Source: Candidatus Nitrosocosmicus sp. (GTDB lineage: Archaea; Thermoproteota; Nitrososphaeria; Nitrososphaerales; Nitrososphaeraceae). Taken from it: DNA of 64,000 nucleotides. The notes beneath the pieces were generated by a model that worked only from the letters and a program-made list of their open reading frames with translations, was not told where the DNA came from and did not search any database. Made by a program: the position numbers and the translations under genes. Shown piece by piece: positions 1 to 64,000 of the stretch. How positions within the stretch are numbered: position 1 is the first letter of the stretch; the number at the start of each line of letters is the position of its first letter. Location of the stretch: assembly GCA_031177355.1 (NCBI GenBank), contig JAPSGR010000003.1, forward strand, positions 1 to 64,000. Reading direction: 5' to 3'.

Positions 1-122
1 ACAACCTTCCGTAAGGAGAAGGGCGGCCATAGAAGATGGCGTTGATGGAATGGAGGTGTAATTATCAAGCCTTCGGGCGAGGTATTCAGCCTGCCATCAC
101 CAATAGCCCAACGCACCTGAAT
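1..122 (+). rRNA. 23S ribosomal RNA, 3' end (partial)
   Basis: This is the extreme 3' portion of the large-subunit rRNA; the rest lies left of the window. The string AAGATGGCGTTGATGG at 34-49 and the later CTGCCATCACCAATAG at 91-106 match, by recall, the conserved end of 23S rRNA (E. coli ...GACGACGTTGATAGG... and ...CUAACCGGUACUAAUG...). The mature 3' end is placed by analogy at about 115-130; the processing stem cannot be checked because the 5' end is missing. No 5S rRNA follows. An open frame across this region is a chance product. Confidence 0.8.
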
Positions 123-284
123 CAAGTGAAACTTTTTCACTGCAACGTTGCTACTGGTTACAAAGTATTTGCTCTGACTTATTTCATGCGTAAAGAATAC
201 TATTCTAAGTTAATCATATGGAATATTATTTGATGGAGTTATATCCTATATTTCAACTATAAAATTTATCATTCCTTTTGAGTA

Positions 285-300
285 TTATATATATAAAATA
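285..300 (+). promoter_or_regulatory. A-box (TATA) promoter of the alpha/beta hydrolase gene
   Basis: TTATATATATAAAATA lies about 35 bases before the ATG at 329. This is the usual archaeal distance for an almost leaderless transcript, and it argues against the upstream in-frame ATG at 278, which would precede the promoter. Confidence 0.55.
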
Positions 301-328
301 TATCCATTATACATTGTTATTCAATAAG

Positions 329-1156
329 ATGAGCCTGGTATTCAATCCACAGAATATAGACCAAGAAAAAATGGAATTTATTGAAATACTCGGATACAAT
401 ATTCGATATCTGAGATTCCAAAAAAAAGGCTCAAGTAAAACTATTGTATTACTTCATGGTTTAGGAGCCTCAGCAGAAAGGTGGTCGGAACTCTGTCCCC
501 TAATGCAAAAATATGAGGTTATAGTCCCAGATCTTATAGGATTTGGTTATAGTGACAAACCACTACTCGAATATACTATAGATTTCTTTGTTAAATTCCT
601 TGATGAATTTTTTAAGAAATTAAACATTAACAATCCCATAATCATTGGTTCATCCTTTGGTGGACAATTAGTGCTAGAATACAGTTTGAAAAATAGGGAT
701 TTTTTTGAAAAAATAATCCTAGTTTCACCAGCAGGTACTCTTGAAAGACCAACTTATGTTTTGAGTCAATATATTTTCTCTGGGTTATATCCCACAATGG
801 AAAATGTTGCAAGTGCCTTTCAAATGATGGCTAATAATCCGGATTACAAAGTAGACGATTGGACAATAAAGGATTATGTTAATAGGATGAGACTTCCTAA
901 CGCAAAATATGCCCTGATATCTACCTTGCTGGCCATGCGACGAGACCAGACTCTACAAAAAAGACTAGTAGAAATTGCAATACCAACCCTTGTTATCTGG
1001 GGCAGTGAAGATACAACTATACCAATCGAGAATATAGAATATTTTAAGCAAATGCCTATTGTTCAGACACATATAATGGAAGGATGTGGTCACACACCGT
1101 ATGTTGAGAAACCCAGTGAATTTTATGAGATAATTGAAAAATTCATAGAATCTTAG
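329..1156 (+). CDS. alpha/beta-fold hydrolase
   Basis: A 275-residue alpha/beta hydrolase. The nucleophile elbow is GSSFG (Ser109), the oxyanion-side HG motif is LLHGLG near residue 43, the acid is in WGSED, and the catalytic His is in GCGHTPY near the C-terminus, so the triad looks intact. No signal peptide or membrane segment is visible, so it is probably cytoplasmic. An in-frame ATG at 278 would add 17 residues, but the A-box at 285-300 favours 329. Its place beside an AbrB-type phasin and PHA synthase genes suggests a PHA-depolymerase or thioesterase role. That is inference only, since the fold covers many esterases and C-C hydrolases. Confidence 0.85.
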   Translation: MSLVFNPQNIDQEKMEFIEILGYNIRYLRFQKKGSSKTIVLLHGLGASAERWSELCPLMQKYEVIVPDLIGFGYSDKPLLEYTIDFFVKFLDEFFKKLNINNPIIIGSSFGGQLVLEYSLKNRDFFEKIILVSPAGTLERPTYVLSQYIFSGLYPTMENVASAFQMMANNPDYKVDDWTIKDYVNRMRLPNAKYALISTLLAMRRDQTLQKRLVEIAIPTLVIWGSEDTTIPIENIEYFKQMPIVQTHIMEGCGHTPYVEKPSEFYEIIEKFIES

Positions 1157-1177
1157 AGGACGTTAAAATAATTACAA

Positions 1178-1189
1178 CATTAAAATATT
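1178..1189 (+). promoter_or_regulatory. A-box-like element before the phasin gene
   Basis: An AT-rich element (ATTAAAATATTG) centred about 30 bases before the ATG at 1214 fits an archaeal A-box for a leaderless message. The phasin may therefore have its own promoter instead of reading through from the hydrolase, which ends 57 bases upstream. Confidence 0.35.
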
Positions 1190-1213
1190 GAACTACTGAA
1201 TATTTAATATAGA

Positions 1214-1531
1214 ATGAGCAATGAAAATGAAAACGAGAATTCCAAATCCGGCATTGATGTGAAGAAAACTATAGAAAAGACAGCAGAATTCCAGCAAGAC
1301 ATGATGAGACAATTTTCTAATTTTCAATATAACGCGTTTCAGAACATGTTTTCATCACTACAAGGATTCACTAATTATAATGCAATGTTTAAGACTAACG
1401 TTCAGAGTGGTGGTAGAATATCCATACCAGAGGCAGAAAGACAAGCATTAGGAATCGAAGAAGGAGACCTAGTACAGGTAATAATTATACCATTAGCAAG
1501 AAAGCAAAAATCAGGCAACAAAAACAACTGA
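1214..1531 (+). CDS. phaP: PHA granule-associated phasin with AbrB/SpoVT domain
   Basis: A 105-residue protein in two parts. Residues 20-55 form a Gln/Phe/Met-rich amphipathic helix (EFQQDMMRQFSNFQ and following), as in phasins that coat polyester granules. Residues 66-95 form a swapped-hairpin AbrB/SpoVT domain (GGRISIPEAERQALGIEEGD). This combination is known for haloarchaeal PhaP, where the protein coats granules and may also bind DNA. The stop codon lies two bases from the end of the convergent phaC gene, tying it to the PHA locus. Function is inferred from domains and context. The alternative is an AbrB-type regulator with no granule role. Confidence 0.7.
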   Translation: MSNENENENSKSGIDVKKTIEKTAEFQQDMMRQFSNFQYNAFQNMFSSLQGFTNYNAMFKTNVQSGGRISIPEAERQALGIEEGDLVQVIIIPLARKQKSGNKNN

Positions 1532-1533
1532 CG

Positions 1534-2619
1534 TTAATGGATCTTTATCCAGTTGCCTACCTTGGGCAAAACAACATTTTGAGAATATCCACTCGCAATT
1601 AGTCCCACATGACCGGTAGAGAAACGCATCAAATTAGTATCAGTACTTGAGACGATTTTGTTTAGGGCTACACTGCATTCAGGAGATACTAGGTGATCTT
1701 GGTCGGCTACTAAATTTAACAAAGGTACTTTGACGTTTGATAGATTAATCCTATTTTCACCGATGACCAGTTTATTTTTTGCAAATAAATTCTTCTGGTA
1801 GATATCCTTAATCCATTGTCTAAACGTCTCACCAGCGATGGGTGGGGTATCATAAAGCCATTTTTCGACTCTCAGGAAGTTTTGAATGAAGTTTTCGTCT
1901 GTTAAGTTATTAAACAAATTAAGGTATTTACTAACACCTTGTTTGAATGGTTTTAGAGAGGCGTAACAACTGTATAAAAGCTCATAGGGAAAATTTTCAT
2001 AATAAGATAATACTTTGTCTATATCCATATGCTGGGCCATGTTTTTTATCACCGTCGTATCCTTATCGGTATCTACAACCGGTGCTACCGTTATCAAATT
2101 TTTGACGTTTTTCTGATGCAAGGAAGTATAAATTAATGACATTGTAGCACCCATACAATACCCCTGTAGAGAAACCATATCAATATTTTCTATATTTTTT
2201 ATTAATTCAACGCATTCGTATAGAAATAAATTGACGTAATCATCTATGGTAGTAAATTTATCAAATTTTCCTGGTGGCTTCCAATCTATCAGATACACAT
2301 TGATACCTTGATCCAAGAAATTTTTTACCCAACTTTTGTTTGGTTGGAGATCTAAAATGTATGACTTGTTAATTAATGCATATACTATTAGAAGTGGATA
2401 TTTGTATGCACGTTCTTTTGTAGGTTTGTAATGTAGTAGCCTGTAGAGGTTAGTTTCTCTGATGACTTCATATTCGGTGGTCCCTGTCTCAATTTTTTCG
2501 ATGTCGGATAACAGTCGCTTCATTTCTGTTATTCTGTGAAAGTTCTCAGGTTGATTTACAAAATTTATACATTCGTTAAGATAATAATCAATAATAGTCT
2601 TAGTCATTTTTTCTCTCAT
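1534..2619 (-). CDS. phaC: class III poly(3-hydroxyalkanoate) synthase, catalytic subunit
   Basis: PhaC polymerises 3-hydroxyacyl-CoA into PHA on the granule surface and needs PhaE as partner in class III enzymes. The lipase-like box GYCMGA carries catalytic Cys155, with Asp308 (ADQDH) and His337 (TGHVG) completing the triad. Their spacing (153 and 29 residues) equals that recalled for Allochromatium vinosum PhaC (C149, D302, H331). Length 361 is normal for class III. It follows phaE with a 20-base overlap, so the two are co-transcribed. The start is ATG at 2619; ATG at 2607 is a close alternative that still overlaps phaE. Confidence 0.93.
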   Translation of the reverse strand: MREKMTKTIIDYYLNECINFVNQPENFHRITEMKRLLSDIEKIETGTTEYEVIRETNLYRLLHYKPTKERAYKYPLLIVYALINKSYILDLQPNKSWVKNFLDQGINVYLIDWKPPGKFDKFTTIDDYVNLFLYECVELIKNIENIDMVSLQGYCMGATMSLIYTSLHQKNVKNLITVAPVVDTDKDTTVIKNMAQHMDIDKVLSYYENFPYELLYSCYASLKPFKQGVSKYLNLFNNLTDENFIQNFLRVEKWLYDTPPIAGETFRQWIKDIYQKNLFAKNKLVIGENRINLSNVKVPLLNLVADQDHLVSPECSVALNKIVSSTDTNLMRFSTGHVGLIASGYSQNVVLPKVGNWIKIH

Positions 2620-3181
2620 TTATCCTGTTTCTAATTTCAAGTGAAATTTTCTTTATTTCATATAGATTGTTGAACAATAAATCTTTTTCTTCTTTTGAAA
2701 ATGACTGTTTATTCAGAAATGGTATTGAAGACTCGTAAAATTTTTGGTAACTCTTATTTAAATCAATGATAATGTTTACGAGATTGTTATAGTTTATAGA
2801 AAAATCATCAGATTCAAACATAGAAGAGAAAACATCTTCAAACGAATTTATTATATGTTTTCGGACATCTTCAGAGTCCTTGCTTTCGATTCCTTCAGAT
2901 ACCTTTTCTAAAGCAAGAAAATAGGAATTAATCATTTGAGTCAAATATTTATTTAAAAAAATTTGATAATTAATCAAAGTGTTTCCATATTCTCTCATAT
3001 TATTCAAATTTATTTGAGGATCATTGATCAATGAGATAAATGGTCCAATTGTAGAAATCTTATTTAGTTCTGTGAGTTGTTTATAGAAATTTTCGAATAG
3101 ACTGACAAATTTTTCATTCACTCGGGGCAGGCTAGTAGAGTCGTTTTTTTCTTTTTTTTGAGTATCATCACTGTTCTGCAA
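2600..3181 (-). CDS. phaE: class III PHA synthase subunit PhaE
   Basis: A 193-residue, almost all-helical and highly charged protein directly upstream of phaC and overlapping it by 20 bases, which is the position of the PhaE subunit of class III synthases. PhaE families diverge strongly and the assignment rests mainly on this linkage, size and helical character. The C-terminal stretch (LLFNNLYEIKKISLEIRNRI) resembles the end of PhaE/PhaR-type subunits. The start is TTG, with a GAGGTG ribosome-binding site ten bases upstream on the minus strand. Archaeal PhaE is needed for activity of its PhaC in haloarchaea. Confidence 0.75.
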   Translation of the reverse strand: MQNSDDTQKKEKNDSTSLPRVNEKFVSLFENFYKQLTELNKISTIGPFISLINDPQINLNNMREYGNTLINYQIFLNKYLTQMINSYFLALEKVSEGIESKDSEDVRKHIINSFEDVFSSMFESDDFSINYNNLVNIIIDLNKSYQKFYESSIPFLNKQSFSKEEKDLLFNNLYEIKKISLEIRNRINERKND

Positions 3182-3806
3182 CTACAAATTCACCTCAATT
3201 TTGTAAACATGCTTCACGCAATTAATAAGATTTGCTATATTTTTAATAATCTAATATGGGAAAGTACAGATATTAACTTTTGTTCTAATCGAATTTACAA
3301 TAACAATGGGTTACCAGGGAAAACCCGATTACAGGAAAATGGAAAAATCAAAAACATCACCTTTAACTTTTTTTTAAAACGATAGCCCGTATTCTACAAG
3401 TTCATTATTTAGGCACTGCAAGGATACGGAACATATCAAAGTTTTTTCCTAAACTAAAACAGTAGTGTAGTGGGCAGAGGTGTTAGCATGTGCATGAACA
3501 GTCTCAATCTTGTAACGAGGCAATGACTTTATCTATAGGGACAGATTTAAAGAAATCAATCAAAATTGGGGCTTTTGTATCTCTTTATGTATTGGTTAAT
3601 AAAGAAACAATATTTTGAATCGTGTTGCCGAATATAATAGTAAATGAAAGTTAGTGTCTATTGACATTTACTACTGCTGCAATTAAGTATTCATTTACTC
3701 TCAACAACCGGAATACATCTTACTTTATACCATCAAATTATGATGTTGGGTACAGCTAACATGGGAGACCAACAATTTATAAGGAATTACTAATCACAAA
3801 TTTTGA
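3182..3806. other. intergenic stretch, no gene seen
   Basis: About 625 bases between phaE and the tRNA, AT-rich with stops in all frames. The only longer frame, on the plus strand at 3158-3385, overlaps phaE and has no recognisable features. The region must hold the phaEC promoter on its left side; no clear A-box could be fixed. Confidence 0.4.
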
Positions 3807-3903
3807 GGGTCCGTAGCTCAGCATGGATAGAGCGCCTGCCTTCTATCTCCAAGCATACAAGGAAGAAAGCCGGAAGTCGAGGGATCGAAGCCCTTCGGGC
3901 CCG
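3807..3903 (+). tRNA. tRNA-Arg (anticodon TCT) with intron
   Basis: The acceptor arm GGGTCCG (3807-3813) pairs with CGGGCCC (3896-3902), followed by discriminator G3903; CCA is not encoded. The D arm is GCTC/GAGC, the anticodon loop is CTTCTA+A with anticodon TCT at 3842-3844, and the T stem is GAGGG/CCCTT. Removing the 22-base intron leaves 75 bases. The anticodon stem CCTGC/GCCGG has one T-C mismatch at 29:41, and the T loop ATCGAAG starts with A54, so this is a slightly unusual but probably functional tRNA. It decodes AGA/AGG. Confidence 0.85.
3846..3867 (+). other. tRNA intron with bulge-helix-bulge motif (position 37/38)
   Basis: A bulge-helix-bulge splice motif can be drawn exactly. 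CTTC (3840-3843) pairs with GAAG (3862-3865), leaving three-base bulges TAT (3844-3846) and AAA (3866-3868). Cutting after the second base of each bulge releases 3846-3867 and joins positions 37 and 38 of the tRNA. The likely processing enzyme, an archaeal splicing endonuclease, is encoded at 37.8 kb. Confidence 0.8.
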
Positions 3904-4741
3904 TTGTAATTTGTGATAGTACGCGATTAGATCAAGCAAAAATTATAGTTAAATAATTAGATTTACTCGTCCTATACAAAAAACCACGAAAGTTTGCTGG
4001 GAACGGATGAGTGTTATTAAATAATTGACACCACTATATAGATATACCAATAATAACACGATATCTAGAAAGGGGCGTCAAAAATAAATTATCTGAATAA
4101 ATCACTAAATATAACGTTTACTAGGAAATATTAGAAAAAAAGAAGTAATATCTATTAGCTTTTTATATAAAAACCGGTCATATTAGCATATGTAATGGGG
4201 GTTTTTTCATGAATAGCCTTAGCAAGCAGGCCTAGTGTGTTAGTAAAACCAATATTAAAACTGTAAACTATTTTCAAAGATATGATACCAAATAGCGTTC
4301 CTTTATTTTTCTACAGTCATTTTATATATGGAGAATAAACACTCAAATGTTGTATTACACCCTATATTTGCGAACGGAAGAATTTAGAATTATTCCTGTT
4401 TGCATACTAACTGAGACTCTCTTATGAAATAGTCAAAAATGTCGAAACAAACTATCAAATTATAACCCAACCCAGCTATGCGGCCTGAATTGTTTTAAGA
4501 TTTTATATCCAAAACAGTGACTATGGTCTAATGCTAAAAATTAAGGATAAACAAAAAAGTGCCCTTATTGTTAAATCTTAGTTAGAGCGAATTCAACTTA
4601 AATAATTTTCAACCGACATTTGAGGATCTTGTATTGTTAGCATAATTGTCGATATGTTTGGCCATAGCTTAAACGACTGGGAGATGAAAACTAGTTGGAA
4701 TCGGTATCTCTCTACCCATTGCCAAATTATTTTCGGTAAAC
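3904..4741. other. intergenic stretch, no gene seen
   Basis: About 840 bases between the tRNA and a glycosyltransferase gene, AT-rich and full of stops in all frames. I found no second tRNA, no repeat of the tRNA 3' end (so no sign of an att site), and no protein motif. It may contain unannotated small RNA, or be decayed sequence. Confidence 0.4.
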
Positions 4742-5452
4742 TCATTTGTATTTCAGAGTTTCGTAACCGACTATCCTTTTTCTTTCGAATCTTTCAGATG
4801 CGAATAAGTAACTTTGATACTTTATACTTTTGAATATATAGTCCTGCGTTCGTAAATTGTCATCGTTATACAAAACTATACCTTCAACCTCTGAAGTATA
4901 TTTAGCAGTAGTAAAATTTCGACTGTTGTCGTGTATGTCTATTAAATTACTGTGGATCATAGAATAACGTAGAGAACCCGGTTTATACAACAGTCTCTCA
5001 TTATATCTCACAATAGTGGTATCTTTCTTTTCAAATTGTTGATCATACATTTTGATACCATATACCTCTGGAGATGGAGTTAGACCAATTTCAGAATATC
5101 CCTTTTGAAACATTATTTCCTCTAAATTAAATCTAAGTACAGTTTCATCAATTACAGCATATTCATCAGAATCCATTACAATCAAAAAATCTAGTCCATA
5201 GACCTTTGCTATTTCTAAATATTTATTTCGCTTCTCTACCTCTGTTAGATTGGGAAAGCAAAAATACTTAGCATTTGAAAAGGATTCGATAACCCCTTTC
5301 GATCCATCATTACTTATGTCATAGACTTCTTCAAAGTCTTTAAATCTGCCATCAATAGCTATGATCAGGTCAACATGAGATGCAACAGAATCTAAGCATC
5401 TCTGTAATCCTCTAGCATCCTCAAAAAAAACTATTCCCACGCCAACTTTCAT
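4742..5452 (-). CDS. family 2-like glycosyltransferase
   Basis: A 236-residue soluble GT-A-type protein. The N-terminus VGVGIVFFEDARGLQRCLDS has the beta-strand/acceptor-loop pattern of family 2 glycosyltransferases, and DSDEY near residue 116 supplies the DxD-type metal/nucleotide-sugar site. No membrane segment is seen, so it would act at the cytoplasmic face, transferring a sugar to an unknown acceptor. It stands alone between two long non-coding stretches, with an orphan membrane protein as its only near neighbour on the same strand. The donor and acceptor cannot be told from sequence. Confidence 0.65.
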   Translation of the reverse strand: MKVGVGIVFFEDARGLQRCLDSVASHVDLIIAIDGRFKDFEEVYDISNDGSKGVIESFSNAKYFCFPNLTEVEKRNKYLEIAKVYGLDFLIVMDSDEYAVIDETVLRFNLEEIMFQKGYSEIGLTPSPEVYGIKMYDQQFEKKDTTIVRYNERLLYKPGSLRYSMIHSNLIDIHDNSRNFTTAKYTSEVEGIVLYNDDNLRTQDYIFKSIKYQSYLFASERFERKRIVGYETLKYK

Positions 5453-5585
5453 TAGGTTATTGTAAATTAATACATCTAATATTGATAACTAATCAAAATA
5501 ACAACTGAAATATAAAATGGCTAATCCCATCCTGAATACACATCTAAACGATGTAATGAACGACATGTTAAATCCATTTTGAATA

Positions 5586-6062
5586 TTACTTTGACCTAAA
5601 AAGGTGAACCGCACGTACACTAAGGTTTATAGCAATCAAAAAAATAGTCCACGCAGATAAAGAACCAATCATAGATGCCAGGTAAGGTTCGACTATTTGA
5701 ATATTTAATAACTGAAAATGAATTACAACTTTTGAAACAGAAAATATGATCTCTGAAATACTAAATGCTGCAATCAATTTTTTAACATCACATTTTATTA
5801 TTTGATAATCTTTTTTCCCAGTTATCGGATCAAAGTATCTGTGTTTATTGTCAGAATAAAAGAGTACACCAAATATAGGTAAATAAATACAATATTCAAC
5901 TGCCAAAGTGAGTGTCGAATTGGAAAAACTATTATCATCTAAAAAGGAATAAAATTGAGTAAAAACAGCACCCCCAAAGAATGCAAAAACTCCTGAAATT
6001 ATTATATTTTTATTAAATGATATATAGTCTTTGTATTTATGGTAGAACTTTTTTATACTCAA
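5586..6062 (-). CDS. four-helix membrane protein, unknown function
   Basis: A 158-residue protein with four predicted membrane segments, at about residues 19-41, 51-68, 92-114 and 127-148. A short charged loop near 70-90 (DNKHRYFDPITGKKDY) separates the second and third. No family was recognised and no catalytic motif stands out. It lies upstream of the glycosyltransferase on the same strand, 133 bases away, so a shared transcript is possible but not shown. Both sit in a gene-poor part of the window. Confidence 0.6.
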   Translation of the reverse strand: MSIKKFYHKYKDYISFNKNIIISGVFAFFGGAVFTQFYSFLDDNSFSNSTLTLAVEYCIYLPIFGVLFYSDNKHRYFDPITGKKDYQIIKCDVKKLIAAFSISEIIFSVSKVVIHFQLLNIQIVEPYLASMIGSLSAWTIFLIAINLSVRAVHLFRSK

Positions 6063-6422
6063 CTAATTCTTTCCTTTACTTATTGGAAGAAATCAATTCT
6101 AAATTAAGGTTAAGTCTTTTTAATCTTTGCAATTATCCATTAAGCATGAAACTTAAATTAGAACAAAGAAGGATTAAGAAAGAAAGAAGCATCCCAATGA
6201 TCAGAGCGAATTAATTTATGTAACCAATCTTCCAAGGAGAACGGTTCGGACCTCAATTGAGGAATTGAAGGATGAACGTCCAATAAAATGAAAAAAATTT
6301 CAATTTACATAGAAATGATTGCATATATTAATTCTCATTATGATATTAAGAAATAAATAAGATAAGAACTAGAAATCGAACAAAATTGATATACGGGCGA
6401 TCTGATAGTATAAAAGATTTCT
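6063..6422. other. intergenic region before the ABC permease, with a 12-base palindrome
   Basis: About 360 non-coding bases between divergent genes. A perfect palindrome CCTCAATTGAGG lies at 6251-6262, flanked by GTTC (6244-6247) and GAAC (6275-6278). A TATAAAA string at 6411-6417 is too close to the permease TTG start to act as its A-box unless translation starts elsewhere. The palindrome could be an operator for transporter control; this is inference. Confidence 0.35.
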
Positions 6423-7352
6423 TTGAAAATATTCTCGACAGACAACAATGAACGTAATTACAAGAGCAAAGTTGATCGCGAGATTGGATCTAATACAATA
6501 GAAGAATCCGAAATCAGTCCGTCGAGAAGAGTTAAACAAGAAAAAAAGAGTTCTTTTAGAAGCCGAGTCAGAATAGAAGAAATCTCAAATACAATTTTGT
6601 TTATTGCTATTTTTATAGGGATTTGGCAAATTGCTTATTTAAGTGGAATTTGGCCCGAGGTATCATTACCCTCACCTATAATGGTGGTGGAATCATTTTA
6701 TGATCTAATCAAAGAAAATACACTGCTAGTAAGTATTGGAATGACGCTTTATAGGCTGTTAATTGGGTTTGCAGCATCAATTGGTATTGGTGTTAGTATT
6801 GGACTGGCTATGGTAAAGTTTTCTGCATTTGGCAAAACAATGAGTTCATTTGCAATAGGGTTACAGTCATTTCCCAGCGTAGCATGGGTCCCCTTTGCTA
6901 TTTTGCTTATAGGATTGAATGATCTAGGAATTTTATTTGTAGTTATTATGAGTTCAGTATTTTCAGTAATGATGTCAGCATACAGTGGTATACGAAATAT
7001 ACCGCCAATTTATCTAAAGGCTGCGAAAAACATGGGAGCAAAGGGTTTCTCTTTATTTAGATACCTGATGATCCCAGCAGCTACTCCGGCATTGATAATA
7101 GGAATTAAACAAGCATGGTCATTTGCCTGGCACGCTCTGGTAGGGGCTGAAATATTAATGGCCGCCTCTATGGGAATAGGGCATATATTATTGGTCGGAA
7201 GGGAATTTCAACAAATGGATCAGATTATAGCATCAATGATCACTATTTTTGCCCTCGGAATGATATTTGATAAAATTATATTTGCTAAATTGGAAGATAA
7301 AGTTAGAGAAAAGTGGGGATTAAGACAGGAGCAAGACGTAGAGAAAAAGTAA
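6423..7352 (+). CDS. ABC transporter permease, nitrate/sulfonate/taurine type
   Basis: A 309-residue permease of the SsuC/TauC/NrtB family (BPD_transp_1 fold) in the cytoplasmic membrane. A charged N-terminal tail of about 55 residues precedes six membrane helices beginning at ISNTILFIAIFIGIW. The cytoplasmic coupling loop is seen near residues 200-216 (AAKNMGAKGFSLFRYLMIPA), the EAA-type contact for the ATPase. The binding protein follows, but no ATPase gene is adjacent; the matching one is probably at 26.4 kb. The start is TTG at 6423. No in-frame ATG lies nearby, so the exact start is uncertain. Substrate cannot be fixed between sulfonates, nitrate and similar anions. Confidence 0.88.
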   Translation: MKIFSTDNNERNYKSKVDREIGSNTIEESEISPSRRVKQEKKSSFRSRVRIEEISNTILFIAIFIGIWQIAYLSGIWPEVSLPSPIMVVESFYDLIKENTLLVSIGMTLYRLLIGFAASIGIGVSIGLAMVKFSAFGKTMSSFAIGLQSFPSVAWVPFAILLIGLNDLGILFVVIMSSVFSVMMSAYSGIRNIPPIYLKAAKNMGAKGFSLFRYLMIPAATPALIIGIKQAWSFAWHALVGAEILMAASMGIGHILLVGREFQQMDQIIASMITIFALGMIFDKIIFAKLEDKVREKWGLRQEQDVEKK

Positions 7353-7506
7353 AAATAGCGATTCGCATTAAAACCTGAATTATATATGACATTTGGCGTG
7401 GATTTTATCCTGGAATCAGGGAACATTGCAAAATATTCATGCATTTCGCATTTTCTGCCTATTTCAAATTACTAATAGATGGTTTGTATTAAAATCTATT
7501 AACTTC

Positions 7507-8670
7507 ATGGATTCGAAAGTGAAATTAGGTATATCTTTTGCAATTATAATAGCAGTTATAGTAACCTCTTACTCCAATTTTGATTATTCATTGTTATCTG
7601 GTCAAAACTCACTTACCAAAGAATCTGGTGTCCGAGGCAGTTTTACAAAATCAGATACCTTAAAGATTGGATATTTTCCTATCATTTCTCATTCTCAAGC
7701 AGTTATAGGATTGAACAATGGTGAATTTGAGAAAACGTTGGGGAATAATGTTAAAATGGAAACTTTTAGGTTTAATTCGGGTCCATCAGCTATAGAATCC
7801 TTATTGGCTGGCAGGATCGATGTTACGTATATTGGCCCTAACCCAGCAATCAATGGATATTTACTTTCAGGTGGTGAGGATGTGAGAGTTATATCAGGCG
7901 CATCAAGCGGGGGTGCTTCTTTTGTGGTAAGAAATGACTCAGGAATTGAAACAGTAAATGACTTAGGCGGTAAAAAGTTTGCAACGCCGCAGTTAGGCAA
8001 TACACAAGATGTCGCATTAAGAAAATATTTGATGAATAATGGCTTTAACACGGTTGAGAATGGAGGAAATGTAACAGTTTTGGCCATTGCTAATCCGGAC
8101 ATCTTAACTGTTTTCCTTAAGGGAGAAATTGATGGTGCATGGGTACCGGAGCCATGGGCAACAAGATTAATACAAGAAGCGGGGGGTAAAGTTTTGCTTG
8201 ATGAAAGAAATCTGTGGCCGGATGGTAAATTTGTCACCGCCAACATAATTGTGAGAACGGATTATTTACAAAACAATCCCGATATTATCAAAAGACTATT
8301 GGATGCCCATGTTGATGAAACTCTGAGGATAAATAGCAACATTTCTGCTGCTGCAGTAGAATTCAATAATCAGTTAAAAAAGATAACAGGTCAGCAAATT
8401 GCTCCAGAGGTATTGGATAAAGCATTCTCCAACTTGGAAATAACATATGATCCATTGAAGTCCACCCTCTACAAAAGTGCAAATGACGCATATGACATTG
8501 GGTTTATTGAAAAAGGAAAGGAAAGACCAAATCTTTCTGGTATCTATGATACAACTATATTAAATGAAGTTCTTGATGAAAAAGGCCTTACACCAGTTAA
8601 TGAGGTAGATGGAGCAGATGCAAGAGGCAATACAACACTACCAAATGCACCCCTTGATGTGACGCATTAG
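7507..8670 (+). CDS. ABC transporter substrate-binding protein, nitrate/sulfonate/taurine type
   Basis: A 387-residue extracytoplasmic binding protein. Residues 6-22 are a hydrophobic signal/anchor (LGISFAIIIAVIVTSY) without a clear lipobox Cys. The mature part shows the SsuA/NrtA-like two-lobe pattern: LKIGYFPIISHSQAVIG, then RIDVTYIGPNPAINGY, DLGGKKFATPQLGNTQD and DGAWVPEPWA. These are ligand-contact regions in aliphatic sulfonate and nitrate binding proteins. I chose ATG 7507 because a longer frame from 7393 would put 38 extra residues before the signal. It follows the permease by 154 bases. The exact ligand is not determinable. Confidence 0.88.
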   Translation: MDSKVKLGISFAIIIAVIVTSYSNFDYSLLSGQNSLTKESGVRGSFTKSDTLKIGYFPIISHSQAVIGLNNGEFEKTLGNNVKMETFRFNSGPSAIESLLAGRIDVTYIGPNPAINGYLLSGGEDVRVISGASSGGASFVVRNDSGIETVNDLGGKKFATPQLGNTQDVALRKYLMNNGFNTVENGGNVTVLAIANPDILTVFLKGEIDGAWVPEPWATRLIQEAGGKVLLDERNLWPDGKFVTANIIVRTDYLQNNPDIIKRLLDAHVDETLRINSNISAAAVEFNNQLKKITGQQIAPEVLDKAFSNLEITYDPLKSTLYKSANDAYDIGFIEKGKERPNLSGIYDTTILNEVLDEKGLTPVNEVDGADARGNTTLPNAPLDVTH

Positions 8671-8705
8671 AAAATATCATTGTACAAAAGTAGATTCCAT
8701 CCTGC

Positions 8706-8733
8706 TTTTTTTTACTTTGGCTTTCTTTTTTTT
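8706..8733 (+). terminator. two poly-T tracts after the binding-protein gene
   Basis: Two runs of eight T (8706-8713 and 8726-8733) follow the stop codon at 8670. U-rich 3' ends are the archaeal termination signal, recognised by aCPSF1/FttA, which is encoded at the right end of this window. Confidence 0.5.
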
Positions 8734-8862
8734 AACAAAGTGCTTGTTGTCTAACTCGGTTTCATTTTTTTAGATATTACAATAAATTTGCGGTCCATTT
8801 TTCTATAAGAGAAGTTAAAAACTAATAATTCAAACACACACCAAGTTAGGACGTAAAAACGA

Positions 8863-8870
8863 TTTTAAAT
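8863..8870 (+). promoter_or_regulatory. A-box before the uL1-uL10 operon
   Basis: TTTTAAAT is centred about 32 bases before the uL1 ATG at 8899, the expected place for an archaeal A-box with a very short leader. Confidence 0.5.
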
Positions 8871-8898
8871 GGCCTTTGCGCGATAAAATCATATACTA

Positions 8899-9552
8899 AT
8901 GTTTAACAATGATCAATTAAAGGAGATGGTAAAAAAGGCCAGAGAGGCCACTCCAAAAAGAAATTTTGCTCAATCAGCTGAATTAACTTTGGTACTCAAA
9001 GATATTGATGTAAAAAAAGGATTTAGTGTTAACGAAATAGTCGCACTGCCTAACCCCACCAAGGATGGAGCTTCTGTATGCGTGTTGGCCACTGGAGAAA
9101 TGGGTTTGAGAGCAAAAAGGGCTGGAGTCGAAATGGTAATGGAACCTGAAACTTTAGATAGAATAGGAACAAACAGGCGTGAGGCAAGAAAAACTGTAAG
9201 AGCTCATGATTTTTTCATAGCAGATGTTAATCTTATGGCCCCTGTAGGAAGATCATTGGGACCTTTTTTGGGGCCAAAAGGAAAAATGCCTACACCCCTT
9301 CCCTATGGTGCACCGGTCGAAAATATCGCTTCAAGGCTAAAATCTTCTACCCGTATTCGCTCTAAAAATCAACTAAACATGTCAACTAAAATAGGTGATG
9401 AGTCATTGACTGATGAACAGCTGGTAGCTAATGCAAGTGCTGTAATCGCTTCTGTAGAAAAAAGGCTCCCACAAGGCGATAAGAATTTCAGAAATGCGAT
9501 CATAAAATTCACTATGGGAAAACCTGTCAAGGCCAATGCCTTGACTAAATAA
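8899..9552 (+). CDS. rpl1: 50S ribosomal protein uL1 (L1)
   Basis: A 217-residue protein of the L1 stalk of the large subunit; in archaea L1 can also repress its own message. Recognised by the conserved FLGPKGKMPTPLPYGAP motif near residues 127-143 and by the C-terminal KFTMGKPVKANA pattern. Length is normal for archaea. uL10 follows 16 bases later with its own ribosome-binding site, so the two form an operon. uL11, often just upstream in archaea, is not here; a transporter gene precedes instead. Confidence 0.95.
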   Translation: MFNNDQLKEMVKKAREATPKRNFAQSAELTLVLKDIDVKKGFSVNEIVALPNPTKDGASVCVLATGEMGLRAKRAGVEMVMEPETLDRIGTNRREARKTVRAHDFFIADVNLMAPVGRSLGPFLGPKGKMPTPLPYGAPVENIASRLKSSTRIRSKNQLNMSTKIGDESLTDEQLVANASAVIASVEKRLPQGDKNFRNAIIKFTMGKPVKANALTK

Positions 9553-9568
9553 CTTGGAGAGATATGTA

Positions 9569-10471
9569 ATGAGTCAAACAACAGTCATTAACAAATTAGG
9601 AAGAACTTCCTATCCTGAACGTAAAGTTAACTTGTTTAATACTTTGCAAAACTTGGCAAAGTCTTACAATGTAATTGCGCTATCTAGAATGACCAAAGTA
9701 AGATCTGCGCAACTTATGGCAATTAGAAAGAAGTTTAAAAGTGATATTAAAATAATTACTATAAAAAACAAGGTTGCACAAAGAGCATTCGAACAGATAT
9801 TCGATGATGTCAGGGGGTTGGAGTTTTTAAATAAAGAATTGGAGGGCCAATGTGCATTAATGTTTACTAATTTAAGCCCTTTTAAATTGAATTTAACATT
9901 TGACAAAAATAAAATTTTTATGGCAGCGAAGGGCGGTGATATTGCTCCAAATGAGTTATTAATACCAGCTGGAAATACAGGAATTAATCCAGGACCTGTT
10001 TTGTCTGAATTTAAAGAATCAAATGTTCCTACAAAAATTGATCAAGGCACTATATGGGTTTCGAAAGATACAATAGTTGCAAAGCCAGGAGACGTAATAT
10101 CTCAAAAATTGGCTGCCTTGTTGAGCAAATTAGACGTCAAGCCCATTGAAGCAGGTGTTTCGGTTAATTATGCTATTGCTGAAGGTTTAGAATTCAAAGA
10201 AAAAGATCTCAAGATAGTAATACAGGAATATATTGATGATTTAGTGCAATCGTTCCAAGAAGCCTTAGCACTATCCGTAGAAGCAGTGTACTTTACCAAA
10301 GAATCTACACCTTTACTGTTAATGAAAGGAAAACAACATGGATTGTCGTTGGCAGTTGAAGCTGGATATCTATCCCCTGAAACCGTAGAATTGGTTCTAG
10401 GAAAGGCTAATGCAGTTGCGGGGAGCCTGGCCCATCAGCTGAAGTCAAAGGGATATTCTTTGCAAAATTAA
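9569..10471 (+). CDS. rpl10: 50S ribosomal protein uL10 (P0), tail-less form
   Basis: P0 anchors the P1 dimers that form the factor-binding stalk. The N-terminal rRNA-binding domain (ALSRMTKVRSAQLMAIRKKF) and the archaeal insertion with FDKNKIFMAAKGGDIAPNE and NPGPVLSEF are clear. The protein has 300 residues and ends at LKSKGYSLQN: it lacks the acidic hinge and LGxLFG tail typical of P0 in many archaea and eukaryotes. I chose ATG 9569 because GGAGA at 9556-9560 is a well-placed Shine-Dalgarno site. A TTG at 9554 would add five residues. Confidence 0.93.
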   Translation: MSQTTVINKLGRTSYPERKVNLFNTLQNLAKSYNVIALSRMTKVRSAQLMAIRKKFKSDIKIITIKNKVAQRAFEQIFDDVRGLEFLNKELEGQCALMFTNLSPFKLNLTFDKNKIFMAAKGGDIAPNELLIPAGNTGINPGPVLSEFKESNVPTKIDQGTIWVSKDTIVAKPGDVISQKLAALLSKLDVKPIEAGVSVNYAIAEGLEFKEKDLKIVIQEYIDDLVQSFQEALALSVEAVYFTKESTPLLLMKGKQHGLSLAVEAGYLSPETVELVLGKANAVAGSLAHQLKSKGYSLQN

Positions 10472-10474
10472 TCC

Positions 10475-10482
10475 TTTTTTTT
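10475..10482 (+). terminator. poly-T terminator after uL10
   Basis: Eight consecutive T begin three bases after the uL10 stop codon. This fits an archaeal U-tract terminator, and it is needed here because the P1 gene converges from the right. Confidence 0.5.
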
Positions 10483-10606
10483 CTTGCTTAAGCAGAATAG
10501 TTTATAAAAATATTAAAACCGGACTTTATGGTAAAGGCAATCTGTAGATTGCAAAATCATTAAAAGGTTATTGTAAAAATAATAAATAATAAAAAAAAAA
10601 TATTGT

Positions 10607-10918
10607 TTAACCGAAAAGAGAGGAGAGACCTTCGAGGGCTTCTTCTTCTTTTTTCTCGTCCTTTTTCTCTTCTTCTTTTGGAGCGGCGCTTGCACCAGGG
10701 GCAGCACCAGAGGCCGCAGCGCCTGCAGGGGCAGCAGCAGCTATTGGAGCGGCTTTTAGCGCATCTTCGATGTTAACTTCACTTAAAGCAGCAACTAATG
10801 ATTTAACTCGAACATCATCGGGTTCAACACCCGTCGATTTTATTACACTTTTTACATTATCTTCATTTATATCTTGCTTTAGTTTGTGTAGCAACAAAGC
10901 AGCATATACATATTCCAT
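10607..10918 (-). CDS. rpl12: 50S ribosomal protein P1 (archaeal L12)
   Basis: A 103-residue stalk protein. The N-terminal helical dimerisation/uL10-binding half ([13 protein letters not shown]...) is followed by an Ala/Gly-rich hinge at residues 58-80, a Lys/Glu-rich stretch, and the conserved GLSSLFG tail that contacts translation factors. The gene lies on the minus strand, converging on uL1-uL10, whereas the common archaeal order is uL1-uL10-P1 on one strand. It has its own A-box (10944-10952). The ATG at 10918 is the only sensible start. Confidence 0.95.
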
Positions 10919-10943
10919 GATAAGGAAAATTTGATATACCCAT

Positions 10944-10952
10944 AATATAAAA
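10944..10952 (-). promoter_or_regulatory. A-box of the P1/L12 gene
   Basis: On the minus strand this reads TTTTATATT, centred about 30 bases before the P1 ATG. It lies between the P1 gene and the upstream orphan gene, so P1 can be transcribed alone. Confidence 0.5.
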
Positions 10953-10954
10953 CT

Positions 10955-11455
10955 TTATAAAATCTGAGAACTTCTCGCTACTGCATATACGTGTTCTTTT
11001 AGCTCTTGAGACATAAGAGAGTTCATTCTATTAATCAGAATACTTCTAGCTTCCAGTCTTTCATCCTCGGATGTAGAATTAAAGTAATTGCTAAATAACT
11101 CGGGCATACTCTCTTTTATCCATCCATCCAAGACAAAATATCGGTTTTCATTGATTGGCGTTATCTTATCAATCCTTGGATCAACTATATCATCGAAATT
11201 TCCTGTATCTAACCTGTCTATTATAAAGAATATGCAATTGTTAGGATCAGGATTGCTTAAGGCCTCTTGTGGTTTACCCTTGGCCCTGCCATCTCTAATC
11301 CGTTCAATCAACCCGACAGGTCGAAGAAAGGTGCCTTTAACCTTGAAAATTTTATCAGCCTCTGAAACTATCCTTCCTATAACAACATAATTTGATATAT
11401 CGTCGCGTTTGACGACAAATACAAAGCTACCAGGTTTTAATTTCGACCCGAACAT
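10955..11455 (-). CDS. conserved-looking protein of unknown function
   Basis: About 166 residues from ATG 11455. The N-terminal half looks beta-rich (KPGSFVFVVKRDDISNYVVI), followed by an acidic middle part and a helical C-terminus. An in-frame start at 11518 would add a hydrophobic 21-residue segment, but an AT-rich A-box-like stretch (about 11470-11486) lies inside that extension and favours the shorter protein. If the longer form were made, it would be membrane-anchored. It lies 36 bases upstream of P1 on the same strand and divergent from an Lrp regulator. I recognise no family. Confidence 0.6.
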   Translation of the reverse strand: MFGSKLKPGSFVFVVKRDDISNYVVIGRIVSEADKIFKVKGTFLRPVGLIERIRDGRAKGKPQEALSNPDPNNCIFFIIDRLDTGNFDDIVDPRIDKITPINENRYFVLDGWIKESMPELFSNYFNSTSEDERLEARSILINRMNSLMSQELKEHVYAVARSSQIL

Positions 11456-11601
11456 GCTTGAATTATCTGTACATAATAATATAATATTTACTAATATCCC
11501 AAAGAGAATAAACCACATATTTTTTAATTATCAAGTCATTTTAAGCAAATTATTTAATTACATTTATTAATGTAGCCAATAATTATAAACTTGAGTTAAT
11601 C

Positions 11602-12078
11602 TTGCAAAGATTTGACGAGTTAGATATGAAAATTTTATCAGAATTGACAAAAGACGCAAGTATTTCTATTCCACAGCTAAGCAAGAAGTTGAACATAAAC
11701 TCATCCGTTCTATATAGCAGGATAAAGAGACTAGTGAAAAGAGAACTCATCAGAAAGTTCACCGTTTTAATAAACGAATCTCAGTTGGGAATTAATATAA
11801 AGGCAACTGTAGGAATCAATCGTGATCCCAAATTAAAAGAACCTATTCACAATGAGCTTATGCGTATTCCAGAAGTTAGATCTTTAATCGAGGTGACAGG
11901 CAGATTTGATATTATTCTTTCAGTATATACAAGAACTTTAGAGGAATTGCATAAAGTTGTAATAGAAATAATTGGAAAGATTGATGGAATACAAGCTACC
12001 GAAACTTTTGTTGAGATGCAGCGAACTGATAAGGAACCTGTATATTCCATCCAGAGCAATATTCAAGGTTATGCTTAA
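11602..12078 (+). CDS. Lrp/AsnC-family transcription regulator
   Basis: A 158-residue regulator. The N-terminal winged helix-turn-helix starts at LDMKILSELTKDASISIPQLSKKL, and the C-terminal RAM/AsnC ligand domain follows, with VTGRFDIILSVYTRT as the typical beta-strand pattern. Such proteins form octamers and often sense amino acids. The start is TTG at 11602; ATG at 11626 would cut into the first DNA-binding helix. It faces the orphan gene at 10955-11455 divergently across 146 bases and may control it; that is inference. Confidence 0.88.
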   Translation: MQRFDELDMKILSELTKDASISIPQLSKKLNINSSVLYSRIKRLVKRELIRKFTVLINESQLGINIKATVGINRDPKLKEPIHNELMRIPEVRSLIEVTGRFDIILSVYTRTLEELHKVVIEIIGKIDGIQATETFVEMQRTDKEPVYSIQSNIQGYA

Positions 12079-12127
12079 TGAAAAGGACTTGCAACCATGT
12101 TTCTTAAATTGATTTTCAGAATTAGAA

Positions 12128-12140
12128 ATATTAAAATTAT
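12128..12140 (+). promoter_or_regulatory. A-box before secE
   Basis: An AT-rich element (TATTAAAATTATA) is centred about 34 bases before the TTG start of secE, in the 91-base gap after the Lrp gene. Confidence 0.4.
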
Positions 12141-12169
12141 ATAGAGGTCTTCTACTCTTTAGAAATTAG

Positions 12170-12361
12170 TTGTTATCATCAATAGGCACTACCGTTCAAA
12201 GAAGAATAATAGAGATATTTCAAACCCTTAAGTTAGCTAAAAAGACTAGTAAGGATGACTACTTTACACATTTGAGGCTAGTACTTTTAGCTATAGGCGC
12301 TGTTGGCGGAATTGGTTTTATTATAAAGATGATAGGTGAACTAATTTTCGTAAACAAGTAG
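12170..12361 (+). CDS. secE: preprotein translocase subunit SecE (Sec61-gamma)
   Basis: A 63-residue single-span protein with an amphipathic cytoplasmic helix (residues 9-25, RRIIEIFQTLKLAKK) and one membrane helix (about 38-58, LVLLAIGAVGGIGFIIKMIGE). This is the exact layout of archaeal SecE/Sec61-gamma, which clamps SecY. The start is TTG. In many archaea secE is followed by the elongation factor Spt5 (NusG) and uL11; here it is followed by a small unknown gene and alba. Confidence 0.8.
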   Translation: MLSSIGTTVQRRIIEIFQTLKLAKKTSKDDYFTHLRLVLLAIGAVGGIGFIIKMIGELIFVNK

Positions 12362-12458
12362 ACATCATTACAAAAGCATTGTAATAATTTTGTTATCTCA
12401 AGTTTACAGTTCCGTTATCATTTTATTACCAATCTAGAATATACATATCTTAATTGCA

Positions 12459-12689
12459 ATGTCTGAATTACCTGTACTCATTGATGAAGATAACAAAATA
12501 AAAATCAAACCTGAGCTCATGATAAAAGAAAACTTGTATCCTATCATGTATGAAGAGTCATTGTACCTTTTTTTTAAAGATGAAAATGAACTAATAAATT
12601 GTTATGAAGTTACTGATAAAGAAATAGTTCACAAGGCGCAACAAAACCCTAAAAGAATTTTAGAGATTTTAGAAGAATGTAGTAAATGA
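12459..12689 (+). CDS. small acidic protein, unknown function
   Basis: A 76-residue acidic protein with no Cys, no membrane segment and no known motif (begins MSELPVLIDEDNKIKIKP, ends RILEILEECSK). It is likely a small alpha/beta fold. It lies between secE and alba on the same strand, 97 bases after secE and 37 before alba. Codon use looks like its neighbours, so I think it is real, but no function can be offered. Confidence 0.6.
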   Translation: MSELPVLIDEDNKIKIKPELMIKENLYPIMYEESLYLFFKDENELINCYEVTDKEIVHKAQQNPKRILEILEECSK

Positions 12690-12726
12690 TATACCATTAT
12701 ATTATTGAATTATGCATAATAATATT

Positions 12727-13035
12727 ATGTCACATGGCAAATACGAAACAGGAAATAGGAAGAGCAATGAAATATTCATCGGCAAAAAACCACTAATGAC
12801 GTATGTTACAGCAACACTAGTTCAACTGGCAAATGAACCTACGGTCGTGATTAAGGCTCGAGGAAAGAGTATTACAAGGGCAGTAGATGTGGCTCAAATT
12901 ATCGTAAAGAGAATGAACACTCTTGGTTATAGGGTCGAAAACGTAAAGTTAGGTTCAGATACCTTAAGTGGTACTGAAGATGATAAACCAAGAAATGTTT
13001 CTACAATTGAGGTATCTATTTCAAGATCGAAATAA
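12727..13035 (+). CDS. albA: DNA/RNA-binding protein Alba
   Basis: A 102-residue chromatin protein that coats DNA and also binds RNA. The Alba fold is recognised by IGKKPLMTYVTATL and the ARGKSITRAVDVAQI stretch, which carries the Lys/Arg contacts, with VENVKLGSD afterwards. I chose ATG 12727 (MSHGKYETGNR); an ATG at 12712 would add five residues. Length is normal for a thaumarchaeal form with a short N-terminal extension. Confidence 0.93.
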   Translation: MSHGKYETGNRKSNEIFIGKKPLMTYVTATLVQLANEPTVVIKARGKSITRAVDVAQIIVKRMNTLGYRVENVKLGSDTLSGTEDDKPRNVSTIEVSISRSK

Positions 13036-13131
13036 GAATTTGCCTAATATTTCTAAAATCAGTTAATTTTCTTTCGGGTATTTTCTATTAGACACGAAAT
13101 TTGATATTATGGTGAATGTATTTAATTAAGT

Positions 13132-13719
13132 ATGATAGACATTAGTAAACGCACAATTGTTTCATCATCTTTAGTTGCCGTATTTTTGTTACAACTTATC
13201 TATTTTACCAATAATAATTCATTGGTTTTAGGATTTTTCCATGAAAGTCAATCAGAAAGCATGCTTACTTATACAGATAATAAAAATAATTTTGAGATAA
13301 AATATCCAAACAATTGGGAAAGATCAGTGAAACTCAATAATGAAGTCATTTTTATAGCACCAAAGGATGTTAACTCCGTCAGCAGTCCTGCTGGATTTGT
13401 TGTAAAAACCATACCTACTCCTGGCAAGAACATCTCCACTGACTCTGCGACTAAGGAATTGACAACTGAGATCCAGTCAGTACATAAGGATTTTAATCTG
13501 GAATCTACCGGTCCTACAACTCTAGACGGAAAAAAAGCAACACAGATAGTTTTTACCGCGACCGACAGTAAGTTACAGAATAGAAAAGCAATTCAAATTG
13601 TGGGATCAAATCTTGAAAATTTGTATGTGTTGACATACAAAGCCTCGACAGATAAATTCGGAACTTATGAGAGCGTAGCAAACCAAATGATCAAATCATT
13701 CAAGTATTTAACAAATTAA
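13132..13719 (+). CDS. secreted PsbP/DcrB-like protein
   Basis: A 195-residue exported protein with a hydrophobic N-terminal segment (residues 9-35) serving as signal or anchor. The mature part starts with YTDNKNNFEIKYPNNWE and continues with beta-rich repeats, the signature of PsbP-like (Mog1/PsbP fold) proteins. Such proteins are abundant on thaumarchaeal cell surfaces, usually with unknown role. It is monocistronic, with a long perfect hairpin 30 bases downstream. The family call is from the YPxxWE pattern, so it is reasonable but not certain. Confidence 0.7.
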   Translation: MIDISKRTIVSSSLVAVFLLQLIYFTNNNSLVLGFFHESQSESMLTYTDNKNNFEIKYPNNWERSVKLNNEVIFIAPKDVNSVSSPAGFVVKTIPTPGKNISTDSATKELTTEIQSVHKDFNLESTGPTTLDGKKATQIVFTATDSKLQNRKAIQIVGSNLENLYVLTYKASTDKFGTYESVANQMIKSFKYLTN

Positions 13720-13748
13720 TGTAATGATATAATGGTAAATATAATTGC

Positions 13749-13780
13749 TTAACAAGCTGATTTTTACATCAGCTTGTTAA
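13749..13780. repeat. perfect 13-bp inverted repeat (hairpin)
   Basis: TTAACAAGCTGAT (13749-13761) and ATCAGCTTGTTAA (13768-13780) are exact reverse complements around the six-base loop TTTTAC. It starts 30 bases after the stop of the PsbP-like gene. It could be a processing or termination hairpin, a protein-binding site, or the remains of a small transposable element. Intrinsic hairpin terminators are not the norm in archaea. Confidence 0.85.
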
Positions 13781-13950
13781 ACATGTTCCCCTTCGGTTTG
13801 GTCGATGTACTTTTAAGTGAACGTAAATCATATTTAAACCTATCAGTTTTCTCATGAAATTAAAATAGATAAAAAATTGTATAAAAGACATACAATTATA
13901 TCAAAATACGTTATTTATTATATATAATATAAAAAAGTATAAAAAAAGAA

Positions 13951-14376
13951 ATGCTTTTTTATAAATTAAGTCGTAGTATTATTGTGAGTATAAAGGTAAA
14001 AAAAATTGAACTCTTGTTGGTTTGCATAGTTGCAGTCGTAACCATTGTGGTCCTTTATAATGTATTTATTTCAATTCCTTTCAAAGACTATTCTTTGGAT
14101 GTAGACGCATTAAGAGATCCAGAGTCGCTTTTGGTTAATTCAAGAGTGGTGCTAAAAAATACTGGGAAAATGCCATTAAATGATTTATTCATAATTTATG
14201 ATAATAATCAGGATTTGACTGAGAATTTGTTAATGATAAAACCGGGCCAAACCATTATTCTATCGCCTCCCCAAGGTGCAAGTCTTAATACGGTTACTGT
14301 AACTACGGGAGAAGGATTAAGCATTGACAAGCAGTTTAGATCGCCTGTAAAGCTACCAGGGATGATTGGGTCTTAA
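13951..14376 (+). CDS. membrane-anchored extracellular protein, unknown function
   Basis: A 141-residue protein with one membrane helix near residues 20-42 (IELLLVCIVAVVTIVVLYNVF), then a beta-rich outer domain of about 95 residues (SLLVNSRVVLKNTGKMPL..., KPGQTIILSPPQG) that resembles an Ig-like or pilin/flagellin-type sandwich. No class III signal cleavage motif was evident. An A-box-like stretch lies at 13919-13932, 26 bases before the ATG. It converges on birA. No family was recognised. Confidence 0.6.
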   Translation: MLFYKLSRSIIVSIKVKKIELLLVCIVAVVTIVVLYNVFISIPFKDYSLDVDALRDPESLLVNSRVVLKNTGKMPLNDLFIIYDNNQDLTENLLMIKPGQTIILSPPQGASLNTVTVTTGEGLSIDKQFRSPVKLPGMIGS

Positions 14377-14412
14377 ACAATTACTAATTATAGAGACAGC
14401 TATTAGTATAGA

Positions 14413-15273
14413 TTAACTTAAAGGTGAATGAAAGACTGAATCAATCCTAACTATTTTATTATTAGGCAGTTGCTCCAAGTCTTTTACTAATACAGATCCA
14501 TCATCATTTACTCTAACGATTTCTCCTTTGAATTCGTAATCATTTATTCTAAACTTGTAGCTTAAATCTGATAACGATTCTTCGATCCTTCTTCTGTATG
14601 TATGCCTTAATTCGTTCCTATACAGTTTTTGGTTTAATTTGTGAATAAGTTCACTAAACTTGTATAAAATAAAGTAAACTAATTCAGAATTATTAATTTC
14701 CGATCCGCCATTGACAGACTTGAGGGTCGTAATTTTTATTTCTCCTGCTGTTTTATCCCAAATTTTATTTTTAGTAACTACAAGGTCGTTGTTGGAATTA
14801 ATTCCTATACCCAGAGTTACTTTGGTCGGTTTACCATACTCAATTTCAGTATCCATGAGAATACCAGCGACCTTGCTTCCGTCAATTAAAAGGTCGTTAG
14901 GCCATTTGATTTGAGGAGTCATATGAATATGAGACTCGATAGCATCAGATATTATAAACGCCGTTAGAATCAACATGGAAAAAAGATCATTCGCTTCTAA
15001 ATCAGTTTCAAAGACCATTGACATCCAAACACCACCCTTAGGTGATACCCAGTTAGATCCTCTACGTCCTCGCCCTTTGGTTTGAATTTCGCTTAATACT
15101 AAATAAGGGTAACAAGTATCTGGATTCTTACTCAACTTATAAGCATAATCTTGGGTAGATACCAGTGAATCGAAAAAGTAAAACTCTTGAAAGATAAGTT
15201 CCCCGTTTGACTTGTTCAAGATATTATAGACAAATTCTAATTTTTGTATGTTTGAACATTGAATTTTAATCAT
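14413..15273 (-). CDS. birA: biotin--[acetyl-CoA-carboxylase] ligase
   Basis: A 286-residue enzyme that joins biotin to the carrier protein of acetyl-CoA/propionyl-CoA carboxylase, the CO2-fixing enzyme of the HP/HB cycle. The biotinyl-AMP site GRGRRG is at residues 67-72, followed by WVSPKGGVWMSM, and KWPNDLLIDGSKVAG near 124-138; a small SH3-like C-terminal domain follows. No N-terminal DNA-binding helix-turn-helix is seen, so it is a ligase only. It is the last gene of a close cluster, five bases after the UbiA gene. Confidence 0.93.
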   Translation of the reverse strand: MIKIQCSNIQKLEFVYNILNKSNGELIFQEFYFFDSLVSTQDYAYKLSKNPDTCYPYLVLSEIQTKGRGRRGSNWVSPKGGVWMSMVFETDLEANDLFSMLILTAFIISDAIESHIHMTPQIKWPNDLLIDGSKVAGILMDTEIEYGKPTKVTLGIGINSNNDLVVTKNKIWDKTAGEIKITTLKSVNGGSEINNSELVYFILYKFSELIHKLNQKLYRNELRHTYRRRIEESLSDLSYKFRINDYEFKGEIVRVNDDGSVLVKDLEQLPNNKIVRIDSVFHSPLS

Positions 15274-15278
15274 GATAA

Positions 15279-16241
15279 TTATATGACACCCAGTTTAAAA
15301 ATGATCGAAATAGCAATACCTAGAACCACTGTTATTCCAAACAACCTCGAAAATAAAACTGTCTCGGCCATTATCCTGATATAACCTGAGTCTTCCTGAA
15401 CACTGATGGGGGTAATATAGCCGTTAAATTCATTTACAACTTTAAATGCTAAAGGAAGAAGAAAAATTGATGGAATAACTGAAATAATACTGTTATCTAG
15501 TTTGATAAAGAATAGCAGGGTAGCAGAATAAATGGCTATGAACATGCCGATGAAAAAATAATACATCAATTTATCGCTGTGCATATTAAATATAATAGCC
15601 AATGTTTTTCTTCCTCCTTCCCGATCTGCCTGAATATCGGGTATAGAATTGATAAACAAAACAATAGCAGAAAGCAATCCTGCTACCAACCCTAAAACAA
15701 TTGATTCAGTTGTTATGATAGATGTTTGCACATAAAAAGTTCCTATAACTATAAACATTCCCTTAATACCAACAAATGTTTCCCCCAAACCTACATTTAC
15801 TAGTTTAGTAGAATAGAGAATTATAGAGAGAGCCGCAAATGACAAGATAATTCCGATTACATAACCTTTTGACAAAACAAATATGGTACCTATGAACAAA
15901 CCTACAAAAAGAAAAGCGATTCCAGCCAGATATACACTTCTGGAAGACAACAGGCCCTCGGGCAAGACACCTGTTCCTCCACTAAATTTTGTTCTCTTGG
16001 TCCTTAAGTCAATTCCTCTTTTAAAATCGAAATAGTCATTTAGTAAGTCAACACTACAGTGAAGACAAAATATTCCTAAATATACTAACATAGCACTCGA
16101 AATATTAAAACCAGATGGGTCTACCCATAGAGATAAGACTAAACCACACGTGACGGATATTGCCGATGCGGCTAAAAATCTGAACCGTATTGCTTTGAGC
16201 CAGACTCCTAAATTAAATTCCAATCCCCATCTCAACCACAA
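15279..16241 (-). CDS. UbiA-family prenyltransferase (MenA-like)
   Basis: A 320-residue polytopic membrane enzyme with the two Asp-rich prenyl-diphosphate/Mg sites: NDYFD at residues 68-72 and DIQAD at 202-206. Around nine membrane helices are visible. The FSGGTGVLPEG loop resembles 1,4-dihydroxy-2-naphthoate prenyltransferases, so menaquinone synthesis is the best guess. Tocopherol-type and geranylgeranylglyceryl-phosphate transferases belong to the same family and cannot be excluded. The start is TTG at 16241, directly abutting the stop of the aldo/keto reductase, so these genes are co-transcribed. Confidence 0.8.
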   Translation of the reverse strand: MWLRWGLEFNLGVWLKAIRFRFLAASAISVTCGLVLSLWVDPSGFNISSAMLVYLGIFCLHCSVDLLNDYFDFKRGIDLRTKRTKFSGGTGVLPEGLLSSRSVYLAGIAFLFVGLFIGTIFVLSKGYVIGIILSFAALSIILYSTKLVNVGLGETFVGIKGMFIVIGTFYVQTSIITTESIVLGLVAGLLSAIVLFINSIPDIQADREGGRKTLAIIFNMHSDKLMYYFFIGMFIAIYSATLLFFIKLDNSIISVIPSIFLLPLAFKVVNEFNGYITPISVQEDSGYIRIMAETVLFSRLFGITVVLGIAISIIFKLGVI

Positions 16242-17411
16242 TTATTGATTATTTGTATTTTTTTTAAGCAATCCAAAGCTGGCCAACGCCTTATCAAATT
16301 CTTGGGTAGTTAAGTGAGGATACCGGGCTACTGTGATATTTTGATTTGTGTGGTCCAATTTTTTTTGACCCACGAGAGGTGCTACTATTCCAGGAGTAGA
16401 ACGAATAAATTGCAATAACTTAGCGCTTTTATATGGCATATTTTCAAGTGGAGTAACATTAATGTCTAAATTTAGTAGCCTACCCTGAAATAAAGGGATA
16501 CTAGTAAAGACATGAATTTTATATTTTGCTGCTGCACTTAAAATTGATACATCTTGAGGGGAATTGTCGATTCGTTGGTTTTGTAATTCATAAGGTTCTG
16601 TCATAAAGGAATTATAAGGAAGTTGTATGAATTTGAATCCATTTGTTTGACCACCCACATCTACAGCAATTTTTACAACGTCCTTCAAGGAAAGATAATT
16701 TGGACTGGTCTTTCTAGAAGTAAAACAATTCCAAGTTGCCATACCGTAATAACGAATCTTTCCTAGTTCTCGATACTTTTCATAAACCTCAAACACACGG
16801 GATAACATTTCAAAAAATGTTGATCTGTCAACCTGATCAAACCAACTCTCAAACGAATTGTGGATGTAAACTAAATCTATTGTCTTAAGACCCATGTTAC
16901 AAAGGGATCTATCTATACAATTGGAAATATAATTTGGATGCATAATATTATAGGACGCACTGATATCATCTGAACTAATTACACCTTTATCAAAATACAT
17001 TAACTGGAGATATAACTCGATATCTATTTTTTTTAAGTTACCATCATTAGTAAAATATCCATTCTTTGTACAAACAAAAATTTCATCCCGTTTAACAATT
17101 TGGTCTTCTATAAGCCTGTTTAAAGCACGTCCAATGCTTCTTTCAGACAACATGGAACGGTAGTTAATCGCAGTGTCGATTACATTGACAGCTCCTTCCT
17201 TTACGCTATGATAAATAGAGTTTTCGACATTTTTATCGTCCGTATTGGAAAGACTTCCCAGATATGTCCCCATCCCTAGAGATGAAAGATATAAACCTTC
17301 AACTTGTTTAAAATGAGATTCGTGAACCCCCTTTTCTAATGCATAATTTCGAAAATTTGTCGTACCAGCAGGAGATGCGTAGCCTGAATGGAATTTATTA
17401 ACTAACGACAC
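16242..17411 (-). CDS. aldo/keto reductase
   Basis: A 389-residue NADPH-dependent oxidoreductase of the TIM-barrel AKR family. Key elements are LGMGTYLG at the barrel start, NVIDTAINYR with catalytic Asp/Tyr, VCTKNGYF with catalytic Lys, and IDLVYIHNS. The protein is longer than classic AKRs (about 320) because of inserts near residues 130-170. It is the first gene of the AKR-UbiA-BirA cluster, with no spacing to the UbiA gene. A role in quinone precursor reduction is possible from context, but the substrate is unknown. Confidence 0.85.
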   Translation of the reverse strand: MSLVNKFHSGYASPAGTTNFRNYALEKGVHESHFKQVEGLYLSSLGMGTYLGSLSNTDDKNVENSIYHSVKEGAVNVIDTAINYRSMLSERSIGRALNRLIEDQIVKRDEIFVCTKNGYFTNDGNLKKIDIELYLQLMYFDKGVISSDDISASYNIMHPNYISNCIDRSLCNMGLKTIDLVYIHNSFESWFDQVDRSTFFEMLSRVFEVYEKYRELGKIRYYGMATWNCFTSRKTSPNYLSLKDVVKIAVDVGGQTNGFKFIQLPYNSFMTEPYELQNQRIDNSPQDVSILSAAAKYKIHVFTSIPLFQGRLLNLDINVTPLENMPYKSAKLLQFIRSTPGIVAPLVGQKKLDHTNQNITVARYPHLTTQEFDKALASFGLLKKNTNNQ

Positions 17412-17472
17412 GAGATAAATAAATTAGTTTACGAATTTATAACTATCTAGAACGGAGGTAGCTGTTCTGGAT

Positions 17473-17643
17473 CTATTGTTTTTCTAACTCGATTATAAAG
17501 TCTGTAGGATTTAATTCTATTCCACAATTAGAGCATCTATTCATAGTATTTCTCAAGACATCTCTTATTGGTTTAACATTAATCATGTGTTTTATTTTGC
17601 TATTGCATTTGTAACAATAAATTTCAATAATCGGGCAAGACAT
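17473..17643 (-). CDS. 56-residue zinc-ribbon mini-protein
   Basis: A short frame in the gap upstream of the aldo/keto reductase, starting at ATG 17643. It encodes two CxxC knuckles, YCYKC near residue 10 and RCSNC near residue 37, spaced as in a zinc ribbon. A further Cys sits at residue 3. The rest is helical and charged, ending FIIELEKQ. Size, spacing and lack of alternative frames make it plausible as a real gene. It may bind nucleic acid or protein; no family name is offered. Confidence 0.65.
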   Translation of the reverse strand: MSCPIIEIYCYKCNSKIKHMINVKPIRDVLRNTMNRCSNCGIELNPTDFIIELEKQ

Positions 17644-17778
17644 AATAGATCCTAAAATTTTACTTTATAAATTAAATGATGGTTAAATATCGTTGACATA
17701 AAGATCAAATTCGAAGCAATGTAATCACACTACGATGCTTTAGGAAATATTAAATATGTATAGATTTTTTTCTGAATT

Positions 17779-17919
17779 GTGCCAGTAGATCCTGTATGTG
17801 GAATTGAACTCAGTGAAGAGCTTGCTACAGTTTTGGAATTTAATGATAGAAAAATTTACTTTTGTTGCGAAGGATGTAAAAGAATTTTTCAGAGAAAGCC
17901 AAAAAAGTATTCGAAATAA
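17779..17919 (+). CDS. 46-residue YHS/TRASH-type metal-binding mini-protein
   Basis: Starts at GTG 17779 and reads MPVDPVCGIELSEELA..., continuing to IYFCCEGCKRIFQRKP. DPVCG near the start and FCCEGCKxxFxxxP at the end are the hallmarks of the YHS domain, a TRASH-like metal-binding unit usually found in copper ATPases and copper-handling proteins. Here it is the whole protein. An AT-rich stretch 30 bases upstream could be its A-box. It ends 36 bases before the zinc dehydrogenase gene. A copper-binding or metal-sensing role is inferred. Confidence 0.75.
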   Translation: MPVDPVCGIELSEELATVLEFNDRKIYFCCEGCKRIFQRKPKKYSK

Positions 17920-17955
17920 TACAATTTTAATTAACCAGTGATCAGCATTTATTAT

Positions 17956-18996
17956 ATGAGAGCTGCGGTCCTTGAAAAGAATAAGGTAAGCATTAGAGAA
18001 ATTACATTGCCAAAAGTTGGCGATAATGATATCTTAATTAAAATGAAGGCCTGTGGAATTTGTGGGTCCGATATAGAGAAAGTATTTGGAAACTATGGAA
18101 TGAAATCGTCGAGGATAGGACATGAACCAGCAGGTGAAATCATTGAAGTAGGAAAGCAAATATCCAACTTCAAGAAAGGAGATAGAGTTTTTGTTCATCA
18201 TCATGTACCATGCTATTCTTGTAAATTTTGTTATAATGGAGATTATACGATGTGTGATAAATACCAGAGTAGTAATATTGAGCCTTGCGGTTTGTCAGAG
18301 CTTATTTTAATCCCAGAATGGAATGTATCTAGAGGTGGTGTAGTAAAAATTTCAGACAATATTAGCTATGACCATGCAGCACTCATAGAACCAGTTGCAT
18401 GTTGTCTGAGATCTCTCGACAAAATTAATGTAAAGAAGGCAGAAACTATAGTAATCTTCGGTGGTGGACCAACCGGACTAATGCATATGATCTTGTTGAG
18501 GTGTTCTGGGATTTCGCAAATCATAATTGTGGATATTAACGATTTTAGGTTGAATTATGCTAAAAAGATAGAACCCAGTATCTGGACTATCAATTTGGAC
18601 AAATTAGGTAATGTAGATTTGACAGAAAAAATTCATTCGATTGTTGGTAATGATGGGGTTGACAAGTCTATTATATGCACAAGTAGTAAATCAGCATTTG
18701 TTCAATCACTTGAGATAACCCGTCGAGGTGGAACTATTTCCTTATTTGGTGTTCCTCCCAAAGATAATGGATCAATTATTGATCTTAACTTAATATACTC
18801 CAAAGAATTAAAAATCATCCCAAGTTACGCCACATCAGAAAAAGAGATCCATCAAGCTGTCAAATTAATGGAGAACAAGATTATTAACTTGGAACCATTG
18901 ATTACCCATAGATTTAATCTGGAGAATTCTAATAAGGCCTTTCAAAGTGCACACAAAGCAGATGAATCAATGAAGATCATAATAGTGAATGAATAG
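17956..18996 (+). CDS. zinc-dependent alcohol dehydrogenase (MDR family)
   Basis: A 346-residue medium-chain dehydrogenase. CGICGSD near residues 33-39 supplies the catalytic zinc Cys, GHEPAGEI the His/Glu, and a Cys cluster (CYSCKFCYNGDYTMC) the structural zinc. The Rossmann motif is VIFGGGPTGLM. Threonine or polyol (sorbitol) dehydrogenases are the closest types by general pattern; the substrate is not known. I chose ATG 17956 over a GTG 18 bases upstream because MRAAVLEK is the typical family N-terminus. It is followed 51 bases later by an LsrF-like aldolase, suggesting a shared sugar/polyol pathway. Confidence 0.88.
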   Translation: MRAAVLEKNKVSIREITLPKVGDNDILIKMKACGICGSDIEKVFGNYGMKSSRIGHEPAGEIIEVGKQISNFKKGDRVFVHHHVPCYSCKFCYNGDYTMCDKYQSSNIEPCGLSELILIPEWNVSRGGVVKISDNISYDHAALIEPVACCLRSLDKINVKKAETIVIFGGGPTGLMHMILLRCSGISQIIIVDINDFRLNYAKKIEPSIWTINLDKLGNVDLTEKIHSIVGNDGVDKSIICTSSKSAFVQSLEITRRGGTISLFGVPPKDNGSIIDLNLIYSKELKIIPSYATSEKEIHQAVKLMENKIINLEPLITHRFNLENSNKAFQSAHKADESMKIIIVNE

Positions 18997-19047
18997 CGCT
19001 TATTAAAATTTTTATAGCTTTTCAATAAACTACAAGAGGTAAATGTA

Positions 19048-19857
19048 ATGGACTGGGGAATGAAGAATAGATTTTCACAGATAATTAGGCCAGGCACTGG
19101 TCGTTGCGTCATGCTTGCTGTTGATCATGGATACTTTTTGGGCCCAACCGAAAGATTAGAAAATCCAAGGGAGACCATTGAACCACTGTTGAATCTTGCC
19201 GACTCATTGATGCTAACAAGAGGGGTTCTGCGATCATCGGTTTCGCCTGAGAGCAATACCCCTATTGTCCTTCGAGTATCCGGGGGGTCAAGTATTATCG
19301 GAGAAGATTTGTCTAAAGAGACAATTACTACTTCTATTGATGAAGCTATTAGGCTTAATGCATCTTGTCTGGCCTTATCGATTTTTATCGGAAGTAAATA
19401 TGAGTTTCAGACTCTAAAAAATTTATCAAAGCTTGTAAATGAAGGTGAAAAATACGGAATTCCCGTATTAGCGGTTACTGCTGTAGGTAAGGAAATGGCT
19501 AGAGATTCACGATACTTAGGATTAGCCTGTAGAATTGCGGCCGAATTGGGTGCACATGTTGTAAAGACTTATCACTGTGCGGACTTTAGGAAAGTGGTTG
19601 ATGGTTGTCCGGTTCCAGTGATTATTGCAGGTGGAAAAAAACTACCTGAAAGAGATGCATTATCGCTAACTGCAGATGCTATCCAAGATGGAGCATCAGG
19701 GGTGGATATGGGTAGAAATATCTGGCAATCAGACAACCCTGTTGCAATGATAAAGGCAGTGAGAGCAATAGTTCACGAGAATTATAATGCACAGCAGGCC
19801 TACGATCTTTTTTCAGAGCTTTCAGGCTTAAAAAGTACACAAAAGAGGGTCAGATAG
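19048..19857 (+). CDS. class I aldolase of the LsrF / DeoC-FbaB family
   Basis: A 269-residue TIM-barrel aldolase. The Schiff-base Lys is Lys173 in VVKTYHC. The C-terminal part (IAGGKKLPERDALSLTADAI, then GASGVDMGRNIWQSDNPVAM) is strikingly like E. coli LsrF, which cleaves 3-hydroxy-5-phosphonooxypentane-2,4-dione in autoinducer-2 breakdown. The same fold includes the archaeal ADTH synthase of an alternative shikimate route and archaeal fructose-bisphosphate aldolases, so the reaction is uncertain. ATG 19048 has an AGAGGT ribosome-binding site upstream. The zinc dehydrogenase gene precedes it on the same strand. Confidence 0.8.
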   Translation: MDWGMKNRFSQIIRPGTGRCVMLAVDHGYFLGPTERLENPRETIEPLLNLADSLMLTRGVLRSSVSPESNTPIVLRVSGGSSIIGEDLSKETITTSIDEAIRLNASCLALSIFIGSKYEFQTLKNLSKLVNEGEKYGIPVLAVTAVGKEMARDSRYLGLACRIAAELGAHVVKTYHCADFRKVVDGCPVPVIIAGGKKLPERDALSLTADAIQDGASGVDMGRNIWQSDNPVAMIKAVRAIVHENYNAQQAYDLFSELSGLKSTQKRVR

Positions 19858-19938
19858 CAAAGGTGTGTATAACAAATTATAATTTGATAGTTTAATCAGA
19901 CGAAAGTTTGACCATATTTCTCATTTTTTAAAAAAAAA

Positions 19939-19948
19939 TTTATAAATT
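19939..19948 (+). promoter_or_regulatory. A-box of the ilvB-ilvN-leuA-leuB operon
   Basis: TTTATAAATT predicts a start of transcription near 19968, giving a leader of about 110 bases before the ilvB ATG, unusually long for this genome. A five-codon frame (MDELK, 19966-19983) begins almost exactly at the predicted transcript start. Confidence 0.45.
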
Positions 19949-20080
19949 AACCTTCGTTATAATTAATGGATGAACTCAAGTGAAACAATAAATTGCACTT
20001 TAACATGTGACAAAATTAGTTATGTTAAACTTACAATACTACTATAATATTGAGTTCTATAGATTGGAGTTGTTTTAATT

Positions 20081-21772
20081 ATGAGTGAAATGTCTGGTGC
20101 TGCGGCATTGATGGCTGCATTAGAAAAAGAGAAGGTTGAATTCATTTTTGGCCTCCCTGGAGGTGCGAACCTCCCCATTTATGACGCTCTTGTAGATTCA
20201 AAAATAAGGCACATTTTGGTTCGGCATGAACAATCAGCCGCCCATATGGCCGATGGTTATGCGAGGATAAAGAGGAAAGCAGGTGTATGTTTTGCCACTT
20301 CCGGGCCCGGGGCTACTAACTTAGTCACTGGAATAGCCACTGCTTATGCAGATTCATCGCCAATAATTGCAGTTACAGGTCAAGTAGCCTTACCAATGAT
20401 AGGAAAAGATGCGTTTCAGGAGACGGATATTATTGGTGTAACAAATCCATGTACAAAATATGCTTTTCAACCACGTGTTGCATCTGAAATACCTGAAATG
20501 GTAAAGAAGTCGTTTTACATAGCAGAAAGTGGAAGGCCAGGTCCGGTATTAGTGGATATTCCAAAAGATGTGCAGCAACAAATAACTAGAATGGAATTTC
20601 CTGAGTATATCAAGGTACGAGGGTATAACCCTGTAGTTGACGCAGACTTGTCAGAGATAAACAAAGCTTGTGAAATGTTACTTAAAGCAGAAAAACCAAT
20701 CATCATGGCGGGAGGAGGAGTAATTCTGTCAGGAGCATTCTCAGAGTTACAGGCTCTCGCAGAATTACTTTCTATACCAGTAGTAACAACATTTAAAGGA
20801 AAGGGCGCCTTCCCCGAAAATCATCAATTGGCATTAGGGCCTATAGGAATGCATGGTCACGCAGAAGCAAACAAGATGGTTTTGGAAGCAGACTGTATAC
20901 TTGCCATAGGTGCAAGGTTCTCAGATAGAACAGTAGGAAGATTCGATGAGTTCGGGAAGGACATTAACGTTATTCACTTTGATGTTGACCCAGCGGAGAT
21001 AGGTAAAAACAAATCAGTGAATGCTGCCGTGATTGGTGATGTAAAATCTTCGTTAAGATCTCTCATCAAATTGATTCCCAAGAATTTTAAGACTAATGAG
21101 GAAATTACCAAATTATGGATGGCAAGAAAAAGAGAGCTTGTAAATTACTATGAAGACAGTATAAAGGATTATTCTAGAGAAATTACAGCTAAAAAAGCCT
21201 TAAAGAAATTACGTGAGTTACTTCCTGCCGAAGGTATCGTTACTACTGAAGTGGGTCAATGTCAGATGTGGGCATCATTGCACTTTGATGTAATATCGCC
21301 TGGAACCTTTTTTAGCTCAACCGGCTTGGGAACAATGGGTTTCGGCTTTCCAGCATCTATTGGAGCTAAGGCTGCAAAAACTGATGTCCCGGTAGTAGAC
21401 ATTGCAGGAGATGGATCATTTAACATGACTGAGAATTCTCTTGCTGTATCGGTCTTAGAAGAGTTGCCGGTTATCGTCTTCTTGTTAAACAATCAAATGT
21501 TAGGGATGGTAGCACAATGGCAAAGGACCTTTTATAACAGGAGATATAGTGGAGTTCATCAAAGGAATTGTCCCGATTATTGCAAATTGGCAGAATCATA
21601 CGGCGCACAAGCATTTAGAGTATCTTCTATGGATGAGTTAGATAAAGCCATAAAGAATTCCCTGAAATCGGATATTGCAACTGTTATTGATATTCCAATC
21701 GACCCCGATGAAGACGTTTACCCGTTTGTCGCTCCAGGAACTGGACTCAAAGATATGATTATTGGAGCATGA
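20081..21772 (+). CDS. ilvB: acetolactate synthase, large (catalytic) subunit
   Basis: A 563-residue thiamine-diphosphate enzyme that makes acetolactate or acetohydroxybutyrate, the first step of Val/Leu/Ile synthesis. The N-terminal FGLPGGANLPIYDAL, the catalytic Glu in VRHEQSAAHMADGYAR, and the ThDP/Mg motif GDGSFNMT...LLNNQ near residue 448 are all present. The length is standard. The small subunit follows after six bases, so they are translated together. Confidence 0.96.
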   Translation: MSEMSGAAALMAALEKEKVEFIFGLPGGANLPIYDALVDSKIRHILVRHEQSAAHMADGYARIKRKAGVCFATSGPGATNLVTGIATAYADSSPIIAVTGQVALPMIGKDAFQETDIIGVTNPCTKYAFQPRVASEIPEMVKKSFYIAESGRPGPVLVDIPKDVQQQITRMEFPEYIKVRGYNPVVDADLSEINKACEMLLKAEKPIIMAGGGVILSGAFSELQALAELLSIPVVTTFKGKGAFPENHQLALGPIGMHGHAEANKMVLEADCILAIGARFSDRTVGRFDEFGKDINVIHFDVDPAEIGKNKSVNAAVIGDVKSSLRSLIKLIPKNFKTNEEITKLWMARKRELVNYYEDSIKDYSREITAKKALKKLRELLPAEGIVTTEVGQCQMWASLHFDVISPGTFFSSTGLGTMGFGFPASIGAKAAKTDVPVVDIAGDGSFNMTENSLAVSVLEELPVIVFLLNNQMLGMVAQWQRTFYNRRYSGVHQRNCPDYCKLAESYGAQAFRVSSMDELDKAIKNSLKSDIATVIDIPIDPDEDVYPFVAPGTGLKDMIIGA

Positions 21773-21778
21773 GTAGAG

Positions 21779-22315
21779 TTGACTAACAAGAAGTCTGTAT
21801 TTGATGAAGAGAACGCAAATAAGATGTATATATTGTCGGTAATTGTTGAGAATAAACCAGGTGTTTTATTTAGAATCACTAATCTTTTTAGGTCACGAAA
21901 TTTTAACATTGAAAGTATAACAGTAGGAATTACAGAAAAGCCTGATCTGTCTAGAATGACAATAACTACCGTTTCTGATGTAAAGACCTTGGAACAGCTA
22001 GTAAAGCAATTGCAGAAATTGATCGATGTAATTCAAATCAATGTTTTAAACAAAGAGAATGCGGTGTATCGGGAACTTGCATTAATCAAGATGAATGCTA
22101 AAGATCCAACTACCAGAATAGAAATAGCAAATTTTGCTTCTATCTACAGGGGTAATATAATGGATATAAGTAATGAAACGATAACCGTAGAGATTATTGG
22201 TACTCCTGATAAGATAGACGCATTTAAAAATCTTGTTTCTAGTTATGGGATCATACAAGTTGCGCGAACTGGGGTATCCGCATTGCCGAGGGGGGCCGTG
22301 GACGATGACCTCTGA
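21779..22315 (+). CDS. ilvN: acetolactate synthase, small (regulatory) subunit
   Basis: A 178-residue regulatory subunit that confers valine feedback control. The N-terminal ACT domain is clear (LSVIVENKPGVLFRITNLFRSRNFNIESITVG), and a second ACT-like domain makes up the C-terminal half (VEIIGTPDKIDAFKNLVSSYGI). The length equals the long IlvN/IlvH form. The start is TTG. Its end overlaps the leuA start by 11 bases, showing translational coupling. Confidence 0.95.
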   Translation: MTNKKSVFDEENANKMYILSVIVENKPGVLFRITNLFRSRNFNIESITVGITEKPDLSRMTITTVSDVKTLEQLVKQLQKLIDVIQINVLNKENAVYRELALIKMNAKDPTTRIEIANFASIYRGNIMDISNETITVEIIGTPDKIDAFKNLVSSYGIIQVARTGVSALPRGAVDDDL

Positions 22316-23810
22316 TAATAAGATTCGAATTTTTGATACAACTTTAAGAGATGGTGAACAAACCCCAGGGGTTACAGTTTCTCCAGATCAGAAATTAGAA
22401 ATTGCGATGAAATTGGATGAGTTAGGAGTCGACACAATTGAGGCAGGGTTTCCAGTTGTTTCACCCGGGGAAGTTCAGGCAATAAAAAAAATCATTAAAC
22501 AAGGGCTCAGGGCTGAAGTATGTGGATTAGCTCGCACTACACAGAGCGATATAGATACTGCAATTAGTAGTGATTTAAAGTATATTCATACATTCATAGC
22601 GACATCGGATATTCATATGCAGTATAAACTTAAAATGACAAGAGAACAGGTTCTAGAAAAAGCTATTAGTGCAGTAGAATATGCAAAAAAACACGGAATG
22701 ATGGTAGAATTCTCCGCAGAAGATGCAACAAGATCAGACAGAGATTTTTTAAATAAGATATTTAGAGAGGTAGCGGATGTGGGAGCAGATAGAATTGACA
22801 TTCCCGATACAGTAGGTTATTCAACACCCCAATATCTAGCAAAGTTAGTCACAGATGTGATAAACGCTACAGGTTTGCCAGTAAGTGTCCATTGTCATAA
22901 TGATTTTGGATTAGCCGTTGCTAATTCAATCTCAGGTTTTCAGGCGGGGGCAAAATGCGCACATGTTACTATAAACGGATTGGGAGAAAGAGCTGGTAAC
23001 GCAGCTTTAGAAGAATTGGTGATGGCATGTCAATGTTTGTACAAAATAGAGCACAATATAAAAACAGAGCTGTTGTATGAAGTCTCTAAATTTGTATCTA
23101 GTGCCATGGGAATTATAGTTCAACCAAACAAAGCTATAATTGGCGAGAATGCGTTTGGACACGAATCTGGAATTCATACCCATGGTATTATCAATAATCC
23201 TTTGACATATGAACCGATTAGTCCCGAACTTGTAGGCAGAAAGCGTTGGATGCAAGCCGGAAAGCATGCAGGCGCTCACGGCATCAAAGCCATTTTAGAC
23301 GAATTTGGAATTACAACTAATGAGACGCAATTAAAAGAAATAGTAGACAAACAAAAAATAATTGCAGACGTAGGAAAATCCATTACGACTTCAGATTTAT
23401 TGTCATTGGCAGCAGAAGTAATAAAAAATAAACAATTTGATGAGAGCTTTAAGTTAAATGACTTTCACATAGTTACTGGCTTAAATATAATTCCTACTGC
23501 GGTTGTTAAGTTAAATATTCATGAAAAAGATTTTATCGCTTCAGAAACGGGAGTTGGTCCAGTAGATGCAGCTTTAAAGGCTATCCAAACTATAGCACAT
23601 GGAATAGCAAATATAAAGATCAGAGAATATAAACTTGATTCAATCACAGGTGGTTCTGATGCACTTGCAGAGGTAATAGTAAAGGTAGAAGACAAAGAAG
23701 GAAACATCATTTCAGCGAGAAAATCTGGTGAAGATATTGTAGTAACATCTGTTCAAGCAATGATAGATGCCATCAATAAAACTATGTTAAAAAAACTCAT
23801 AGATAAATGA
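22305..23810 (+). CDS. leuA: 2-isopropylmalate synthase
   Basis: A 501-residue enzyme condensing 2-ketoisovalerate with acetyl-CoA, the first committed step to leucine. FDTTLRDGEQTPGV near residue 9 is the acyl-CoA/metal site of the DRE-TIM family, and HCHNDFGLA carries the metal-binding His pair. A C-terminal LeuA regulatory dimer domain follows (about 370-500), typical of leucine-inhibited enzymes. I chose ATG 22305, preceded by GAGGGGG; the frame is open further upstream but lies inside ilvN. Citramalate or homocitrate synthases share these motifs, so a related substrate cannot be fully excluded. Confidence 0.92.
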   Translation: MTSDNKIRIFDTTLRDGEQTPGVTVSPDQKLEIAMKLDELGVDTIEAGFPVVSPGEVQAIKKIIKQGLRAEVCGLARTTQSDIDTAISSDLKYIHTFIATSDIHMQYKLKMTREQVLEKAISAVEYAKKHGMMVEFSAEDATRSDRDFLNKIFREVADVGADRIDIPDTVGYSTPQYLAKLVTDVINATGLPVSVHCHNDFGLAVANSISGFQAGAKCAHVTINGLGERAGNAALEELVMACQCLYKIEHNIKTELLYEVSKFVSSAMGIIVQPNKAIIGENAFGHESGIHTHGIINNPLTYEPISPELVGRKRWMQAGKHAGAHGIKAILDEFGITTNETQLKEIVDKQKIIADVGKSITTSDLLSLAAEVIKNKQFDESFKLNDFHIVTGLNIIPTAVVKLNIHEKDFIASETGVGPVDAALKAIQTIAHGIANIKIREYKLDSITGGSDALAEVIVKVEDKEGNIISARKSGEDIVVTSVQAMIDAINKTMLKKLIDK

Positions 23811-23852
23811 AGTGATGTTAGGTAAAGAAATAATTTTAGATGGGCGGTTTAG

Positions 23853-24896
23853 TTGACTATATATCAAATTTCCTTGCTCGTAGGAGATGGTATTGGACCA
23901 GAGTTATCTCTATGCATCGAAGACATACTTCATTATATTCATGATAGTTCCTCAACGTTAAAATTTAATATAAATAAGGTTGAAGCTGGAGATGAAGCCA
24001 AAAAAAAATATGGAAAAGCGTTACCTGACGACACATTTGAAAAAATAAAAAAATCTCAAGCTTGTTTGAAATCACCTGTTGGAGAATCTGCAGCTGATGT
24101 CGTTTTAGTTTTGAGGAGGTATTTTGAATTGTATGCCAATGTAAGGCCATCAAAAAATTATATTAACATTCCGGCAATCTCACATGGCGTTGATTTAGTT
24201 ACTGTAAGAGAGAATACAGAGGATTTGTATCTTGGTTGGGAGTTTTATTCGGATGAGGACACTGTGATATCGTTACGAAAGATTAGTAGAAATGCATCTA
24301 AAAGAATCGCCGAATACGCATTTAAAATAGCAAATTCTAGAAAGGGAAAAAAGATAACAATAGTACACAAATCAAATGTTCTAAGACTAAGTGACAGATT
24401 GTTTATTGACACATCAAAGGAAGTTGCCAAAAAATATCCTGAAATTGAATTTGAGGAAATGTATGTGGATGCTTGTTCTATGGAGCTTATCAGAGATCCT
24501 AGAAGGTTTGATACTATACTTACCACTAACCTTTTTGGAGATATAATTTCAGATGAGGCTGCACAGGTAACTGGAAGTATTGGCCTTGCCCCTGCAGCAA
24601 ACATTGGTGAAAATTTTGCGATGTTTGAACCTGTGCATGGAGCAGCTTTTGACATCGCAGGCAAGAATATTGCAAACCCCACTTCATTTATTTTAGCTCT
24701 AAAAATGATGTTTGAATGGATGAGTGAGAAATATCGTGACACTAGTTTGTTAAATGAATCGTTAAAAATTGAGAGGGCTGTAGATGAGCTTTTCACAAAG
24801 AAGATAAAGACAAAGGATATTGGAGGAACGCTCTCAACCAAAGAATTTAATCAAAAGTTTTTAAGCATCTTGTCTAATGAAAGTTCTAAAAAATAA
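23853..24896 (+). CDS. leuB: isopropylmalate/isocitrate dehydrogenase family protein, probably LeuB
   Basis: A 347-residue beta-decarboxylating dehydrogenase. GDGIGPE is at the N-terminus, LRRYFELYANVRPSK and VRENTEDLYLG form the substrate side, and TNLFGDIISDEAAQ supplies the metal Asp residues. Its position after ilvB-ilvN-leuA suggests 3-isopropylmalate dehydrogenase, but VRENTEDLY is also typical of isocitrate dehydrogenases, so specificity needs a closer look. The start is TTG at 23853. leuC/leuD, ilvC and ilvD are not nearby. Confidence 0.8.
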   Translation: MTIYQISLLVGDGIGPELSLCIEDILHYIHDSSSTLKFNINKVEAGDEAKKKYGKALPDDTFEKIKKSQACLKSPVGESAADVVLVLRRYFELYANVRPSKNYINIPAISHGVDLVTVRENTEDLYLGWEFYSDEDTVISLRKISRNASKRIAEYAFKIANSRKGKKITIVHKSNVLRLSDRLFIDTSKEVAKKYPEIEFEEMYVDACSMELIRDPRRFDTILTTNLFGDIISDEAAQVTGSIGLAPAANIGENFAMFEPVHGAAFDIAGKNIANPTSFILALKMMFEWMSEKYRDTSLLNESLKIERAVDELFTKKIKTKDIGGTLSTKEFNQKFLSILSNESSKK

Positions 24897-24901
24897 CCTT
24901 T

Positions 24902-25501
24902 TTAGTGCCTAGCATTTTCAACAATTTCAATCAAATTTTTAACAATCCGGGCAGTGGCGCCCCAAATCAAATACCCATCAACTGAAAACTTGAACATATC
25001 TTGGTTGCCATTTGAATGTAAATCATCAACTTCTACAGATTCCATTAGCTTCTCTAAAGGGAGTTCAATTATCTCATCTACTTCCTCATTAGGGATCAAA
25101 TCTGTTGCTGGTTTAGTCAATATGACTACAAATGGATAAATCAATATTCTAGTAGTATAAGTATTAATTGGATCGAGACTTCCGACTATATTTTCCTTGT
25201 CTATTAGTAGTCCAATTTCTTCATACGTCTCTCTTATCGCAGTATCAACAAGTGAAGAATCATGAATAGACATTCTTCCGCCGGGAAAAGAAATTTCGCC
25301 AGCGTGATTTCTTAATTTTGAACTTCTTTTTGTAAAGAGTATCATTGGGGTATTTGCTTGGTTGAAATACACTATCACTAATACACTGGAATTTTCGACG
25401 TTTCTCAATTGACCTCTGGTCACTAAGTGTTTATTTTCTATATCAGCATGCATAGGCACCTTTGAATGAATCAAATCACTAAATTTTTTTTCGGATATCA
25501 C
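24902..25501 (-). CDS. Nudix hydrolase, CoA-pyrophosphatase type
   Basis: A 199-residue hydrolase with the Nudix box GGRMSIHDSSLVDTAIRETY then EEIGL near residues 74-99, holding the REtyEE metal site. The segment ahead of it (RNHAGEISFPGG) matches CoA diphosphatases of the NudL/PCD1 group, which split CoA into phosphopantetheine and ADP. It converges on leuB with five bases between stop codons. The substrate call comes from the SFPGG pattern and is moderate. Confidence 0.82.
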   Translation of the reverse strand: MISEKKFSDLIHSKVPMHADIENKHLVTRGQLRNVENSSVLVIVYFNQANTPMILFTKRSSKLRNHAGEISFPGGRMSIHDSSLVDTAIRETYEEIGLLIDKENIVGSLDPINTYTTRILIYPFVVILTKPATDLIPNEEVDEIIELPLEKLMESVEVDDLHSNGNQDMFKFSVDGYLIWGATARIVKNLIEIVENARH

Positions 25502-25577
25502 ACACTCAATATTATTCTAGCAATGATTTTAAAAAACCTTTTTTTAGACAAGCTTACTCTTTAATTTAATCATCCAT

Positions 25578-26363
25578 ATGAACATAATTTATGAACTTAA
25601 TCCACCAAAAATTCTGGATAGTGACCGCATTGAGCCGTCGAATCTGAAAATGGAATTAGAGAGATTTTTATCCAGGGCTGCAATAGTTTCTGAAATTACT
25701 AAAGATATCCATTTAACTGACTCAGTTTTGGGTATTCCTCGAATATCTAGTGTTACAGCAGCCCATTTGGTTTCAACCAAGGTTGATAATCATGGACTAA
25801 ATTTAACTTGCAGCATCAGGACAAGAGATAGGAACATGAACTCAATTATACAATCCGTTGCAGATTGTATTATTTTAAAAGTCAAAGGTTTACTTTTTAT
25901 TCAAGGCGATAGGCCAAATTATGGATCTTCAGTTGTTAACACACTTTCTCCAAAACCTACAGAAGTAATTCATATGCTTAATTCTCTAGGCTTTGGAGAT
26001 TTAATTAGTCTCGATTTATCGATTCCTAATAAAATATCAAACATGGAATCCCTCCGAAAAAAGGTGGAGGCAAAACCTAGTAGATTTATAACTCAATCTG
26101 TTAGTTCTATCAATGAAATTAGAAAATTAAAATCAATGCTGCAATCGTGTGGTATGAATATTTTCGATATGACTCCATGCGTGATGGTGCCCTCTTTAAA
26201 GAATGAAAAGGCCGCTACTATGATCGGATTGGATTGGAGTGGATACAAGGATCACTTTTTTGATTTTATAGATGAGATGAAACAGGAGGGGATTTGTCAG
26301 GTATTATTGACTTCCCCAAACAGCTTTAACGAGGGAATAGAGGTTCTTAAAAAAATTACCTAA
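25578..26363 (+). CDS. methylenetetrahydrofolate reductase-like protein
   Basis: A 261-residue TIM-barrel flavoprotein-type sequence. The start (YELNPPKILDSD), the middle CSIRTRDRNMNSIIQSVADC and VKGLLFIQGDRPNYG follow the MetF pattern of N-terminal Glu, central RDRN and LxxxGDxP. It is shorter than bacterial MetF (about 290-300) and the final strands are divergent. A role in one-carbon (folate or pterin) metabolism is likely, but the electron donor and exact pterin are unknown. It converges with the ABC ATPase gene with ten bases between them. Confidence 0.72.
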   Translation: MNIIYELNPPKILDSDRIEPSNLKMELERFLSRAAIVSEITKDIHLTDSVLGIPRISSVTAAHLVSTKVDNHGLNLTCSIRTRDRNMNSIIQSVADCIILKVKGLLFIQGDRPNYGSSVVNTLSPKPTEVIHMLNSLGFGDLISLDLSIPNKISNMESLRKKVEAKPSRFITQSVSSINEIRKLKSMLQSCGMNIFDMTPCVMVPSLKNEKAATMIGLDWSGYKDHFFDFIDEMKQEGICQVLLTSPNSFNEGIEVLKKIT

Positions 26364-26373
26364 TAAAAATATG

Positions 26374-27189
26374 TTATAATATCTTTTTATGCTGAGTTAT
26401 TTCGCTTTTAAGCTCATCCAGAACCAAGCGATTATATTCAAACAAATTAGAATCTTCGGTTAGGCGCGGTCTTCTATAATTTATAGCTATTTCCTTTTTA
26501 ACTCGGGCAGGTCTTTTTGTAAACACAATTACCTTATCACCTAAACAGATAGACTCTGATATATTATGTGTTACAAAGACTATGGTCTTTCTTGTTTTTG
26601 CCCATATAAGTTGAAGTTCAACGAGCAAGAGATCTCGGGTCTGAGAGTCGAGTGCAGCAAAAGGCTCGTCCATCAATAATACGTCTGGGTCCATTACCAA
26701 AGCCCTAGCAATAGCCACCCTTTGTTTCATACCGCCTGATAACTGATAGGTATAAGATTTTGAAAATTTGCTCAGATCCATCATCTCAAGATAGTGCATT
26801 GCAATTTTGTTTCTCTTTTCCTTTTCAACTCCCACCATTTTCAACCCAAATTCTACATTATCAATCACACTTAGCCATGGGAATAAGGCATTCTCTTGAA
26901 AAACCATAATGCGATCGGGACCTGTAGCCGAGACTGGTCTACCATTAAGAATCAATTCTCCTTGACTGGGTTTATCTAGTCCTGCTATTATATTAAGTAA
27001 AGTTGATTTACCACAGCCCGAGGGTCCGACAAAGCATACAAATTGACCCTCCTCTATTGAGAGATTCACGTTGTCTACGGCCAAAACCCTATTTTTTTCA
27101 CCAGCAGAGGAGTTTACAGAAAATGATTTAGTAATATTTCTCAATTCCAACTTGCTCAAGTAAATTAATGTATATTGATAGTTCGTCAA
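26374..27189 (-). CDS. ABC transporter ATP-binding protein, nitrate/sulfonate/taurine type
   Basis: A 271-residue ATPase of the SsuB/TauB/NrtD family. Walker A is GPSGCGKST, the Q loop is VFQENALFPW, the signature is LSGGMKQR, and Walker B is LLMDEPFAALD. All are intact, as is the H loop (FVTHN). It stands alone, with no permease or binding protein beside it. The permease and binding protein of the same transporter class lie 18 kb to the left, lacking an ATPase, so this is the likely partner. The start may be TTG 27159, which would remove ten residues. Confidence 0.9.
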   Translation of the reverse strand: MTNYQYTLIYLSKLELRNITKSFSVNSSAGEKNRVLAVDNVNLSIEEGQFVCFVGPSGCGKSTLLNIIAGLDKPSQGELILNGRPVSATGPDRIMVFQENALFPWLSVIDNVEFGLKMVGVEKEKRNKIAMHYLEMMDLSKFSKSYTYQLSGGMKQRVAIARALVMDPDVLLMDEPFAALDSQTRDLLLVELQLIWAKTRKTIVFVTHNISESICLGDKVIVFTKRPARVKKEIAINYRRPRLTEDSNLFEYNRLVLDELKSEITQHKKIL

Positions 27190-27408
27190 TATAATTTAAT
27201 CCGCAGAAATTAGTTTCGTAAGTAAAAAGTTATATTTTTGCTGCAAATCATTTACAACCGATTAAAGAGAAACAGTCATATTGGCACTTTAACGAATATA
27301 GTAGCAGTATTTTATTTACTAAATATGGGGTGTTTATCTTTAAGAATACCAAATCTTTTAGGTAGTAACCTTTTTTAAGAATCCTTTCGAAGTTTAGATA
27401 TATCTAGG

Positions 27409-29247
27409 TTGATTAAAAGAATCGTATTAGACACTAGTATTGTAATTGATGGTAATATTAGTAATAAAATTGATAATAAAGAGATAGATAACAGCTTTGA
27501 AATAATTATCCCTCGACTGGCTATTGATGAGTTGCAATCTCAAGCTTGTAAACAACGCGAGCATGGCTTTATAGGACTTGCTGAATTAAAAAGAATAAGA
27601 GAGAAAAGCAGTTTACAAAAAATAACAGTAAGAATAGTAGGTGATAAACCTAGTCTGAGTGACATAAAACTTGCAAAAAATGGTCGTATTGATGCTCTCA
27701 TCTGTGATATAGCTGAGAAAGAGAATGCTATACTCTTTACCTCAGATTATATACAACACATAACTGCCCTTGCATCAGGAATACAAAGTACATACGACCG
27801 AGCGATTCCTTCTTCAGAGTATGACATTGAAAACTACTTTGATGAGAGTACAATGAGTGTGCACCTGATTCAAGGTGTAGAACCCCTTGCAAAAAAGGGT
27901 ACACCAGGTGATTTTACCCTAGAGAAAATTGTAGATAAGAAGCTTGATAAGCAAACCCTTGATGAAATCATCAACTTTTTATTTTCCACAAAGGATAACA
28001 GAAAAGTCTCCAATATTGAGATATCTTTTGATGGTGGTTATGTATTGATGTACAAGAACCTGAGGATCGTAATCACTCTTCCTCCTGTTTCTAATAAAAT
28101 TGAAATTACGGCAGTAAGGCCAATTAAAAAATTAACCTTAAGCGAATACAATCTTGATCCCAACTTGGTAGAAAGATTGTCAAAGGAAGCAGAGGGAATT
28201 TTAATAGCTGGTAGACCAGGATCAGGAAAAAGTACCTTTGCAAGTAGTATAGCAGATCACTACGTTTCACGAAACAAACTTGTAAAAACGCTCGAATCGC
28301 CTCGAGACCTTCAAGTCCCAGACAATGTGGTACAATATGGTTCTTTTAAAAATGGATATGAAAGGGTCGCCGATTTATTACTTCTTGTAAGACCCGATTT
28401 TACGATTTTTGATGAAGTAAGGAGAATAAAGGACTTTGAACTATTTGCTGATTTGAGGCTGACAGGTATTGGAATGATTGGAGTTATCCATGCAAATGAG
28501 GCTCTTGATGCAATTCAACGATTCATCGGCAAAATAGAACTTGGGATGATTCCGCACGTGATAGATACAGTCATCTTTATCCATGGTGGAAAAATTGAAA
28601 AAATCTATGAATTGAAATTAACTGTCAAAGTACCTGCCGGTATGATAGAACAAGACCTTTCCCGACCGGTGGTCGAGATTAGAGATTTCTTTTCCAAGCA
28701 AGTCGAATATGAAATTTACTCTTACGGCGAAGAGAATATAATTATTCCTTTAGAAAATATTGATAAGAAAGCTTCAGGTGAAAAAAATAACAGGATTAAC
28801 AAACTTGCGGAATCCAAAATCAGAGAGGTAATCGGACGGTTTGATGCACAAGCAGAAATAAAGATCATATCTGGTGATAGAATCAGAATTCTCGTAGATA
28901 AAGAGAAAATTCCTAGGATTATCGGTCGAGGAGGTTCAACCATTTCGGAGATTGAAAAAACACTAGGTGTCAAGATTGACGTAGAGTCTAAGGTACCCTC
29001 TATAGGAAATGAAATACCATTTAGTATCTCCGAATCAGGCTCAAGGATATATCTTATTGTAGATGAGGTCCATATTGGAAAAAAGGTAAATTTGTTCTTA
29101 AATGAAGATTTGTTGGTTAGTAATCAAATTGGCAAAAGATCAAAATTAAAATTAGACAAAAAATCGGATGTCGGAAGGAAAGTGTTTAATGTTATAATGA
29201 GTAACAATCACGATTCCTTAAGGTTATTTGAGAGCAAAGGTGAATAG
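27409..29247 (+). CDS. PIN domain - VirB11-like ATPase - KH domain protein
   Basis: A 612-residue three-part protein of an archaeal family. It has an N-terminal PIN domain (acidic residues in VLDTSIVIDG, RIDALICD and LFTSDYI, residues 7-115), a type II/IV secretion-like ATPase core (Walker A AGRPGSGKST near 268-276), and a KH RNA-binding domain near 505 (IPRIIGRGGSTISEIEK). PIN domains cut RNA and KH domains bind it, so an ATP-driven RNA-processing role is likely; no substrate is established to my knowledge. The start is TTG at 27409. It converges on the mutase gene. Confidence 0.9.
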   Translation: MIKRIVLDTSIVIDGNISNKIDNKEIDNSFEIIIPRLAIDELQSQACKQREHGFIGLAELKRIREKSSLQKITVRIVGDKPSLSDIKLAKNGRIDALICDIAEKENAILFTSDYIQHITALASGIQSTYDRAIPSSEYDIENYFDESTMSVHLIQGVEPLAKKGTPGDFTLEKIVDKKLDKQTLDEIINFLFSTKDNRKVSNIEISFDGGYVLMYKNLRIVITLPPVSNKIEITAVRPIKKLTLSEYNLDPNLVERLSKEAEGILIAGRPGSGKSTFASSIADHYVSRNKLVKTLESPRDLQVPDNVVQYGSFKNGYERVADLLLLVRPDFTIFDEVRRIKDFELFADLRLTGIGMIGVIHANEALDAIQRFIGKIELGMIPHVIDTVIFIHGGKIEKIYELKLTVKVPAGMIEQDLSRPVVEIRDFFSKQVEYEIYSYGEENIIIPLENIDKKASGEKNNRINKLAESKIREVIGRFDAQAEIKIISGDRIRILVDKEKIPRIIGRGGSTISEIEKTLGVKIDVESKVPSIGNEIPFSISESGSRIYLIVDEVHIGKKVNLFLNEDLLVSNQIGKRSKLKLDKKSDVGRKVFNVIMSNNHDSLRLFESKGE

Positions 29248-29267
29248 TAGCAAAAAAAGTTAGGGGT

Positions 29268-30854
29268 TTAAAAAGATATCTTTGGGACATAAGCACCAAA
29301 TACTTCTTTGAATGCAGAATTTATCTCTCCAAGAGTTACCTTCTCCTTCACAGCAGAGATAATAAACGGCATCAGGTTTGTATCTTGCTTATCGGCTGCG
29401 GCAGTTAGTTTTGAAATTTGGTGTTGGACTTTGATGTTGTCCCTATTCAACTTAAACTCTTTTAGTCTATTGATTTGCTTGATTTCAAGCTGAGGGTCCA
29501 CTATGGCCAACTTAGGTTCCACATTTTTCTGATCCCTGAATTTGTTTACACCTACAATAGTCCTTTCACCAGTATCAACCTCTTTCTTCAGATTATAAGC
29601 ATTTTTTCTGATCTCTTCTTGAAAAAAGTTTCGCTCAATGGCTGCTAGAGCTCCACCCATCTTGTCTATTCGATTCAGATATTCATTTACGCCATCTACT
29701 ATCTGTTCTGTCAAATATTCAACATAATAGGAGCCTGCAAGGGGATCTACGGTCTTAGTAACACCGGTCTCATACGCGATTACTTGTTGAGTCCTCAAAG
29801 CAATTTTTACGGATTCCTCCGTTGGAAGTGCTAACGCCTCATCCCGTGAATTTGTATGTAAAGATTGACATCCGCCTAAGACCGCTGCTAATGCCTCAGT
29901 TGTTACCCTAACTATATTATTATCAACTTGTTGAGCAGTCAATGATTCACCACTAGTCTGTACATGAAACCTCAAATGAGAAGATTTTGGATCTTTAGAT
30001 CCATATCGTTCTTTAATGATCCTCGAATAAATCACTCTTGCTGCCCTAAATTTGGCAATTTCTTCAAAGAATTCCATGGTACAACAGAAGAAAAATGAAA
30101 GTCTTGGTGCAAAGCTATCAATGTCTAAACCTCTACTGACACAGGTGTTTATATATTCAATTGCGTCTGCAAAGGTAAAGGCTAATTCCTGGATTGCATT
30201 TGATCCAGCCTCTCTGATGTGATATCCAGAGATACTTATAGGATAAAATTGTGGAACATTTGTTGAACAGTATTGGATCATGTCTCCTATTAATCGGAGA
30301 GACGGTCTAGGAGGATAAATATAGGTATTTCTAGAATGATATTCTTTTAATATATCGTTTTGTGTTGTACCCCTAATTTGTGATGCAGATACACCCTGAG
30401 ATTCGGCAACAGAGATATACAACGATAGTAGTGTAGCCGCTGTTGAATTTATGGTCATAGATGTACTTACTTTGTCGAGTGGGATATCCTTAAAACAAGT
30501 CATCATATCTTCGATCGAACTAATTGCAACACCTGTTCTTCCTACCTCACCCTCAGACTGACTGTTATCTGAATCTCTTCCAGTTTGAGTGGGCAAGTCA
30601 AATGCCAAAGACAAGCCTGTTTGCCCATGCTCAAGGAGGAATTTAAACCTATTATTAGTTTCTTCAGCACTACCAAATCCACTATATTGTCTCATAGTCC
30701 AATGTCGCTCCCGATACATGGTCGGATAAATACCTCTCAAAAACGGGTAGGTGCCTGGTTCAGATTCAAATTCCTTCTTGATGTCTTCTGATTTGTAGAA
30801 TCTTTTTACTGGTATATTTGAATCGGTTTTGATCAATTTTTGTTCGTCAGTCAT
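29268..30854 (-). CDS. mutA: methylmalonyl-CoA mutase, large (catalytic) subunit
   Basis: A 528-residue TIM-barrel subunit of the adenosylcobalamin mutase that interconverts methylmalonyl-CoA and succinyl-CoA, a step of the HP/HB cycle. The substrate-entry motif RGIYPTMYRERHWTMRQYSG is conserved. The Tyr of RQY (Tyr57) corresponds to Tyr89 of the bacterial enzyme, the residue said to separate methylmalonyl- from isobutyryl- and 2-hydroxyisobutyryl-CoA mutases. The B12-binding domain is absent and must be a separate subunit, as usual in archaea; it is not in this window. MeaB precedes it by six bases. Confidence 0.92.
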   Translation of the reverse strand: MTDEQKLIKTDSNIPVKRFYKSEDIKKEFESEPGTYPFLRGIYPTMYRERHWTMRQYSGFGSAEETNNRFKFLLEHGQTGLSLAFDLPTQTGRDSDNSQSEGEVGRTGVAISSIEDMMTCFKDIPLDKVSTSMTINSTAATLLSLYISVAESQGVSASQIRGTTQNDILKEYHSRNTYIYPPRPSLRLIGDMIQYCSTNVPQFYPISISGYHIREAGSNAIQELAFTFADAIEYINTCVSRGLDIDSFAPRLSFFFCCTMEFFEEIAKFRAARVIYSRIIKERYGSKDPKSSHLRFHVQTSGESLTAQQVDNNIVRVTTEALAAVLGGCQSLHTNSRDEALALPTEESVKIALRTQQVIAYETGVTKTVDPLAGSYYVEYLTEQIVDGVNEYLNRIDKMGGALAAIERNFFQEEIRKNAYNLKKEVDTGERTIVGVNKFRDQKNVEPKLAIVDPQLEIKQINRLKEFKLNRDNIKVQHQISKLTAAADKQDTNLMPFIISAVKEKVTLGEINSAFKEVFGAYVPKISF

Positions 30855-30860
30855 AAGTTA

Positions 30861-31799
30861 TCATTTGCCATGAAATATTAATAAAGATAATTCTTCTGCG
30901 GCCGTATATGGATCAATTTTTTTTTCTATTATGGAATTTATTAACAGAGAAATCTTTTCACTTTGTGAACTCATAATCTGTAGTGACCTATTTTTCACCT
31001 CTTCTATAACCATTACCTTAAGTTCGGTCTCTAGGTCATATCGCTGCTTATTCTTTCGATTTTCAATCCATTTGTCTGTTTTAATTAAATCATTTAATTT
31101 ATTTGAAAATTCTTCTAATCCCTCACCTGTATTTGCGGATACTTTGAAAACGAGTGGATTACGAGGTGACTCTCCAATGAGATCTAACAGTGTTAAATAC
31201 AAAGTATTTGATCCTTCTAGATCCGCTTTATTGACCAAATATATATCTCCTATTTCTGTCAAACCCGCCTTCACGGCTTGTACATTATCGCCAGTATTTG
31301 GATTAAAAATCACTATTGTTAAATTTACTACTTTCGATATTTCCACCTCCAATTGACCTGCTCCCACGCTTTCTACCAAGATGAGGTCATATCCTGCAGC
31401 ATCCAATATTCTGATAACATTTCGTAGTGATTTTGAAATACCCCCTTGTGCCCCTCTTGATCCTAAACTTCTCATAAATAAATCGTCATCATTCATAGTA
31501 GTGGGCATCCTAACCCTATCACCTAGGATAGCACCGCCGGTTATAGGACTTGTAGGATCGACAGCTAAAATAGCTATTTTCATACCAAAATTTTTGAAGT
31601 ATGGTATCAATTTTCCTATTAGAGTACTCTTGCCTGCTCCAGCGGGACCAGTAAATCCAATTGTAACGGCCTTTCCGGTTTTCGGATATATTTTTTTCAA
31701 GATATCATGAGCCAAGGGGTCTTCATTGTCAATTTTTGAAATTGTCTGTGCTATTATACGTTTATTTTTAGCTAATATTCCCTCTACGATAGCATCCAC
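30861..31799 (-). CDS. meaB: MeaB/ArgK-type GTPase, mutase chaperone
   Basis: A 312-residue G3E-class GTPase that protects and reloads methylmalonyl-CoA mutase with cobalamin. The P-loop GFTGPAGAGKST (residues 48-59), the metal-site LAVDPTSP, the VESVGAGQ switch and the NKAD guanine motif are all present. It is immediately upstream of the mutase (six-base gap), the standard pairing, so a shared transcript is expected. The start is near TTG/ATG 31799. Confidence 0.95.
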   Translation of the reverse strand: MDAIVEGILAKNKRIIAQTISKIDNEDPLAHDILKKIYPKTGKAVTIGFTGPAGAGKSTLIGKLIPYFKNFGMKIAILAVDPTSPITGGAILGDRVRMPTTMNDDDLFMRSLGSRGAQGGISKSLRNVIRILDAAGYDLILVESVGAGQLEVEISKVVNLTIVIFNPNTGDNVQAVKAGLTEIGDIYLVNKADLEGSNTLYLTLLDLIGESPRNPLVFKVSANTGEGLEEFSNKLNDLIKTDKWIENRKNKQRYDLETELKVMVIEEVKNRSLQIMSSQSEKISLLINSIIEKKIDPYTAAEELSLLIFHGK

Positions 31800-31879
31800 T
31801 TGAATTAAAGAAAATCATTCAAATAAATTATTTTGCAATATCTGTGACTGGAAGGAATAATTTCAAAAAGGTATAATAA

Positions 31880-32650
31880 TCATTCAACAAAGAGGTCGTC
31901 TTTTTCATTTCGAATCAAGATACTAATATCTATTTTATTTTCCGGATCAGATTCAATTAGTTGATAGGGATAGCCTCTCACAATTGCGACAGGAATTTGT
32001 AATGTTTTTCCCATAACCAGTTCTGCTGCAGAGGCAATCTCATCAGCCACCGCGATTTCAGTTACCTTTAGCTTCCTCCCAAATATATCCGGCGTTCCTA
32101 TATAGCTTTTCAACGGATTTATACCCGATATCCCTATTGCTACATTCGTCTGACCGTTTCTAAAGGGTCTACCAAAGGTATCGCAAATAATTACCGATAC
32201 TTTTCTCCTAGCCAATTGAAAAATACTTTTTCTTATATTTCTCGCCGAGCGGTCTGGATTTTTAGGCAAAAGTAAAGCGTGTCTAGGATTATTTGAGACA
32301 TTACTTTGATCTATTCCGGCATTTGCACAAATAAACCCATGTTTGGTTTGAGTGATCAAATGCTTCTGGGTAACTCTTATGACTTTTCTAGATTCATCTA
32401 GAATAAGCTGTATCAGTCTAGGATCTTTATCATGGACTGTAGCAAATTTTAGTGCTCGGGTAGAGGGAATCACACTATCTATATCAATCATCCTCGTTTC
32501 AGCTTTTGAAATTATTTTCTGAGCAATTACCAGTATATCAAATTCCTCTAAATTCAATTTCGACAATTTGATAGAATCAATAATGGTCTTTGAAATATTC
32601 GCACCTGGTTCAATTTCACCATTGATTGGTACAGGAATGATGGATAACAA
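31880..32650 (-). CDS. cofE: coenzyme F420-0:L-glutamate ligase
   Basis: A 256-residue GTP-dependent ligase adding glutamates to F420-0. Recognised by the family N-terminus (IIPVPINGEIEPGANIS), AQKIISKAETR, HGFICANAGIDQSNV, ICDTFGRPFRNGQTNVAIG and the C-terminal ELVMGKTLQIPVAIVRGY. Length matches archaeal CofE. F420 in this organism would serve enzymes such as the LLM-class oxidoreductase at 46.1-47.2 kb. It lies 80 bases upstream of meaB on the same strand and 28 bases downstream of a HAD phosphatase. Confidence 0.95.
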   Translation of the reverse strand: MLSIIPVPINGEIEPGANISKTIIDSIKLSKLNLEEFDILVIAQKIISKAETRMIDIDSVIPSTRALKFATVHDKDPRLIQLILDESRKVIRVTQKHLITQTKHGFICANAGIDQSNVSNNPRHALLLPKNPDRSARNIRKSIFQLARRKVSVIICDTFGRPFRNGQTNVAIGISGINPLKSYIGTPDIFGRKLKVTEIAVADEIASAAELVMGKTLQIPVAIVRGYPYQLIESDPENKIDISILIRNEKDDLFVE

Positions 32651-32678
32651 ATAGGTTTTACCTAAAATATATTGCAGG

Positions 32679-33326
32679 TTAAGATGGATTAACCTTTATC
32701 TTAAATTTTTCTTTTATAATTGGAATTAAGAGGGAGAGATCTTTTTCTTCAATTATTACATTGGCCTTCTTGCGTATAATGTCAACAGGACAAAACCCTA
32801 TTGTAAATGACGAAAGGTTAAAGAGCTTCAAATCGTTTGCACCGTCGACTACCACTACAATCTCATCCTTTGAAAAGCCATGTTCTTGAACATATTTTAT
32901 AACAGAGGCAGATTTATCTGAAGTAACCTGTATGTCGACATCTTCTAGTTTGCCGTCTCTAAATACCAGATCGTTAGAGAAAATTTTGTCTATCTGTAAT
33001 TCAGTGTACAATCTATCTGTAATAATATTAAAACCGCCGGAAACAGCGATTAATTTCCATCCAAGGGTTTTTAAGAATGAGCACAATTCCCTTGCTCCTG
33101 GCATTATTTCTAGATTTTGAGCGATGTTATATGCTTGACTATATTCAATTCCTCTCAAAGCATGAACTCTTTCCTTTAATCCTTCTTCCCAATTGATTTC
33201 TCCTCTAATACCTTTATTCGTAATATCCCATATCTCCTGTTCTTTTCTGGGTCCCAAGACTTTTGCCAACACAGGTAAATATTCGGCATTCAACAATACA
33301 CCCTCTACGTCAAAGATAACAAGCAT
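32679..33326 (-). CDS. HAD phosphatase, phosphoserine phosphatase-like
   Basis: A 215-residue haloacid dehalogenase-type phosphatase. Motif I is FDVEGVLL, with Asp nucleophile and Glu in place of the second Asp, as also recalled for ThrH/SerB-like proteins. Motif II is the Ser of AVSGG, followed by a Lys near 138 (TSDKSA), and motif III is VDGANDLKLF, where the Gly before the Asp in GDGxND is Val. The helical cap follows motif I (residues 15-75). Phosphoserine is the most likely substrate by overall pattern, which would link to the nearby cysteine synthase, but this is unproven. Confidence 0.75.
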   Translation of the reverse strand: MLVIFDVEGVLLNAEYLPVLAKVLGPRKEQEIWDITNKGIRGEINWEEGLKERVHALRGIEYSQAYNIAQNLEIMPGARELCSFLKTLGWKLIAVSGGFNIITDRLYTELQIDKIFSNDLVFRDGKLEDVDIQVTSDKSASVIKYVQEHGFSKDEIVVVVDGANDLKLFNLSSFTIGFCPVDIIRKKANVIIEEKDLSLLIPIIKEKFKIKVNPS

Positions 33327-33537
33327 TACTCAAATCGATCTCCCTGTTCATACATAATATTAACATATTGCAGAAATATCTATCTAACTCAATATAGTTC
33401 TTAACGAGTCCTTGAATAGATTCTATATGTTAAATTATACAATGATTAATAACTAAATAAAAATAGTATGTTAGTAATAATAGAACATTTCCTGGTAATT
33501 TTCACATGAACATTTGTTACTTTTTCGACTGCAAAAA

Positions 33538-33548
33538 CATTTAATTAA
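33538..33548 (+). promoter_or_regulatory. A-box of the tusA-cysteine synthase operon
   Basis: CATTTAATTAA is centred 28 bases before the tusA ATG at 33571, implying a leaderless transcript and supporting that start over an upstream TTG at 33514. Confidence 0.45.
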
Positions 33549-33570
33549 GTTGAAATGCCTTTATAAAGAC

Positions 33571-33828
33571 ATGTCATCCAATTCCGATGATGCATCAAAG
33601 GCTAACATGAAAATAATTGATGTGAGAGGACTCTATTGTCCCGAACCCGTATTTAGAACCAAAATTGAAATCGAAAGAATGACAAAAGGAGATTTATTAA
33701 AGGTTGTGTCCGATGACCCTGATTCCGAAGAAGATATTTCCAGATGGGTGAATAGAAACGGTCATGAATTGTTATCATTGAACAAATCAAATAACGATTT
33801 AGAGTTTACAATCAAAAAGGCTAAATAA
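33571..33828 (+). CDS. TusA/SirA-family sulfur carrier
   Basis: An 85-residue sulfur-relay protein with the defining CPEP motif (Cys23 carries the persulfide) and the two-layer alpha/beta pattern (MKIIDVRGLYCPEPV, GDLLKVVSDDPDSEEDI). TusA-like proteins deliver sulfur for thiolation or cofactor synthesis. It is joined to the cysteine synthase gene by a one-base gap, suggesting that the carrier feeds or draws sulfur from cysteine metabolism. The longer frame from 33514 is unlikely given the A-box. Confidence 0.9.
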   Translation: MSSNSDDASKANMKIIDVRGLYCPEPVFRTKIEIERMTKGDLLKVVSDDPDSEEDISRWVNRNGHELLSLNKSNNDLEFTIKKAK

Positions 33829-33829
33829 T

Positions 33830-34849
33830 ATGAGTACATCAGCTGTTTTTCCATACTCCGACAAGGTAATAGAAAGAATTGGCAATACACCTTTGATAGA
33901 ATTAAAAAACTTTTCTACTTCTAAGACCAAGATATTTGCAAAACTTGAATGGTACAATCCATTTGGCTCAGTCAAGGACAGAGCTGCATACTGGATGATT
34001 AAGGACGCCGAACGTCAGAAAATTCTTAGAAAAGACAGGAGTATTATAATAGAACCAACATCGGGGAACACAGGTATCGCTTTAACTGGAATAGCTTCTC
34101 ATTTAGGTTATAAAGTTGAAATAGTTATTCCCGAAAAGGTGAGCAAGGAAACTAAGGATATACTTAGAAAACTTGGTGCTACATTACATGAAACATCTGA
34201 TGATTTATGCCCAAGGGTTGGTGCAGGGACGGATCAGAGCATAGCTTTGGCGTACGCCATCTCAAAACCACGACCAGATGTTTATTATATGCCTAATCAA
34301 TATACAAATGATTCAAATTATTTTGCACATTATGAGGGAACGGGACCAGAATTATGGAAGCAAACAAATGGCAAAGTTACGGACTTCTTTACTGGTTGCG
34401 GCACAGGCGGAACAATAACTGGTACGGGCAAGTTTTTAAAGGAAAAGAATAAAAATGTCAAGGTCATCGCTATACAAGCCCAGAAAAATCATCTTTTACA
34501 GGGTTTAAGAAATTTTGAAGAATCCGCCAAACCTGAGCTTTTCCTAAGAAGGGAGGAGGTTGTTGATGAATGGTATACGGCCACAAACGCCGAGTCCTTT
34601 GAAATGGTCAAGGAAATAGCCCAGAAAGAGAATATTTTAGTTGGTCCTTCTTCTGGGTCTGTACTTGCAAGTATGCTAGAATTTGCACAAAAGGAACATG
34701 ACCAAGGAAAAGTATTTGTAGGTATTTTTGCTGATGATGGACGCAAATTCAGGAGTTTGTATAAAGAACAAGGAATTTTTACAGATGAAGAATTTGATAA
34801 ATATTTGAAAAGAAGCGACTTTTTGCCTGAACTGGCATACAATCAGTAA
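33830..34849 (+). CDS. cysteine synthase family protein (CysK/CysM/CBS type)
   Basis: A 339-residue PLP enzyme of fold type II. Schiff-base Lys49 lies in NPFGSVKDR, the substrate loop is EPTSGNTGIAL, and the phosphate cradle is TGCGTGGTITGTGKFLKE. These define O-acetylserine/O-phosphoserine sulfhydrylases and cystathionine beta-synthases. The family cannot be split further by eye; archaeal O-phosphoserine sulfhydrylases are one option. The gene starts one base after the tusA stop, so both are co-expressed. No CBS regulatory domain is attached. Confidence 0.9.
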   Translation: MSTSAVFPYSDKVIERIGNTPLIELKNFSTSKTKIFAKLEWYNPFGSVKDRAAYWMIKDAERQKILRKDRSIIIEPTSGNTGIALTGIASHLGYKVEIVIPEKVSKETKDILRKLGATLHETSDDLCPRVGAGTDQSIALAYAISKPRPDVYYMPNQYTNDSNYFAHYEGTGPELWKQTNGKVTDFFTGCGTGGTITGTGKFLKEKNKNVKVIAIQAQKNHLLQGLRNFEESAKPELFLRREEVVDEWYTATNAESFEMVKEIAQKENILVGPSSGSVLASMLEFAQKEHDQGKVFVGIFADDGRKFRSLYKEQGIFTDEEFDKYLKRSDFLPELAYNQ

Positions 34850-34886
34850 ATTGCAAAGTCCTGTAGATTACAGGTTAAAGTGTAAT

Positions 34887-35882
34887 TTAACCTTCCTTTC
34901 CTCTCGACTCTGATAACCATCTTTCAATGTCTAAAGCAGCCATACAACCAAAACCGGCAGCAGTAATTGCCTGTCTGTATCTATGATCATGGACATCCCC
35001 TGCCGCAAAAACACCTTCTATGTTTGTTCTGGTGTGATTATTTAATATTATATATCCTCGTTCGTCAAGTTCTACTTGATTCCTAAAGATATTTGTATTT
35101 GGCTCATGTCCTATGGCAACGAACAAACCTCCGGCATTCAAGATAGTTTCTTTACCGGTATTATTATCCTTAATAGTAACTTTTGCAACTTTGTTTTCAC
35201 CTTCTATTTTAATAACAGATGAATTCCATATGAATTCTATTTTTGGGTTTTCAAATGCACGCTCTTGTAAAATCTTGCTCGCTCTAAGCTTGTCTCTGCG
35301 ATGAACAATCTTTACGGATTTTCCGAATTTTGTCAAAAATGTAGCCTCCTCTAAAGCAGTATCCCCACCTCCGACAACTATAATATCTTGGTTTCTAAAG
35401 AAAGGTCCATCGCATGTAGCACAATAAGAGACACCTTTACCTGAAAAGTCAACTTCACTCTTAAGTCCTAATTTTCTTGGGGTCGCACCTGTTGATATAA
35501 GAATGCTGTTGGAGGTGTAATGCGTAGAACCAGTGAATATCTTAAAGGGTCTGGTCTTGAAATCCACTCTTGTTACTTCATCAACTACAATCGTTGTACC
35601 AAATCTTTCGGATTGTTGTTGCATATTCATCATTAATTCTGGGCCAGTTATACCACTAATAAATCCCGGAAAGTTCTCAACTTCGGTAGTGGTCATCAAT
35701 TGTCCCCCAGGCAAGCTTCCTGAAATAACAATAGTTCTCAATTTAGCGCGTGAGGTATATATTGAAGCAGTATACCCTGCAGGACCAGAGCCAATAATAG
35801 CCACATCAAAATGTGTATTTTCTACGTTCCCAGGTCTAATATCATATTCATTGCCATTTATTGCATCAACGGGATTGGTCAT
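34887..35882 (-). CDS. trxB: thioredoxin reductase
   Basis: A 331-residue FAD/NAD(P)H disulfide oxidoreductase. The FAD motif is GSGPAG (residue 31), the redox pair is CATC at Cys154/Cys157, and VVGGGDTALEEA is the NADPH motif, with GVFAAGDVHDHRYRQA at the C-terminal FAD end. An N-terminal extension of about 22 residues precedes the Rossmann fold. The enzyme keeps thioredoxin reduced. It is convergent with the cysteine synthase gene. Confidence 0.94.
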   Translation of the reverse strand: MTNPVDAINGNEYDIRPGNVENTHFDVAIIGSGPAGYTASIYTSRAKLRTIVISGSLPGGQLMTTTEVENFPGFISGITGPELMMNMQQQSERFGTTIVVDEVTRVDFKTRPFKIFTGSTHYTSNSILISTGATPRKLGLKSEVDFSGKGVSYCATCDGPFFRNQDIIVVGGGDTALEEATFLTKFGKSVKIVHRRDKLRASKILQERAFENPKIEFIWNSSVIKIEGENKVAKVTIKDNNTGKETILNAGGLFVAIGHEPNTNIFRNQVELDERGYIILNNHTRTNIEGVFAAGDVHDHRYRQAITAAGFGCMAALDIERWLSESRGKEG

Positions 35883-36025
35883 AACTTGTTAACATAACAT
35901 AATTTCATTTATTAATGTATTATCAATGATTTTTCAGGTATCGGAATACTTGAGTATTAATTAAACAGGTGCAAAATACAAATTTTATTATAATCTCGAA
36001 TTATAAAAATAAAAAGACAAATCTA

Positions 36026-37042
36026 ATGAGGATAATCGTTTGTGGTATGGGGGTAGTTGGCCAAAGTTTTCTAAAGTTGCTTTTAGCAAGTTATACTACC
36101 CTGTATAAAAATTATGGTATTAAACCCCGAGTAGTTGCTTGTGTTGATAGTAAAGGAATTACCTATTCGCCCACTGGGTTAGATCTTAAAAAAGTACTCG
36201 CTATTAAAGAAAAATCTGGTAGCTTACTCGAGTATGCAGGCTACAAATTGAACTCTAGAAATTATATCGAAGAAATAGATGCAGAAGTATTTTTAGAGCT
36301 CACTCCTACTAATCTTTCTAATGCTGAACCAGGGCTATCTCATATTATTTCCGCTCTTAGATCAAAAAAAAATGTGATAACAGTCAACAAAGGACCATTG
36401 GCTTTATCGTTTTCCTCACTCATCGAGCTTGCGGACTACAACAACGTAATGTTTCGTTTCAGTGGAACTGTTGGGGGCGGAACACCGGTTCTAGAGTTCG
36501 CAAAACATTGTCTGAAAGGAGACAAGATTACTTCATTCACCGGAATATTGAACGGGACTACAAACTATATCTTAACAAGAATGTCAGACGGATTACCTTT
36601 TGATGAAGCATTACGGGATGCAAAGGAGAAGGGATATGCGGAAGCAAATCCTTCATTAGATATCGAAGGTGATGATGCCGCTGCTAAATTGGTGATTATG
36701 GCAAATTGGATAATGGGCTATAAAGTAACACTGCGAGATGTGGATAAGACTGGTATTACAAACATAAACCCAGATGAATTTAGTAGAGCTGCTTCATCAG
36801 GAAAATCAATCAAGTTGATAGCAAAATGCGACAAAAAAGAATTGTATGTAAAACCGATTCCAATATCAAAGGACGATCCCATTTATGTAAATGGAACTTT
36901 GAATGCAGTTACCTTTAGATCTGAACATTCAGGTGAACAAACAATTATCGGTAAAGGAGCCGGCGGAATGGAAACTGCAAGTTCCATATTAAGAGATCTT
37001 ATCGAAATTAAGCAAAATATGACTAACTATCAACTTAATTGA
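36026..37042 (+). CDS. hom: homoserine dehydrogenase
   Basis: A 338-residue NAD(P)-dependent enzyme reducing aspartate semialdehyde to homoserine, for Thr and Met synthesis. Seen: GMGVVGQSFL dinucleotide site, VNKGPLAL, the FSGTVGGGTPV catalytic region, LNGTTNYILTRM and DIEGDDAAAKLVI. There is no ACT domain and no fused aspartokinase. I chose ATG 36026; the frame is open 57 bases further upstream but the usual N-terminus (MRIIVCGMG) begins here. Confidence 0.93.
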   Translation: MRIIVCGMGVVGQSFLKLLLASYTTLYKNYGIKPRVVACVDSKGITYSPTGLDLKKVLAIKEKSGSLLEYAGYKLNSRNYIEEIDAEVFLELTPTNLSNAEPGLSHIISALRSKKNVITVNKGPLALSFSSLIELADYNNVMFRFSGTVGGGTPVLEFAKHCLKGDKITSFTGILNGTTNYILTRMSDGLPFDEALRDAKEKGYAEANPSLDIEGDDAAAKLVIMANWIMGYKVTLRDVDKTGITNINPDEFSRAASSGKSIKLIAKCDKKELYVKPIPISKDDPIYVNGTLNAVTFRSEHSGEQTIIGKGAGGMETASSILRDLIEIKQNMTNYQLN

Positions 37043-37119
37043 ATATGTGCTGTTAGGCAGATTCCAGATCAGAATCGATAAAAAAGAGTTATAAGAACAA
37101 TTGATAATTACAACTTTAT

Positions 37120-37770
37120 ATGTATAGCGGTGAGTTAGAGTTCCAAGCCAAGAGAAAAACAATAGCTATATTACAAGACGAAACAAATAAGATATTAAAT
37201 TTATCTAGGGAACTGGCATTAATGACCGAGGCTATATTTGAAGGTAATAGAACAAAAATAGCAGAATCATTTGAACGTATGAACCTGATCGAAAGTGACA
37301 TCGCTATCTTGCGAAAACAAATAACAAGGGAGGTGATCGCTATTGGCAGCTTGATGGCGTACAGAGAAGATTTGTTGAGAACTGCCTATTTTGTTGATGA
37401 AATTTCTGGATTTATTGGCGGAATCTCCTTCAGGTTAGCTAATATTGACCCCGAAATAATAAATGAGCGATTTGAGCATGACCTCAAAAATATGGTAGGT
37501 ATTATTATAGATGTCATTTTTAAGATTAACGAAATGTCAAGGACACTTACAATAAAACCTGAAAATACTATAGAATTGGCTAGCGAAGTTCAAAAGATAG
37601 AGATGGAAGTAGATAAGAAATATAGAGAGATGACTATAGAAGCACTAGAGTGTCTTCATAATCCAAAAGATTTGATTCTGTTTAAGGATACTATTGAAGG
37701 GATCGAGGGCATAGTCGACAAATGTCAACAAGCATCTAATTCCTTTACAATACTTGCCTTGAGTATCTAA
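37120..37770 (+). CDS. DUF47/PhoU-like regulator
   Basis: A 216-residue all-helical protein matching the DUF47 (TIGR00153, PhoU-like) family, which normally sits beside a PiT phosphate permease and modulates phosphate transport. The acidic helices (EFQAKRKTIAILQDETNKIL, HDLKNMVGIIIDVIFKINEM) form the three-helix repeats. No permease is adjacent. Instead the tRNA-splicing endonuclease gene follows after two bases, an arrangement that looks like co-transcription without an obvious functional link. Confidence 0.78.
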   Translation: MYSGELEFQAKRKTIAILQDETNKILNLSRELALMTEAIFEGNRTKIAESFERMNLIESDIAILRKQITREVIAIGSLMAYREDLLRTAYFVDEISGFIGGISFRLANIDPEIINERFEHDLKNMVGIIIDVIFKINEMSRTLTIKPENTIELASEVQKIEMEVDKKYREMTIEALECLHNPKDLILFKDTIEGIEGIVDKCQQASNSFTILALSI

Positions 37771-37772
37771 TA

Positions 37773-38321
37773 ATGCCCTTTACTGGTCAACTAATAGAAA
37801 ATAGAATATTCATTCATGATTTATCGGAATCAAGGTGTTTATTTGGTGAAGGATATTACGGGAAGCCACTTGGAATTTCAAAACCTAAAAACAACGAATT
37901 TGATTCTCCCCTTGTATTAGACCTTATTGAAGGATATTACTTGAATGTTAATAAAAAACTAAATGTTTTTAAACGAGATGGGAAAAGTGTTACCTCGAAT
38001 GAGATTTTGAAGGAGTGTAAGAAACAATATGTGAATTTCGAAGTAAAGTATAGGGTTTTTGAAAGTCTAAGAGACAAGGCATATGTTGTTACGCCTGGAA
38101 TAAAATTTGGCTGTGACTTTGCAGTTTATATTCATGGTCCAGGAATAGACCATGCACCATTCCTTGTCAAGGTTTTGATGGAAAATGAAAAACTTACAAG
38201 TATTGATATTGTCCTTGCAGGCAGGCTTGCTACTACGGTCAAAAAACAATTTATTTTGGCGATTGTTGATCAAGTTGGTCATTCCATAAGATTTGTAGGA
38301 TTTGATTGGTGGAGGGCTTGA
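37773..38321 (+). CDS. endA: tRNA-splicing endonuclease, catalytic subunit
   Basis: A 182-residue nuclease that cuts bulge-helix-bulge sites in pre-tRNA and pre-rRNA. The triad is Tyr119 (FGCDFAVY), His127 (GIDHAPFLV) and Lys157/158 (VKKQFILAI), in close register with Methanocaldococcus residues 115, 125 and 156. The N-terminal half is the shorter structural domain. Thaumarchaeal enzymes may need a second, non-catalytic subunit, which I do not see here. A substrate, the tRNA-Arg intron at 3846-3867, is in the window. Confidence 0.9.
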   Translation: MPFTGQLIENRIFIHDLSESRCLFGEGYYGKPLGISKPKNNEFDSPLVLDLIEGYYLNVNKKLNVFKRDGKSVTSNEILKECKKQYVNFEVKYRVFESLRDKAYVVTPGIKFGCDFAVYIHGPGIDHAPFLVKVLMENEKLTSIDIVLAGRLATTVKKQFILAIVDQVGHSIRFVGFDWWRA

Positions 38322-38369
38322 TTTAAAAATAGATTGGCAGAGTTTCATTGAGCATAAAAATTTTCAAAA

Positions 38370-39038
38370 TCAAGTTTTAGGGAGGTCAAATTTTATAAAA
38401 TTTTCACCAGATATAGTAAGCCTCGTGGAATATTTCTCTGTTCCTGTTTCAAGCCAACCTTTATACCTAATCGAATTTTTTACAATGTCAACAATACTTG
38501 GCTTCTTTTCATTTATTTCTTCGTAACAAGACAAAATTTCTCCATACTTTATTTCCGATTGTTTGTTATATTTTGTAAGATAATAAACAAACAATGTAGA
38601 TTTTTCATAATGGTTTGTTGGTTTTTTATCTTTGTAAAACTCTCTCAAGCCGGGTTTATCATTATTTGCCTTCAAATCAACTGGTAAGGGAGGTATGTTA
38701 ACAGAGAGTTTAGATATCGAGTGTCTGGTTCCTTTACTTATAACAGGAACCTCACGATTAACATCAAGTGCAGAATTCCCCTTTATTTCTTTGTTTCTTA
38801 CGATACGAATTTTATCATCTTGGCTAGGAAAAGACTCTAAAGAAACGTTATTAGAGGATACAATATTATTTACATCTAACTTTGGCAAATTTTCCTTGTT
38901 ATTTATTATGACTTCCTTTATTGCTATTTTAAAGATCTCTTCGAATTTCTCCAGATGTTTATCTACAAATGCCTCATTTCCTTCAAGTTCAAAAAGACCC
39001 TCCTTTAGATTAATCCTAAATCTCGTATCAGAGGTCAA
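38370..39038 (-). CDS. protein of unknown function with possible C-terminal winged helix
   Basis: A 222-residue charged protein. The first 55 residues are beta/alpha (FRINLKEGLFELEGNEAFVD) and resemble a domain common in archaeal proteins of unknown role. A long low-complexity linker follows (about 60-125), then a C-terminal helical part (KSTLFVYYLTKYNKQSEIKY through IRYKGWLETGTEKYS) that looks like a winged helix. No membrane segments. Convergent with endA and 49 bases upstream of the epimerase. It might be a DNA- or protein-binding regulator; not recognised. Confidence 0.6.
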   Translation of the reverse strand: MTSDTRFRINLKEGLFELEGNEAFVDKHLEKFEEIFKIAIKEVIINNKENLPKLDVNNIVSSNNVSLESFPSQDDKIRIVRNKEIKGNSALDVNREVPVISKGTRHSISKLSVNIPPLPVDLKANNDKPGLREFYKDKKPTNHYEKSTLFVYYLTKYNKQSEIKYGEILSCYEEINEKKPSIVDIVKNSIRYKGWLETGTEKYSTRLTISGENFIKFDLPKT

Positions 39039-39087
39039 TGAAAATTTTTCTCGTTAATAATTATATAACTATTTGCATTTCAAATTT

Positions 39088-40605
39088 TTAAAGATATTCA
39101 AAATCGTCAATATCGTGCCAGTAGTTCAGTCGTTGATGAAGCCAAGGAAAAAAGTTACGCTCCTTGTTTTCAAATTCCTTCTTCATCAACTTGATGATTT
39201 TAGGAGAGACTTCACCAGGTAGTCCATATATTCTTTTTTTCTTTTTAAAGTTAAACCCATAAGCCTCTCCCTTTTCGTAGACATGAGAAACTATTTTTGG
39301 TAACCAAGATCTGTTAATAGGAGGGATCAATATATTACCCCTAGCGTCAAATACCGTCTCAGGCCTATCCGTATTAAACCTTACGGTGAAAGAACTAATA
39401 GATGGAAAATACAATAATTCCTCTTGCATAGACCCAGAGTCAGTAATTTCAGCCCAACACTTTCCACTATCTAAAAATTCTACAACATTCCCATATTCTC
39501 TCCACAAATTCGTAATCAGGAATTTCTGCGGATAATTTTTTTCAAGATCCAATATGATAGAGTATAGATCATATCGGTTTAATGCTGAGATTGTACCATT
39601 CAGCAATACTAGTACTATTTTGAATTCGGTGTTTTTAATCAAGTCAACAAGTCCCCCTATAATGGCGTTAAATCTATGGGTCGTTAAGTTTTCTCTGCGA
39701 TGAATATCCATGCGGATCCAGTTTCCTGATTCTAATTTCGGAAATAGTTCAAATATACTTCTTTTGGGTTTGTTTTTGCGCTTTAAATCGATTGCGTCAA
39801 CCACTGAATTTCCAACAACATGTATGTCTTCGTTAGGATAGCCCTCTCTAACAAGATGTTCTTTATTTAGTTTTGTAGGAACAAAAAAGAATTTAGTTCC
39901 TGAGGAACAAATCCATGTGTCTATTTGCTCAGGAAAAGGTTCCTCACGAGTTAAAAACCATTTAGTTGTTAGCTGATCTGTAATGAATTTTTCTACCATA
40001 GACTCAGTGGGCACTTTATTAATCCTGATATGAACGATATTAGATGGACTCATAGACCGTAGTCCAGATTCATTCTGTCCCACCTTTTGTCCCAATCCAA
40101 ACACCCAAGACAGTGTTGCTATCCCCGCAACCAATGTATCCCCATGAACAATTGGTAATATACCCTTATTCGGATAACGATCCTTCAGGTATCTTCCAAA
40201 AAAACCAAATTTTAGCATCAAGTCACTAGATTTTTGAATGAGATCTCCTCTAATCTGCAGGTCACAGGCAATAGACTCCTCTAAGTCAAATTCTTTAACG
40301 CCATAACCTAGCAAGTCATCATAATGTTGTCCAGTAGATATTATAAAAGAGGGTAAATTTTCTTTAATAGATTCTAACAAAAGGGGTGCCTGTTTATAGA
40401 AATCGGGTTTAGTTCCTATTACTATGGCCAGAGCTTTATCAAACTCAGAATTTTTGGAAAATAATTTTTCTAGATTTTTCTTGTTTATTAGTATTGGAAG
40501 AAATTTATTGTCCACTTCGATTTTTTCTGAAGTATGAATACCATCTTTGTTGTGCAGCTTTTCATCAGAAGTGGTTTTAAAGATCTTCTTTTCTGAATAT
40601 CCCAA
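39088..40605 (-). CDS. UDP-N-acetylglucosamine 2-epimerase family protein
   Basis: A 505-residue protein with a 55-residue charged N-terminal extension, then the WecB-type core: IGTKPDFYKQAPL, STGQHYDD, GESGLRSMS-type segment, DIHRRENLT, TDSGSMQEE and FNTDRPETV. These match the UDP-binding and catalytic residues of UDP-GlcNAc 2-epimerases that make UDP-ManNAc for surface glycans. Substitutions (NESGLR for HEAGLR, TKPD for TRPE) and inserts make it a divergent member, so the sugar may differ. A GalT-like gene lies two genes upstream on the same strand. Confidence 0.82.
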   Translation of the reverse strand: MGYSEKKIFKTTSDEKLHNKDGIHTSEKIEVDNKFLPILINKKNLEKLFSKNSEFDKALAIVIGTKPDFYKQAPLLLESIKENLPSFIISTGQHYDDLLGYGVKEFDLEESIACDLQIRGDLIQKSSDLMLKFGFFGRYLKDRYPNKGILPIVHGDTLVAGIATLSWVFGLGQKVGQNESGLRSMSPSNIVHIRINKVPTESMVEKFITDQLTTKWFLTREEPFPEQIDTWICSSGTKFFFVPTKLNKEHLVREGYPNEDIHVVGNSVVDAIDLKRKNKPKRSIFELFPKLESGNWIRMDIHRRENLTTHRFNAIIGGLVDLIKNTEFKIVLVLLNGTISALNRYDLYSIILDLEKNYPQKFLITNLWREYGNVVEFLDSGKCWAEITDSGSMQEELLYFPSISSFTVRFNTDRPETVFDARGNILIPPINRSWLPKIVSHVYEKGEAYGFNFKKKKRIYGLPGEVSPKIIKLMKKEFENKERNFFPWLHQRLNYWHDIDDFEYL

Positions 40606-40630
40606 ATTTTATTTCTTCCTTTGATATTTT

Positions 40631-41068
40631 TTATAAATTATTTCTTTGGCGTGATCGTAACGTGACCTTTCTAAAATTAAAATATCCGATAGATAAAAGC
40701 AAAACTCCAAAGGCAGCAAAAATCCAGGGTGAATTCGAAATCCACCATGGCAAATCAACGGTACCTATCATAGGTAGCATTGTTGAAACATATAACATTC
40801 CAAATATTAATACAATTCCAGAAACGAAAACTAGTATTGACGCTAATCTGGACCCCTCAGATAAAACACTTGAAAAGAAGGATAAACCAACAGCAGGAGC
40901 TAATGATATGAAAATTACCTGAAAATAGGCACTTGATGGCTCAACGGTAGTCACAGGACCCGATCCATCAGGTCCTATCAAAAAGTTGAAGAATGCTATT
41001 GATGTAAAAATGAATAAAACAACAAGACCTAATACTGCTATGGACAACCATTCACCGGCTTTAAACAT
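40631..41068 (-). CDS. membrane protein with four helices, unknown function
   Basis: A 145-residue protein with four predicted membrane segments, at about 7-29, 46-67, 74-96 and 111-130, and a short basic C-terminus (RKVTLRSRQRNNL). A Gly/Pro/Ser loop at 31-47 probably faces outside. No family or catalytic residues recognised. It sits between the epimerase and the GalT-like gene on the same strand, so a part in sugar or envelope assembly is possible but only from position. Confidence 0.6.
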   Translation of the reverse strand: MFKAGEWLSIAVLGLVVLFIFTSIAFFNFLIGPDGSGPVTTVEPSSAYFQVIFISLAPAVGLSFFSSVLSEGSRLASILVFVSGIVLIFGMLYVSTMLPMIGTVDLPWWISNSPWIFAAFGVLLLSIGYFNFRKVTLRSRQRNNL

Positions 41069-41116
41069 ATTCGATAATTCTATTTTTAAAATATAATATT
41101 TTAATATTGTTAAAAA

Positions 41117-42184
41117 TCATAGCACTCCGATCAGTCTAGCCAATTCTTTCCTTGAGGCGTCGCCCAATAGTTTGGCAGAATCTTCTGGGGTAGGACTATT
41201 TACAAATATGCCAAACCCTCGCTCTAGTCCAGACCATGAGGTTACTAGAGGATAGACTTCTATATGCCAATGGAGCTGTCTACTATTTTTCTTCTCCGGT
41301 GAGATATGAAATGCAATACTAAAATCAGATTGACCCAAGATTTTATCCATTCCCCTAAGTGAAGAGCAAACCACAAGAGCGAGATCCTTTATCTCCTTTT
41401 GAGTGGCTTTTGAAAAGAATGTTGAATGCTTTCTAGGACATATCCAAAATTCGTAGTTATATGTAGGAGCCCACGGTACGAGAGTAATAAAACTATCAGT
41501 TGAGAATAATTGCCTGGGCCCATTTATTTCAGTTCCAATCATGTCACATGCAGGACAACTACCGCTTTCGTTCATTGACTGATGAAATGTTTTAGCTTCC
41601 TTTTCAATAATGGGAGGGATTGCTGAGAAAGTGGTAATGTGAAAATGAGGATGCTTGATTTTGTTGCCTCCATTCAATCCTCTGCTTGCATAAATAGCCA
41701 CATAGGTTACGCCCCTCTGACTGTACAGCCAACGAACCCTATCCTGTAAAACTAGCAAGAGGTTAGTCCATTGATCTACAGTTAATTCAGAAAGGGCAAC
41801 GTCATGTTGGGGTGTTGGTACAACAATCTGGTCGTAGCCGCAGGCCGGCTCTCTGTAGAATGGTCTGTCTGAGTATTGATGGTTTGATATTGAAGTCACG
41901 ATAGGATCTTTACATTCAAATACACGTATTGTCCAGTTTTCGCTTTCTTCTTCTGTGGTATCGTATAACCTTTGTAAAATACCCTCTTTTACCACAAAGG
42001 ATAAAACCAAATTATTGCATTTATCAAGGGAACAAGGACAATAGGGACAATCTGGTGTATCAGAAATATCAGTGGATTGTTGTTCATTGTAAATTAAATC
42101 AGGAAATTTATTTAACTGATCAAAATTATTTGGTATTAAAACGTACTTGTCAGGTACATAATAATCTTTTCTTAACTCCGACAA
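41117..42184 (-). CDS. galactose-1-phosphate uridylyltransferase-like protein (HIT fold)
   Basis: A 355-residue nucleotidyltransferase. It contains two CxxC zinc sites (CPYC near residue 47, CPAC near 212) and two HIT motifs: HPHFHI near 178 and the later HWHIEVYP near 307. In GalT the first His is normally in an HPHxQ motif; here HPHFH keeps the nucleophile position but ends in His, as in hydrolase or phosphorylase relatives. So it may be a GalT, ADP-glucose phosphorylase or related enzyme acting on a nucleotide sugar. Confidence 0.78.
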   Translation of the reverse strand: MSELRKDYYVPDKYVLIPNNFDQLNKFPDLIYNEQQSTDISDTPDCPYCPCSLDKCNNLVLSFVVKEGILQRLYDTTEEESENWTIRVFECKDPIVTSISNHQYSDRPFYREPACGYDQIVVPTPQHDVALSELTVDQWTNLLLVLQDRVRWLYSQRGVTYVAIYASRGLNGGNKIKHPHFHITTFSAIPPIIEKEAKTFHQSMNESGSCPACDMIGTEINGPRQLFSTDSFITLVPWAPTYNYEFWICPRKHSTFFSKATQKEIKDLALVVCSSLRGMDKILGQSDFSIAFHISPEKKNSRQLHWHIEVYPLVTSWSGLERGFGIFVNSPTPEDSAKLLGDASRKELARLIGVL

Positions 42185-42407
42185 CTCTTCTATCTAAAAA
42201 GTTCAGTATTTTGTTTTAATTAAATATTATGTATTTAATTTTTCTAAAAGTAGATTTGTGGGATATAATTTGTATATAAAATTTACTTGGAGGAACTAGA
42301 ATATACCGCTTTTGTATTACATATTGAAAAATGTGGATTGGATGGCTAAATAATCCAATCAGGATACAATTATCAAAAATTAAATTATGTATATACCGAC
42401 ATTAGTT

Positions 42408-43688
42408 ATGCCGCAGCCAAGTACTACCGAAGTTAAATGGGATTCTGTTAGAAAGTACAAACTTACAAAAATGCTGAATGATTTGTCGAAAATCTCAGGC
42501 CATGGTACTGAATTGGTGACTGTTTATATACCACCCAAAAGACCCATCCATGATGTTTTGGCGCAGTTGAGAAATGAGGCTGGCACTGCTACAAATATAA
42601 AGTCAGATTTGACTCGAAATCATGTCCAGGATGCTTTAAACAAGACAATGGAACAACTTAAACTCTACAAGGAACCTCCAGAGAATGGGCTTGTAATTTT
42701 TTGCGGCGCGATTCCTACAGGAAAAGGTATCGGAACCGAGAAGATAGAGATATATACAGTTATCCCACCTAAACCTGTTCAAATTAATTTGTATAGATGC
42801 GATGATCACTTTTGGACAGACCATATAAAGGAGATGTTAAAAGATGATCGAACAATAGCAGTAATATCGATCGATACGCAAGAGGCCGGGTTAGGGATCC
42901 TGACAGGAGACAGATGGGAAACGATTGATACCCTTACCTCCGGTGTGTCGGGTAAACATAGACAAGGAGGACAATCTGCGAGAAGATTTGAGAGGTTGCG
43001 TGACAATGAGCTTAATGAGTATTACCGCCGTGTGGCTGACTATGCCCAAAAGATCTTCATAGACCAATATACCGTTAAAGGAGTAATCGTTGGTGGACCA
43101 GGTCCCACCAAGGAGACATTTATACGGGAAGAATACCTTGACTATAGACTTCAAAATAATATAATCGCCACATTGGATACCTCGTACTCTGGAGACGAAG
43201 GCGTCAGAGAAATAATTGACAAAGTAAATGATCAAGGGATTATGGCTGAATTTCGATCAATGGAAGAAAAAAAAATTGTTAAAAAGTTTATGGGAGAGGT
43301 ATTTTCAGGTAAGGGGCTTGGCGTTTACGGATTACATGAGGTTGTAAATTATTTGAAAGCAGGAATCGCAGAATCAATTATTGCAACGGATAATATTGAC
43401 CTGGTTTACTTTGAAGTTAATTGTAACAAGTGTGGAAATACATTCGATAAATTTGTAGAGAGAGACCACCTCGTGGAAACCAAACAAATTATCCTCTCTA
43501 CACCTTGCGTAAAATGCAGTAGTTTGGATTATCAGGTTAAGGAGAAAGATTTAATAGATTATTTAGAAGAATTTGCCTCTTTAGCGGGTACTAAATTAGA
43601 CATTATTTCTTCGAAGACTGAGGAAGGAGCCCAAATAGAGAGCCTGGGAAAGATAGGTGCATTATTAAGATTTAGGCCAACCTCTTAA
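42408..43688 (+). CDS. prf1: peptide chain release factor aRF1
   Basis: A 426-residue archaeal/eukaryotic release factor. The stop-codon reading motif NIKS is at residues 63-66 and the GGQ motif of peptide release at 187-189 (RQGGQS). The C-terminal domain carries a CxxC pair (CNKC, CVKC) that forms the mini-zinc domain and binds the release-factor GTPase/ABCE1 partner. ATG 42408 fits the family start; ATG 42387 would add seven residues. It converges on the phosphoglycerate mutase gene with four bases between stops. Confidence 0.95.
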   Translation: MPQPSTTEVKWDSVRKYKLTKMLNDLSKISGHGTELVTVYIPPKRPIHDVLAQLRNEAGTATNIKSDLTRNHVQDALNKTMEQLKLYKEPPENGLVIFCGAIPTGKGIGTEKIEIYTVIPPKPVQINLYRCDDHFWTDHIKEMLKDDRTIAVISIDTQEAGLGILTGDRWETIDTLTSGVSGKHRQGGQSARRFERLRDNELNEYYRRVADYAQKIFIDQYTVKGVIVGGPGPTKETFIREEYLDYRLQNNIIATLDTSYSGDEGVREIIDKVNDQGIMAEFRSMEEKKIVKKFMGEVFSGKGLGVYGLHEVVNYLKAGIAESIIATDNIDLVYFEVNCNKCGNTFDKFVERDHLVETKQIILSTPCVKCSSLDYQVKEKDLIDYLEEFASLAGTKLDIISSKTEEGAQIESLGKIGALLRFRPTS

Positions 43689-43692
43689 TAAT

Positions 43693-45033
43693 TTATTTTC
43701 CGTTCTGATGAAATATTTTTAAAGCCTCATTAATTACTTGATAGCCGTAAATCTTTCCTAAGGAACCCCGTTCAGAATTTGCCTCCGTAAATCTGGTAGT
43801 GCCGTCCTTTGCAAATCCATCACCTGAGATAAGCAGTGGTATTGGATCATCCGTATGTGCCTTCTTTACACAGGGTGTAGAATGATCTCCAGAGATGATA
43901 TAATGTATATCATATTCACTGTTTGATTGCTCTATTTCAGAGTTTAATACCTTAAAGAAATACCTGTCTATCTCCTCAATATTCCTTTTTTTTCCTCTAG
44001 CATCCCCATCATGACCAAACTCGTCAGGTCCTTTTATGTGAACATAAGCCAAATCATGGTTACCAATAACCTTTGCTAACGTTTTTGCTTTTAGCTCGTA
44101 ATCACTAGGTTCACCAGCTTCATAAGATTTCATTCCCACGATCTTTGAAATCCCAATCTCTACGGGCATGTCAACAAGGGATGCAAAATTTAATTTGTAT
44201 TTTTCATTAATATCCTCAACCTTGGGTTGTTTATTGCCTGCATCTCTTAACAAAATACAATTTATAGGCAGGAGACCATGTGAAATTCTTTCTTTGTTTA
44301 TCTGGCAGTTATCAAGAGTATTAATTACCTGCTCTGAGAAGTCATTAATCACATCTGCTGATACTTTAGATATTTCATCAGTTGCTTGAGATTTAGCAAC
44401 AAACAAAGCGGAATCAGACGTATCGACAGCAATTCCAATTCCATTTATTTTCTCATACGCTGGATCAGTATTTGTAACATTTTGACCTAGTCTGAAGTCT
44501 TTCTTTCTAAAACGCAACACGACCCTATGGCCTATTGTGGGTTCGATTGAATACTCGATTCCTGCTAATTTCACCCTCTCTCTAATTAAGTTGCATACAG
44601 CTTCTGAATCAGCCCTCGAAATACTCCGTCCGGCTCTTCTATCGATTATACGTTTGTTTGAACTATCAATAGTAGCGAAATTTCCTCTTAATGCGAGGTC
44701 ACCATCTAAAAAATCTATTCCACAGCCAATACATTCAACTACACCCCTACCAAAGTACTCCAAATCCTTGAAGTTGTATCCTAACATATTGAAGACGGCT
44801 ATATCAGATTGAGGAGCAATGCCATCACCTACACTCGTGACTTTTCCCGAAATCCCATTTCTTGCGATTTTATCTAGATTAGGTGTATACGCAGCCTCCA
44901 AAGGGGTTAAATAGTTCAAATCTGGATGCGGCAAATCGCCAACGCCATCTAACAATACATAAATCGTTTTACTCTTTGTCAATACTGAGAATTTTGACTC
45001 ATCAAATTTAATTCTAATGTATTCGAGTTCCAA
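43693..45033 (-). CDS. apgM: 2,3-bisphosphoglycerate-independent phosphoglycerate mutase (archaeal type)
   Basis: A 446-residue metal-dependent mutase converting 3- and 2-phosphoglycerate. The alkaline-phosphatase fold shows YVLLDGVGDLPHP near residue 26, the Ser-bearing loop GDGIAPQSDIAVFNMLGY, the metal-binding HIKGPDEFGHDGD and ISGDHSTPC near residue 370. The length and motif order match archaeal ApgM. ATG 45033 lies 31 bases from the divergent nuclease gene. Confidence 0.94.
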   Translation of the reverse strand: MELEYIRIKFDESKFSVLTKSKTIYVLLDGVGDLPHPDLNYLTPLEAAYTPNLDKIARNGISGKVTSVGDGIAPQSDIAVFNMLGYNFKDLEYFGRGVVECIGCGIDFLDGDLALRGNFATIDSSNKRIIDRRAGRSISRADSEAVCNLIRERVKLAGIEYSIEPTIGHRVVLRFRKKDFRLGQNVTNTDPAYEKINGIGIAVDTSDSALFVAKSQATDEISKVSADVINDFSEQVINTLDNCQINKERISHGLLPINCILLRDAGNKQPKVEDINEKYKLNFASLVDMPVEIGISKIVGMKSYEAGEPSDYELKAKTLAKVIGNHDLAYVHIKGPDEFGHDGDARGKKRNIEEIDRYFFKVLNSEIEQSNSEYDIHYIISGDHSTPCVKKAHTDDPIPLLISGDGFAKDGTTRFTEANSERGSLGKIYGYQVINEALKIFHQNGK

Positions 45034-45064
45034 ATGATATTAAATAAATAATCTAGTAAACATT

Positions 45065-46126
45065 ATGACAACTGTGAGATATCAAGTTTCCTCAGATTAT
45101 AAAAATCAGATTTTCCTACATAATAGAGATAAAAAGATATACTTAGATCCCAGACACTTGACTTCTGAGGATATTGTATTCATATCGCATGCACATGTTG
45201 ATCACTTGGTGAGTAAAAGTAGTTTAAAAAGATTGAATCTGGAAAAAAAAATCATGTGTTCCGAAGAAACCATTGAGATGGCCAAAATTAGAGGTCATTT
45301 CCTGGAAAATCGCTCAAGTTCTCAACATGATTTCAAACTCGTCGATACGGGCCATATTCTGGGATCTAAAGGTCTCTTGTTAGAAGACGAAATATTTTAT
45401 ACGGGAGATCTATCCATAAGGGATAGGGCATTTTTGACAAAGCCGACCTTACCTAAAGTCGAAACCTTAATTATAGAATCAACATTTGGTAAACGGGAAT
45501 ATATTTTCCCTCCCTTGAGACACGTAATTCATGAAGTAAATTCATTGATATCTAACATGTATGACAAAGGAATACCTGTAATTCTAATGGGATATTCGTT
45601 GGGTAAGGCGCAGGTTCTAACATCTTTATTTGGATCATGGAAGCCGCTTATTGTTCATGATGACATATTAAAGTTTAATCAAATATATCAACAGTTTGGA
45701 ATATTACTTGAACAAGGAATATCTCTCACCGATGCTTCGAAAAAAGGAGTACTAGAAAGAAGACCTTGGGTATTAATACACCCCCTAGTAAACTCCAATC
45801 AGGCAACCGTTAATAGGTTAAAAAAAAAGTATGGAGCAGTTACAATAGGATTCAGTGGATGGGGTATAAATAAGAATTACAAATATATGATGAATCTCGA
45901 TCACGTTTTTCCATTTAGTGATCATTGCGATTTTAAAGAACTATTGGAAGTAGTAACCAAATGTAAACCCACTAAAGTTTTTACCTTTCATGGATTTCAA
46001 GAAGAATTTGCAAATGAGCTAATTCAACGGGGTTTTAATGCTGAGCCTATTTCACCGAAAATTGTGAAACCAACGGTAATTAGAAAAAAAAGTTCAAGAA
46101 TAGATTCTTTAGATACCTATTTTTGA
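45065..46126 (+). CDS. metallo-beta-lactamase nuclease (beta-CASP/exonuclease type)
   Basis: A 353-residue metallo-beta-lactamase protein. HAHVDH near residue 44 binds the two metals, with later TGDLS, ESTFG, MGYSLGKAQ and the SDHCDF/FTFHG motifs of the nuclease branch. This resembles archaeal 'mRNA 3'-end processing factor-like' exonucleases and, less closely, DNA ligase-associated exonucleases. The substrate (RNA or DNA) cannot be told. It is separate from the larger aCPSF1 encoded at the right end. Confidence 0.8.
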   Translation: MTTVRYQVSSDYKNQIFLHNRDKKIYLDPRHLTSEDIVFISHAHVDHLVSKSSLKRLNLEKKIMCSEETIEMAKIRGHFLENRSSSQHDFKLVDTGHILGSKGLLLEDEIFYTGDLSIRDRAFLTKPTLPKVETLIIESTFGKREYIFPPLRHVIHEVNSLISNMYDKGIPVILMGYSLGKAQVLTSLFGSWKPLIVHDDILKFNQIYQQFGILLEQGISLTDASKKGVLERRPWVLIHPLVNSNQATVNRLKKKYGAVTIGFSGWGINKNYKYMMNLDHVFPFSDHCDFKELLEVVTKCKPTKVFTFHGFQEEFANELIQRGFNAEPISPKIVKPTVIRKKSSRIDSLDTYF

Positions 46127-46133
46127 ATATGCC

Positions 46134-47213
46134 TCATTTTTGCAAATTATTAAAGTAAGGAACTACTTTGTTACCAAACGTCTCAATATTCTTATACAAG
46201 CCCTCTCCCCAAAATCTTATTATAAAGTGATTGGTACCTGCTTTAATGAACCTTTCTAACATTTCAATTACATCGTCTGGACTCCCAACTCCAATAGCCG
46301 TGCGGGCAACGTCGTCTGGAATTTGTAATGAGGCTTTTTTCATTTGTTCCATTAACTCTGGTTTATTCATTGCGTATTCGGTAAAGTATCTTCTGAAATC
46401 AAATTCCGAATCTTGTTGAATGTTATGTACTTTCAAAAGCTCAGGTTTGTACAAACTTACTTTCACAGCATTTTTCATTTTTTCCCATGCTGTTTCGCCA
46501 TCTTCTGTAAAATAAACATCTACGTCGTTAGCAAATTCAAAATTCGATATATCTCGCCCTAATCTTTTGGCGTGATCTTTAATTACATTCGCATGGTTTT
46601 CAAAGAGAGCTGGCGTATAACCAATCGGAATCCAACCGTCTCCATATGTAGCACACAACTCTAAGGTCTTCGGCGCTCCGGCTGCGATATATACTGGCGG
46701 GCGAGGTTTTCTAATTGGTTTTGCCTGCAAACAGGCTTCGATAAGTTTGTAATACTTTCCATCATAGTTAACTCGGTTATCAGGAGTAGAGTCAAATAGC
46801 TTTTCAATAACTTCAAGTTGTTCCTTGAATTTGGTTACAGGCTTGCTAAACTCGATACCAAAATCGACAACATTTTGAGCCTCCCCAGCACCAATTCCTA
46901 ATATTCCTCTGCCTTTGGTTATACGATCAAGAGTTACCGTGGATAATGCGATGGTAGACGGGTGCCTCCTTATTGCATCTGTTACACATGTGCCTAATTC
47001 CACCTTCTCTGTAACTGCTCCTATAGCAGTTAAGATTAACCAAGCGTCGTTTACAACAGCATTTTTCCATTGCGGCACATTTGTATGATCCATAGCCCAT
47101 ACAGAGTCAAAATTAGTTCTATCAGCAATTTGCGCTGCAGTAATGACTTGTGTTTCATCTAAACCTAATCTCGCGACGTTTAATCCAAAAGTCAGTCCAA
47201 ACTTAATCTTCAC
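46134..47213 (-). CDS. LLM-class F420-dependent oxidoreductase (Mer-like)
   Basis: A 359-residue (beta/alpha)8 flavin-type enzyme. GLTFGLNVARLGLDETQV and WAMDHTNVPQW open the barrel, followed by ELGTCVTDAIRRHPSTIALS, RGILGIGAGEAQNV and the late VGSPDDVIEMLERFIKAG. These are typical of F420-dependent methylenetetrahydromethanopterin reductase relatives and glucose-6-phosphate dehydrogenases of the luciferase class. The presence of cofE supports F420 use. The role could be one-carbon metabolism or oxidation of another substrate. Confidence 0.85.
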   Translation of the reverse strand: MKIKFGLTFGLNVARLGLDETQVITAAQIADRTNFDSVWAMDHTNVPQWKNAVVNDAWLILTAIGAVTEKVELGTCVTDAIRRHPSTIALSTVTLDRITKGRGILGIGAGEAQNVVDFGIEFSKPVTKFKEQLEVIEKLFDSTPDNRVNYDGKYYKLIEACLQAKPIRKPRPPVYIAAGAPKTLELCATYGDGWIPIGYTPALFENHANVIKDHAKRLGRDISNFEFANDVDVYFTEDGETAWEKMKNAVKVSLYKPELLKVHNIQQDSEFDFRRYFTEYAMNKPELMEQMKKASLQIPDDVARTAIGVGSPDDVIEMLERFIKAGTNHFIIRFWGEGLYKNIETFGNKVVPYFNNLQK

Positions 47214-47418
47214 GTAATTTTTCCCCCAACGCGATAAATTTTTTGTTTAATCCATAAGCGCCCATTTCTATATTATCTCTGAAATGGAACTTATTTTAAA
47301 GTTTTATCATACGTAAGAAAATTGCAATTGTATTTACTAAAAAAAGTAAATAAATTTATCAATTGCATTATATCCAATAAACAAATAATAATAATATTTA
47401 TGTCTCATTTAGTATCAC

Positions 47419-49194
47419 ATGAATGATATTGGTAAGACAATACTTGTTACCGGCAGTGGTACAGGAATCGGGCAAGCAATAGCGAGAAAATTTGCAAAGT
47501 CTGGGTATAATTTAATCATATTAGGAAGAAGAAAAGAACCATTAATCGAGGCATCAACTATTCTCAACCAAATAATAGATGAAGGTAAATTCAACTCAAA
47601 AGTAAGATACTTTCCAGGCGTCGATGTCTCTGACTTGGATGGTCTTGTTTCAATGTATAGTACAATTAAAAGTGAATTAGGTCACATCGACATCATAGTT
47701 AATAACGCCGGCGTATCAGGTCCGGTCAAAGTTTTTACTAATTCAAGTTATCAAGATTTTAAGGATTGTGTATCCATTCACCTAAGTGGTACTTATTGGA
47801 CCAGCATAAAAGGGTTAGAAGTTCTCAGAAAATCCGGTAAGATAATAACTATTTCTACTTTTTTCACAGAAGAGAATAAGTTTGATCAAAGGCCATACAG
47901 ATTCAGGACTCCCTATACTGCAGCCCAGGGAGCTAAAAATCGATTATCTGAATGCTTGGCTTGGGAGTTGGTAGATCAAGGCATTTGTGCTCTTTCAACA
48001 AATCCTGGACCTGTTCATTCAGATAGAATATATAAAACCGTTTACCCGAAGGCCGCTGCAGAATTCTTAAGGGTTGGGGGATTTCCTGGTTTAACAAATA
48101 AGCAAGTTGAAGAAGTCTCATCTGCCTTGCTCCCGTTTCTAGGGGATGATGAAGACATAATAGAAGCTCAATCTATGCGAGTTGCTGAAAAGGTAGTAGA
48201 GCAAAACCCAAATTTAGATGTACTCGCAGTTCAAGATTTATCAAAAAGACTTTTACAAAAGATCCAAGAGATAGCCGAAAAAGTTCAAAACAATACCAAA
48301 AAAATGATAGTCGATAACGAATTTTTGTCACAGGATGACGTTGCCCAAATGGTATTCAATCTGTCGGATGAAAAAATAAGTAAATTGTTGAATGGAAAAG
48401 TAATACCCAATGACAGGGTTTTTTACCCCGTAAAACCAATCATCGAGCGAAAGATAAGCTATGACCCCACAAAGAATCTCGAGCATAAAGTTATACTAAT
48501 AACTACCACGGCATCCGCAAAAGAAAATTTAACTGAAATCATGGAATTAGCTACGATAATCAAAGACAGGAATGTTAAACAATTGATAGTGTTGACCCAT
48601 AAGAATGAAATATCACAAGAGGCAAATGATTTATTTAAGGACTTTCATCATCACAATTTAGACCTTTCAAATGAAGAATCCGTAAAAAAAATATTTAACA
48701 CAATTAATTCTCGTTATGGTAAAATAGATTCAACTTTTCATTTTACGGGTTCTTATAATTACGAAAAGAAATTTACAGAATTAAGTCCAGGAGAATGGAA
48801 CAGGATGGTCGAGGAGTTCATCAATATACCCCATTTAATTGCCAGAGAATCAGTTTTATCTATGGCATCTCGAAAGGCAATCGACGACCCTCAATTATTC
48901 AGACAATCAAAAGGAAACATTGTCATAATAGGGCCTCACGCACCCATCGGGAATAAAATTTCAGGGCTTGTAAGAGCAAGATCAGAGGTGTTTAGAGGGG
49001 CATTACGACCATATGTGACTACTGCAAACCAAGAACTTCATGATGTATTACAATCTCAAATTAATTTGACATTGATCTTTCAGGGAAACGTCAACGGTGA
49101 TGCATTGGATTCAAAAAGATTGCAAGATACTCTGATATCTTTAGGATCACAGGAAGACTTTAAAAATAATTTAATTTGTTATATCGACGAATAG
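47419..49194 (+). CDS. tandem-SDR protein related to malonyl-CoA reductase halves
   Basis: A 591-residue protein with two Rossmann-like SDR domains. Domain 1 (about 1-260) has TGSGTGIG (11-18), NNAG (95-98), Ser146 and Tyr166, but the catalytic Lys position is Gln170 (YTAAQ). The PGPVHSDRIYKTVYP segment (197-211) recalls the PGPIESDRI segment of Chloroflexus malonyl-CoA reductase. Domain 2 (about 360-590) keeps the fold but has lost the glycine motif. The overall plan matches one half of that bifunctional enzyme. It could be the malonyl-CoA or malonic-semialdehyde reductase of the HP/HB cycle, a different acyl-CoA reductase, or a non-catalytic SDR. Divergent from the Mer-like gene. Confidence 0.72.
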   Translation: MNDIGKTILVTGSGTGIGQAIARKFAKSGYNLIILGRRKEPLIEASTILNQIIDEGKFNSKVRYFPGVDVSDLDGLVSMYSTIKSELGHIDIIVNNAGVSGPVKVFTNSSYQDFKDCVSIHLSGTYWTSIKGLEVLRKSGKIITISTFFTEENKFDQRPYRFRTPYTAAQGAKNRLSECLAWELVDQGICALSTNPGPVHSDRIYKTVYPKAAAEFLRVGGFPGLTNKQVEEVSSALLPFLGDDEDIIEAQSMRVAEKVVEQNPNLDVLAVQDLSKRLLQKIQEIAEKVQNNTKKMIVDNEFLSQDDVAQMVFNLSDEKISKLLNGKVIPNDRVFYPVKPIIERKISYDPTKNLEHKVILITTTASAKENLTEIMELATIIKDRNVKQLIVLTHKNEISQEANDLFKDFHHHNLDLSNEESVKKIFNTINSRYGKIDSTFHFTGSYNYEKKFTELSPGEWNRMVEEFINIPHLIARESVLSMASRKAIDDPQLFRQSKGNIVIIGPHAPIGNKISGLVRARSEVFRGALRPYVTTANQELHDVLQSQINLTLIFQGNVNGDALDSKRLQDTLISLGSQEDFKNNLICYIDE

Positions 49195-49208
49195 TGGGAA
49201 CTGATAAA

Positions 49209-49424
49209 TTAGTGATGATGCTCACTTTGGTGCATATGATGTTTCCTATCATAGGTTGCTGTCCACACACCAACCCCTATCGTGGCTAAACCTATTGCCA
49301 TTATAAGATAGTCTACGATAAATATGGTAGCCCAGACGGAATTGTATAGTCCGGCAATGAAAAACAAAAGACCCAATAAAAACACTGAGAGTCCTGCTAT
49401 TATTTCAGAGTTTATTGCTAGCAT
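49209..49424 (-). CDS. small membrane protein with His-rich tail
   Basis: A 71-residue protein with two membrane helices (about residues 9-27 and 32-54) and a C-terminal tail KHHMHQSEHHH holding seven His/Met metal-ligand residues in eleven. The tail could bind copper, nickel or zinc. Copper handling is central in ammonia oxidisers, but the role here is a guess. It converges on the tandem-SDR gene with 14 bases between them and is divergent from dph6. Confidence 0.65.
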   Translation of the reverse strand: MLAINSEIIAGLSVFLLGLLFFIAGLYNSVWATIFIVDYLIMAIGLATIGVGVWTATYDRKHHMHQSEHHH

Positions 49425-49488
49425 AATTCCAAAAAGCGTGATCTATTATAAAAACCATTAGAATAAGAACAGAGGTTTAATTGCTAGG

Positions 49489-50190
49489 TTGAGATTCGCA
49501 GGGTTATATTCAGGTGGTAAGGACAGCACCTTTGCGATAGCAGAATTAATTCAAAAAGGTCACAAATTATGTTGTTTGATAGTAATGCATCCGAAAAACG
49601 ATGAAAGCATGCTTTTTCATTACCCTACTAATGGATTGCTTGGAAGGATATCACAAGTCTTTAATGTTCCAGTAATCGAAGTGTATTGCAACTTGACCGA
49701 TCAGGAATCTGAAGCACTACAACTGGAGATTGGGGTCAAGAAAGCTATCACCTCATTTCTGATACAAGGGCTAAGTCATGGATGTATTAGCAGTAATTTT
49801 CAGCTTTGTATTATCGACAAGATATGTAAGAAGTATAGATTGAATATGTTGTCGCCTGTTTGGCACGTTCAGACGGAATTATACTTTAAAACAATGCTTA
49901 ATCAAGGATACAAGATATTGATTACCAGAGTGGCAGCATTAGGGCTAGATAGCAGTTGGCTAGGAAAGACAATCACATTTTCCAATTTCATTCAGCTAAA
50001 GAAGTTAAGTGAAAAATATGGGTTTAATTTAACATTTGAGGGCGGTGAAGCAGAAACGTTAGTTTTGGATTGTCCACTTTATCAAAAAGAAGTAGTTATC
50101 AAAGAAGGCGCAGTTATCTGGGATGGCGTAAGGGGAATATTTGAAATATCAGAAGTGGATCTAATAGAAAAGAAGAGACCATATGCTTGA
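49489..50190 (+). CDS. dph6: diphthine--ammonia ligase
   Basis: A 233-residue PP-loop ATP pyrophosphatase that makes the last step of diphthamide on elongation factor 2. The SGGKDS loop is at residues 8-13 and the family motif EGGEAETLVLDCPL near 184 (usually GGEYHT or GGEFET). The start is TTG. Its last eight bases overlap srp54, placing it at the head of a translation/targeting operon. Diphthamide is an archaeal and eukaryotic modification. Confidence 0.9.
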   Translation: MRFAGLYSGGKDSTFAIAELIQKGHKLCCLIVMHPKNDESMLFHYPTNGLLGRISQVFNVPVIEVYCNLTDQESEALQLEIGVKKAITSFLIQGLSHGCISSNFQLCIIDKICKKYRLNMLSPVWHVQTELYFKTMLNQGYKILITRVAALGLDSSWLGKTITFSNFIQLKKLSEKYGFNLTFEGGEAETLVLDCPLYQKEVVIKEGAVIWDGVRGIFEISEVDLIEKKRPYA

Positions 50191-51547
50191 TAGTTTAAAG
50201 GACAATTTACGAGTAGCTTTAAAAAAGATTGTGGGAGCATCAGATGTAAATGAAGAATTAATAAATGAACTATGCAAAGATTTACAGAGAGCTCTTCTTG
50301 CAGCTGATGTAAACGTACGGTTAGTCTTACAAATAACTAAGAATTTAAAGGAAAGGTCACTTGCTGAAGTTCCCCCGAAAGGGTTGTCTAAAAAGGACCA
50401 TATCATAACTATTCTCTACGGAGAATTGGCTAGTTTGCTTGGCTATAGTGGAGAAGTGATTCGCACCATTGACAGAAAAAAAGTAGAAGAAAACTTATTA
50501 GAATTCAGTTCGGAGAAGAAGAACACCATTCTGATGCTAGGGATTCAAGGAAGTGGTAAAACAACGGTGGTGGCAAAGCTTGCGAGATGGCTTTCAAAAC
50601 ACGGATACAGAATAGGTGTAATAGGCGCAGATACGTGGAGACCCGGGGCGCTGACACAACTTAAAATGAATTGCAGCAAAATCAATGCTCAAGTGTATGG
50701 TGAAGAAGAAAACAAAAACGCCCTCGAAATTGTCAAAAATGGTTTAAAATTCTTTGAATCACAACCGGTGGACATTATAATCATTGATACCGCAGGTAGG
50801 CATAAAGAAGAACAAGGGTTGTTAGATGAAATGAAATCAATATATTCAGTTGTTACTCCAGATCAGGTTTTTTTGGTAATTGATGGAACTATTGGACAGC
50901 AGGCTTATAATCAAGCAAAGATCTTTCATGAAAATGCAAGAATCAGTGGTATTATAATTACTAAACTAGACGGGACTGCTAAAGGTGGAGGTGCCATTGC
51001 AGCATCATCTGCAACCGGAGCAAAGGTTCTTTTTATAGGTACAGGCGAAAGAATCGATGATCTAGAACAATTTTCTCCGACGAGTTTTGTAGGTAGGTTG
51101 CTTGGAATGGGGGATATAAAAGCACTATTAGAAATGGCTAGAAATCTTGAGATACAGTCTGACGAAAACCAAGCAAAAAGACTGATGAGTGGAAAAATGA
51201 CAATTGAGGATTTTTACTCTCAAATGGAAAATATGGGTAAAATGGGTTTTCGCAATGTTATAGAGAATTTACCGGGCCTTTCAAATTTTGTAAAAGATGA
51301 TCATCTTGATGTTCTGCAACAAAAAATGGAGAAATGGAGATTTATTATTCAGTCTTTCACTGCAGAGGAAAAGAGGAATCCAGACGTTATTCATGAATCA
51401 AGAAGAAAAAGAATCGCGAGGGGGGCTGGAGTAATGGAACATGATGTAAAAGACTTGATCAAGCAATATAATAACTCTAAAACTATGATGAAGCAAGCAA
51501 AGGGTCGGCAGATGCAGGGACTTATGAGGAGATTTGGGCTTGGGTAA
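50183..51547 (+). CDS. srp54: signal recognition particle protein SRP54
   Basis: A 454-residue GTPase binding SRP RNA and signal peptides to target membrane proteins. The N domain (1-90) is followed by the G domain (GIQGSGKTT near 108, DTAGRH, TKLDGTAKGGG) and an M domain from about 300, ending with the Met-rich RNA-binding part (QMQGLMRRFGLG). ATG 50183 overlaps dph6. It is followed by pus10 with a 14-base overlap. Confidence 0.97.
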   Translation: MLDSLKDNLRVALKKIVGASDVNEELINELCKDLQRALLAADVNVRLVLQITKNLKERSLAEVPPKGLSKKDHIITILYGELASLLGYSGEVIRTIDRKKVEENLLEFSSEKKNTILMLGIQGSGKTTVVAKLARWLSKHGYRIGVIGADTWRPGALTQLKMNCSKINAQVYGEEENKNALEIVKNGLKFFESQPVDIIIIDTAGRHKEEQGLLDEMKSIYSVVTPDQVFLVIDGTIGQQAYNQAKIFHENARISGIIITKLDGTAKGGGAIAASSATGAKVLFIGTGERIDDLEQFSPTSFVGRLLGMGDIKALLEMARNLEIQSDENQAKRLMSGKMTIEDFYSQMENMGKMGFRNVIENLPGLSNFVKDDHLDVLQQKMEKWRFIIQSFTAEEKRNPDVIHESRRKRIARGAGVMEHDVKDLIKQYNNSKTMMKQAKGRQMQGLMRRFGLG

Positions 51548-52721
51548 ACAGGTTAGTATTGTAGATAATTATAAAAAAAAAATAAAATCACATTCTACCT
51601 TTACTATTACTCTATGTGAATTCTGTCACAAAAGAAATTTCAAAAATTGCAGTCTTTCTATTCTGAAATACTCTACCGATATTAACATACAATTAAATCA
51701 TGAGCACACCTGTTTTATTTGTGAGAATTTTTTTAAAGTAGTACTACCATCAATTATAATCAAAATTGATTCCCAGCTCGCCGAATTCAAGAATTATAAG
51801 TCAAAAATAGATATTGGAACAACTTTGCCATATCGATTTTATGAGAAGGAGGATTACATCAGGTCCATATTTAAAATCAAAGGGTTGGTAAATATAAAAA
51901 ATGAAATTAATTTTCGTATCAGAGAAGAAATAAAAAGGACATTTCAGTTCGAAATAGATCATGCTAACCCAGAATGTAAGCTAGACATCGTTATAAATGA
52001 GGATCTTTCTTTTTCAGTAAATTCAAAAAATAGACAATTTTACCTCATTGGCAGGTACAAAAAATTAAAGAGAGGAATTCCTCAAAAAATACAAGCTGAA
52101 AAGGAGAGCGCTATTTCTGGTTCTAATAACAACGATACAATCAATTACTCCAAATCAGCCTTGTCGGTTGAATCTTTTGTTTTAAATGCTTTGAGTTATT
52201 TGTACAGCACAAACGCTATAAAAATTAGTTGGACTGGAGGAGAAGACAGGAATAGTCTGGTGGCAGGGGGTGGACGGCCCTTCATAGTTAAGATAAAAAG
52301 TAATACTCCGGTAATAAAATATAGAGAATTCTTCAAAGGGGACGGAATGGAAATCTGGTTTAAAAAAATTGAACCAAAACTAATTAAGGATATTCATAGA
52401 TATAGGCAGCAAGTTAAAGTGCTCGTAAAATTAGAAGAGGATTTTAGCGATCGAAATGATTTGGAGGAAAAGGTAAAAAGCATAGTTGGCAAGGTGAAAT
52501 TTGAAATAAAGAAAAAAACTATGATTCGAAACATTTACGAATCAACACTCGTTGCAATAGAAAAAAACAATCTAGAAATACATTTATGCTTAGATAACGG
52601 TATCCCCATAAAACAGTTAATCGGCGGTATGGATCCAATCGAACCGTGTTTTTCGAGAATTTTAGGATGTAAATGCGAATGTCTATACTTTGATATAATG
52701 GAATTTATTCAAAGTAATTAA
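51534..52721 (+). CDS. pus10: tRNA pseudouridine synthase Pus10
   Basis: A 395-residue archaeal enzyme making pseudouridine 54 (and 55) in the T loop of tRNA. The N-terminal zinc/THUMP region contains CEFC (28-31) and CFIC (60-63); the catalytic domain has Asp238 in TGGEDRNSLVAGGGRPF, matching the GREDxDVRMLGxGRPF motif of Pus10. The G-R-E-D arginine is replaced by Gly (GGED), a departure to check. TTG 51534 lies inside srp54, so translation is coupled. The tRNA-Arg in this window has A at position 54, so it cannot be modified there. Confidence 0.85.
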   Translation: MGLGKQVSIVDNYKKKIKSHSTFTITLCEFCHKRNFKNCSLSILKYSTDINIQLNHEHTCFICENFFKVVLPSIIIKIDSQLAEFKNYKSKIDIGTTLPYRFYEKEDYIRSIFKIKGLVNIKNEINFRIREEIKRTFQFEIDHANPECKLDIVINEDLSFSVNSKNRQFYLIGRYKKLKRGIPQKIQAEKESAISGSNNNDTINYSKSALSVESFVLNALSYLYSTNAIKISWTGGEDRNSLVAGGGRPFIVKIKSNTPVIKYREFFKGDGMEIWFKKIEPKLIKDIHRYRQQVKVLVKLEEDFSDRNDLEEKVKSIVGKVKFEIKKKTMIRNIYESTLVAIEKNNLEIHLCLDNGIPIKQLIGGMDPIEPCFSRILGCKCECLYFDIMEFIQSN

Positions 52722-52733
52722 TTACGAATTGTT

Positions 52734-53429
52734 ATGAAAAGGATCGATCCGTTCATTTTATTTGAAAAATATATCAGTGAACAAAAACTGGATTCGAAGA
52801 TTTATTATCAAATCATGACAAGAAGAAAGATAATTGACGAAGCTATAAAAAGGGTTGAGAAAGTCACTTCAATAGAATATCCGGATTATTATATAGAACC
52901 ATCATTATTAATAAGTTCGTCCGAGGTTGAGTTCGGACAGCATTCGATACTATATGCCAGAACTATTCCCCTTTGCACAAGACAGAACCAGATAAAAATT
53001 ATGATTCAGTTGTCAGCACCCCTGGTGCTATACGGATTAAGAGGAACAATCCATGCTGTAATGGCTCACGAATTCTTACATTACTTGGACTTTATGAAAA
53101 AAATAATCAATCTCGAGGTTAGTTCAGATGCCATCCCTCAGACAGGTTTTGAAGCATCATTTATCGATAGTGAAAAAACAATAGATTATAAAATAGTTTT
53201 TAAAAATGATAGATCTTTGCGCAAAATGATTGACTTAAAATTCAATCAGGGATTGAATGATCCTAGGCTTGATAAAAAGACAAAAACATCATGGATAGAT
53301 AAAAAATTACCGACAAAGCACATGACGATTGTAAATAATTATACTCGACTACCTTTTTATGCCATAGCAAACACGCCAATTGAACAGCATCTAAGAACAA
53401 AAATTATGGAATGGGCCTGTCCAATCTAG
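52734..53429 (+). CDS. putative zinc metalloprotease (HExxH)
   Basis: A 231-residue protein with HEFLH at residues 112-116 preceded by a hydrophobic helix (GTIHAVMA), the form of a small gluzincin/minigluzincin-type zinc protease site. A third ligand could be the Glu of FEAS near 144, but this is uncertain. No signal peptide is seen, so it may act in the cytoplasm. It follows pus10 by 12 bases, at the end of the dph6-srp54-pus10 operon. The family is not identified, and the substrate is unknown. Confidence 0.65.
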   Translation: MKRIDPFILFEKYISEQKLDSKIYYQIMTRRKIIDEAIKRVEKVTSIEYPDYYIEPSLLISSSEVEFGQHSILYARTIPLCTRQNQIKIMIQLSAPLVLYGLRGTIHAVMAHEFLHYLDFMKKIINLEVSSDAIPQTGFEASFIDSEKTIDYKIVFKNDRSLRKMIDLKFNQGLNDPRLDKKTKTSWIDKKLPTKHMTIVNNYTRLPFYAIANTPIEQHLRTKIMEWACPI

Positions 53430-53470
53430 CAAAAAAAATAATGATAATTGGACTAAATTTGTGCTAGCGC

Positions 53471-53668
53471 CTAAGATTTAGATTTCTTCCCTTGTTCTTT
53501 TTGAAATTCGGTGTAACTACATTTACCACAAGTTAGACGATCTTTATGCTCAGCCATAAAAACCCCTTTCCCACAACGGGGGCACTCTCTTTTAATCCTT
53601 TCTACCTTGTTATCACTCAATTTATAAATTTTCGAAATACCTGCAGCTGTTTTTGATTCTTTACCCAT
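53471..53668 (-). CDS. rps27ae: 30S ribosomal protein eS31 (S27ae)
   Basis: A 65-residue zinc-ribbon protein of the small subunit. The four Cys pattern CPRCGKG...CGKCSY (residues 29-51) and basic tail QGKKSKS identify eS31. It follows eS24 by 20 bases on the same strand, the usual archaeal pairing. ATG 53668 is the only start. It converges on the metalloprotease gene. Confidence 0.94.
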
Positions 53669-53688
53669 GGTCTATTCCTTCATTATAC

Positions 53689-54063
53689 CTATTTCTTCTT
53701 TGACTTAGCTTCGGCGGCAGCCGCTTGCTTAGCTTTAAGTTTTGCTGACTTTTCTTCATCTATGATCTTTTTACGTTCGTCCTTACTCATAATCCTCAAA
53801 AAGCGATATCGGGGTAGTTGTTTTTTCGCATCCTCAATATCTTCATAGTAATACATTAAGGATAACACATCAGGATTACCATATTCACTAGATAACGAAA
53901 TGGGTATCAAATTCTTTCTAGTCAAATTTAGCTTGTCAGCAATTAAGTTCGCTGCCTCATCTTTACGGATAGATCCAATTGCATTTTTAATCATCGATTT
54001 TATTTCGCGTCTCTTCAAGAGGACATTATTATTATCTTCTACTAGCACAACTTCTAAACTCAA
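53689..54063 (-). CDS. rps24e: 30S ribosomal protein eS24
   Basis: A 124-residue ribosomal protein with the eS24 pattern: N-terminal NVLLKRREIKSMI, then RKDEAANLIADKLNLTRKNLI, the YYEDIEDAKKQLPRYRFLRI segment and a Lys/Ala-rich tail (KQAAAAEAKSKKK) longer than in many archaea. It begins the eS24-eS31 pair; a long 760-base non-coding stretch lies upstream. Confidence 0.93.
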   Translation of the reverse strand: MSLEVVLVEDNNNVLLKRREIKSMIKNAIGSIRKDEAANLIADKLNLTRKNLIPISLSSEYGNPDVLSLMYYYEDIEDAKKQLPRYRFLRIMSKDERKKIIDEEKSAKLKAKQAAAAEAKSKKK

Positions 54064-54826
54064 TCTATTCTATGTCTAGTCACAAATTATTCAATATATG
54101 TATTACTAAATTATCATTGTTAGCGCAATATCGTCTCCTCTATTTAAGGAATTAGACCCTAGACTGGGATATGATAGATGACGATATATTCGAAACTTCT
54201 ATTTTGAACAACAAACCTGGCGTCGGGTGATTTTCTAGTATGTTATAATTTACAATTTCAATATATATAAAAATTTATGATCTAACCAAATATAAACATA
54301 GGATATTACTTATATAATATGTACATAATTTTTCTCAATTTGGTAGAATAGTATATAGTTAATCTATAGAAACTTATTAGTTGACATAATATTTGGTTTA
54401 TTCGTCATAATTTCCGTTAATAAAATTCAGCGGCTTGAAATGGTTTTCAATAGGGGTTCGACCAGTTCGTTCTGTTTACTAGATTTCCTAGGTGAAAGGT
54501 AATAGTTTGAGCATGATTCCATTACGAGCTTTAACAGAAAAAACGATCTACAATAATACCCAACCAGTTACTAAAATTGAGGGTTTGTCATATTGTTAAC
54601 TATTTGAAATTTCACCTATCTTTTGCTCACATCTAAAAATTAATACTTATAATCTTCTTAACTAAAGTCATAGTTTTAAATCACTAAATAATATCTCATA
54701 ACAGATTATTTCATGGTGAAAACTTCATTTTTGTTTTATTTTATATAGTAACACCACTAAATGTAAATAGAGAATGAACTCCGAAATCTAGATTTTTATG
54801 TATGTATTATAATAATTTAATTTTAT
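54064..54826. other. long divergent intergenic region
   Basis: About 760 bases between the start of eS24 (minus) and of the phosphoglycolate phosphatase gene (plus). No frame with coding features, no tRNA and no clear repeats were found. It must carry both promoters; an AT-rich stretch at about 54808-54823 is a plausible A-box region for the plus-strand gene. A non-coding RNA is possible. Confidence 0.4.
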
Positions 54827-55534
54827 TTGCAAAAGATAAAGTGGTTTGCTGTAGATATAGATGGAACAATGACTATTAACGGTAATGGCATGGTTAACCT
54901 TGACGCCTTATTTAAGTTGAGGTATTTGGTAAAACTAGGCTATCATGTGATATATGTTACAGGTCGCTCATCTATTGAAGCAATTGCACTTGCAGTGTTT
55001 GGGGGAACAACGCAAATTGCTATTGGTGAAAACGGGGGTGTCTTAAGTACAGGTCCAAGTAAACATCAAATACTCGCTAATAAGGAACGATGTTTGAAGG
55101 GTTTCAACTTGTTAAAAAGAAACATTAATCATGTATCTCAGAAATCAGTGTTCCCAAGAATGAGTGAAGTGGTATTAGAGAGAACATTTAACCTTGATCA
55201 TGGCAATCAAGTTTTCAGAAACAATGGCGCCGCCTTGGTTTTAGTAGACAGTAATTATGCTTTTCACATTAATGAAACCAATGTTAATAAAGGATTTGGT
55301 TTAGAATTTTTAATGAAAATGTATGGAATTAGTCACGACGAAATAGTCTCTATTGGTGATAGCCTGACGGATATTCCCATGTTCCGAAAATCCCGGTATA
55401 GTATTACCTTTGAAAACTCAGACCAAATTGTAAAAGATAATGCGACTCATGTCGTGAAGGGAACAAATGGTAACGGGTTAATAAATGCGATAGACTTGGT
55501 CTTTGAATTTAAGAGCCATAGTGAATTTTTATGA
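54827..55534 (+). CDS. pgp: phosphoglycolate phosphatase (archaeal HAD type)
   Basis: A 235-residue HAD subfamily IIB phosphatase. Motif I is VDIDGTM at residues 9-15 and motif II TGRS near 46. The cap domain follows, then motif III GDSLTDIPMF near 182 and a C-terminal VKGTNGNGL. This matches archaeal phosphoglycolate phosphatases such as that of Thermoplasma; the sucrose-phosphatase relatives share the fold. The start is TTG. It overlaps argS by four bases (ATGA), showing coupling. Confidence 0.85.
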   Translation: MQKIKWFAVDIDGTMTINGNGMVNLDALFKLRYLVKLGYHVIYVTGRSSIEAIALAVFGGTTQIAIGENGGVLSTGPSKHQILANKERCLKGFNLLKRNINHVSQKSVFPRMSEVVLERTFNLDHGNQVFRNNGAALVLVDSNYAFHINETNVNKGFGLEFLMKMYGISHDEIVSIGDSLTDIPMFRKSRYSITFENSDQIVKDNATHVVKGTNGNGLINAIDLVFEFKSHSEFL

Positions 55535-57540
55535 TATTAGAGGAAGTTGTTGATGAGATTGATAGGTGCTTAAAGGAAGTACTAAATAAAATAAACGTGC
55601 CAGACTCTAAAATAGACTATAATATTACTGAGCCACCTGTTCCTGAATTTGGTGACTTTTCTACAAATATTTGCTTTCAATTATCTAAAACTTTAAAAAA
55701 ATCCCCAATTCAAATAGCCCAAGACATAGTTGAAGAAGCACTGCAATTATGCTCCAACTGGAATAATAGAATATGGATTATTAGAGCCACAGTTGAGAAA
55801 CCAGGATTTATCAATTTTGTTCTAGATAAAGAGGCCTTGATAGCGAAGTTTTTGCAAATCGCTGATAATAAAGAAGCTTTATTGACTTCGAGAACTAATA
55901 CCCAGAATAATGATTACACTATTCTTATTGAGCATACAAGTGTAAATCCAAATAAGGCTCTGCATGTGGGGCATTTGAGAAATGCGATTATCGGAGATTG
56001 TTTGTATAGGATCTTTAAAAAGACAGGGAAACCGGTAAAAGTTTTAAACTATATCGATGACTCCGGACTCCAAGTTGCAGACATAATTGTCGGCTTCAAA
56101 TATGCAGGGCTATCCTCTAGCGAATACTACGATTCCGATTCAAAGGAATCTAAAAAGTTCGACCATTATTGTGGAAATGACGTATATGTCAAAATAAATG
56201 AGATGTATTCGAATAGACCAGATTTACTTGAAAGAAGAACAAAGGTCTTAAGAGACCTTGAGGACCCCCTATCAAACACTTCGATTTTTACACAGAGTAT
56301 AGTGAGAAGAGTATTAACTGATCAACTAAGGACGACTTGGAATTTCAAAATTCATTATGATATACTTAATTTTGAATCTCAAATTGTACAGTCAAATCTT
56401 TGGTCGGATTTGTTTGAAGCGCTAAAAGAGAATCGCATTATTAGGTATGAAACTGATGGAAAAAACACAGGATGTTGGGTCTATAGCTCCGAAACCGAAG
56501 GTGACAAAGTTTTGGTTAGGAGTGACGCAACGCTAACATATTTTGCAAAAGATATTCCTTACGCCGCTTGGAAGTTAGGTTATTTGAAAAATCCATTCCG
56601 CTTTGAATATTTTGCTACCCAATGGGATTCCTCTGAATTATACGCGACATCTTTAGAGAGTGTGAAAAGCGATGATGATGCAGCTATCAGAATCAAACGG
56701 AAAAGCAGCTATAACAACTTATCTATTAATTTTGATAAAATTGTAAAAGTTATCACCATAATTGATTCCAGGCAAGAAAGGTTACAGAATTTATTGGTAG
56801 AAATATTGACAAAATTAGGACTACAATCATCTAAATACGAGTATTTAGGTTACGAGCCCGTAATATTGAGTAAAAACACTCTGTCAATGATTGGCATCAA
56901 CTTAGAGAAAGATAAAGCTGTTCATATGTCTGGAAGGAAAGGGATTTTCATCGAAGCAGATCTTGCATTGAAAATACTTGAAGAAAAATCATTGTCTGAA
57001 ACAAAAAAAAGAAATCCTGATCTATCTGAAATGCAATTGCTTAATATATCCAGAGAGATAGCAATTTCCGCAATCAGGTATTATTTCGTAAAGTATGATT
57101 TCGGTAAAGTTATTACATTTGATGTTAACGAATCTCTAAGCCTTGAAGGCGATACTGCCCCTTATATTCAGTATGCTTATGCAAGAGCCAAAAAAATTAA
57201 AGACAAATTAATGGAAACGCAACCACTATCTGACGATGATCCTAACATGGTAGGTCTAACGAGATCTAGTTTTTCACAGATTGAAATAGATCTTGTAAAG
57301 CATGTATGTAACTATACCATCGACCTAAATCAATCATCTGAAAAAGCCAATCCAAAACTCTTGGCAAAATATCTATTCAAACTGGCTACATTATTTAACA
57401 ATTTTTATGAGAAGTCACCAATTTTAAGAGAAAGTGATCCTAATTTATTGAAACTGCGAATAATGATACTTAAATCTTGCTTGATAGTATTTGAGCATAA
57501 TATGGAAATAATTGGTATCACACCACTTGATAGAATGTGA
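55531..57540 (+). CDS. argS: arginyl-tRNA synthetase
   Basis: A 669-residue class I synthetase that charges tRNA-Arg. The HIGH-type motif is HVGH at residues 145-148, ahead of LRNAIIGD, and the KMSKS-equivalent is HMSGRKG near residue 470. The N-terminal additional domain (1-120) and C-terminal DALR anticodon-binding domain (about 540-669, IQYAYARAKKI) are complete. Its start overlaps the phosphatase gene by four bases. A tRNA-Arg(TCT) substrate is encoded at 3.8 kb. Confidence 0.95.
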   Translation: MILEEVVDEIDRCLKEVLNKINVPDSKIDYNITEPPVPEFGDFSTNICFQLSKTLKKSPIQIAQDIVEEALQLCSNWNNRIWIIRATVEKPGFINFVLDKEALIAKFLQIADNKEALLTSRTNTQNNDYTILIEHTSVNPNKALHVGHLRNAIIGDCLYRIFKKTGKPVKVLNYIDDSGLQVADIIVGFKYAGLSSSEYYDSDSKESKKFDHYCGNDVYVKINEMYSNRPDLLERRTKVLRDLEDPLSNTSIFTQSIVRRVLTDQLRTTWNFKIHYDILNFESQIVQSNLWSDLFEALKENRIIRYETDGKNTGCWVYSSETEGDKVLVRSDATLTYFAKDIPYAAWKLGYLKNPFRFEYFATQWDSSELYATSLESVKSDDDAAIRIKRKSSYNNLSINFDKIVKVITIIDSRQERLQNLLVEILTKLGLQSSKYEYLGYEPVILSKNTLSMIGINLEKDKAVHMSGRKGIFIEADLALKILEEKSLSETKKRNPDLSEMQLLNISREIAISAIRYYFVKYDFGKVITFDVNESLSLEGDTAPYIQYAYARAKKIKDKLMETQPLSDDDPNMVGLTRSSFSQIEIDLVKHVCNYTIDLNQSSEKANPKLLAKYLFKLATLFNNFYEKSPILRESDPNLLKLRIMILKSCLIVFEHNMEIIGITPLDRM

Positions 57541-57598
57541 AAAAGTAGAATAGATAGCAAAAAGGTTAATAAATCTCACAAATTCATTCCCAAATAGT

Positions 57599-58219
57599 TT
57601 GATAGATCTTTTTAGCTTGCCTGAGAGACTAATTTTGCAGTTTCCAGGGATACATTATACTCAACATCCTATATTTCCTGACATGTTCACTTCTGCGGTT
57701 ATTGCAGCCATAATAGCTATTGCCCTAAATTTGGCTATGGCCCTTTTAAGAAGAAAAACAACAAACATCGAAAAAATGAAGACAGTAATGAAAGAAACCG
57801 GAGAATGGAGAAAAAAGTATACTGAAGCAATCAAAAAAAGGGATAAGCAACAAATTGAAGAATTGAAGAAAAAGCAATCACAAATGCAAAAAATGAGTAT
57901 GGAGATGCAGCAGCAGCAGATGCGCCCTATGATGCTTTACATGATCCCATCATTCATGTTGTGGATATTTCTATTTCCAGCTATTTTCGGCCAGACGGTC
58001 GCCTTATCGCCTATTGCAATTCCATACTTGACCTGCTCTGACGAGAATGTTAGATTAGACACTCCTGTACAGACGACTAATAGCACAAATACTGAAGTGA
58101 AGCAAGGACCTTGTAAGGTACCGGGTCAGGTATTCCTGTGGGGATGGTTTTTATTAGTTAACTTTGCCTTTAGCGGAATCGTCGCGAAAGTAACTAATAC
58201 AAGTATCCCTACATTTTAA
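57599..58219 (+). CDS. DUF106 / EMC3-TMCO1-like membrane insertase
   Basis: A 206-residue protein with a hydrophobic helix near 32-50, a long charged coiled coil (about 55-105), and further helices near 110-132 and 178-198. This is the DUF106/Ylp1 layout, a distant Oxa1/YidC-superfamily insertase related to EMC3 and TMCO1 that helps insert membrane proteins. The Met/Gln-rich stretch KMSMEMQQQQMRPMM is typical of the cytosolic groove segment. The start is TTG. It follows argS by 58 bases. Confidence 0.8.
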   Translation: MIDLFSLPERLILQFPGIHYTQHPIFPDMFTSAVIAAIIAIALNLAMALLRRKTTNIEKMKTVMKETGEWRKKYTEAIKKRDKQQIEELKKKQSQMQKMSMEMQQQQMRPMMLYMIPSFMLWIFLFPAIFGQTVALSPIAIPYLTCSDENVRLDTPVQTTNSTNTEVKQGPCKVPGQVFLWGWFLLVNFAFSGIVAKVTNTSIPTF

Positions 58220-58298
58220 AGTAGAATTAGACATAGTATTAGAATTGTTCAAGTGCAAAAAAAGATATATTTATTCGTGAGGAATACTATCATTTATA

Positions 58299-59414
58299 AT
58301 GGAAAAGATTTTTGGGAGGAAACTTTTGTCGGATAGAAACAATTCTAAGTCTTCCCTTACTGCTAGCGGATACAAAATTACTGAAGATGACATAAAGAAA
58401 GTTAATTTGTATAACAAAGGAGTTAACAAAATGTCAGAGGAAAAATTTGATGATGCTATCAGATGTTTTGATCTTTCGTTAAGAATAGATCCATATTTTG
58501 TGGATTCACTGATAAAGAAAGGATATTCCCATTTTCATTTGAACCAATTCAATTTAGCTATTTCATTATTTGACCAGGTACTGGAGATTGACATTAATAA
58601 CTCCGAGGTATGGAATTTGAAAGGACTGGTCTATTATAAATCCAAAAATTACGAGAAGGCCATAGAATGTTGCCAGAAAGCATTAGACATTAATCCTAAC
58701 GATCCTATGATATGGTACAATTACGCATGTTATTTGACGCTAGATGGTAAAACGAGTGAAGGTATGGAAGCTTTGAAAAAGTCTATTGAGTTAGATATAT
58801 CGAACGCAAAAAAAGCTGTAAAAGACAGAGATTTTTTGAGCGCGAGGATGGAGGAGGATTATAAGAGGATAATTGAAGTAGTGATTTTGGAGTCGATTAG
58901 GCAAGGAAATGATCACTTGGGAAAGATATTATGGATAACTGGTTTGGATAGAGAAGACATACAAGATGCTACTACTCGTTTAGCTAATAAGGGCCTATTA
59001 ATCAAGAACATCAAGAAGTCGTTTAGTGGGAAGGAGGAACAGTATGAATTGACTAAAGAACTTATTTCAAAAATTGGAGTAGAAAAGCGAAAAAATTTAT
59101 CACATTCAAAACAATTTGAAAGAAAGAAAGAGGTATTTCTATCCTCTCAGCAGTTGAAAGATATAAGCAAGATTCTTTACGAAGCATCAGAATCCTCACA
59201 GAGAGGCGACTTAAACAAGCTGTTACAAAACATTGATCAGTTACTCAACCCCATTCTACATGGAACAGTTATACTAGATAATTTCTTTGAAGAACATAGA
59301 GAGTTAAGATTATTTAATAGTAGATTAAGAGAAAGGGGACAGGAATACCTTAACTCAAATAAAGAGGAGATTTCAAGGTTTATGCTAGAAATGGATAAAA
59401 AAGTCAGAGGCTAA
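58299..59414 (+). CDS. TPR-repeat protein with possible winged-helix part
   Basis: A 371-residue cytoplasmic protein. Three to four TPR repeats span residues about 35-165 (KGVNKMSEEKFDDAIRCFDL, then SLFDQVLEIDINNSEVWNLK and further repeats), forming a protein-binding superhelix. Residues about 200-265 (GKILWITGLDREDIQDATTR...) look like a winged helix. A helical C-terminus follows, ending in ISRFMLEMDKKVRG. It may be an assembly or regulatory scaffold. No partner is evident from neighbours; it converges on purN. Confidence 0.8.
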   Translation: MEKIFGRKLLSDRNNSKSSLTASGYKITEDDIKKVNLYNKGVNKMSEEKFDDAIRCFDLSLRIDPYFVDSLIKKGYSHFHLNQFNLAISLFDQVLEIDINNSEVWNLKGLVYYKSKNYEKAIECCQKALDINPNDPMIWYNYACYLTLDGKTSEGMEALKKSIELDISNAKKAVKDRDFLSARMEEDYKRIIEVVILESIRQGNDHLGKILWITGLDREDIQDATTRLANKGLLIKNIKKSFSGKEEQYELTKELISKIGVEKRKNLSHSKQFERKKEVFLSSQQLKDISKILYEASESSQRGDLNKLLQNIDQLLNPILHGTVILDNFFEEHRELRLFNSRLRERGQEYLNSNKEEISRFMLEMDKKVRG

Positions 59415-59422
59415 ATAGCCTC

Positions 59423-60037
59423 CTAAATTTGAAAGACTCTATTTTCTTTTATGACAAGCTTGTTTGTAGCCAGAAGTTTAAGAGCTTTAACATAAATTTT
59501 ATGCTCCTCAATCAATATACGTTGAGAGAGAGTAACTTCAGTATCAGTATCAAACACAGGAACACACTTTTGCAATATTATAGGACCAGAATCTATACCA
59601 ACATCTACTAAGTGGACTGTACAGCCTGTGACCTTGACGCCGGCTAGGAGGGCTTGTTTCTGTGCATTAAGCCCTTTAAAAGAAGGAAGCAATGAAGGAT
59701 GAATGTTGACAATACGGTTCTTATAGAGATTCACAAATTCTGGACTTAAAATTCGCATAAATCCAGCCAAGCAAATAAGACCGTCATTTTTTAAAAAATT
59801 ATTATATTGTAGTTCATGTATTAGATTATTCTCAAACTCTTGTTTACTTTCACCAGGCCTAATGATAATAGTATTTGCACCAAATTCTTTTTTGGCAACC
59901 TCCAAGCCAGGTGCATCCACCTTGTTTGAAACTACTATTATTTCATTAATTCCTTCCAATTCTCCACTTTTATGTGCTTGTAGTATCGATTTCATGTTAC
60001 TGCCTCTACCAGAGATAAGAATGGCTAAATTTATCAA
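59423..60037 (-). CDS. purN: phosphoribosylglycinamide formyltransferase
   Basis: A 204-residue folate-dependent enzyme of purine synthesis. The phosphate loop ILISGRGSNM is at the N-terminus, FMRILSP carries the folate-contact segment, and IHPSLLPSFKG, with the catalytic His, is followed by GCTVHLVDVGIDSGPII and its catalytic Asp. The length is standard. ATG 60037 is clear. The use of formyl-tetrahydrofolate agrees with the MTHFR-like gene at 25.6 kb. Confidence 0.95.
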   Translation of the reverse strand: MINLAILISGRGSNMKSILQAHKSGELEGINEIIVVSNKVDAPGLEVAKKEFGANTIIIRPGESKQEFENNLIHELQYNNFLKNDGLICLAGFMRILSPEFVNLYKNRIVNIHPSLLPSFKGLNAQKQALLAGVKVTGCTVHLVDVGIDSGPIILQKCVPVFDTDTEVTLSQRILIEEHKIYVKALKLLATNKLVIKENRVFQI

Positions 60038-60155
60038 TTAATCAAATATTAAATGAACTCACAATATTTAGTTAGTTGTGAAATAATTATTTTTACGGTT
60101 ATCAGAACCGTGTATATTCTATTATTGTCAATATTCTGAAATCTGATAATAATAA

Positions 60156-60956
60156 TCATTTTGGTAATGAAAGCCCGTCATAAATCATCTTTAAAGATAC
60201 TAGAATCAAGAGTCCACTAAAAATTCTCAAAAGGAATGAAGAACTCAGTCTTACTGCTAATAAACTCCCAAATGTGCCACCAATTATTGACCCAAACGCT
60301 AAAATTAATCCCATTTGATAATCCGGTCTACCCTGTAAAACAAAAAGGAGCAATCCTGAAAGGGAGGTAAATAACAGTGCAAATTGTGACGTAGCAGTAG
60401 AATATTTAATGCTGAATTTCATTATCATAATTAAACAAGGAACAAAGATAATACCTCCTCCCACTCCGAAGCTGCTTGAAACAATTCCTGCACCAAATGA
60501 CAAAGAGATCAAAAATATTAATTTTATGTACTTGGCAGTATGTATTTCGCTATTAGATTTAGACTCTAATTTCTGAATGGCAAATAACTTATGTCTTAAC
60601 ATTAGATAAGTTGCGGTACATAGTAGAATTATTGCAAAGAAATACCTAAATTGTTCATAGGTGAAAGAATTCGATAAGTAAACCCCTATCAGAGTTCCTG
60701 GGATCGAGGCAGTAGCCAAAATTAAACCAATTTTAATTTGGACGAGTTTTTTTCGCAGAAACTGAATTGAAGATGAAATACTACTGAAAAAAACCGCAAT
60801 TAAGCTGGTAGCTGAAATTTGAGATGGAGTATAATTTAGAAAACTTAGATAAGGTCCATTTATTATGCCACCGCCAACTCCAACCAATGATCCAATGAAT
60901 CCTGCAAGCAATGAAACAAAAAATCCTACATAAAGATCATTCATATAATTTATCAC
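60156..60956 (-). CDS. TauE/SafE-family transporter (sulfite/sulfonate exporter-like)
   Basis: A 266-residue membrane protein with about eight helices in two repeats. The glycine-rich first helix of each half (AGFIGSLVGVGGGII and GAGIVSSSFGVGGGII) is the signature of TauE/SafE (DUF81) transporters. Members export sulfite or sulfoacetate or import related anions. With the sulfonate-type ABC genes in this window it could serve sulfur release, but these are distant in the genome and the link is inference. Confidence 0.9.
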   Translation of the reverse strand: MINYMNDLYVGFFVSLLAGFIGSLVGVGGGIINGPYLSFLNYTPSQISATSLIAVFFSSISSSIQFLRKKLVQIKIGLILATASIPGTLIGVYLSNSFTYEQFRYFFAIILLCTATYLMLRHKLFAIQKLESKSNSEIHTAKYIKLIFLISLSFGAGIVSSSFGVGGGIIFVPCLIMIMKFSIKYSTATSQFALLFTSLSGLLLFVLQGRPDYQMGLILAFGSIIGGTFGSLLAVRLSSSFLLRIFSGLLILVSLKMIYDGLSLPK

Positions 60957-60991
60957 TCAAGTCAGATAATTTGTATATGTGGCTTATCTTG

Positions 60992-61213
60992 TTAAAATTC
61001 CTTTGAAGATTTATTAGCCCAATATAATATGGCTATTGTGCTAATTCCGGATCCAATTACCCCAGCAATCAGTGCTTCAAAAAAATACTTCGAAAATAGA
61101 TTTGGAATAAAGGTATAAAAAAAATTTAGAATAGAAGGTAAAATAGAGTAAACTAGAATTCCTCCCATAAAGCCTAGGATCCAAAACAATACAATCAAGA
61201 GTAGCCTATTCAT
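60992..61213 (-). CDS. small two-helix membrane protein, unknown function
   Basis: A 73-residue protein with two hydrophobic helices (about 4-26 and 44-65) separated by an aromatic loop. It starts at ATG 61213 and ends 35 bases upstream of the TauE/SafE gene on the same strand, so both may be co-expressed. No family recognised. Confidence 0.55.
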   Translation of the reverse strand: MNRLLLIVLFWILGFMGGILVYSILPSILNFFYTFIPNLFSKYFFEALIAGVIGSGISTIAILYWANKSSKEF

Positions 61214-61343
61214 CCATAAATCCCATTTAAGACATGAAAGGTATATTTTATTTTATTATTAAATTTTTATGCAAATATGTCAATGGCAGACAAAATAAAG
61301 CTATTAATATGAATAACGTAAAAATCAAAGTGTGTGATTCGAA

Positions 61344-61634
61344 TTGACCGTAACAAAGAAAGAATTAAAACAAAAGGAGAATATAGAAAGATTAAATAAC
61401 GCGATATCTACGTTAGATTCGCTCATCAAAAATGTGAATATTCAAAGGAACATAAGAAATATGATAAGAGAAGTATTGGCTATTTTAAAAGATGAAAAAG
61501 GGGGGAGCATCTCAGTTAGAGCAGCAAACGCCATTAGTATGTTAGATGGTGTTACCCAAAATCCACAAATGCAATCACATATTAGAACAAGTTTATGGCA
61601 AGTTGTTTCAGCGCTTGAAAGCATTCGTGAATAA
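61344..61634 (+). CDS. UPF0147 family protein
   Basis: A 96-residue helical protein of the archaeal UPF0147 family, recognised by NIRNMIREVLAILKDEKGGSISVRAANAISMLD and the following segment ending in QVVSALESI. Its role is unknown, although it is widespread in archaea. The start is TTG at 61344. It converges on a small zinc-type protein gene linked to aCPSF1. Confidence 0.85.
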   Translation: MTVTKKELKQKENIERLNNAISTLDSLIKNVNIQRNIRNMIREVLAILKDEKGGSISVRAANAISMLDGVTQNPQMQSHIRTSLWQVVSALESIRE

Positions 61635-61650
61635 TTTGTTCTCCCTTGTA

Positions 61651-61788
61651 CTATGAAGTAGGTTTCCCGGGCTTTGGAGGCGGAGGTAACTTCTCCAATT
61701 TATGACTGGGATTAGCTAAATAGTGGCGCGAGGCTCCTTCTCCACTTAAAACAATATTACAATTTATACATCTATATCTTATTGCCAA
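61651..61788 (-). CDS. 45-residue CxxC mini-protein next to aCPSF1
   Basis: A short frame starting at TTG 61788 encodes IRYRCINCNIVLSGEGAS, then RHYLANPSHKLEKLPPPPKP and GKPTS. CxxC with a later HY...H may form a zinc knuckle, and the proline-rich tail suggests a protein-interaction segment. It lies 49 bases after the aCPSF1 stop on the same strand, so it could be a partner or downstream gene of this termination factor. The start codon is uncertain because the frame has a stop just upstream. No family name is known to me. Confidence 0.55.
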   Translation of the reverse strand: MAIRYRCINCNIVLSGEGASRHYLANPSHKLEKLPPPPKPGKPTS

Positions 61789-61837
61789 CTGAGTTCAACA
61801 TTTAGAACATCATACATAGGAAAAAACCTATCGAAAC

Positions 61838-63937
61838 TTATTTTAATTTAACGATCTCTCGGCTATCTGGGACGCTAGAACGAATTCTCATCCTTGAGTA
61901 GATCATACTTGCTACATTTTCTGATTTCGATTTTTCTCCATGATTTACTAAAACCCTCTTAGGACGAACTTTTGAGATAAAGCTCATTATTTGATTAAAA
62001 TCGCTATGTCCACTAAATCCATCTATTTTTTGTTTAGAGCATCTTACTGGAATTACCTTAACTTTTCCATTCTTGTCAATCATACTGGCCTCAGAAATTG
62101 AACCATCTAGAACTCTTCTACCTAAAGTTCCATTAATTTGATAAGAAACAAATATTATTTTATTTTGTGGTCCTGGCGAAAATTGTTTGAAATATTCAAC
62201 CGATGGTCCACCTTCCAGCATTCCCGACGTTGCCATTATTATAGAGGGAGATTCGTCTGAAAATACTTCTTCTCTTTTGTTTATACCGTTAATGACTGTA
62301 AAATAAGATGAGGTGAATGGATTAATTCCCTCAGATACAGATTTTCTCACCTCGTATCCTAAATAATGTGCATATGACATATGGATTGCACTCGCTTCCG
62401 AGATCATTCCTTCGATGAATATGGGAGATTCGATTAATCGGCCTTCGCGCATCTCTTTGTCCAATACCAACATGATTTCTTGGGCTCTTCCGACAGCAGG
62501 AACTGGAATTAACACCTTTCCTCCTTGCTTCAAGGTTTGATTGATGCTATCTGTAAAGGACCCATATACTGAAGACTGATCAGGCATGATATCGGTTGAC
62601 GCTCCGTAGGTGCTCTCAGTAATAACGGTTTCTACTCGAGGATAATTAGCCAAGGTTCCATCAAGCAATTGTGTCCTAGCATATTTGTAATCCCCTGTGT
62701 ATAAGATGTTATGTGTTCCAGAAATATTTATGTGAACCGTTGCGCTTCCCATTATATGACCTGCGTTGTTTAAGGTTATAGTGACATCAGGGGAAATGTC
62801 TGTGGGTTTACCATAGGGAATAGGGATGCAATGTTTTATTATTTCATTTACATCTCTTATTTCGTAAGGGATGTAAGAACCATTATTTTGAGCAATCTTA
62901 ACAGAATCCATTTGTAACAAGGTCATCAGAGGTAAAGTCGGCTCTGTACAATATACTGGTCCCTTATATCCAAATTTATACAGTGTGGGAAGAAAACCTT
63001 GATGGTCAATGTGAGCATGACTAATAACAACAGCATCAAGTTCATCAAGATTAAAATTAAACCAATCTATTCTTGGATATGCATTATAATTCACGCTCTC
63101 GCCAGGGTTTATTCCACAATCCAACATTATTTTACTCTCTGGGGTAACAACTACAAAACAAGATCTCCCAACTTGTTTGACCCCGCCAAGGCAATAAACC
63201 AATACCTCCTTAATATTATTGTAGTAATTAGATGTCTTTGCTAAATTACTCTCTACATGATCATTTGACTCAGGATGTCCCGCCATTAAACCATTATTAG
63301 ATTGAATCAAAGAGTTTGAAAGCAACGGGGGACGAAATATCCTACGTCCTAAACTTTGATAAAAATTAATCCGTTCCTTCGATGAACCCTTAAGCACGGA
63401 ATGAATGTTCTTAATACTATTTGAGGGAATATGGGGAGATCGCCTAGTATGGGCTATCCAACCGGTATGGGTTGCAATAATAATAAAAATCTCTGCAGAT
63501 ATTGCTTCAGGGTTGTTTACTTCCAAAATTACTTCTCCGGTTGCTTCATCACAAAAAATCACAGATATAGTAACATCTTTTGGAAGAATTCTACTTATGG
63601 TGTTACGAGTTTCTTCCTCGGATAGTCTAATAGACGGATCAGTTCTGATAATGAATCTTTTTTTCATAGACTTTGATAATGCCGACAAATGAAGAGTCAA
63701 TTCAGTCAAAGCAAACCCAGGATTTTTTGTGTATAATGCTATATTAGCAGCCTCAAATTTTATTGAAGTAATCTGGGCCTCCTTTGGTATAGATTTTGAA
63801 ATACGTTCCTCTATGGTTTCGTCAAGTTCTAGTTTTGTCTTATCAATTTTAGAACCTAAATTTAATTCAACATTTGTCTTATAATGATTTGAATGTGTAT
63901 CATTCTTGTTGTTTATTATATTCTTTTCTGGAATCAA
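61838..63937 (-). CDS. transcription termination nuclease aCPSF1 (FttA)
   Basis: A 699-residue archaeal CPSF-like ribonuclease that terminates transcription at U-rich 3' ends. N-terminal KH-like domains (about 45-180) are followed by the metallo-beta-lactamase core (HAHIDH, residues 307-312) and beta-CASP motifs (ESTYGAS, GMLEGGPSVEYF, GFSGHSDFNQ, VNHGE). The N-terminus has an extra 40 or so charged residues relative to euryarchaeal forms, and the TTG start at 63937 is approximate. The poly-T tracts after genes in this window suit its cleavage rule. Confidence 0.93.
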   Translation of the reverse strand: MIPEKNIINNKNDTHSNHYKTNVELNLGSKIDKTKLELDETIEERISKSIPKEAQITSIKFEAANIALYTKNPGFALTELTLHLSALSKSMKKRFIIRTDPSIRLSEEETRNTISRILPKDVTISVIFCDEATGEVILEVNNPEAISAEIFIIIATHTGWIAHTRRSPHIPSNSIKNIHSVLKGSSKERINFYQSLGRRIFRPPLLSNSLIQSNNGLMAGHPESNDHVESNLAKTSNYYNNIKEVLVYCLGGVKQVGRSCFVVVTPESKIMLDCGINPGESVNYNAYPRIDWFNFNLDELDAVVISHAHIDHQGFLPTLYKFGYKGPVYCTEPTLPLMTLLQMDSVKIAQNNGSYIPYEIRDVNEIIKHCIPIPYGKPTDISPDVTITLNNAGHIMGSATVHINISGTHNILYTGDYKYARTQLLDGTLANYPRVETVITESTYGASTDIMPDQSSVYGSFTDSINQTLKQGGKVLIPVPAVGRAQEIMLVLDKEMREGRLIESPIFIEGMISEASAIHMSYAHYLGYEVRKSVSEGINPFTSSYFTVINGINKREEVFSDESPSIIMATSGMLEGGPSVEYFKQFSPGPQNKIIFVSYQINGTLGRRVLDGSISEASMIDKNGKVKVIPVRCSKQKIDGFSGHSDFNQIMSFISKVRPKRVLVNHGEKSKSENVASMIYSRMRIRSSVPDSREIVKLK

Positions 63938-64000
63938 TTTGATACATATTCCCTTAATTTGTTATTCATACCGTAAAAATTCAGACATTATAGTTTGTAA

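Follow-up and report, generated by a model that had tools for sequence, protein, structure and literature searches.

A PHA locus of Candidatus Nitrosocosmicus pairs a class III synthase with a PhaR-like AbrB protein and a linked candidate mobilising hydrolase

Altogether our analysis indicates that the start of a Candidatus Nitrosocosmicus contig (JAPSGR010000003.1, of which we analysed a 64,000-nucleotide stretch, the window) carries a known kind of PHA locus with one undescribed component, an alpha/beta hydrolase. With a probability of roughly 0.55, we favor a model in which this is a PHA granule locus that encodes the PhaEC synthase, a PhaR-type AbrB regulator and a mobilising hydrolase, with the granule coat provided mainly by a separate family of phasin-like proteins. 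Ammonia-oxidizing archaea (AOA) rank with Earth's most abundant autotrophs, and a hydrolase that is linked to and co-inherited with their synthase genes makes the mobilisation of their stored carbon directly testable.

The window opens in the 3′ end of a 23S rRNA gene (1–123, plus strand; RF02540, 65.9 bits). The genes for the hydrolase (275 aa, 329–1156) and the AbrB-domain protein (105 aa, 1214–1531) follow on the plus strand and face phaC (361 aa, 1534–2619) and phaE (193 aa, 2600–3181) on the minus strand, and all four open reading frames lie where a first-pass annotation had placed them. The AbrB stop codon ends at 1531 and that of phaC begins at 1534, so two bases separate the convergent genes, as that annotation had said. 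phaC starts with ATG at 2619 and phaE with TTG; the hydrolase has alternative starts at an upstream TTG (278) and an internal ATG (371). A promoter and terminator scan of the locus gave no informative signal. Because the four-gene arrangement recurs across the AOA order, we do not regard it as a product of chance. The AbrB protein has its nearest named relatives mostly in Candidatus Nitrosocosmicus genomes (84–88% identical), which places the host, an AOA, in or near that genus. The starts of several related Nitrosocosmicus contigs likewise fall shortly before the hydrolase gene, a pattern that assembly breaks at the rRNA operon would produce. One record titled Nitrosopumilus sp. (L097) has a locus whose four proteins are each 75–88% identical to their Nitrosocosmicus counterparts, and its label or binning is therefore probably wrong. 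Further along the window, a tRNA gene with an apparent anticodon-loop intron lies at 3807–3903 (Rfam, 40 bits; missed by ARAGORN).

PhaC scores 475.4 bits against the class III synthase model TIGR01836, above the curated cut-off of 365.3, and has the triad Cys155 (GYCMG), Asp308 and His337, invariant in all 25 aligned members. The class III spacing claimed for this triad from the start is confirmed: the intervals of 153 and 29 residues equal those of the Allochromatium vinosum enzyme, whose triad we take to be 149/302/331. PhaE reaches 16.9 bits against PF09712, below the cut-off of 25.7, and the search within its own genome gave no match. The gene does lie directly upstream of phaC and overlaps it by 20 nt, and its relatives outside the genus, which score about 20–53 bits, nonetheless sit beside phaC across AOA. 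Judged by these comparisons PhaE is a fast-diverging protein, and we call it PhaE-like by position and co-occurrence only; the original phaE call thus agrees with position and overlap but not with the profile. The PhaC score and the AOA context uphold the proposal of a synthesis module in an autotrophic archaeon. phaEC in AOA is already in print and not new (PMC4084955, PMC5797428, PMC11082331, PMC7554672); according to the accessible text, one of these papers puts its gain in the AOA ancestor, and another study describes a drop in Nitrososphaera viennensis PhaE and PhaC under carbon limitation (PMC12542715), which we count in favor of the granule model. Synthesis had been called complete, which fits the synthase but does not extend to monomer supply, as no MaoC/PhaJ-type hydratase was matched in this genome; monomers are suggested, in the part of the source available, to come from the 3HP/4HB cycle (PMC3835317).

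Two further observations concern the synthase genes. The same genome encodes another PhaC-like protein, 464 aa long (G000:C100, about 6310–7700; L002 1477–2871, minus strand; L189) in which Ser replaces the catalytic Cys (GYSWGG). Among AOA paralogs of this type Cys is kept in 18 of 20 and Ser is found in two, this one counted; the Ser-bearing paralog may have arisen from a synthase and now be a hydrolase. In marine loci a DUF6659 gene lies beside phaE (L084 409–774; 61.6 bits, cut-off 27), and two open reading frames resemble it by look alone (L135 7427–7795; L079 1106–1492, the latter between AbrB and phaC).

The argument for the hydrolase draws on its distribution across 150 genomes of the class, 113 within the order and 37 outside it. 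Within the order, 101 genomes bear the AbrB protein, 105 the hydrolase, 105 phaC and 103 phaE, and the spread of the hydrolase rules out that it is peculiar to this genome. From the eight order genomes without phaC, three of them single-contig assemblies, AbrB, phaE and the phasin-like family described below are absent throughout; seven of these genomes also lack the hydrolase, and the eighth (G146) has a weak match (7.7e-13). Weak hydrolase matches occur in 7 of the 37 genomes outside the order. Fisher values for co-occurrence range from 1.8e-11 to 1.6e-9; both these values and the underlying counts ignore phylogeny. Among the matches listed, with score thresholds of about 165 bits (hydrolase) and 330 bits (PhaC), AbrB and the hydrolase are at most 1.5 kb apart in 82 of the 101 genomes that have AbrB, hydrolase and phaC, and in a further 13 the hydrolase is at most 1.5 kb from phaC, for a total of 95 of 101 within that distance of one or the other. 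In the six exceptions the genes either lie on separate contigs (G037, G086, G148) or are apart on one contig (G133, G137, G142).

This proximity is kept through at least four gene orders. In the window and in most other genomes the order is hydrolase–AbrB followed by convergent phaC; in seven genomes of the family AbrB is convergent with the hydrolase and phaC lies 10–494 kb away or on another contig; a third order has the hydrolase beyond phaE, on the far side; and in a fourth it is convergent with phaC with AbrB 2–9 kb off. Such repeated adjacency, together with its absence from seven of the eight phaC-less genomes, argues against the idea that an unrelated ester is the substrate and that the hydrolase holds its place through inherited synteny while a patatin-like protein mobilises PHA as in haloarchaea. 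This genome does encode three patatin proteins, and the available text of a review describes a patatin-like depolymerase, PhaZh1, in Haloferax mediterranei (PMC7137286), but we consider this explanation quite improbable. Linkage and co-occurrence thus strengthen the earlier suggestion of possible depolymerisation, with the activity itself still a candidate one. Separately, one genome carries a second, diverged hydrolase copy outside the main locus (G094:C43:38722–40010), about 100 nt from a phasin-like gene that converges on it.

The hydrolase (PF00561, 101 bits) has the alpha/beta fold (model pLDDT 89.3) and Ser-Asp-His triad expected of a depolymerase. The triad, Ser109 (GSSFG), Asp228 and His255, had been described as intact in a hydrolase preceding the AbrB gene, and both points hold; it is invariant across all 36 members aligned (the alignments were drawn from 46 named loci, of which an open-reading-frame rule kept 43 AbrB, 35 hydrolase and 24 PhaC proteins). 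Neither PHA depolymerase model was reached: NF050089 gave 88 bits against a cut-off of 300 and TIGR02240 gave 32.6 against 250.6. Family and structure searches do not discriminate, ranking C–C bond (meta-cleavage) hydrolases first and esterases next, with the Bacillus thuringiensis PHB depolymerase (8ynv/8ynw) among the structural neighbors but not the best. We count both the sub-cut-off models and the nearest structures against the depolymerase reading and, since the fold is generic, PHA is a putative substrate. These matches would also suit an enzyme of PHA metabolism with another task: it could be a thioesterase or a chain-release esterase, trimming acyl-CoA or detaching the chain from PhaC. 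Linkage and co-occurrence fit this reading just as well. Such a role would, however, leave the AOA cluster without a depolymerase, and a Bacillus PHB depolymerase is itself a structural neighbor; we think it unlikely. Canonical PHA depolymerases are reported to be absent from AOA in the accessible part of a 2013 paper (PMC3835317), and this absence combined with the linkage makes the hydrolase a strong candidate for the missing enzyme, the PHA depolymerase of AOA or a hydrolase of PHA oligomers. More tentatively, and at somewhat less than even odds, we propose that it is the founding member of a new intracellular PHA depolymerase family, which the AOA ancestor gained together with PhaEC, and that it forms one granule system with a PhaR-type AbrB protein and an AOA-specific phasin family. 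If this were true, the hydrolase would complete carbon storage in AOA by adding the mobilisation half that has been missing.

The AbrB protein resembles its AbrB-domain counterpart in the pha cluster of Haloferax larsenii, the sequence likeness by which we recognise a PhaR-type protein. The best BLASTP segment has 34 of 59 positions identical, identity is 55–58% over 55–59 aa, and HHalign gives the pair 99.6% over 55 columns. The match spans the AbrB half of the protein; a looser whole-length alignment, with composition adjustment off, gives 37% over 111 positions. Curated AbrB models were not reached (23.1 bits, cut-off 28.3), and its Pfam matches, taken to E 0.1, include no phasin family (PF05597 or PF09361). 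AbrB domains fold as a swapped dimer, which perhaps explains the poor structure model (pLDDT 63, pTM 0.30). Among the matches listed, AbrB lies at most 1.5 kb from phaC in 89 of 101 genomes, convergent in all of them, which rules out a plain transcription factor unrelated to PHA. In the available text of a review, haloarchaeal PhaR is an AbrB-like protein that locates to granules and represses phaRP (PMC7137286). Because the match is to the protein at the haloarchaeal PhaR position, the AbrB protein is best read, on sequence grounds, as the counterpart of PhaR, a granule-associated regulator and not a structural phasin; it adds a new member to a kind already known.

The structural coat appears to lie elsewhere. 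Four marine-type loci (L084, L135, L081, L082) have an extra gene of 137–141 codons between AbrB and phaC, and a profile built from these four proteins finds relatives in 104 of the 150 genomes; neither the 37 from outside the order nor the eight order genomes without phaC have any. This phasin-like gene is directly downstream of AbrB on the same strand, with a median gap of 14 nt, in 73 of 101 AbrB-bearing order genomes (103 AbrB genomes less two with weak matches outside the order; the main phasin-like place listed for each genome was counted). The family (A1) has sub-cut-off Pfam matches only, to assorted helical families, and HHalign does not link it to haloarchaeal PhaP (probability 0.2). 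We observe it as a helical family specific to AOA; it accompanies phaC, and a genome often has several copies (L084 2531–2956, L135 5329–5751, G000:C41:23583–23972).

In this genome the phasin-like gene is absent from the locus, and members of the family are encoded on two other contigs, C41 (164 codons, 4.8e-14) and, more weakly, C44 (3.5e-5). The first-pass description of a complete coat at this locus consequently fails, and that of an "AbrB phasin" survives for AbrB, as a match at the PhaR position, but not for phasin, another family holding the phasin position in most AOA. Since the phasin-like gene is missing here, the AbrB protein might nevertheless be the main structural phasin of this genus. 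It has a long predicted N-terminal helix (residues 11–55, low confidence) and is moderately amphipathic, with a best 18-residue moment of 0.548 that 2.3% of 2000 shuffles reach. Yet the genome still encodes the two phasin-like members, the C41 protein is 95–98% identical in the two other aligned genomes of the genus, and haloarchaea have the AbrB protein and the phasin as separate proteins. We therefore doubt that AbrB forms the coat; its conservation in the genus makes the C41 protein the better candidate.

From genes, families, linkage and co-occurrence, which are observed, we infer every biochemical step of the granule system that we favor. PhaC and PhaE, by family, would polymerise (R)-3-hydroxyacyl-CoA through Cys155. 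The AbrB protein could rest its N-terminal helix on the granule and its AbrB domain on DNA, tying expression to granule amount. We envision that under carbon shortage the Ser-Asp-His hydrolase frees 3-hydroxyacids from the polymer or from oligomers and so stands in for the depolymerases missing from AOA. The coat would consist mainly of the phasin-like family, whose gene lies in the cluster in most AOA but at other genomic sites in this genus. The likely granule proteins of AOA are those of the AbrB and phasin-like families. As far as the accessible text of the sources goes, Raman spectroscopy gave no PHA in Nitrosotenuis N4 (PMC3835317), which we weigh against the model, and signs of PHA in AOA in another study (PMC11082331). 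Our search of the literature on AOA phasins, AbrB proteins and depolymerases, incomplete in coverage, returned no AOA hydrolase, AbrB protein or phasin-like family reported as PHA genes.

Among known systems, the haloarchaeal pha cluster (maoC/phaJ-phaR-phaP-phaE-phaC in Haloferax) shares with this locus the class III PhaE–PhaC pair and the AbrB-domain PhaR, the latter by a clear sequence match. It differs in that here the AbrB gene runs towards phaC from the opposite strand, the hydrolase lies upstream, and the locus has neither phaJ nor a phasin gene. The Haloferax larsenii cluster reads AbrB-phasin-phaE-phaC, a second phaC locus of Haloferax mediterranei (H9) is without phaR, and two other plasmid records (H7, H4) have no annotated AbrB gene, so that the AbrB-phaE-phaC order is found in one of four plasmid records. 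The class III synthases of Nitrososphaera, Nitrosopumilus and Nitrosocaldus share phaEC with this locus, and the accessible parts of the published accounts make no mention of the AbrB protein, the phasin-like gene or the hydrolase (PMC4084955, PMC5797428, PMC11082331, PMC7554672). The Bacillus intracellular scl-PHA depolymerase PhaZ (NF050089; PDB 8ynv) has the same alpha/beta hydrolase fold as our hydrolase (against 8ynw, VIA Z 28.2, rmsd 2.4, 251 aligned), but identity is about 20% and the score of 88 is far under the 300-bit cut-off. The best matches in both sequence and structure are the meta-cleavage hydrolases CarC (1j1i) and DxnB2 (4lxg), at 21–27% identity; unlike these enzymes, the hydrolase described here is linked to PHA genes.

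Follow-up and report, generated by a model that had tools for sequence, protein, structure and literature searches.

Which enzyme reduces malonyl-CoA in ammonia-oxidising archaea (AOA) is the question raised by a tandem-SDR gene in the genome of a Candidatus Nitrosocosmicus species. AOA count among the most abundant autotrophs of both ocean and soil, their CO2 fixation is, to our knowledge, the most energy-efficient aerobic route, and enzyme activities for all steps of their cycle were reportedly measured in extracts in work from 2014. The sequence-only reading of this locus had remarked that some reductase steps of the 3-hydroxypropionate/4-hydroxybutyrate (HP/HB) cycle were hard to assign, and the literature bears this out. 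In papers published between 2015 and 2020, neither malonyl-CoA reductase nor succinyl-CoA reductase had an identified gene in AOA (PMC4510362, PMC6038301, PMC6964070), as stated for both in the 2018 model paper (PMC6038301) and repeated for malonyl-CoA reductase in a 2020 paper (PMC6964070), and acryloyl-CoA reductase is likewise without an assigned gene (PMC6038301). Malonic semialdehyde reductase is reported to be Nmar_1110 (Otte 2015, cited in PMC4510362). No later identification of these reductase genes was found in the open-access literature, subscription papers lying mostly outside the search. We suggest that the tandem-SDR protein is probably the NADPH-dependent, CoA-acylating malonyl-CoA reductase (MCR) of the HP/HB cycle, built like the C-terminal half of MCR (MCR-C). 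Judging from its sequence and predicted structure, it is the strongest remaining candidate that we found for this step.

Gene and domain organization

The gene for this candidate malonyl-CoA (possibly also succinyl-CoA) reductase occupies positions 47419–49194 of the window, i.e. the whole stretch of 64,000 nucleotides that was analysed, on the forward (+) strand, as do all the features of the protein located below. It encodes 591 amino acids, and the coordinates and length initially read from the letters were recovered unchanged. The division of the protein into two SDR-like halves, also proposed at that stage, held as well. The first third of the protein is a clear classical SDR, with a Pfam match to adh_short (PF00106; 7.5e-38) covering residues 6–202 in two stretches, and the second half is weakly SDR-like by sequence, with a Rossmann-type order in the AlphaFold2 model. 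Searches of Pfam and NCBIfam with the whole protein returned generic SDR matches only and no named family. The first domain has the Rossmann fold and the TGxxxGxG motif of classical SDRs, the latter in the form of the dinucleotide-binding TGSGTGIG (residues 11–18; 47449–47472), which is nearly invariant in orthologues. The YxxxK motif is replaced with YTxxQ in every orthologue examined.

An insert of about 120 residues follows R203 and, in the model, forms about seven helices between approximately residues 202 and 324; it stands in the place of the extra domain of MCR-C (residues 204–324; 48028–48390; PMC10470521). The second SDR-fold domain (residues 358–591; 48490–49191) shows a full Rossmann-type alpha/beta order over residues 358–588 of the model and holds the conserved segment GPxxPxGxK...RARxEVFRGALRP. 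The loss of its glycine motif, noticed in the sequence-only reading, was evident in the orthologue alignment, in which residues 359–366 lack the motif and are variable. With phmmer, the second half alone yielded weak generic SDR matches only in the PDB, the best of them, at 8.5e-5, being an SDR.

Fold and sequence similarity to malonyl-CoA reductase

The AlphaFold2 model, built from 54 sequences, had a mean pLDDT of 89.4 and a pTM of 0.91. In a Foldseek search of the PDB, ranks 1–25 were taken by MCR structures without exception, headed by the CoA-acylating C-terminal half, and the MCR-C matches had E values of about 1e-27 and TM scores by query of 0.70–0.75 over the full length. The next match was the fungal double SDR MFE-2 (peroxisomal multifunctional enzyme type 2, 2et6), with a TM score of 0.54 and an rmsd of 18.6 Angstrom; it shares with the AOA protein the presence of two SDR domains per chain, but differs in their arrangement. 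Single SDRs in the PDB reached a TM score of about 0.35. The structure comparison, which the initial reading had singled out as a check, thus placed MCR ahead of every non-acyl-CoA SDR. The full-length rmsd of the model to MCR was 7–9 Angstrom, so the domain angles differ from those of MCR.

In a phmmer search against all PDB sequences, the two full-length bifunctional MCRs were the best matches (1.1e-33 and 7.4e-31) and the C-terminal MCR constructs came next, ahead of every other SDR. However, a profile limited to the first domain gave a slightly higher score for the generic SDR 4iuy (88 bits) than for MCR-C (82 bits), so membership of the MCR family is not settled by sequence alone. No full-length relatives were found on plasmids and viral contigs, and a search of plasmids with an MCR-C fragment from the PDB as the query retrieved no full-length MCR.

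Within MCR, it is the MCR-C half with which the AOA protein is properly compared. The model has the architecture of MCR-C, with an SDR, a helical extra domain and a non-catalytic SDR, and the domain order is the same in the MCR-C structures from Roseiflexus castenholzii (8hi5), Chloroflexus aurantiacus (8a30/8j2c) and Porphyrobacter (6k8s), which provided the best full-length fold match. Identity in the full-length structural alignment is 15–17%. Unlike MCR-C, the AOA protein has Gln170 in place of Lys753, lacks a fused MCR-N half and has a shorter helical insert; the extra domain comprises eight helices in MCR-C and about seven in the AOA model, MCR-N having just two extra helices. MCR-N, the malonic semialdehyde reductase (8hi6, 8aew, 6k8v), resembles the AOA protein in its tandem SDR organization, dead second domain, YXXRXXY motif and Thr at the Ser position, with TM scores normalised by target of 0.72–0.77, but it keeps the Tyr–Lys pair and has a short loop before the motif.

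Active-site residues

In the MCR-C of Roseiflexus, S731, Y749, K753 and R799 are essential, and K753A abolished activity; the YXXRXXY motif (Y743, R746 and Y749) holds the malonate part of the substrate, the departing CoA receives its proton from the Y743–R746 pair, R785 contributes to CoA binding, and the adenosine of NADP is contacted by R616 and D651 (PMC10470521). The AOA protein was aligned with the MCR-C and MCR-N segments and with 11 control SDRs from AOA genomes. R616, D651, S731, Y743, R746, Y749 and R785 of MCR-C corresponded to R37, D69, T147, Y160, R163, Y166 and R203, respectively, each of which is invariant in the aligned AOA orthologues. R37 and R38 (47527–47532) follow strand 2, and T147 (47857–47859), at the position of the catalytic Ser731, is matched by Thr165 in MCR-N. 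The malonate-binding motif takes the form YRFRTPY (residues 160–166; 47896–47916). Its Y160, R163 and Y166, which include the Tyr–Arg proton-donor pair of MCR-C, are invariant in both orthologue alignments, and none of the 11 control SDRs has YXXRXXY. The extended loop between the Ser/Thr and this motif (residues 148–159; 47860–47895) is common to the AOA protein and MCR-C and is absent from MCR-N and from all controls but one (L005), the exception in loop length, which has an insertion of its own.

The segment PGPVHSDRIYKTVYP, to which the first reading had drawn attention, was located at residues 196–210 (48004–48048) and is almost invariant; it contains R203, the equivalent of the CoA-binding R785. 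Of the other CoA-binding arginines of MCR-C, R799 in the extra domain has no certain counterpart, an invariant R218 being found nearby, and the region of R1164, in the second SDR, did not align, the AOA protein having invariant R519 and R530.

The Lys residue normally has two roles in SDRs: it lowers the pKa of the Tyr so that an alcohol can form, and it binds the ribose of the nicotinamide. In the AOA protein, Thr147 and Tyr166 of the Ser731–Tyr749–Lys753 triad are present and the Lys is replaced with Gln170, as had been read from the sequence. Gln170, part of the resulting YTAAQ, is conserved without exception in the alignments of orthologues (27/27 and 54/54), and the motif PYRFR-PYT-Q-G-K, including Gln170, was found in all 79 named loci of a GTDB scan. 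K173, at the end of the Q170–K173 stretch (47926–47937), is also invariant in the 27 and in the 54 aligned orthologues from AOA families. The Lys-to-Gln change is the main doubt on the malonyl-CoA reductase reading. Because protonation of the thiolate is assigned to the Tyr743–Arg746 pair, the Lys may plausibly be dispensable in an enzyme that has to stop at the aldehyde; Gln may keep the ribose contact or K173 may reach in.

Replacement of a residue that most SDRs cannot do without, together with a degenerate second domain, might also suggest a catalytically dead or regulatory SDR, in which the fold was kept and activity lost. We consider this very improbable, since the cofactor motif, Thr147, Tyr160, Arg163, Tyr166 and the 195–211 segment are among the most strongly conserved positions of the protein across AOA families, a pattern that is rare in dead enzymes, and since functional MCR also contains a non-catalytic second SDR (PMC10470521).

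The sequence-only reading had left a choice between malonyl-CoA reductase and malonic-semialdehyde reductase. The YXXRXXY motif is common to MCR-N, which binds malonic semialdehyde, and the TM score normalised by target was highest for MCR-N 8hi6 (0.77), a shorter target; both observations would suit an alcohol-forming malonic- or succinic-semialdehyde reductase like MCR-N. Against this, the Tyr–Lys pair for alcohol formation, the Lys of which is needed by MCR-N, is broken by Gln170, the long Ser–Tyr loop and large helical insert are MCR-C-like rather than MCR-N-like, and malonic semialdehyde reduction is already attributed to Nmar_1110. A semialdehyde reductase is thus scarcely probable, and the best reading is that the AOA protein does not perform the second (semialdehyde) reduction. 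The original proposal is supported in part: its malonyl-CoA half came through the computational checks, namely the MCR-first fold search and the presence of the gene in practically all AOA, with the Lys-to-Gln change weighing against it, and its semialdehyde half is not supported.

Proposed reaction and its significance

From these similarities, we infer the following substrate, cofactor and mechanism for the putative AOA malonyl-CoA reductase. NADPH would be bound by the first SDR, through the glycine motif and R37/R38, the free carboxylate of malonyl-CoA would be gripped by YXXRXXY (Y160, R163 and Y166), and the CoA part would lie under the helical insert (R203 and its neighbours), against the second SDR. 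Hydride attack on the thioester carbonyl would then expel the CoA-thiolate, to be protonated by the Tyr–Arg pair, and malonic semialdehyde would be released to a separate iron-type reductase (Nmar_1110 type), the loss of the SDR Lys favouring a stop at the aldehyde. Succinyl-CoA, the substrate of the other unassigned step, may perhaps be reduced by the same enzyme.

The protein might instead be a succinyl-CoA rather than a malonyl-CoA reductase, with the same chemistry and fold and a pocket for the four-carbon acid. Succinyl-CoA reductase is equally without an assigned gene in AOA, YXXRXXY would hold any short dicarboxylyl-CoA, and the AOA protein, whose helical insert has about 30 residues fewer than the extra domain of MCR-C, differs from it in the pocket. 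This seems unlikely, as the closest matches by fold are without exception malonyl-CoA reductases and malonyl-CoA reduction would then be without a candidate, though one enzyme could serve both steps. We put forward only tentatively, as a possibility that we rather doubt, that a single SDR-fold enzyme lacking the Lys, with the Tyr–Arg pair and Gln as a new catalytic variant, reduces both malonyl-CoA and succinyl-CoA.

If the protein is indeed a malonyl-CoA reductase, reconstruction of the cycle in vitro becomes feasible, a disputed gene in metabolic models and marker sets would be replaced with the right one, and SDR enzymology would gain a thioester reductase without the canonical Lys. AOA and Chloroflexota would also share the same unusual double-SDR architecture for the same reaction. 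If one enzyme acts on both substrates, the gene gaps that remain would fall from four to two, and AOA would be using a bacterial-type MCR half, unlike Sulfolobales.

Distribution and inheritance

One full or near-full copy of the SDR gene was present in 215 of the 300 genomes of the class, all from families f1, f2, f3 and f5, and archaeal amoA was found in 201 genomes from the same four families. Comparison of the two genome lists by hand placed the SDR gene in 198 of the 201 amoA-positive genomes; the three lacking it (G185, G206 and G262) are all draft assemblies. In N. maritimus, a single copy lies at about 917,089–918,852 of the 1,645,259-bp chromosome. Presence across AOA had been named as a check on the initial proposal, and practically all of them carry the gene. 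A phylum-wide profile search detected it in 39 of 250 Thermoproteota genomes, all from AOA families, with no match in the non-AOA members of this sample. In a tree of 27 orthologues, each of the testable families (f1, f2 and f3) formed one group, indicating vertical inheritance. Published HP/HB genes have the same AOA-only pattern (PMC8287830), so the distribution fits an enzyme of the HP/HB cycle, short of proof, since many AOA core genes show this pattern.

Non-AOA relatives from family f4 (e.g. G096, G146 and G168) lack both amoA and the SDR gene, although they encode a protein of the HpaB/4-hydroxybutyryl-CoA dehydratase family. An SDR-like match at G044:C1:576091-576663 (-) falls within an open frame 13,569 codons in length, which is exceptional for a genome of 1.6 Mb.

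Competing enzyme families

The succinyl-CoA reductase of AOA assigned by KEGG is the Nmar_1608-type aldehyde dehydrogenase (K18601), an assignment called incorrect in a 2015 paper (PMC4510362). No aldehyde dehydrogenase family member exceeded the threshold in 17 AOA genomes carrying the SDR gene, including the single-contig assemblies G046, G066, G089 and G103, and these 17 genomes do carry the 4-hydroxybutyryl-CoA dehydratase family. An Nmar_1608-type enzyme is therefore not a general solution, and it was ruled out as the universal succinyl-CoA reductase.

The malonyl-CoA/succinyl-CoA reductase of Sulfolobales is of the aspartate-semialdehyde dehydrogenase type; it has the same proposed reaction and cycle as the AOA protein, but a different fold and family. 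Each AOA genome encodes two Semialdhyde_dhC proteins, which we take to be aspartate-semialdehyde dehydrogenase and an ArgC/LysY-type enzyme; amino-acid synthesis would be expected to call for this many. The Sulfolobales-type enzyme has been described as not homologous to that of AOA (PMC7845616).

Genomic neighbourhood

The window also contains genes for methylmalonyl-CoA mutase (MCM; 29268–30854), MeaB (30861–31799) and a biotin/lipoate ligase family protein (14413–15273), which the sequence-only reading had taken as functional context. These genes are present as stated, but they lie 16–34 kb from the SDR gene, and the neighbours conserved in other AOA, usual outside Nitrosocosmicus, are different: a PhoU-like gene, endA, homoserine dehydrogenase (hom) and a TauE-type transporter (tauE). 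The neighbourhood argument therefore weighs little and was set aside as functional evidence. No linkage of the SDR gene to other HP/HB genes was found in the genomic neighbourhoods examined.

In Nitrosopumilaceae, a protein of about 150 residues has its start at the SDR stop codon or only a few bases from it (L052:4531-4983 (-) and another 43 loci). The model of this protein resembles MaoC hot-dog proteins (1q6w, TM 0.73–0.75), a fold that typically binds or handles acyl thioesters, and a Pfam search assigned it to no family. The usual hydratase Asp/His motif of this protein looks altered (FSGIKN). No such protein was found near the SDR gene in AOA families other than Nitrosopumilaceae, so this neighbour is supportive only. 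It was rejected as a universal partner, being absent from the genome of the window as well as from many others, Nitrosocaldaceae-like ones included.

An acyl-thioester-handling neighbour immediately downstream could point to another CoA thioester as the substrate, for example in an acryloyl-CoA reductase, for which a gene is also missing, or in an enzyme acting on a non-cycle acyl-CoA. We regard this as quite improbable. Acryloyl-CoA has no free carboxylate and the conserved malonate-binding motif would therefore be left unexplained, and the MaoC-like neighbour, which occurs in some AOA only, is atypical in its active-site sequence.

The homologue of the MaoC-like protein in one Nitrososphaeraceae genome (G109:C1:1039864-1040311; L161 and L163) is broken by a TAG stop and a frame change and is located apart from the SDR gene. 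In Nitrosocosmicus, the SDR gene is adjoined by a gene for an F420-dependent Mer-like LLM oxidoreductase (46134–47213 of the window, reverse (-) strand), and the F420 ligase CofE is encoded at 31880–32650, beside MeaB and methylmalonyl-CoA mutase.
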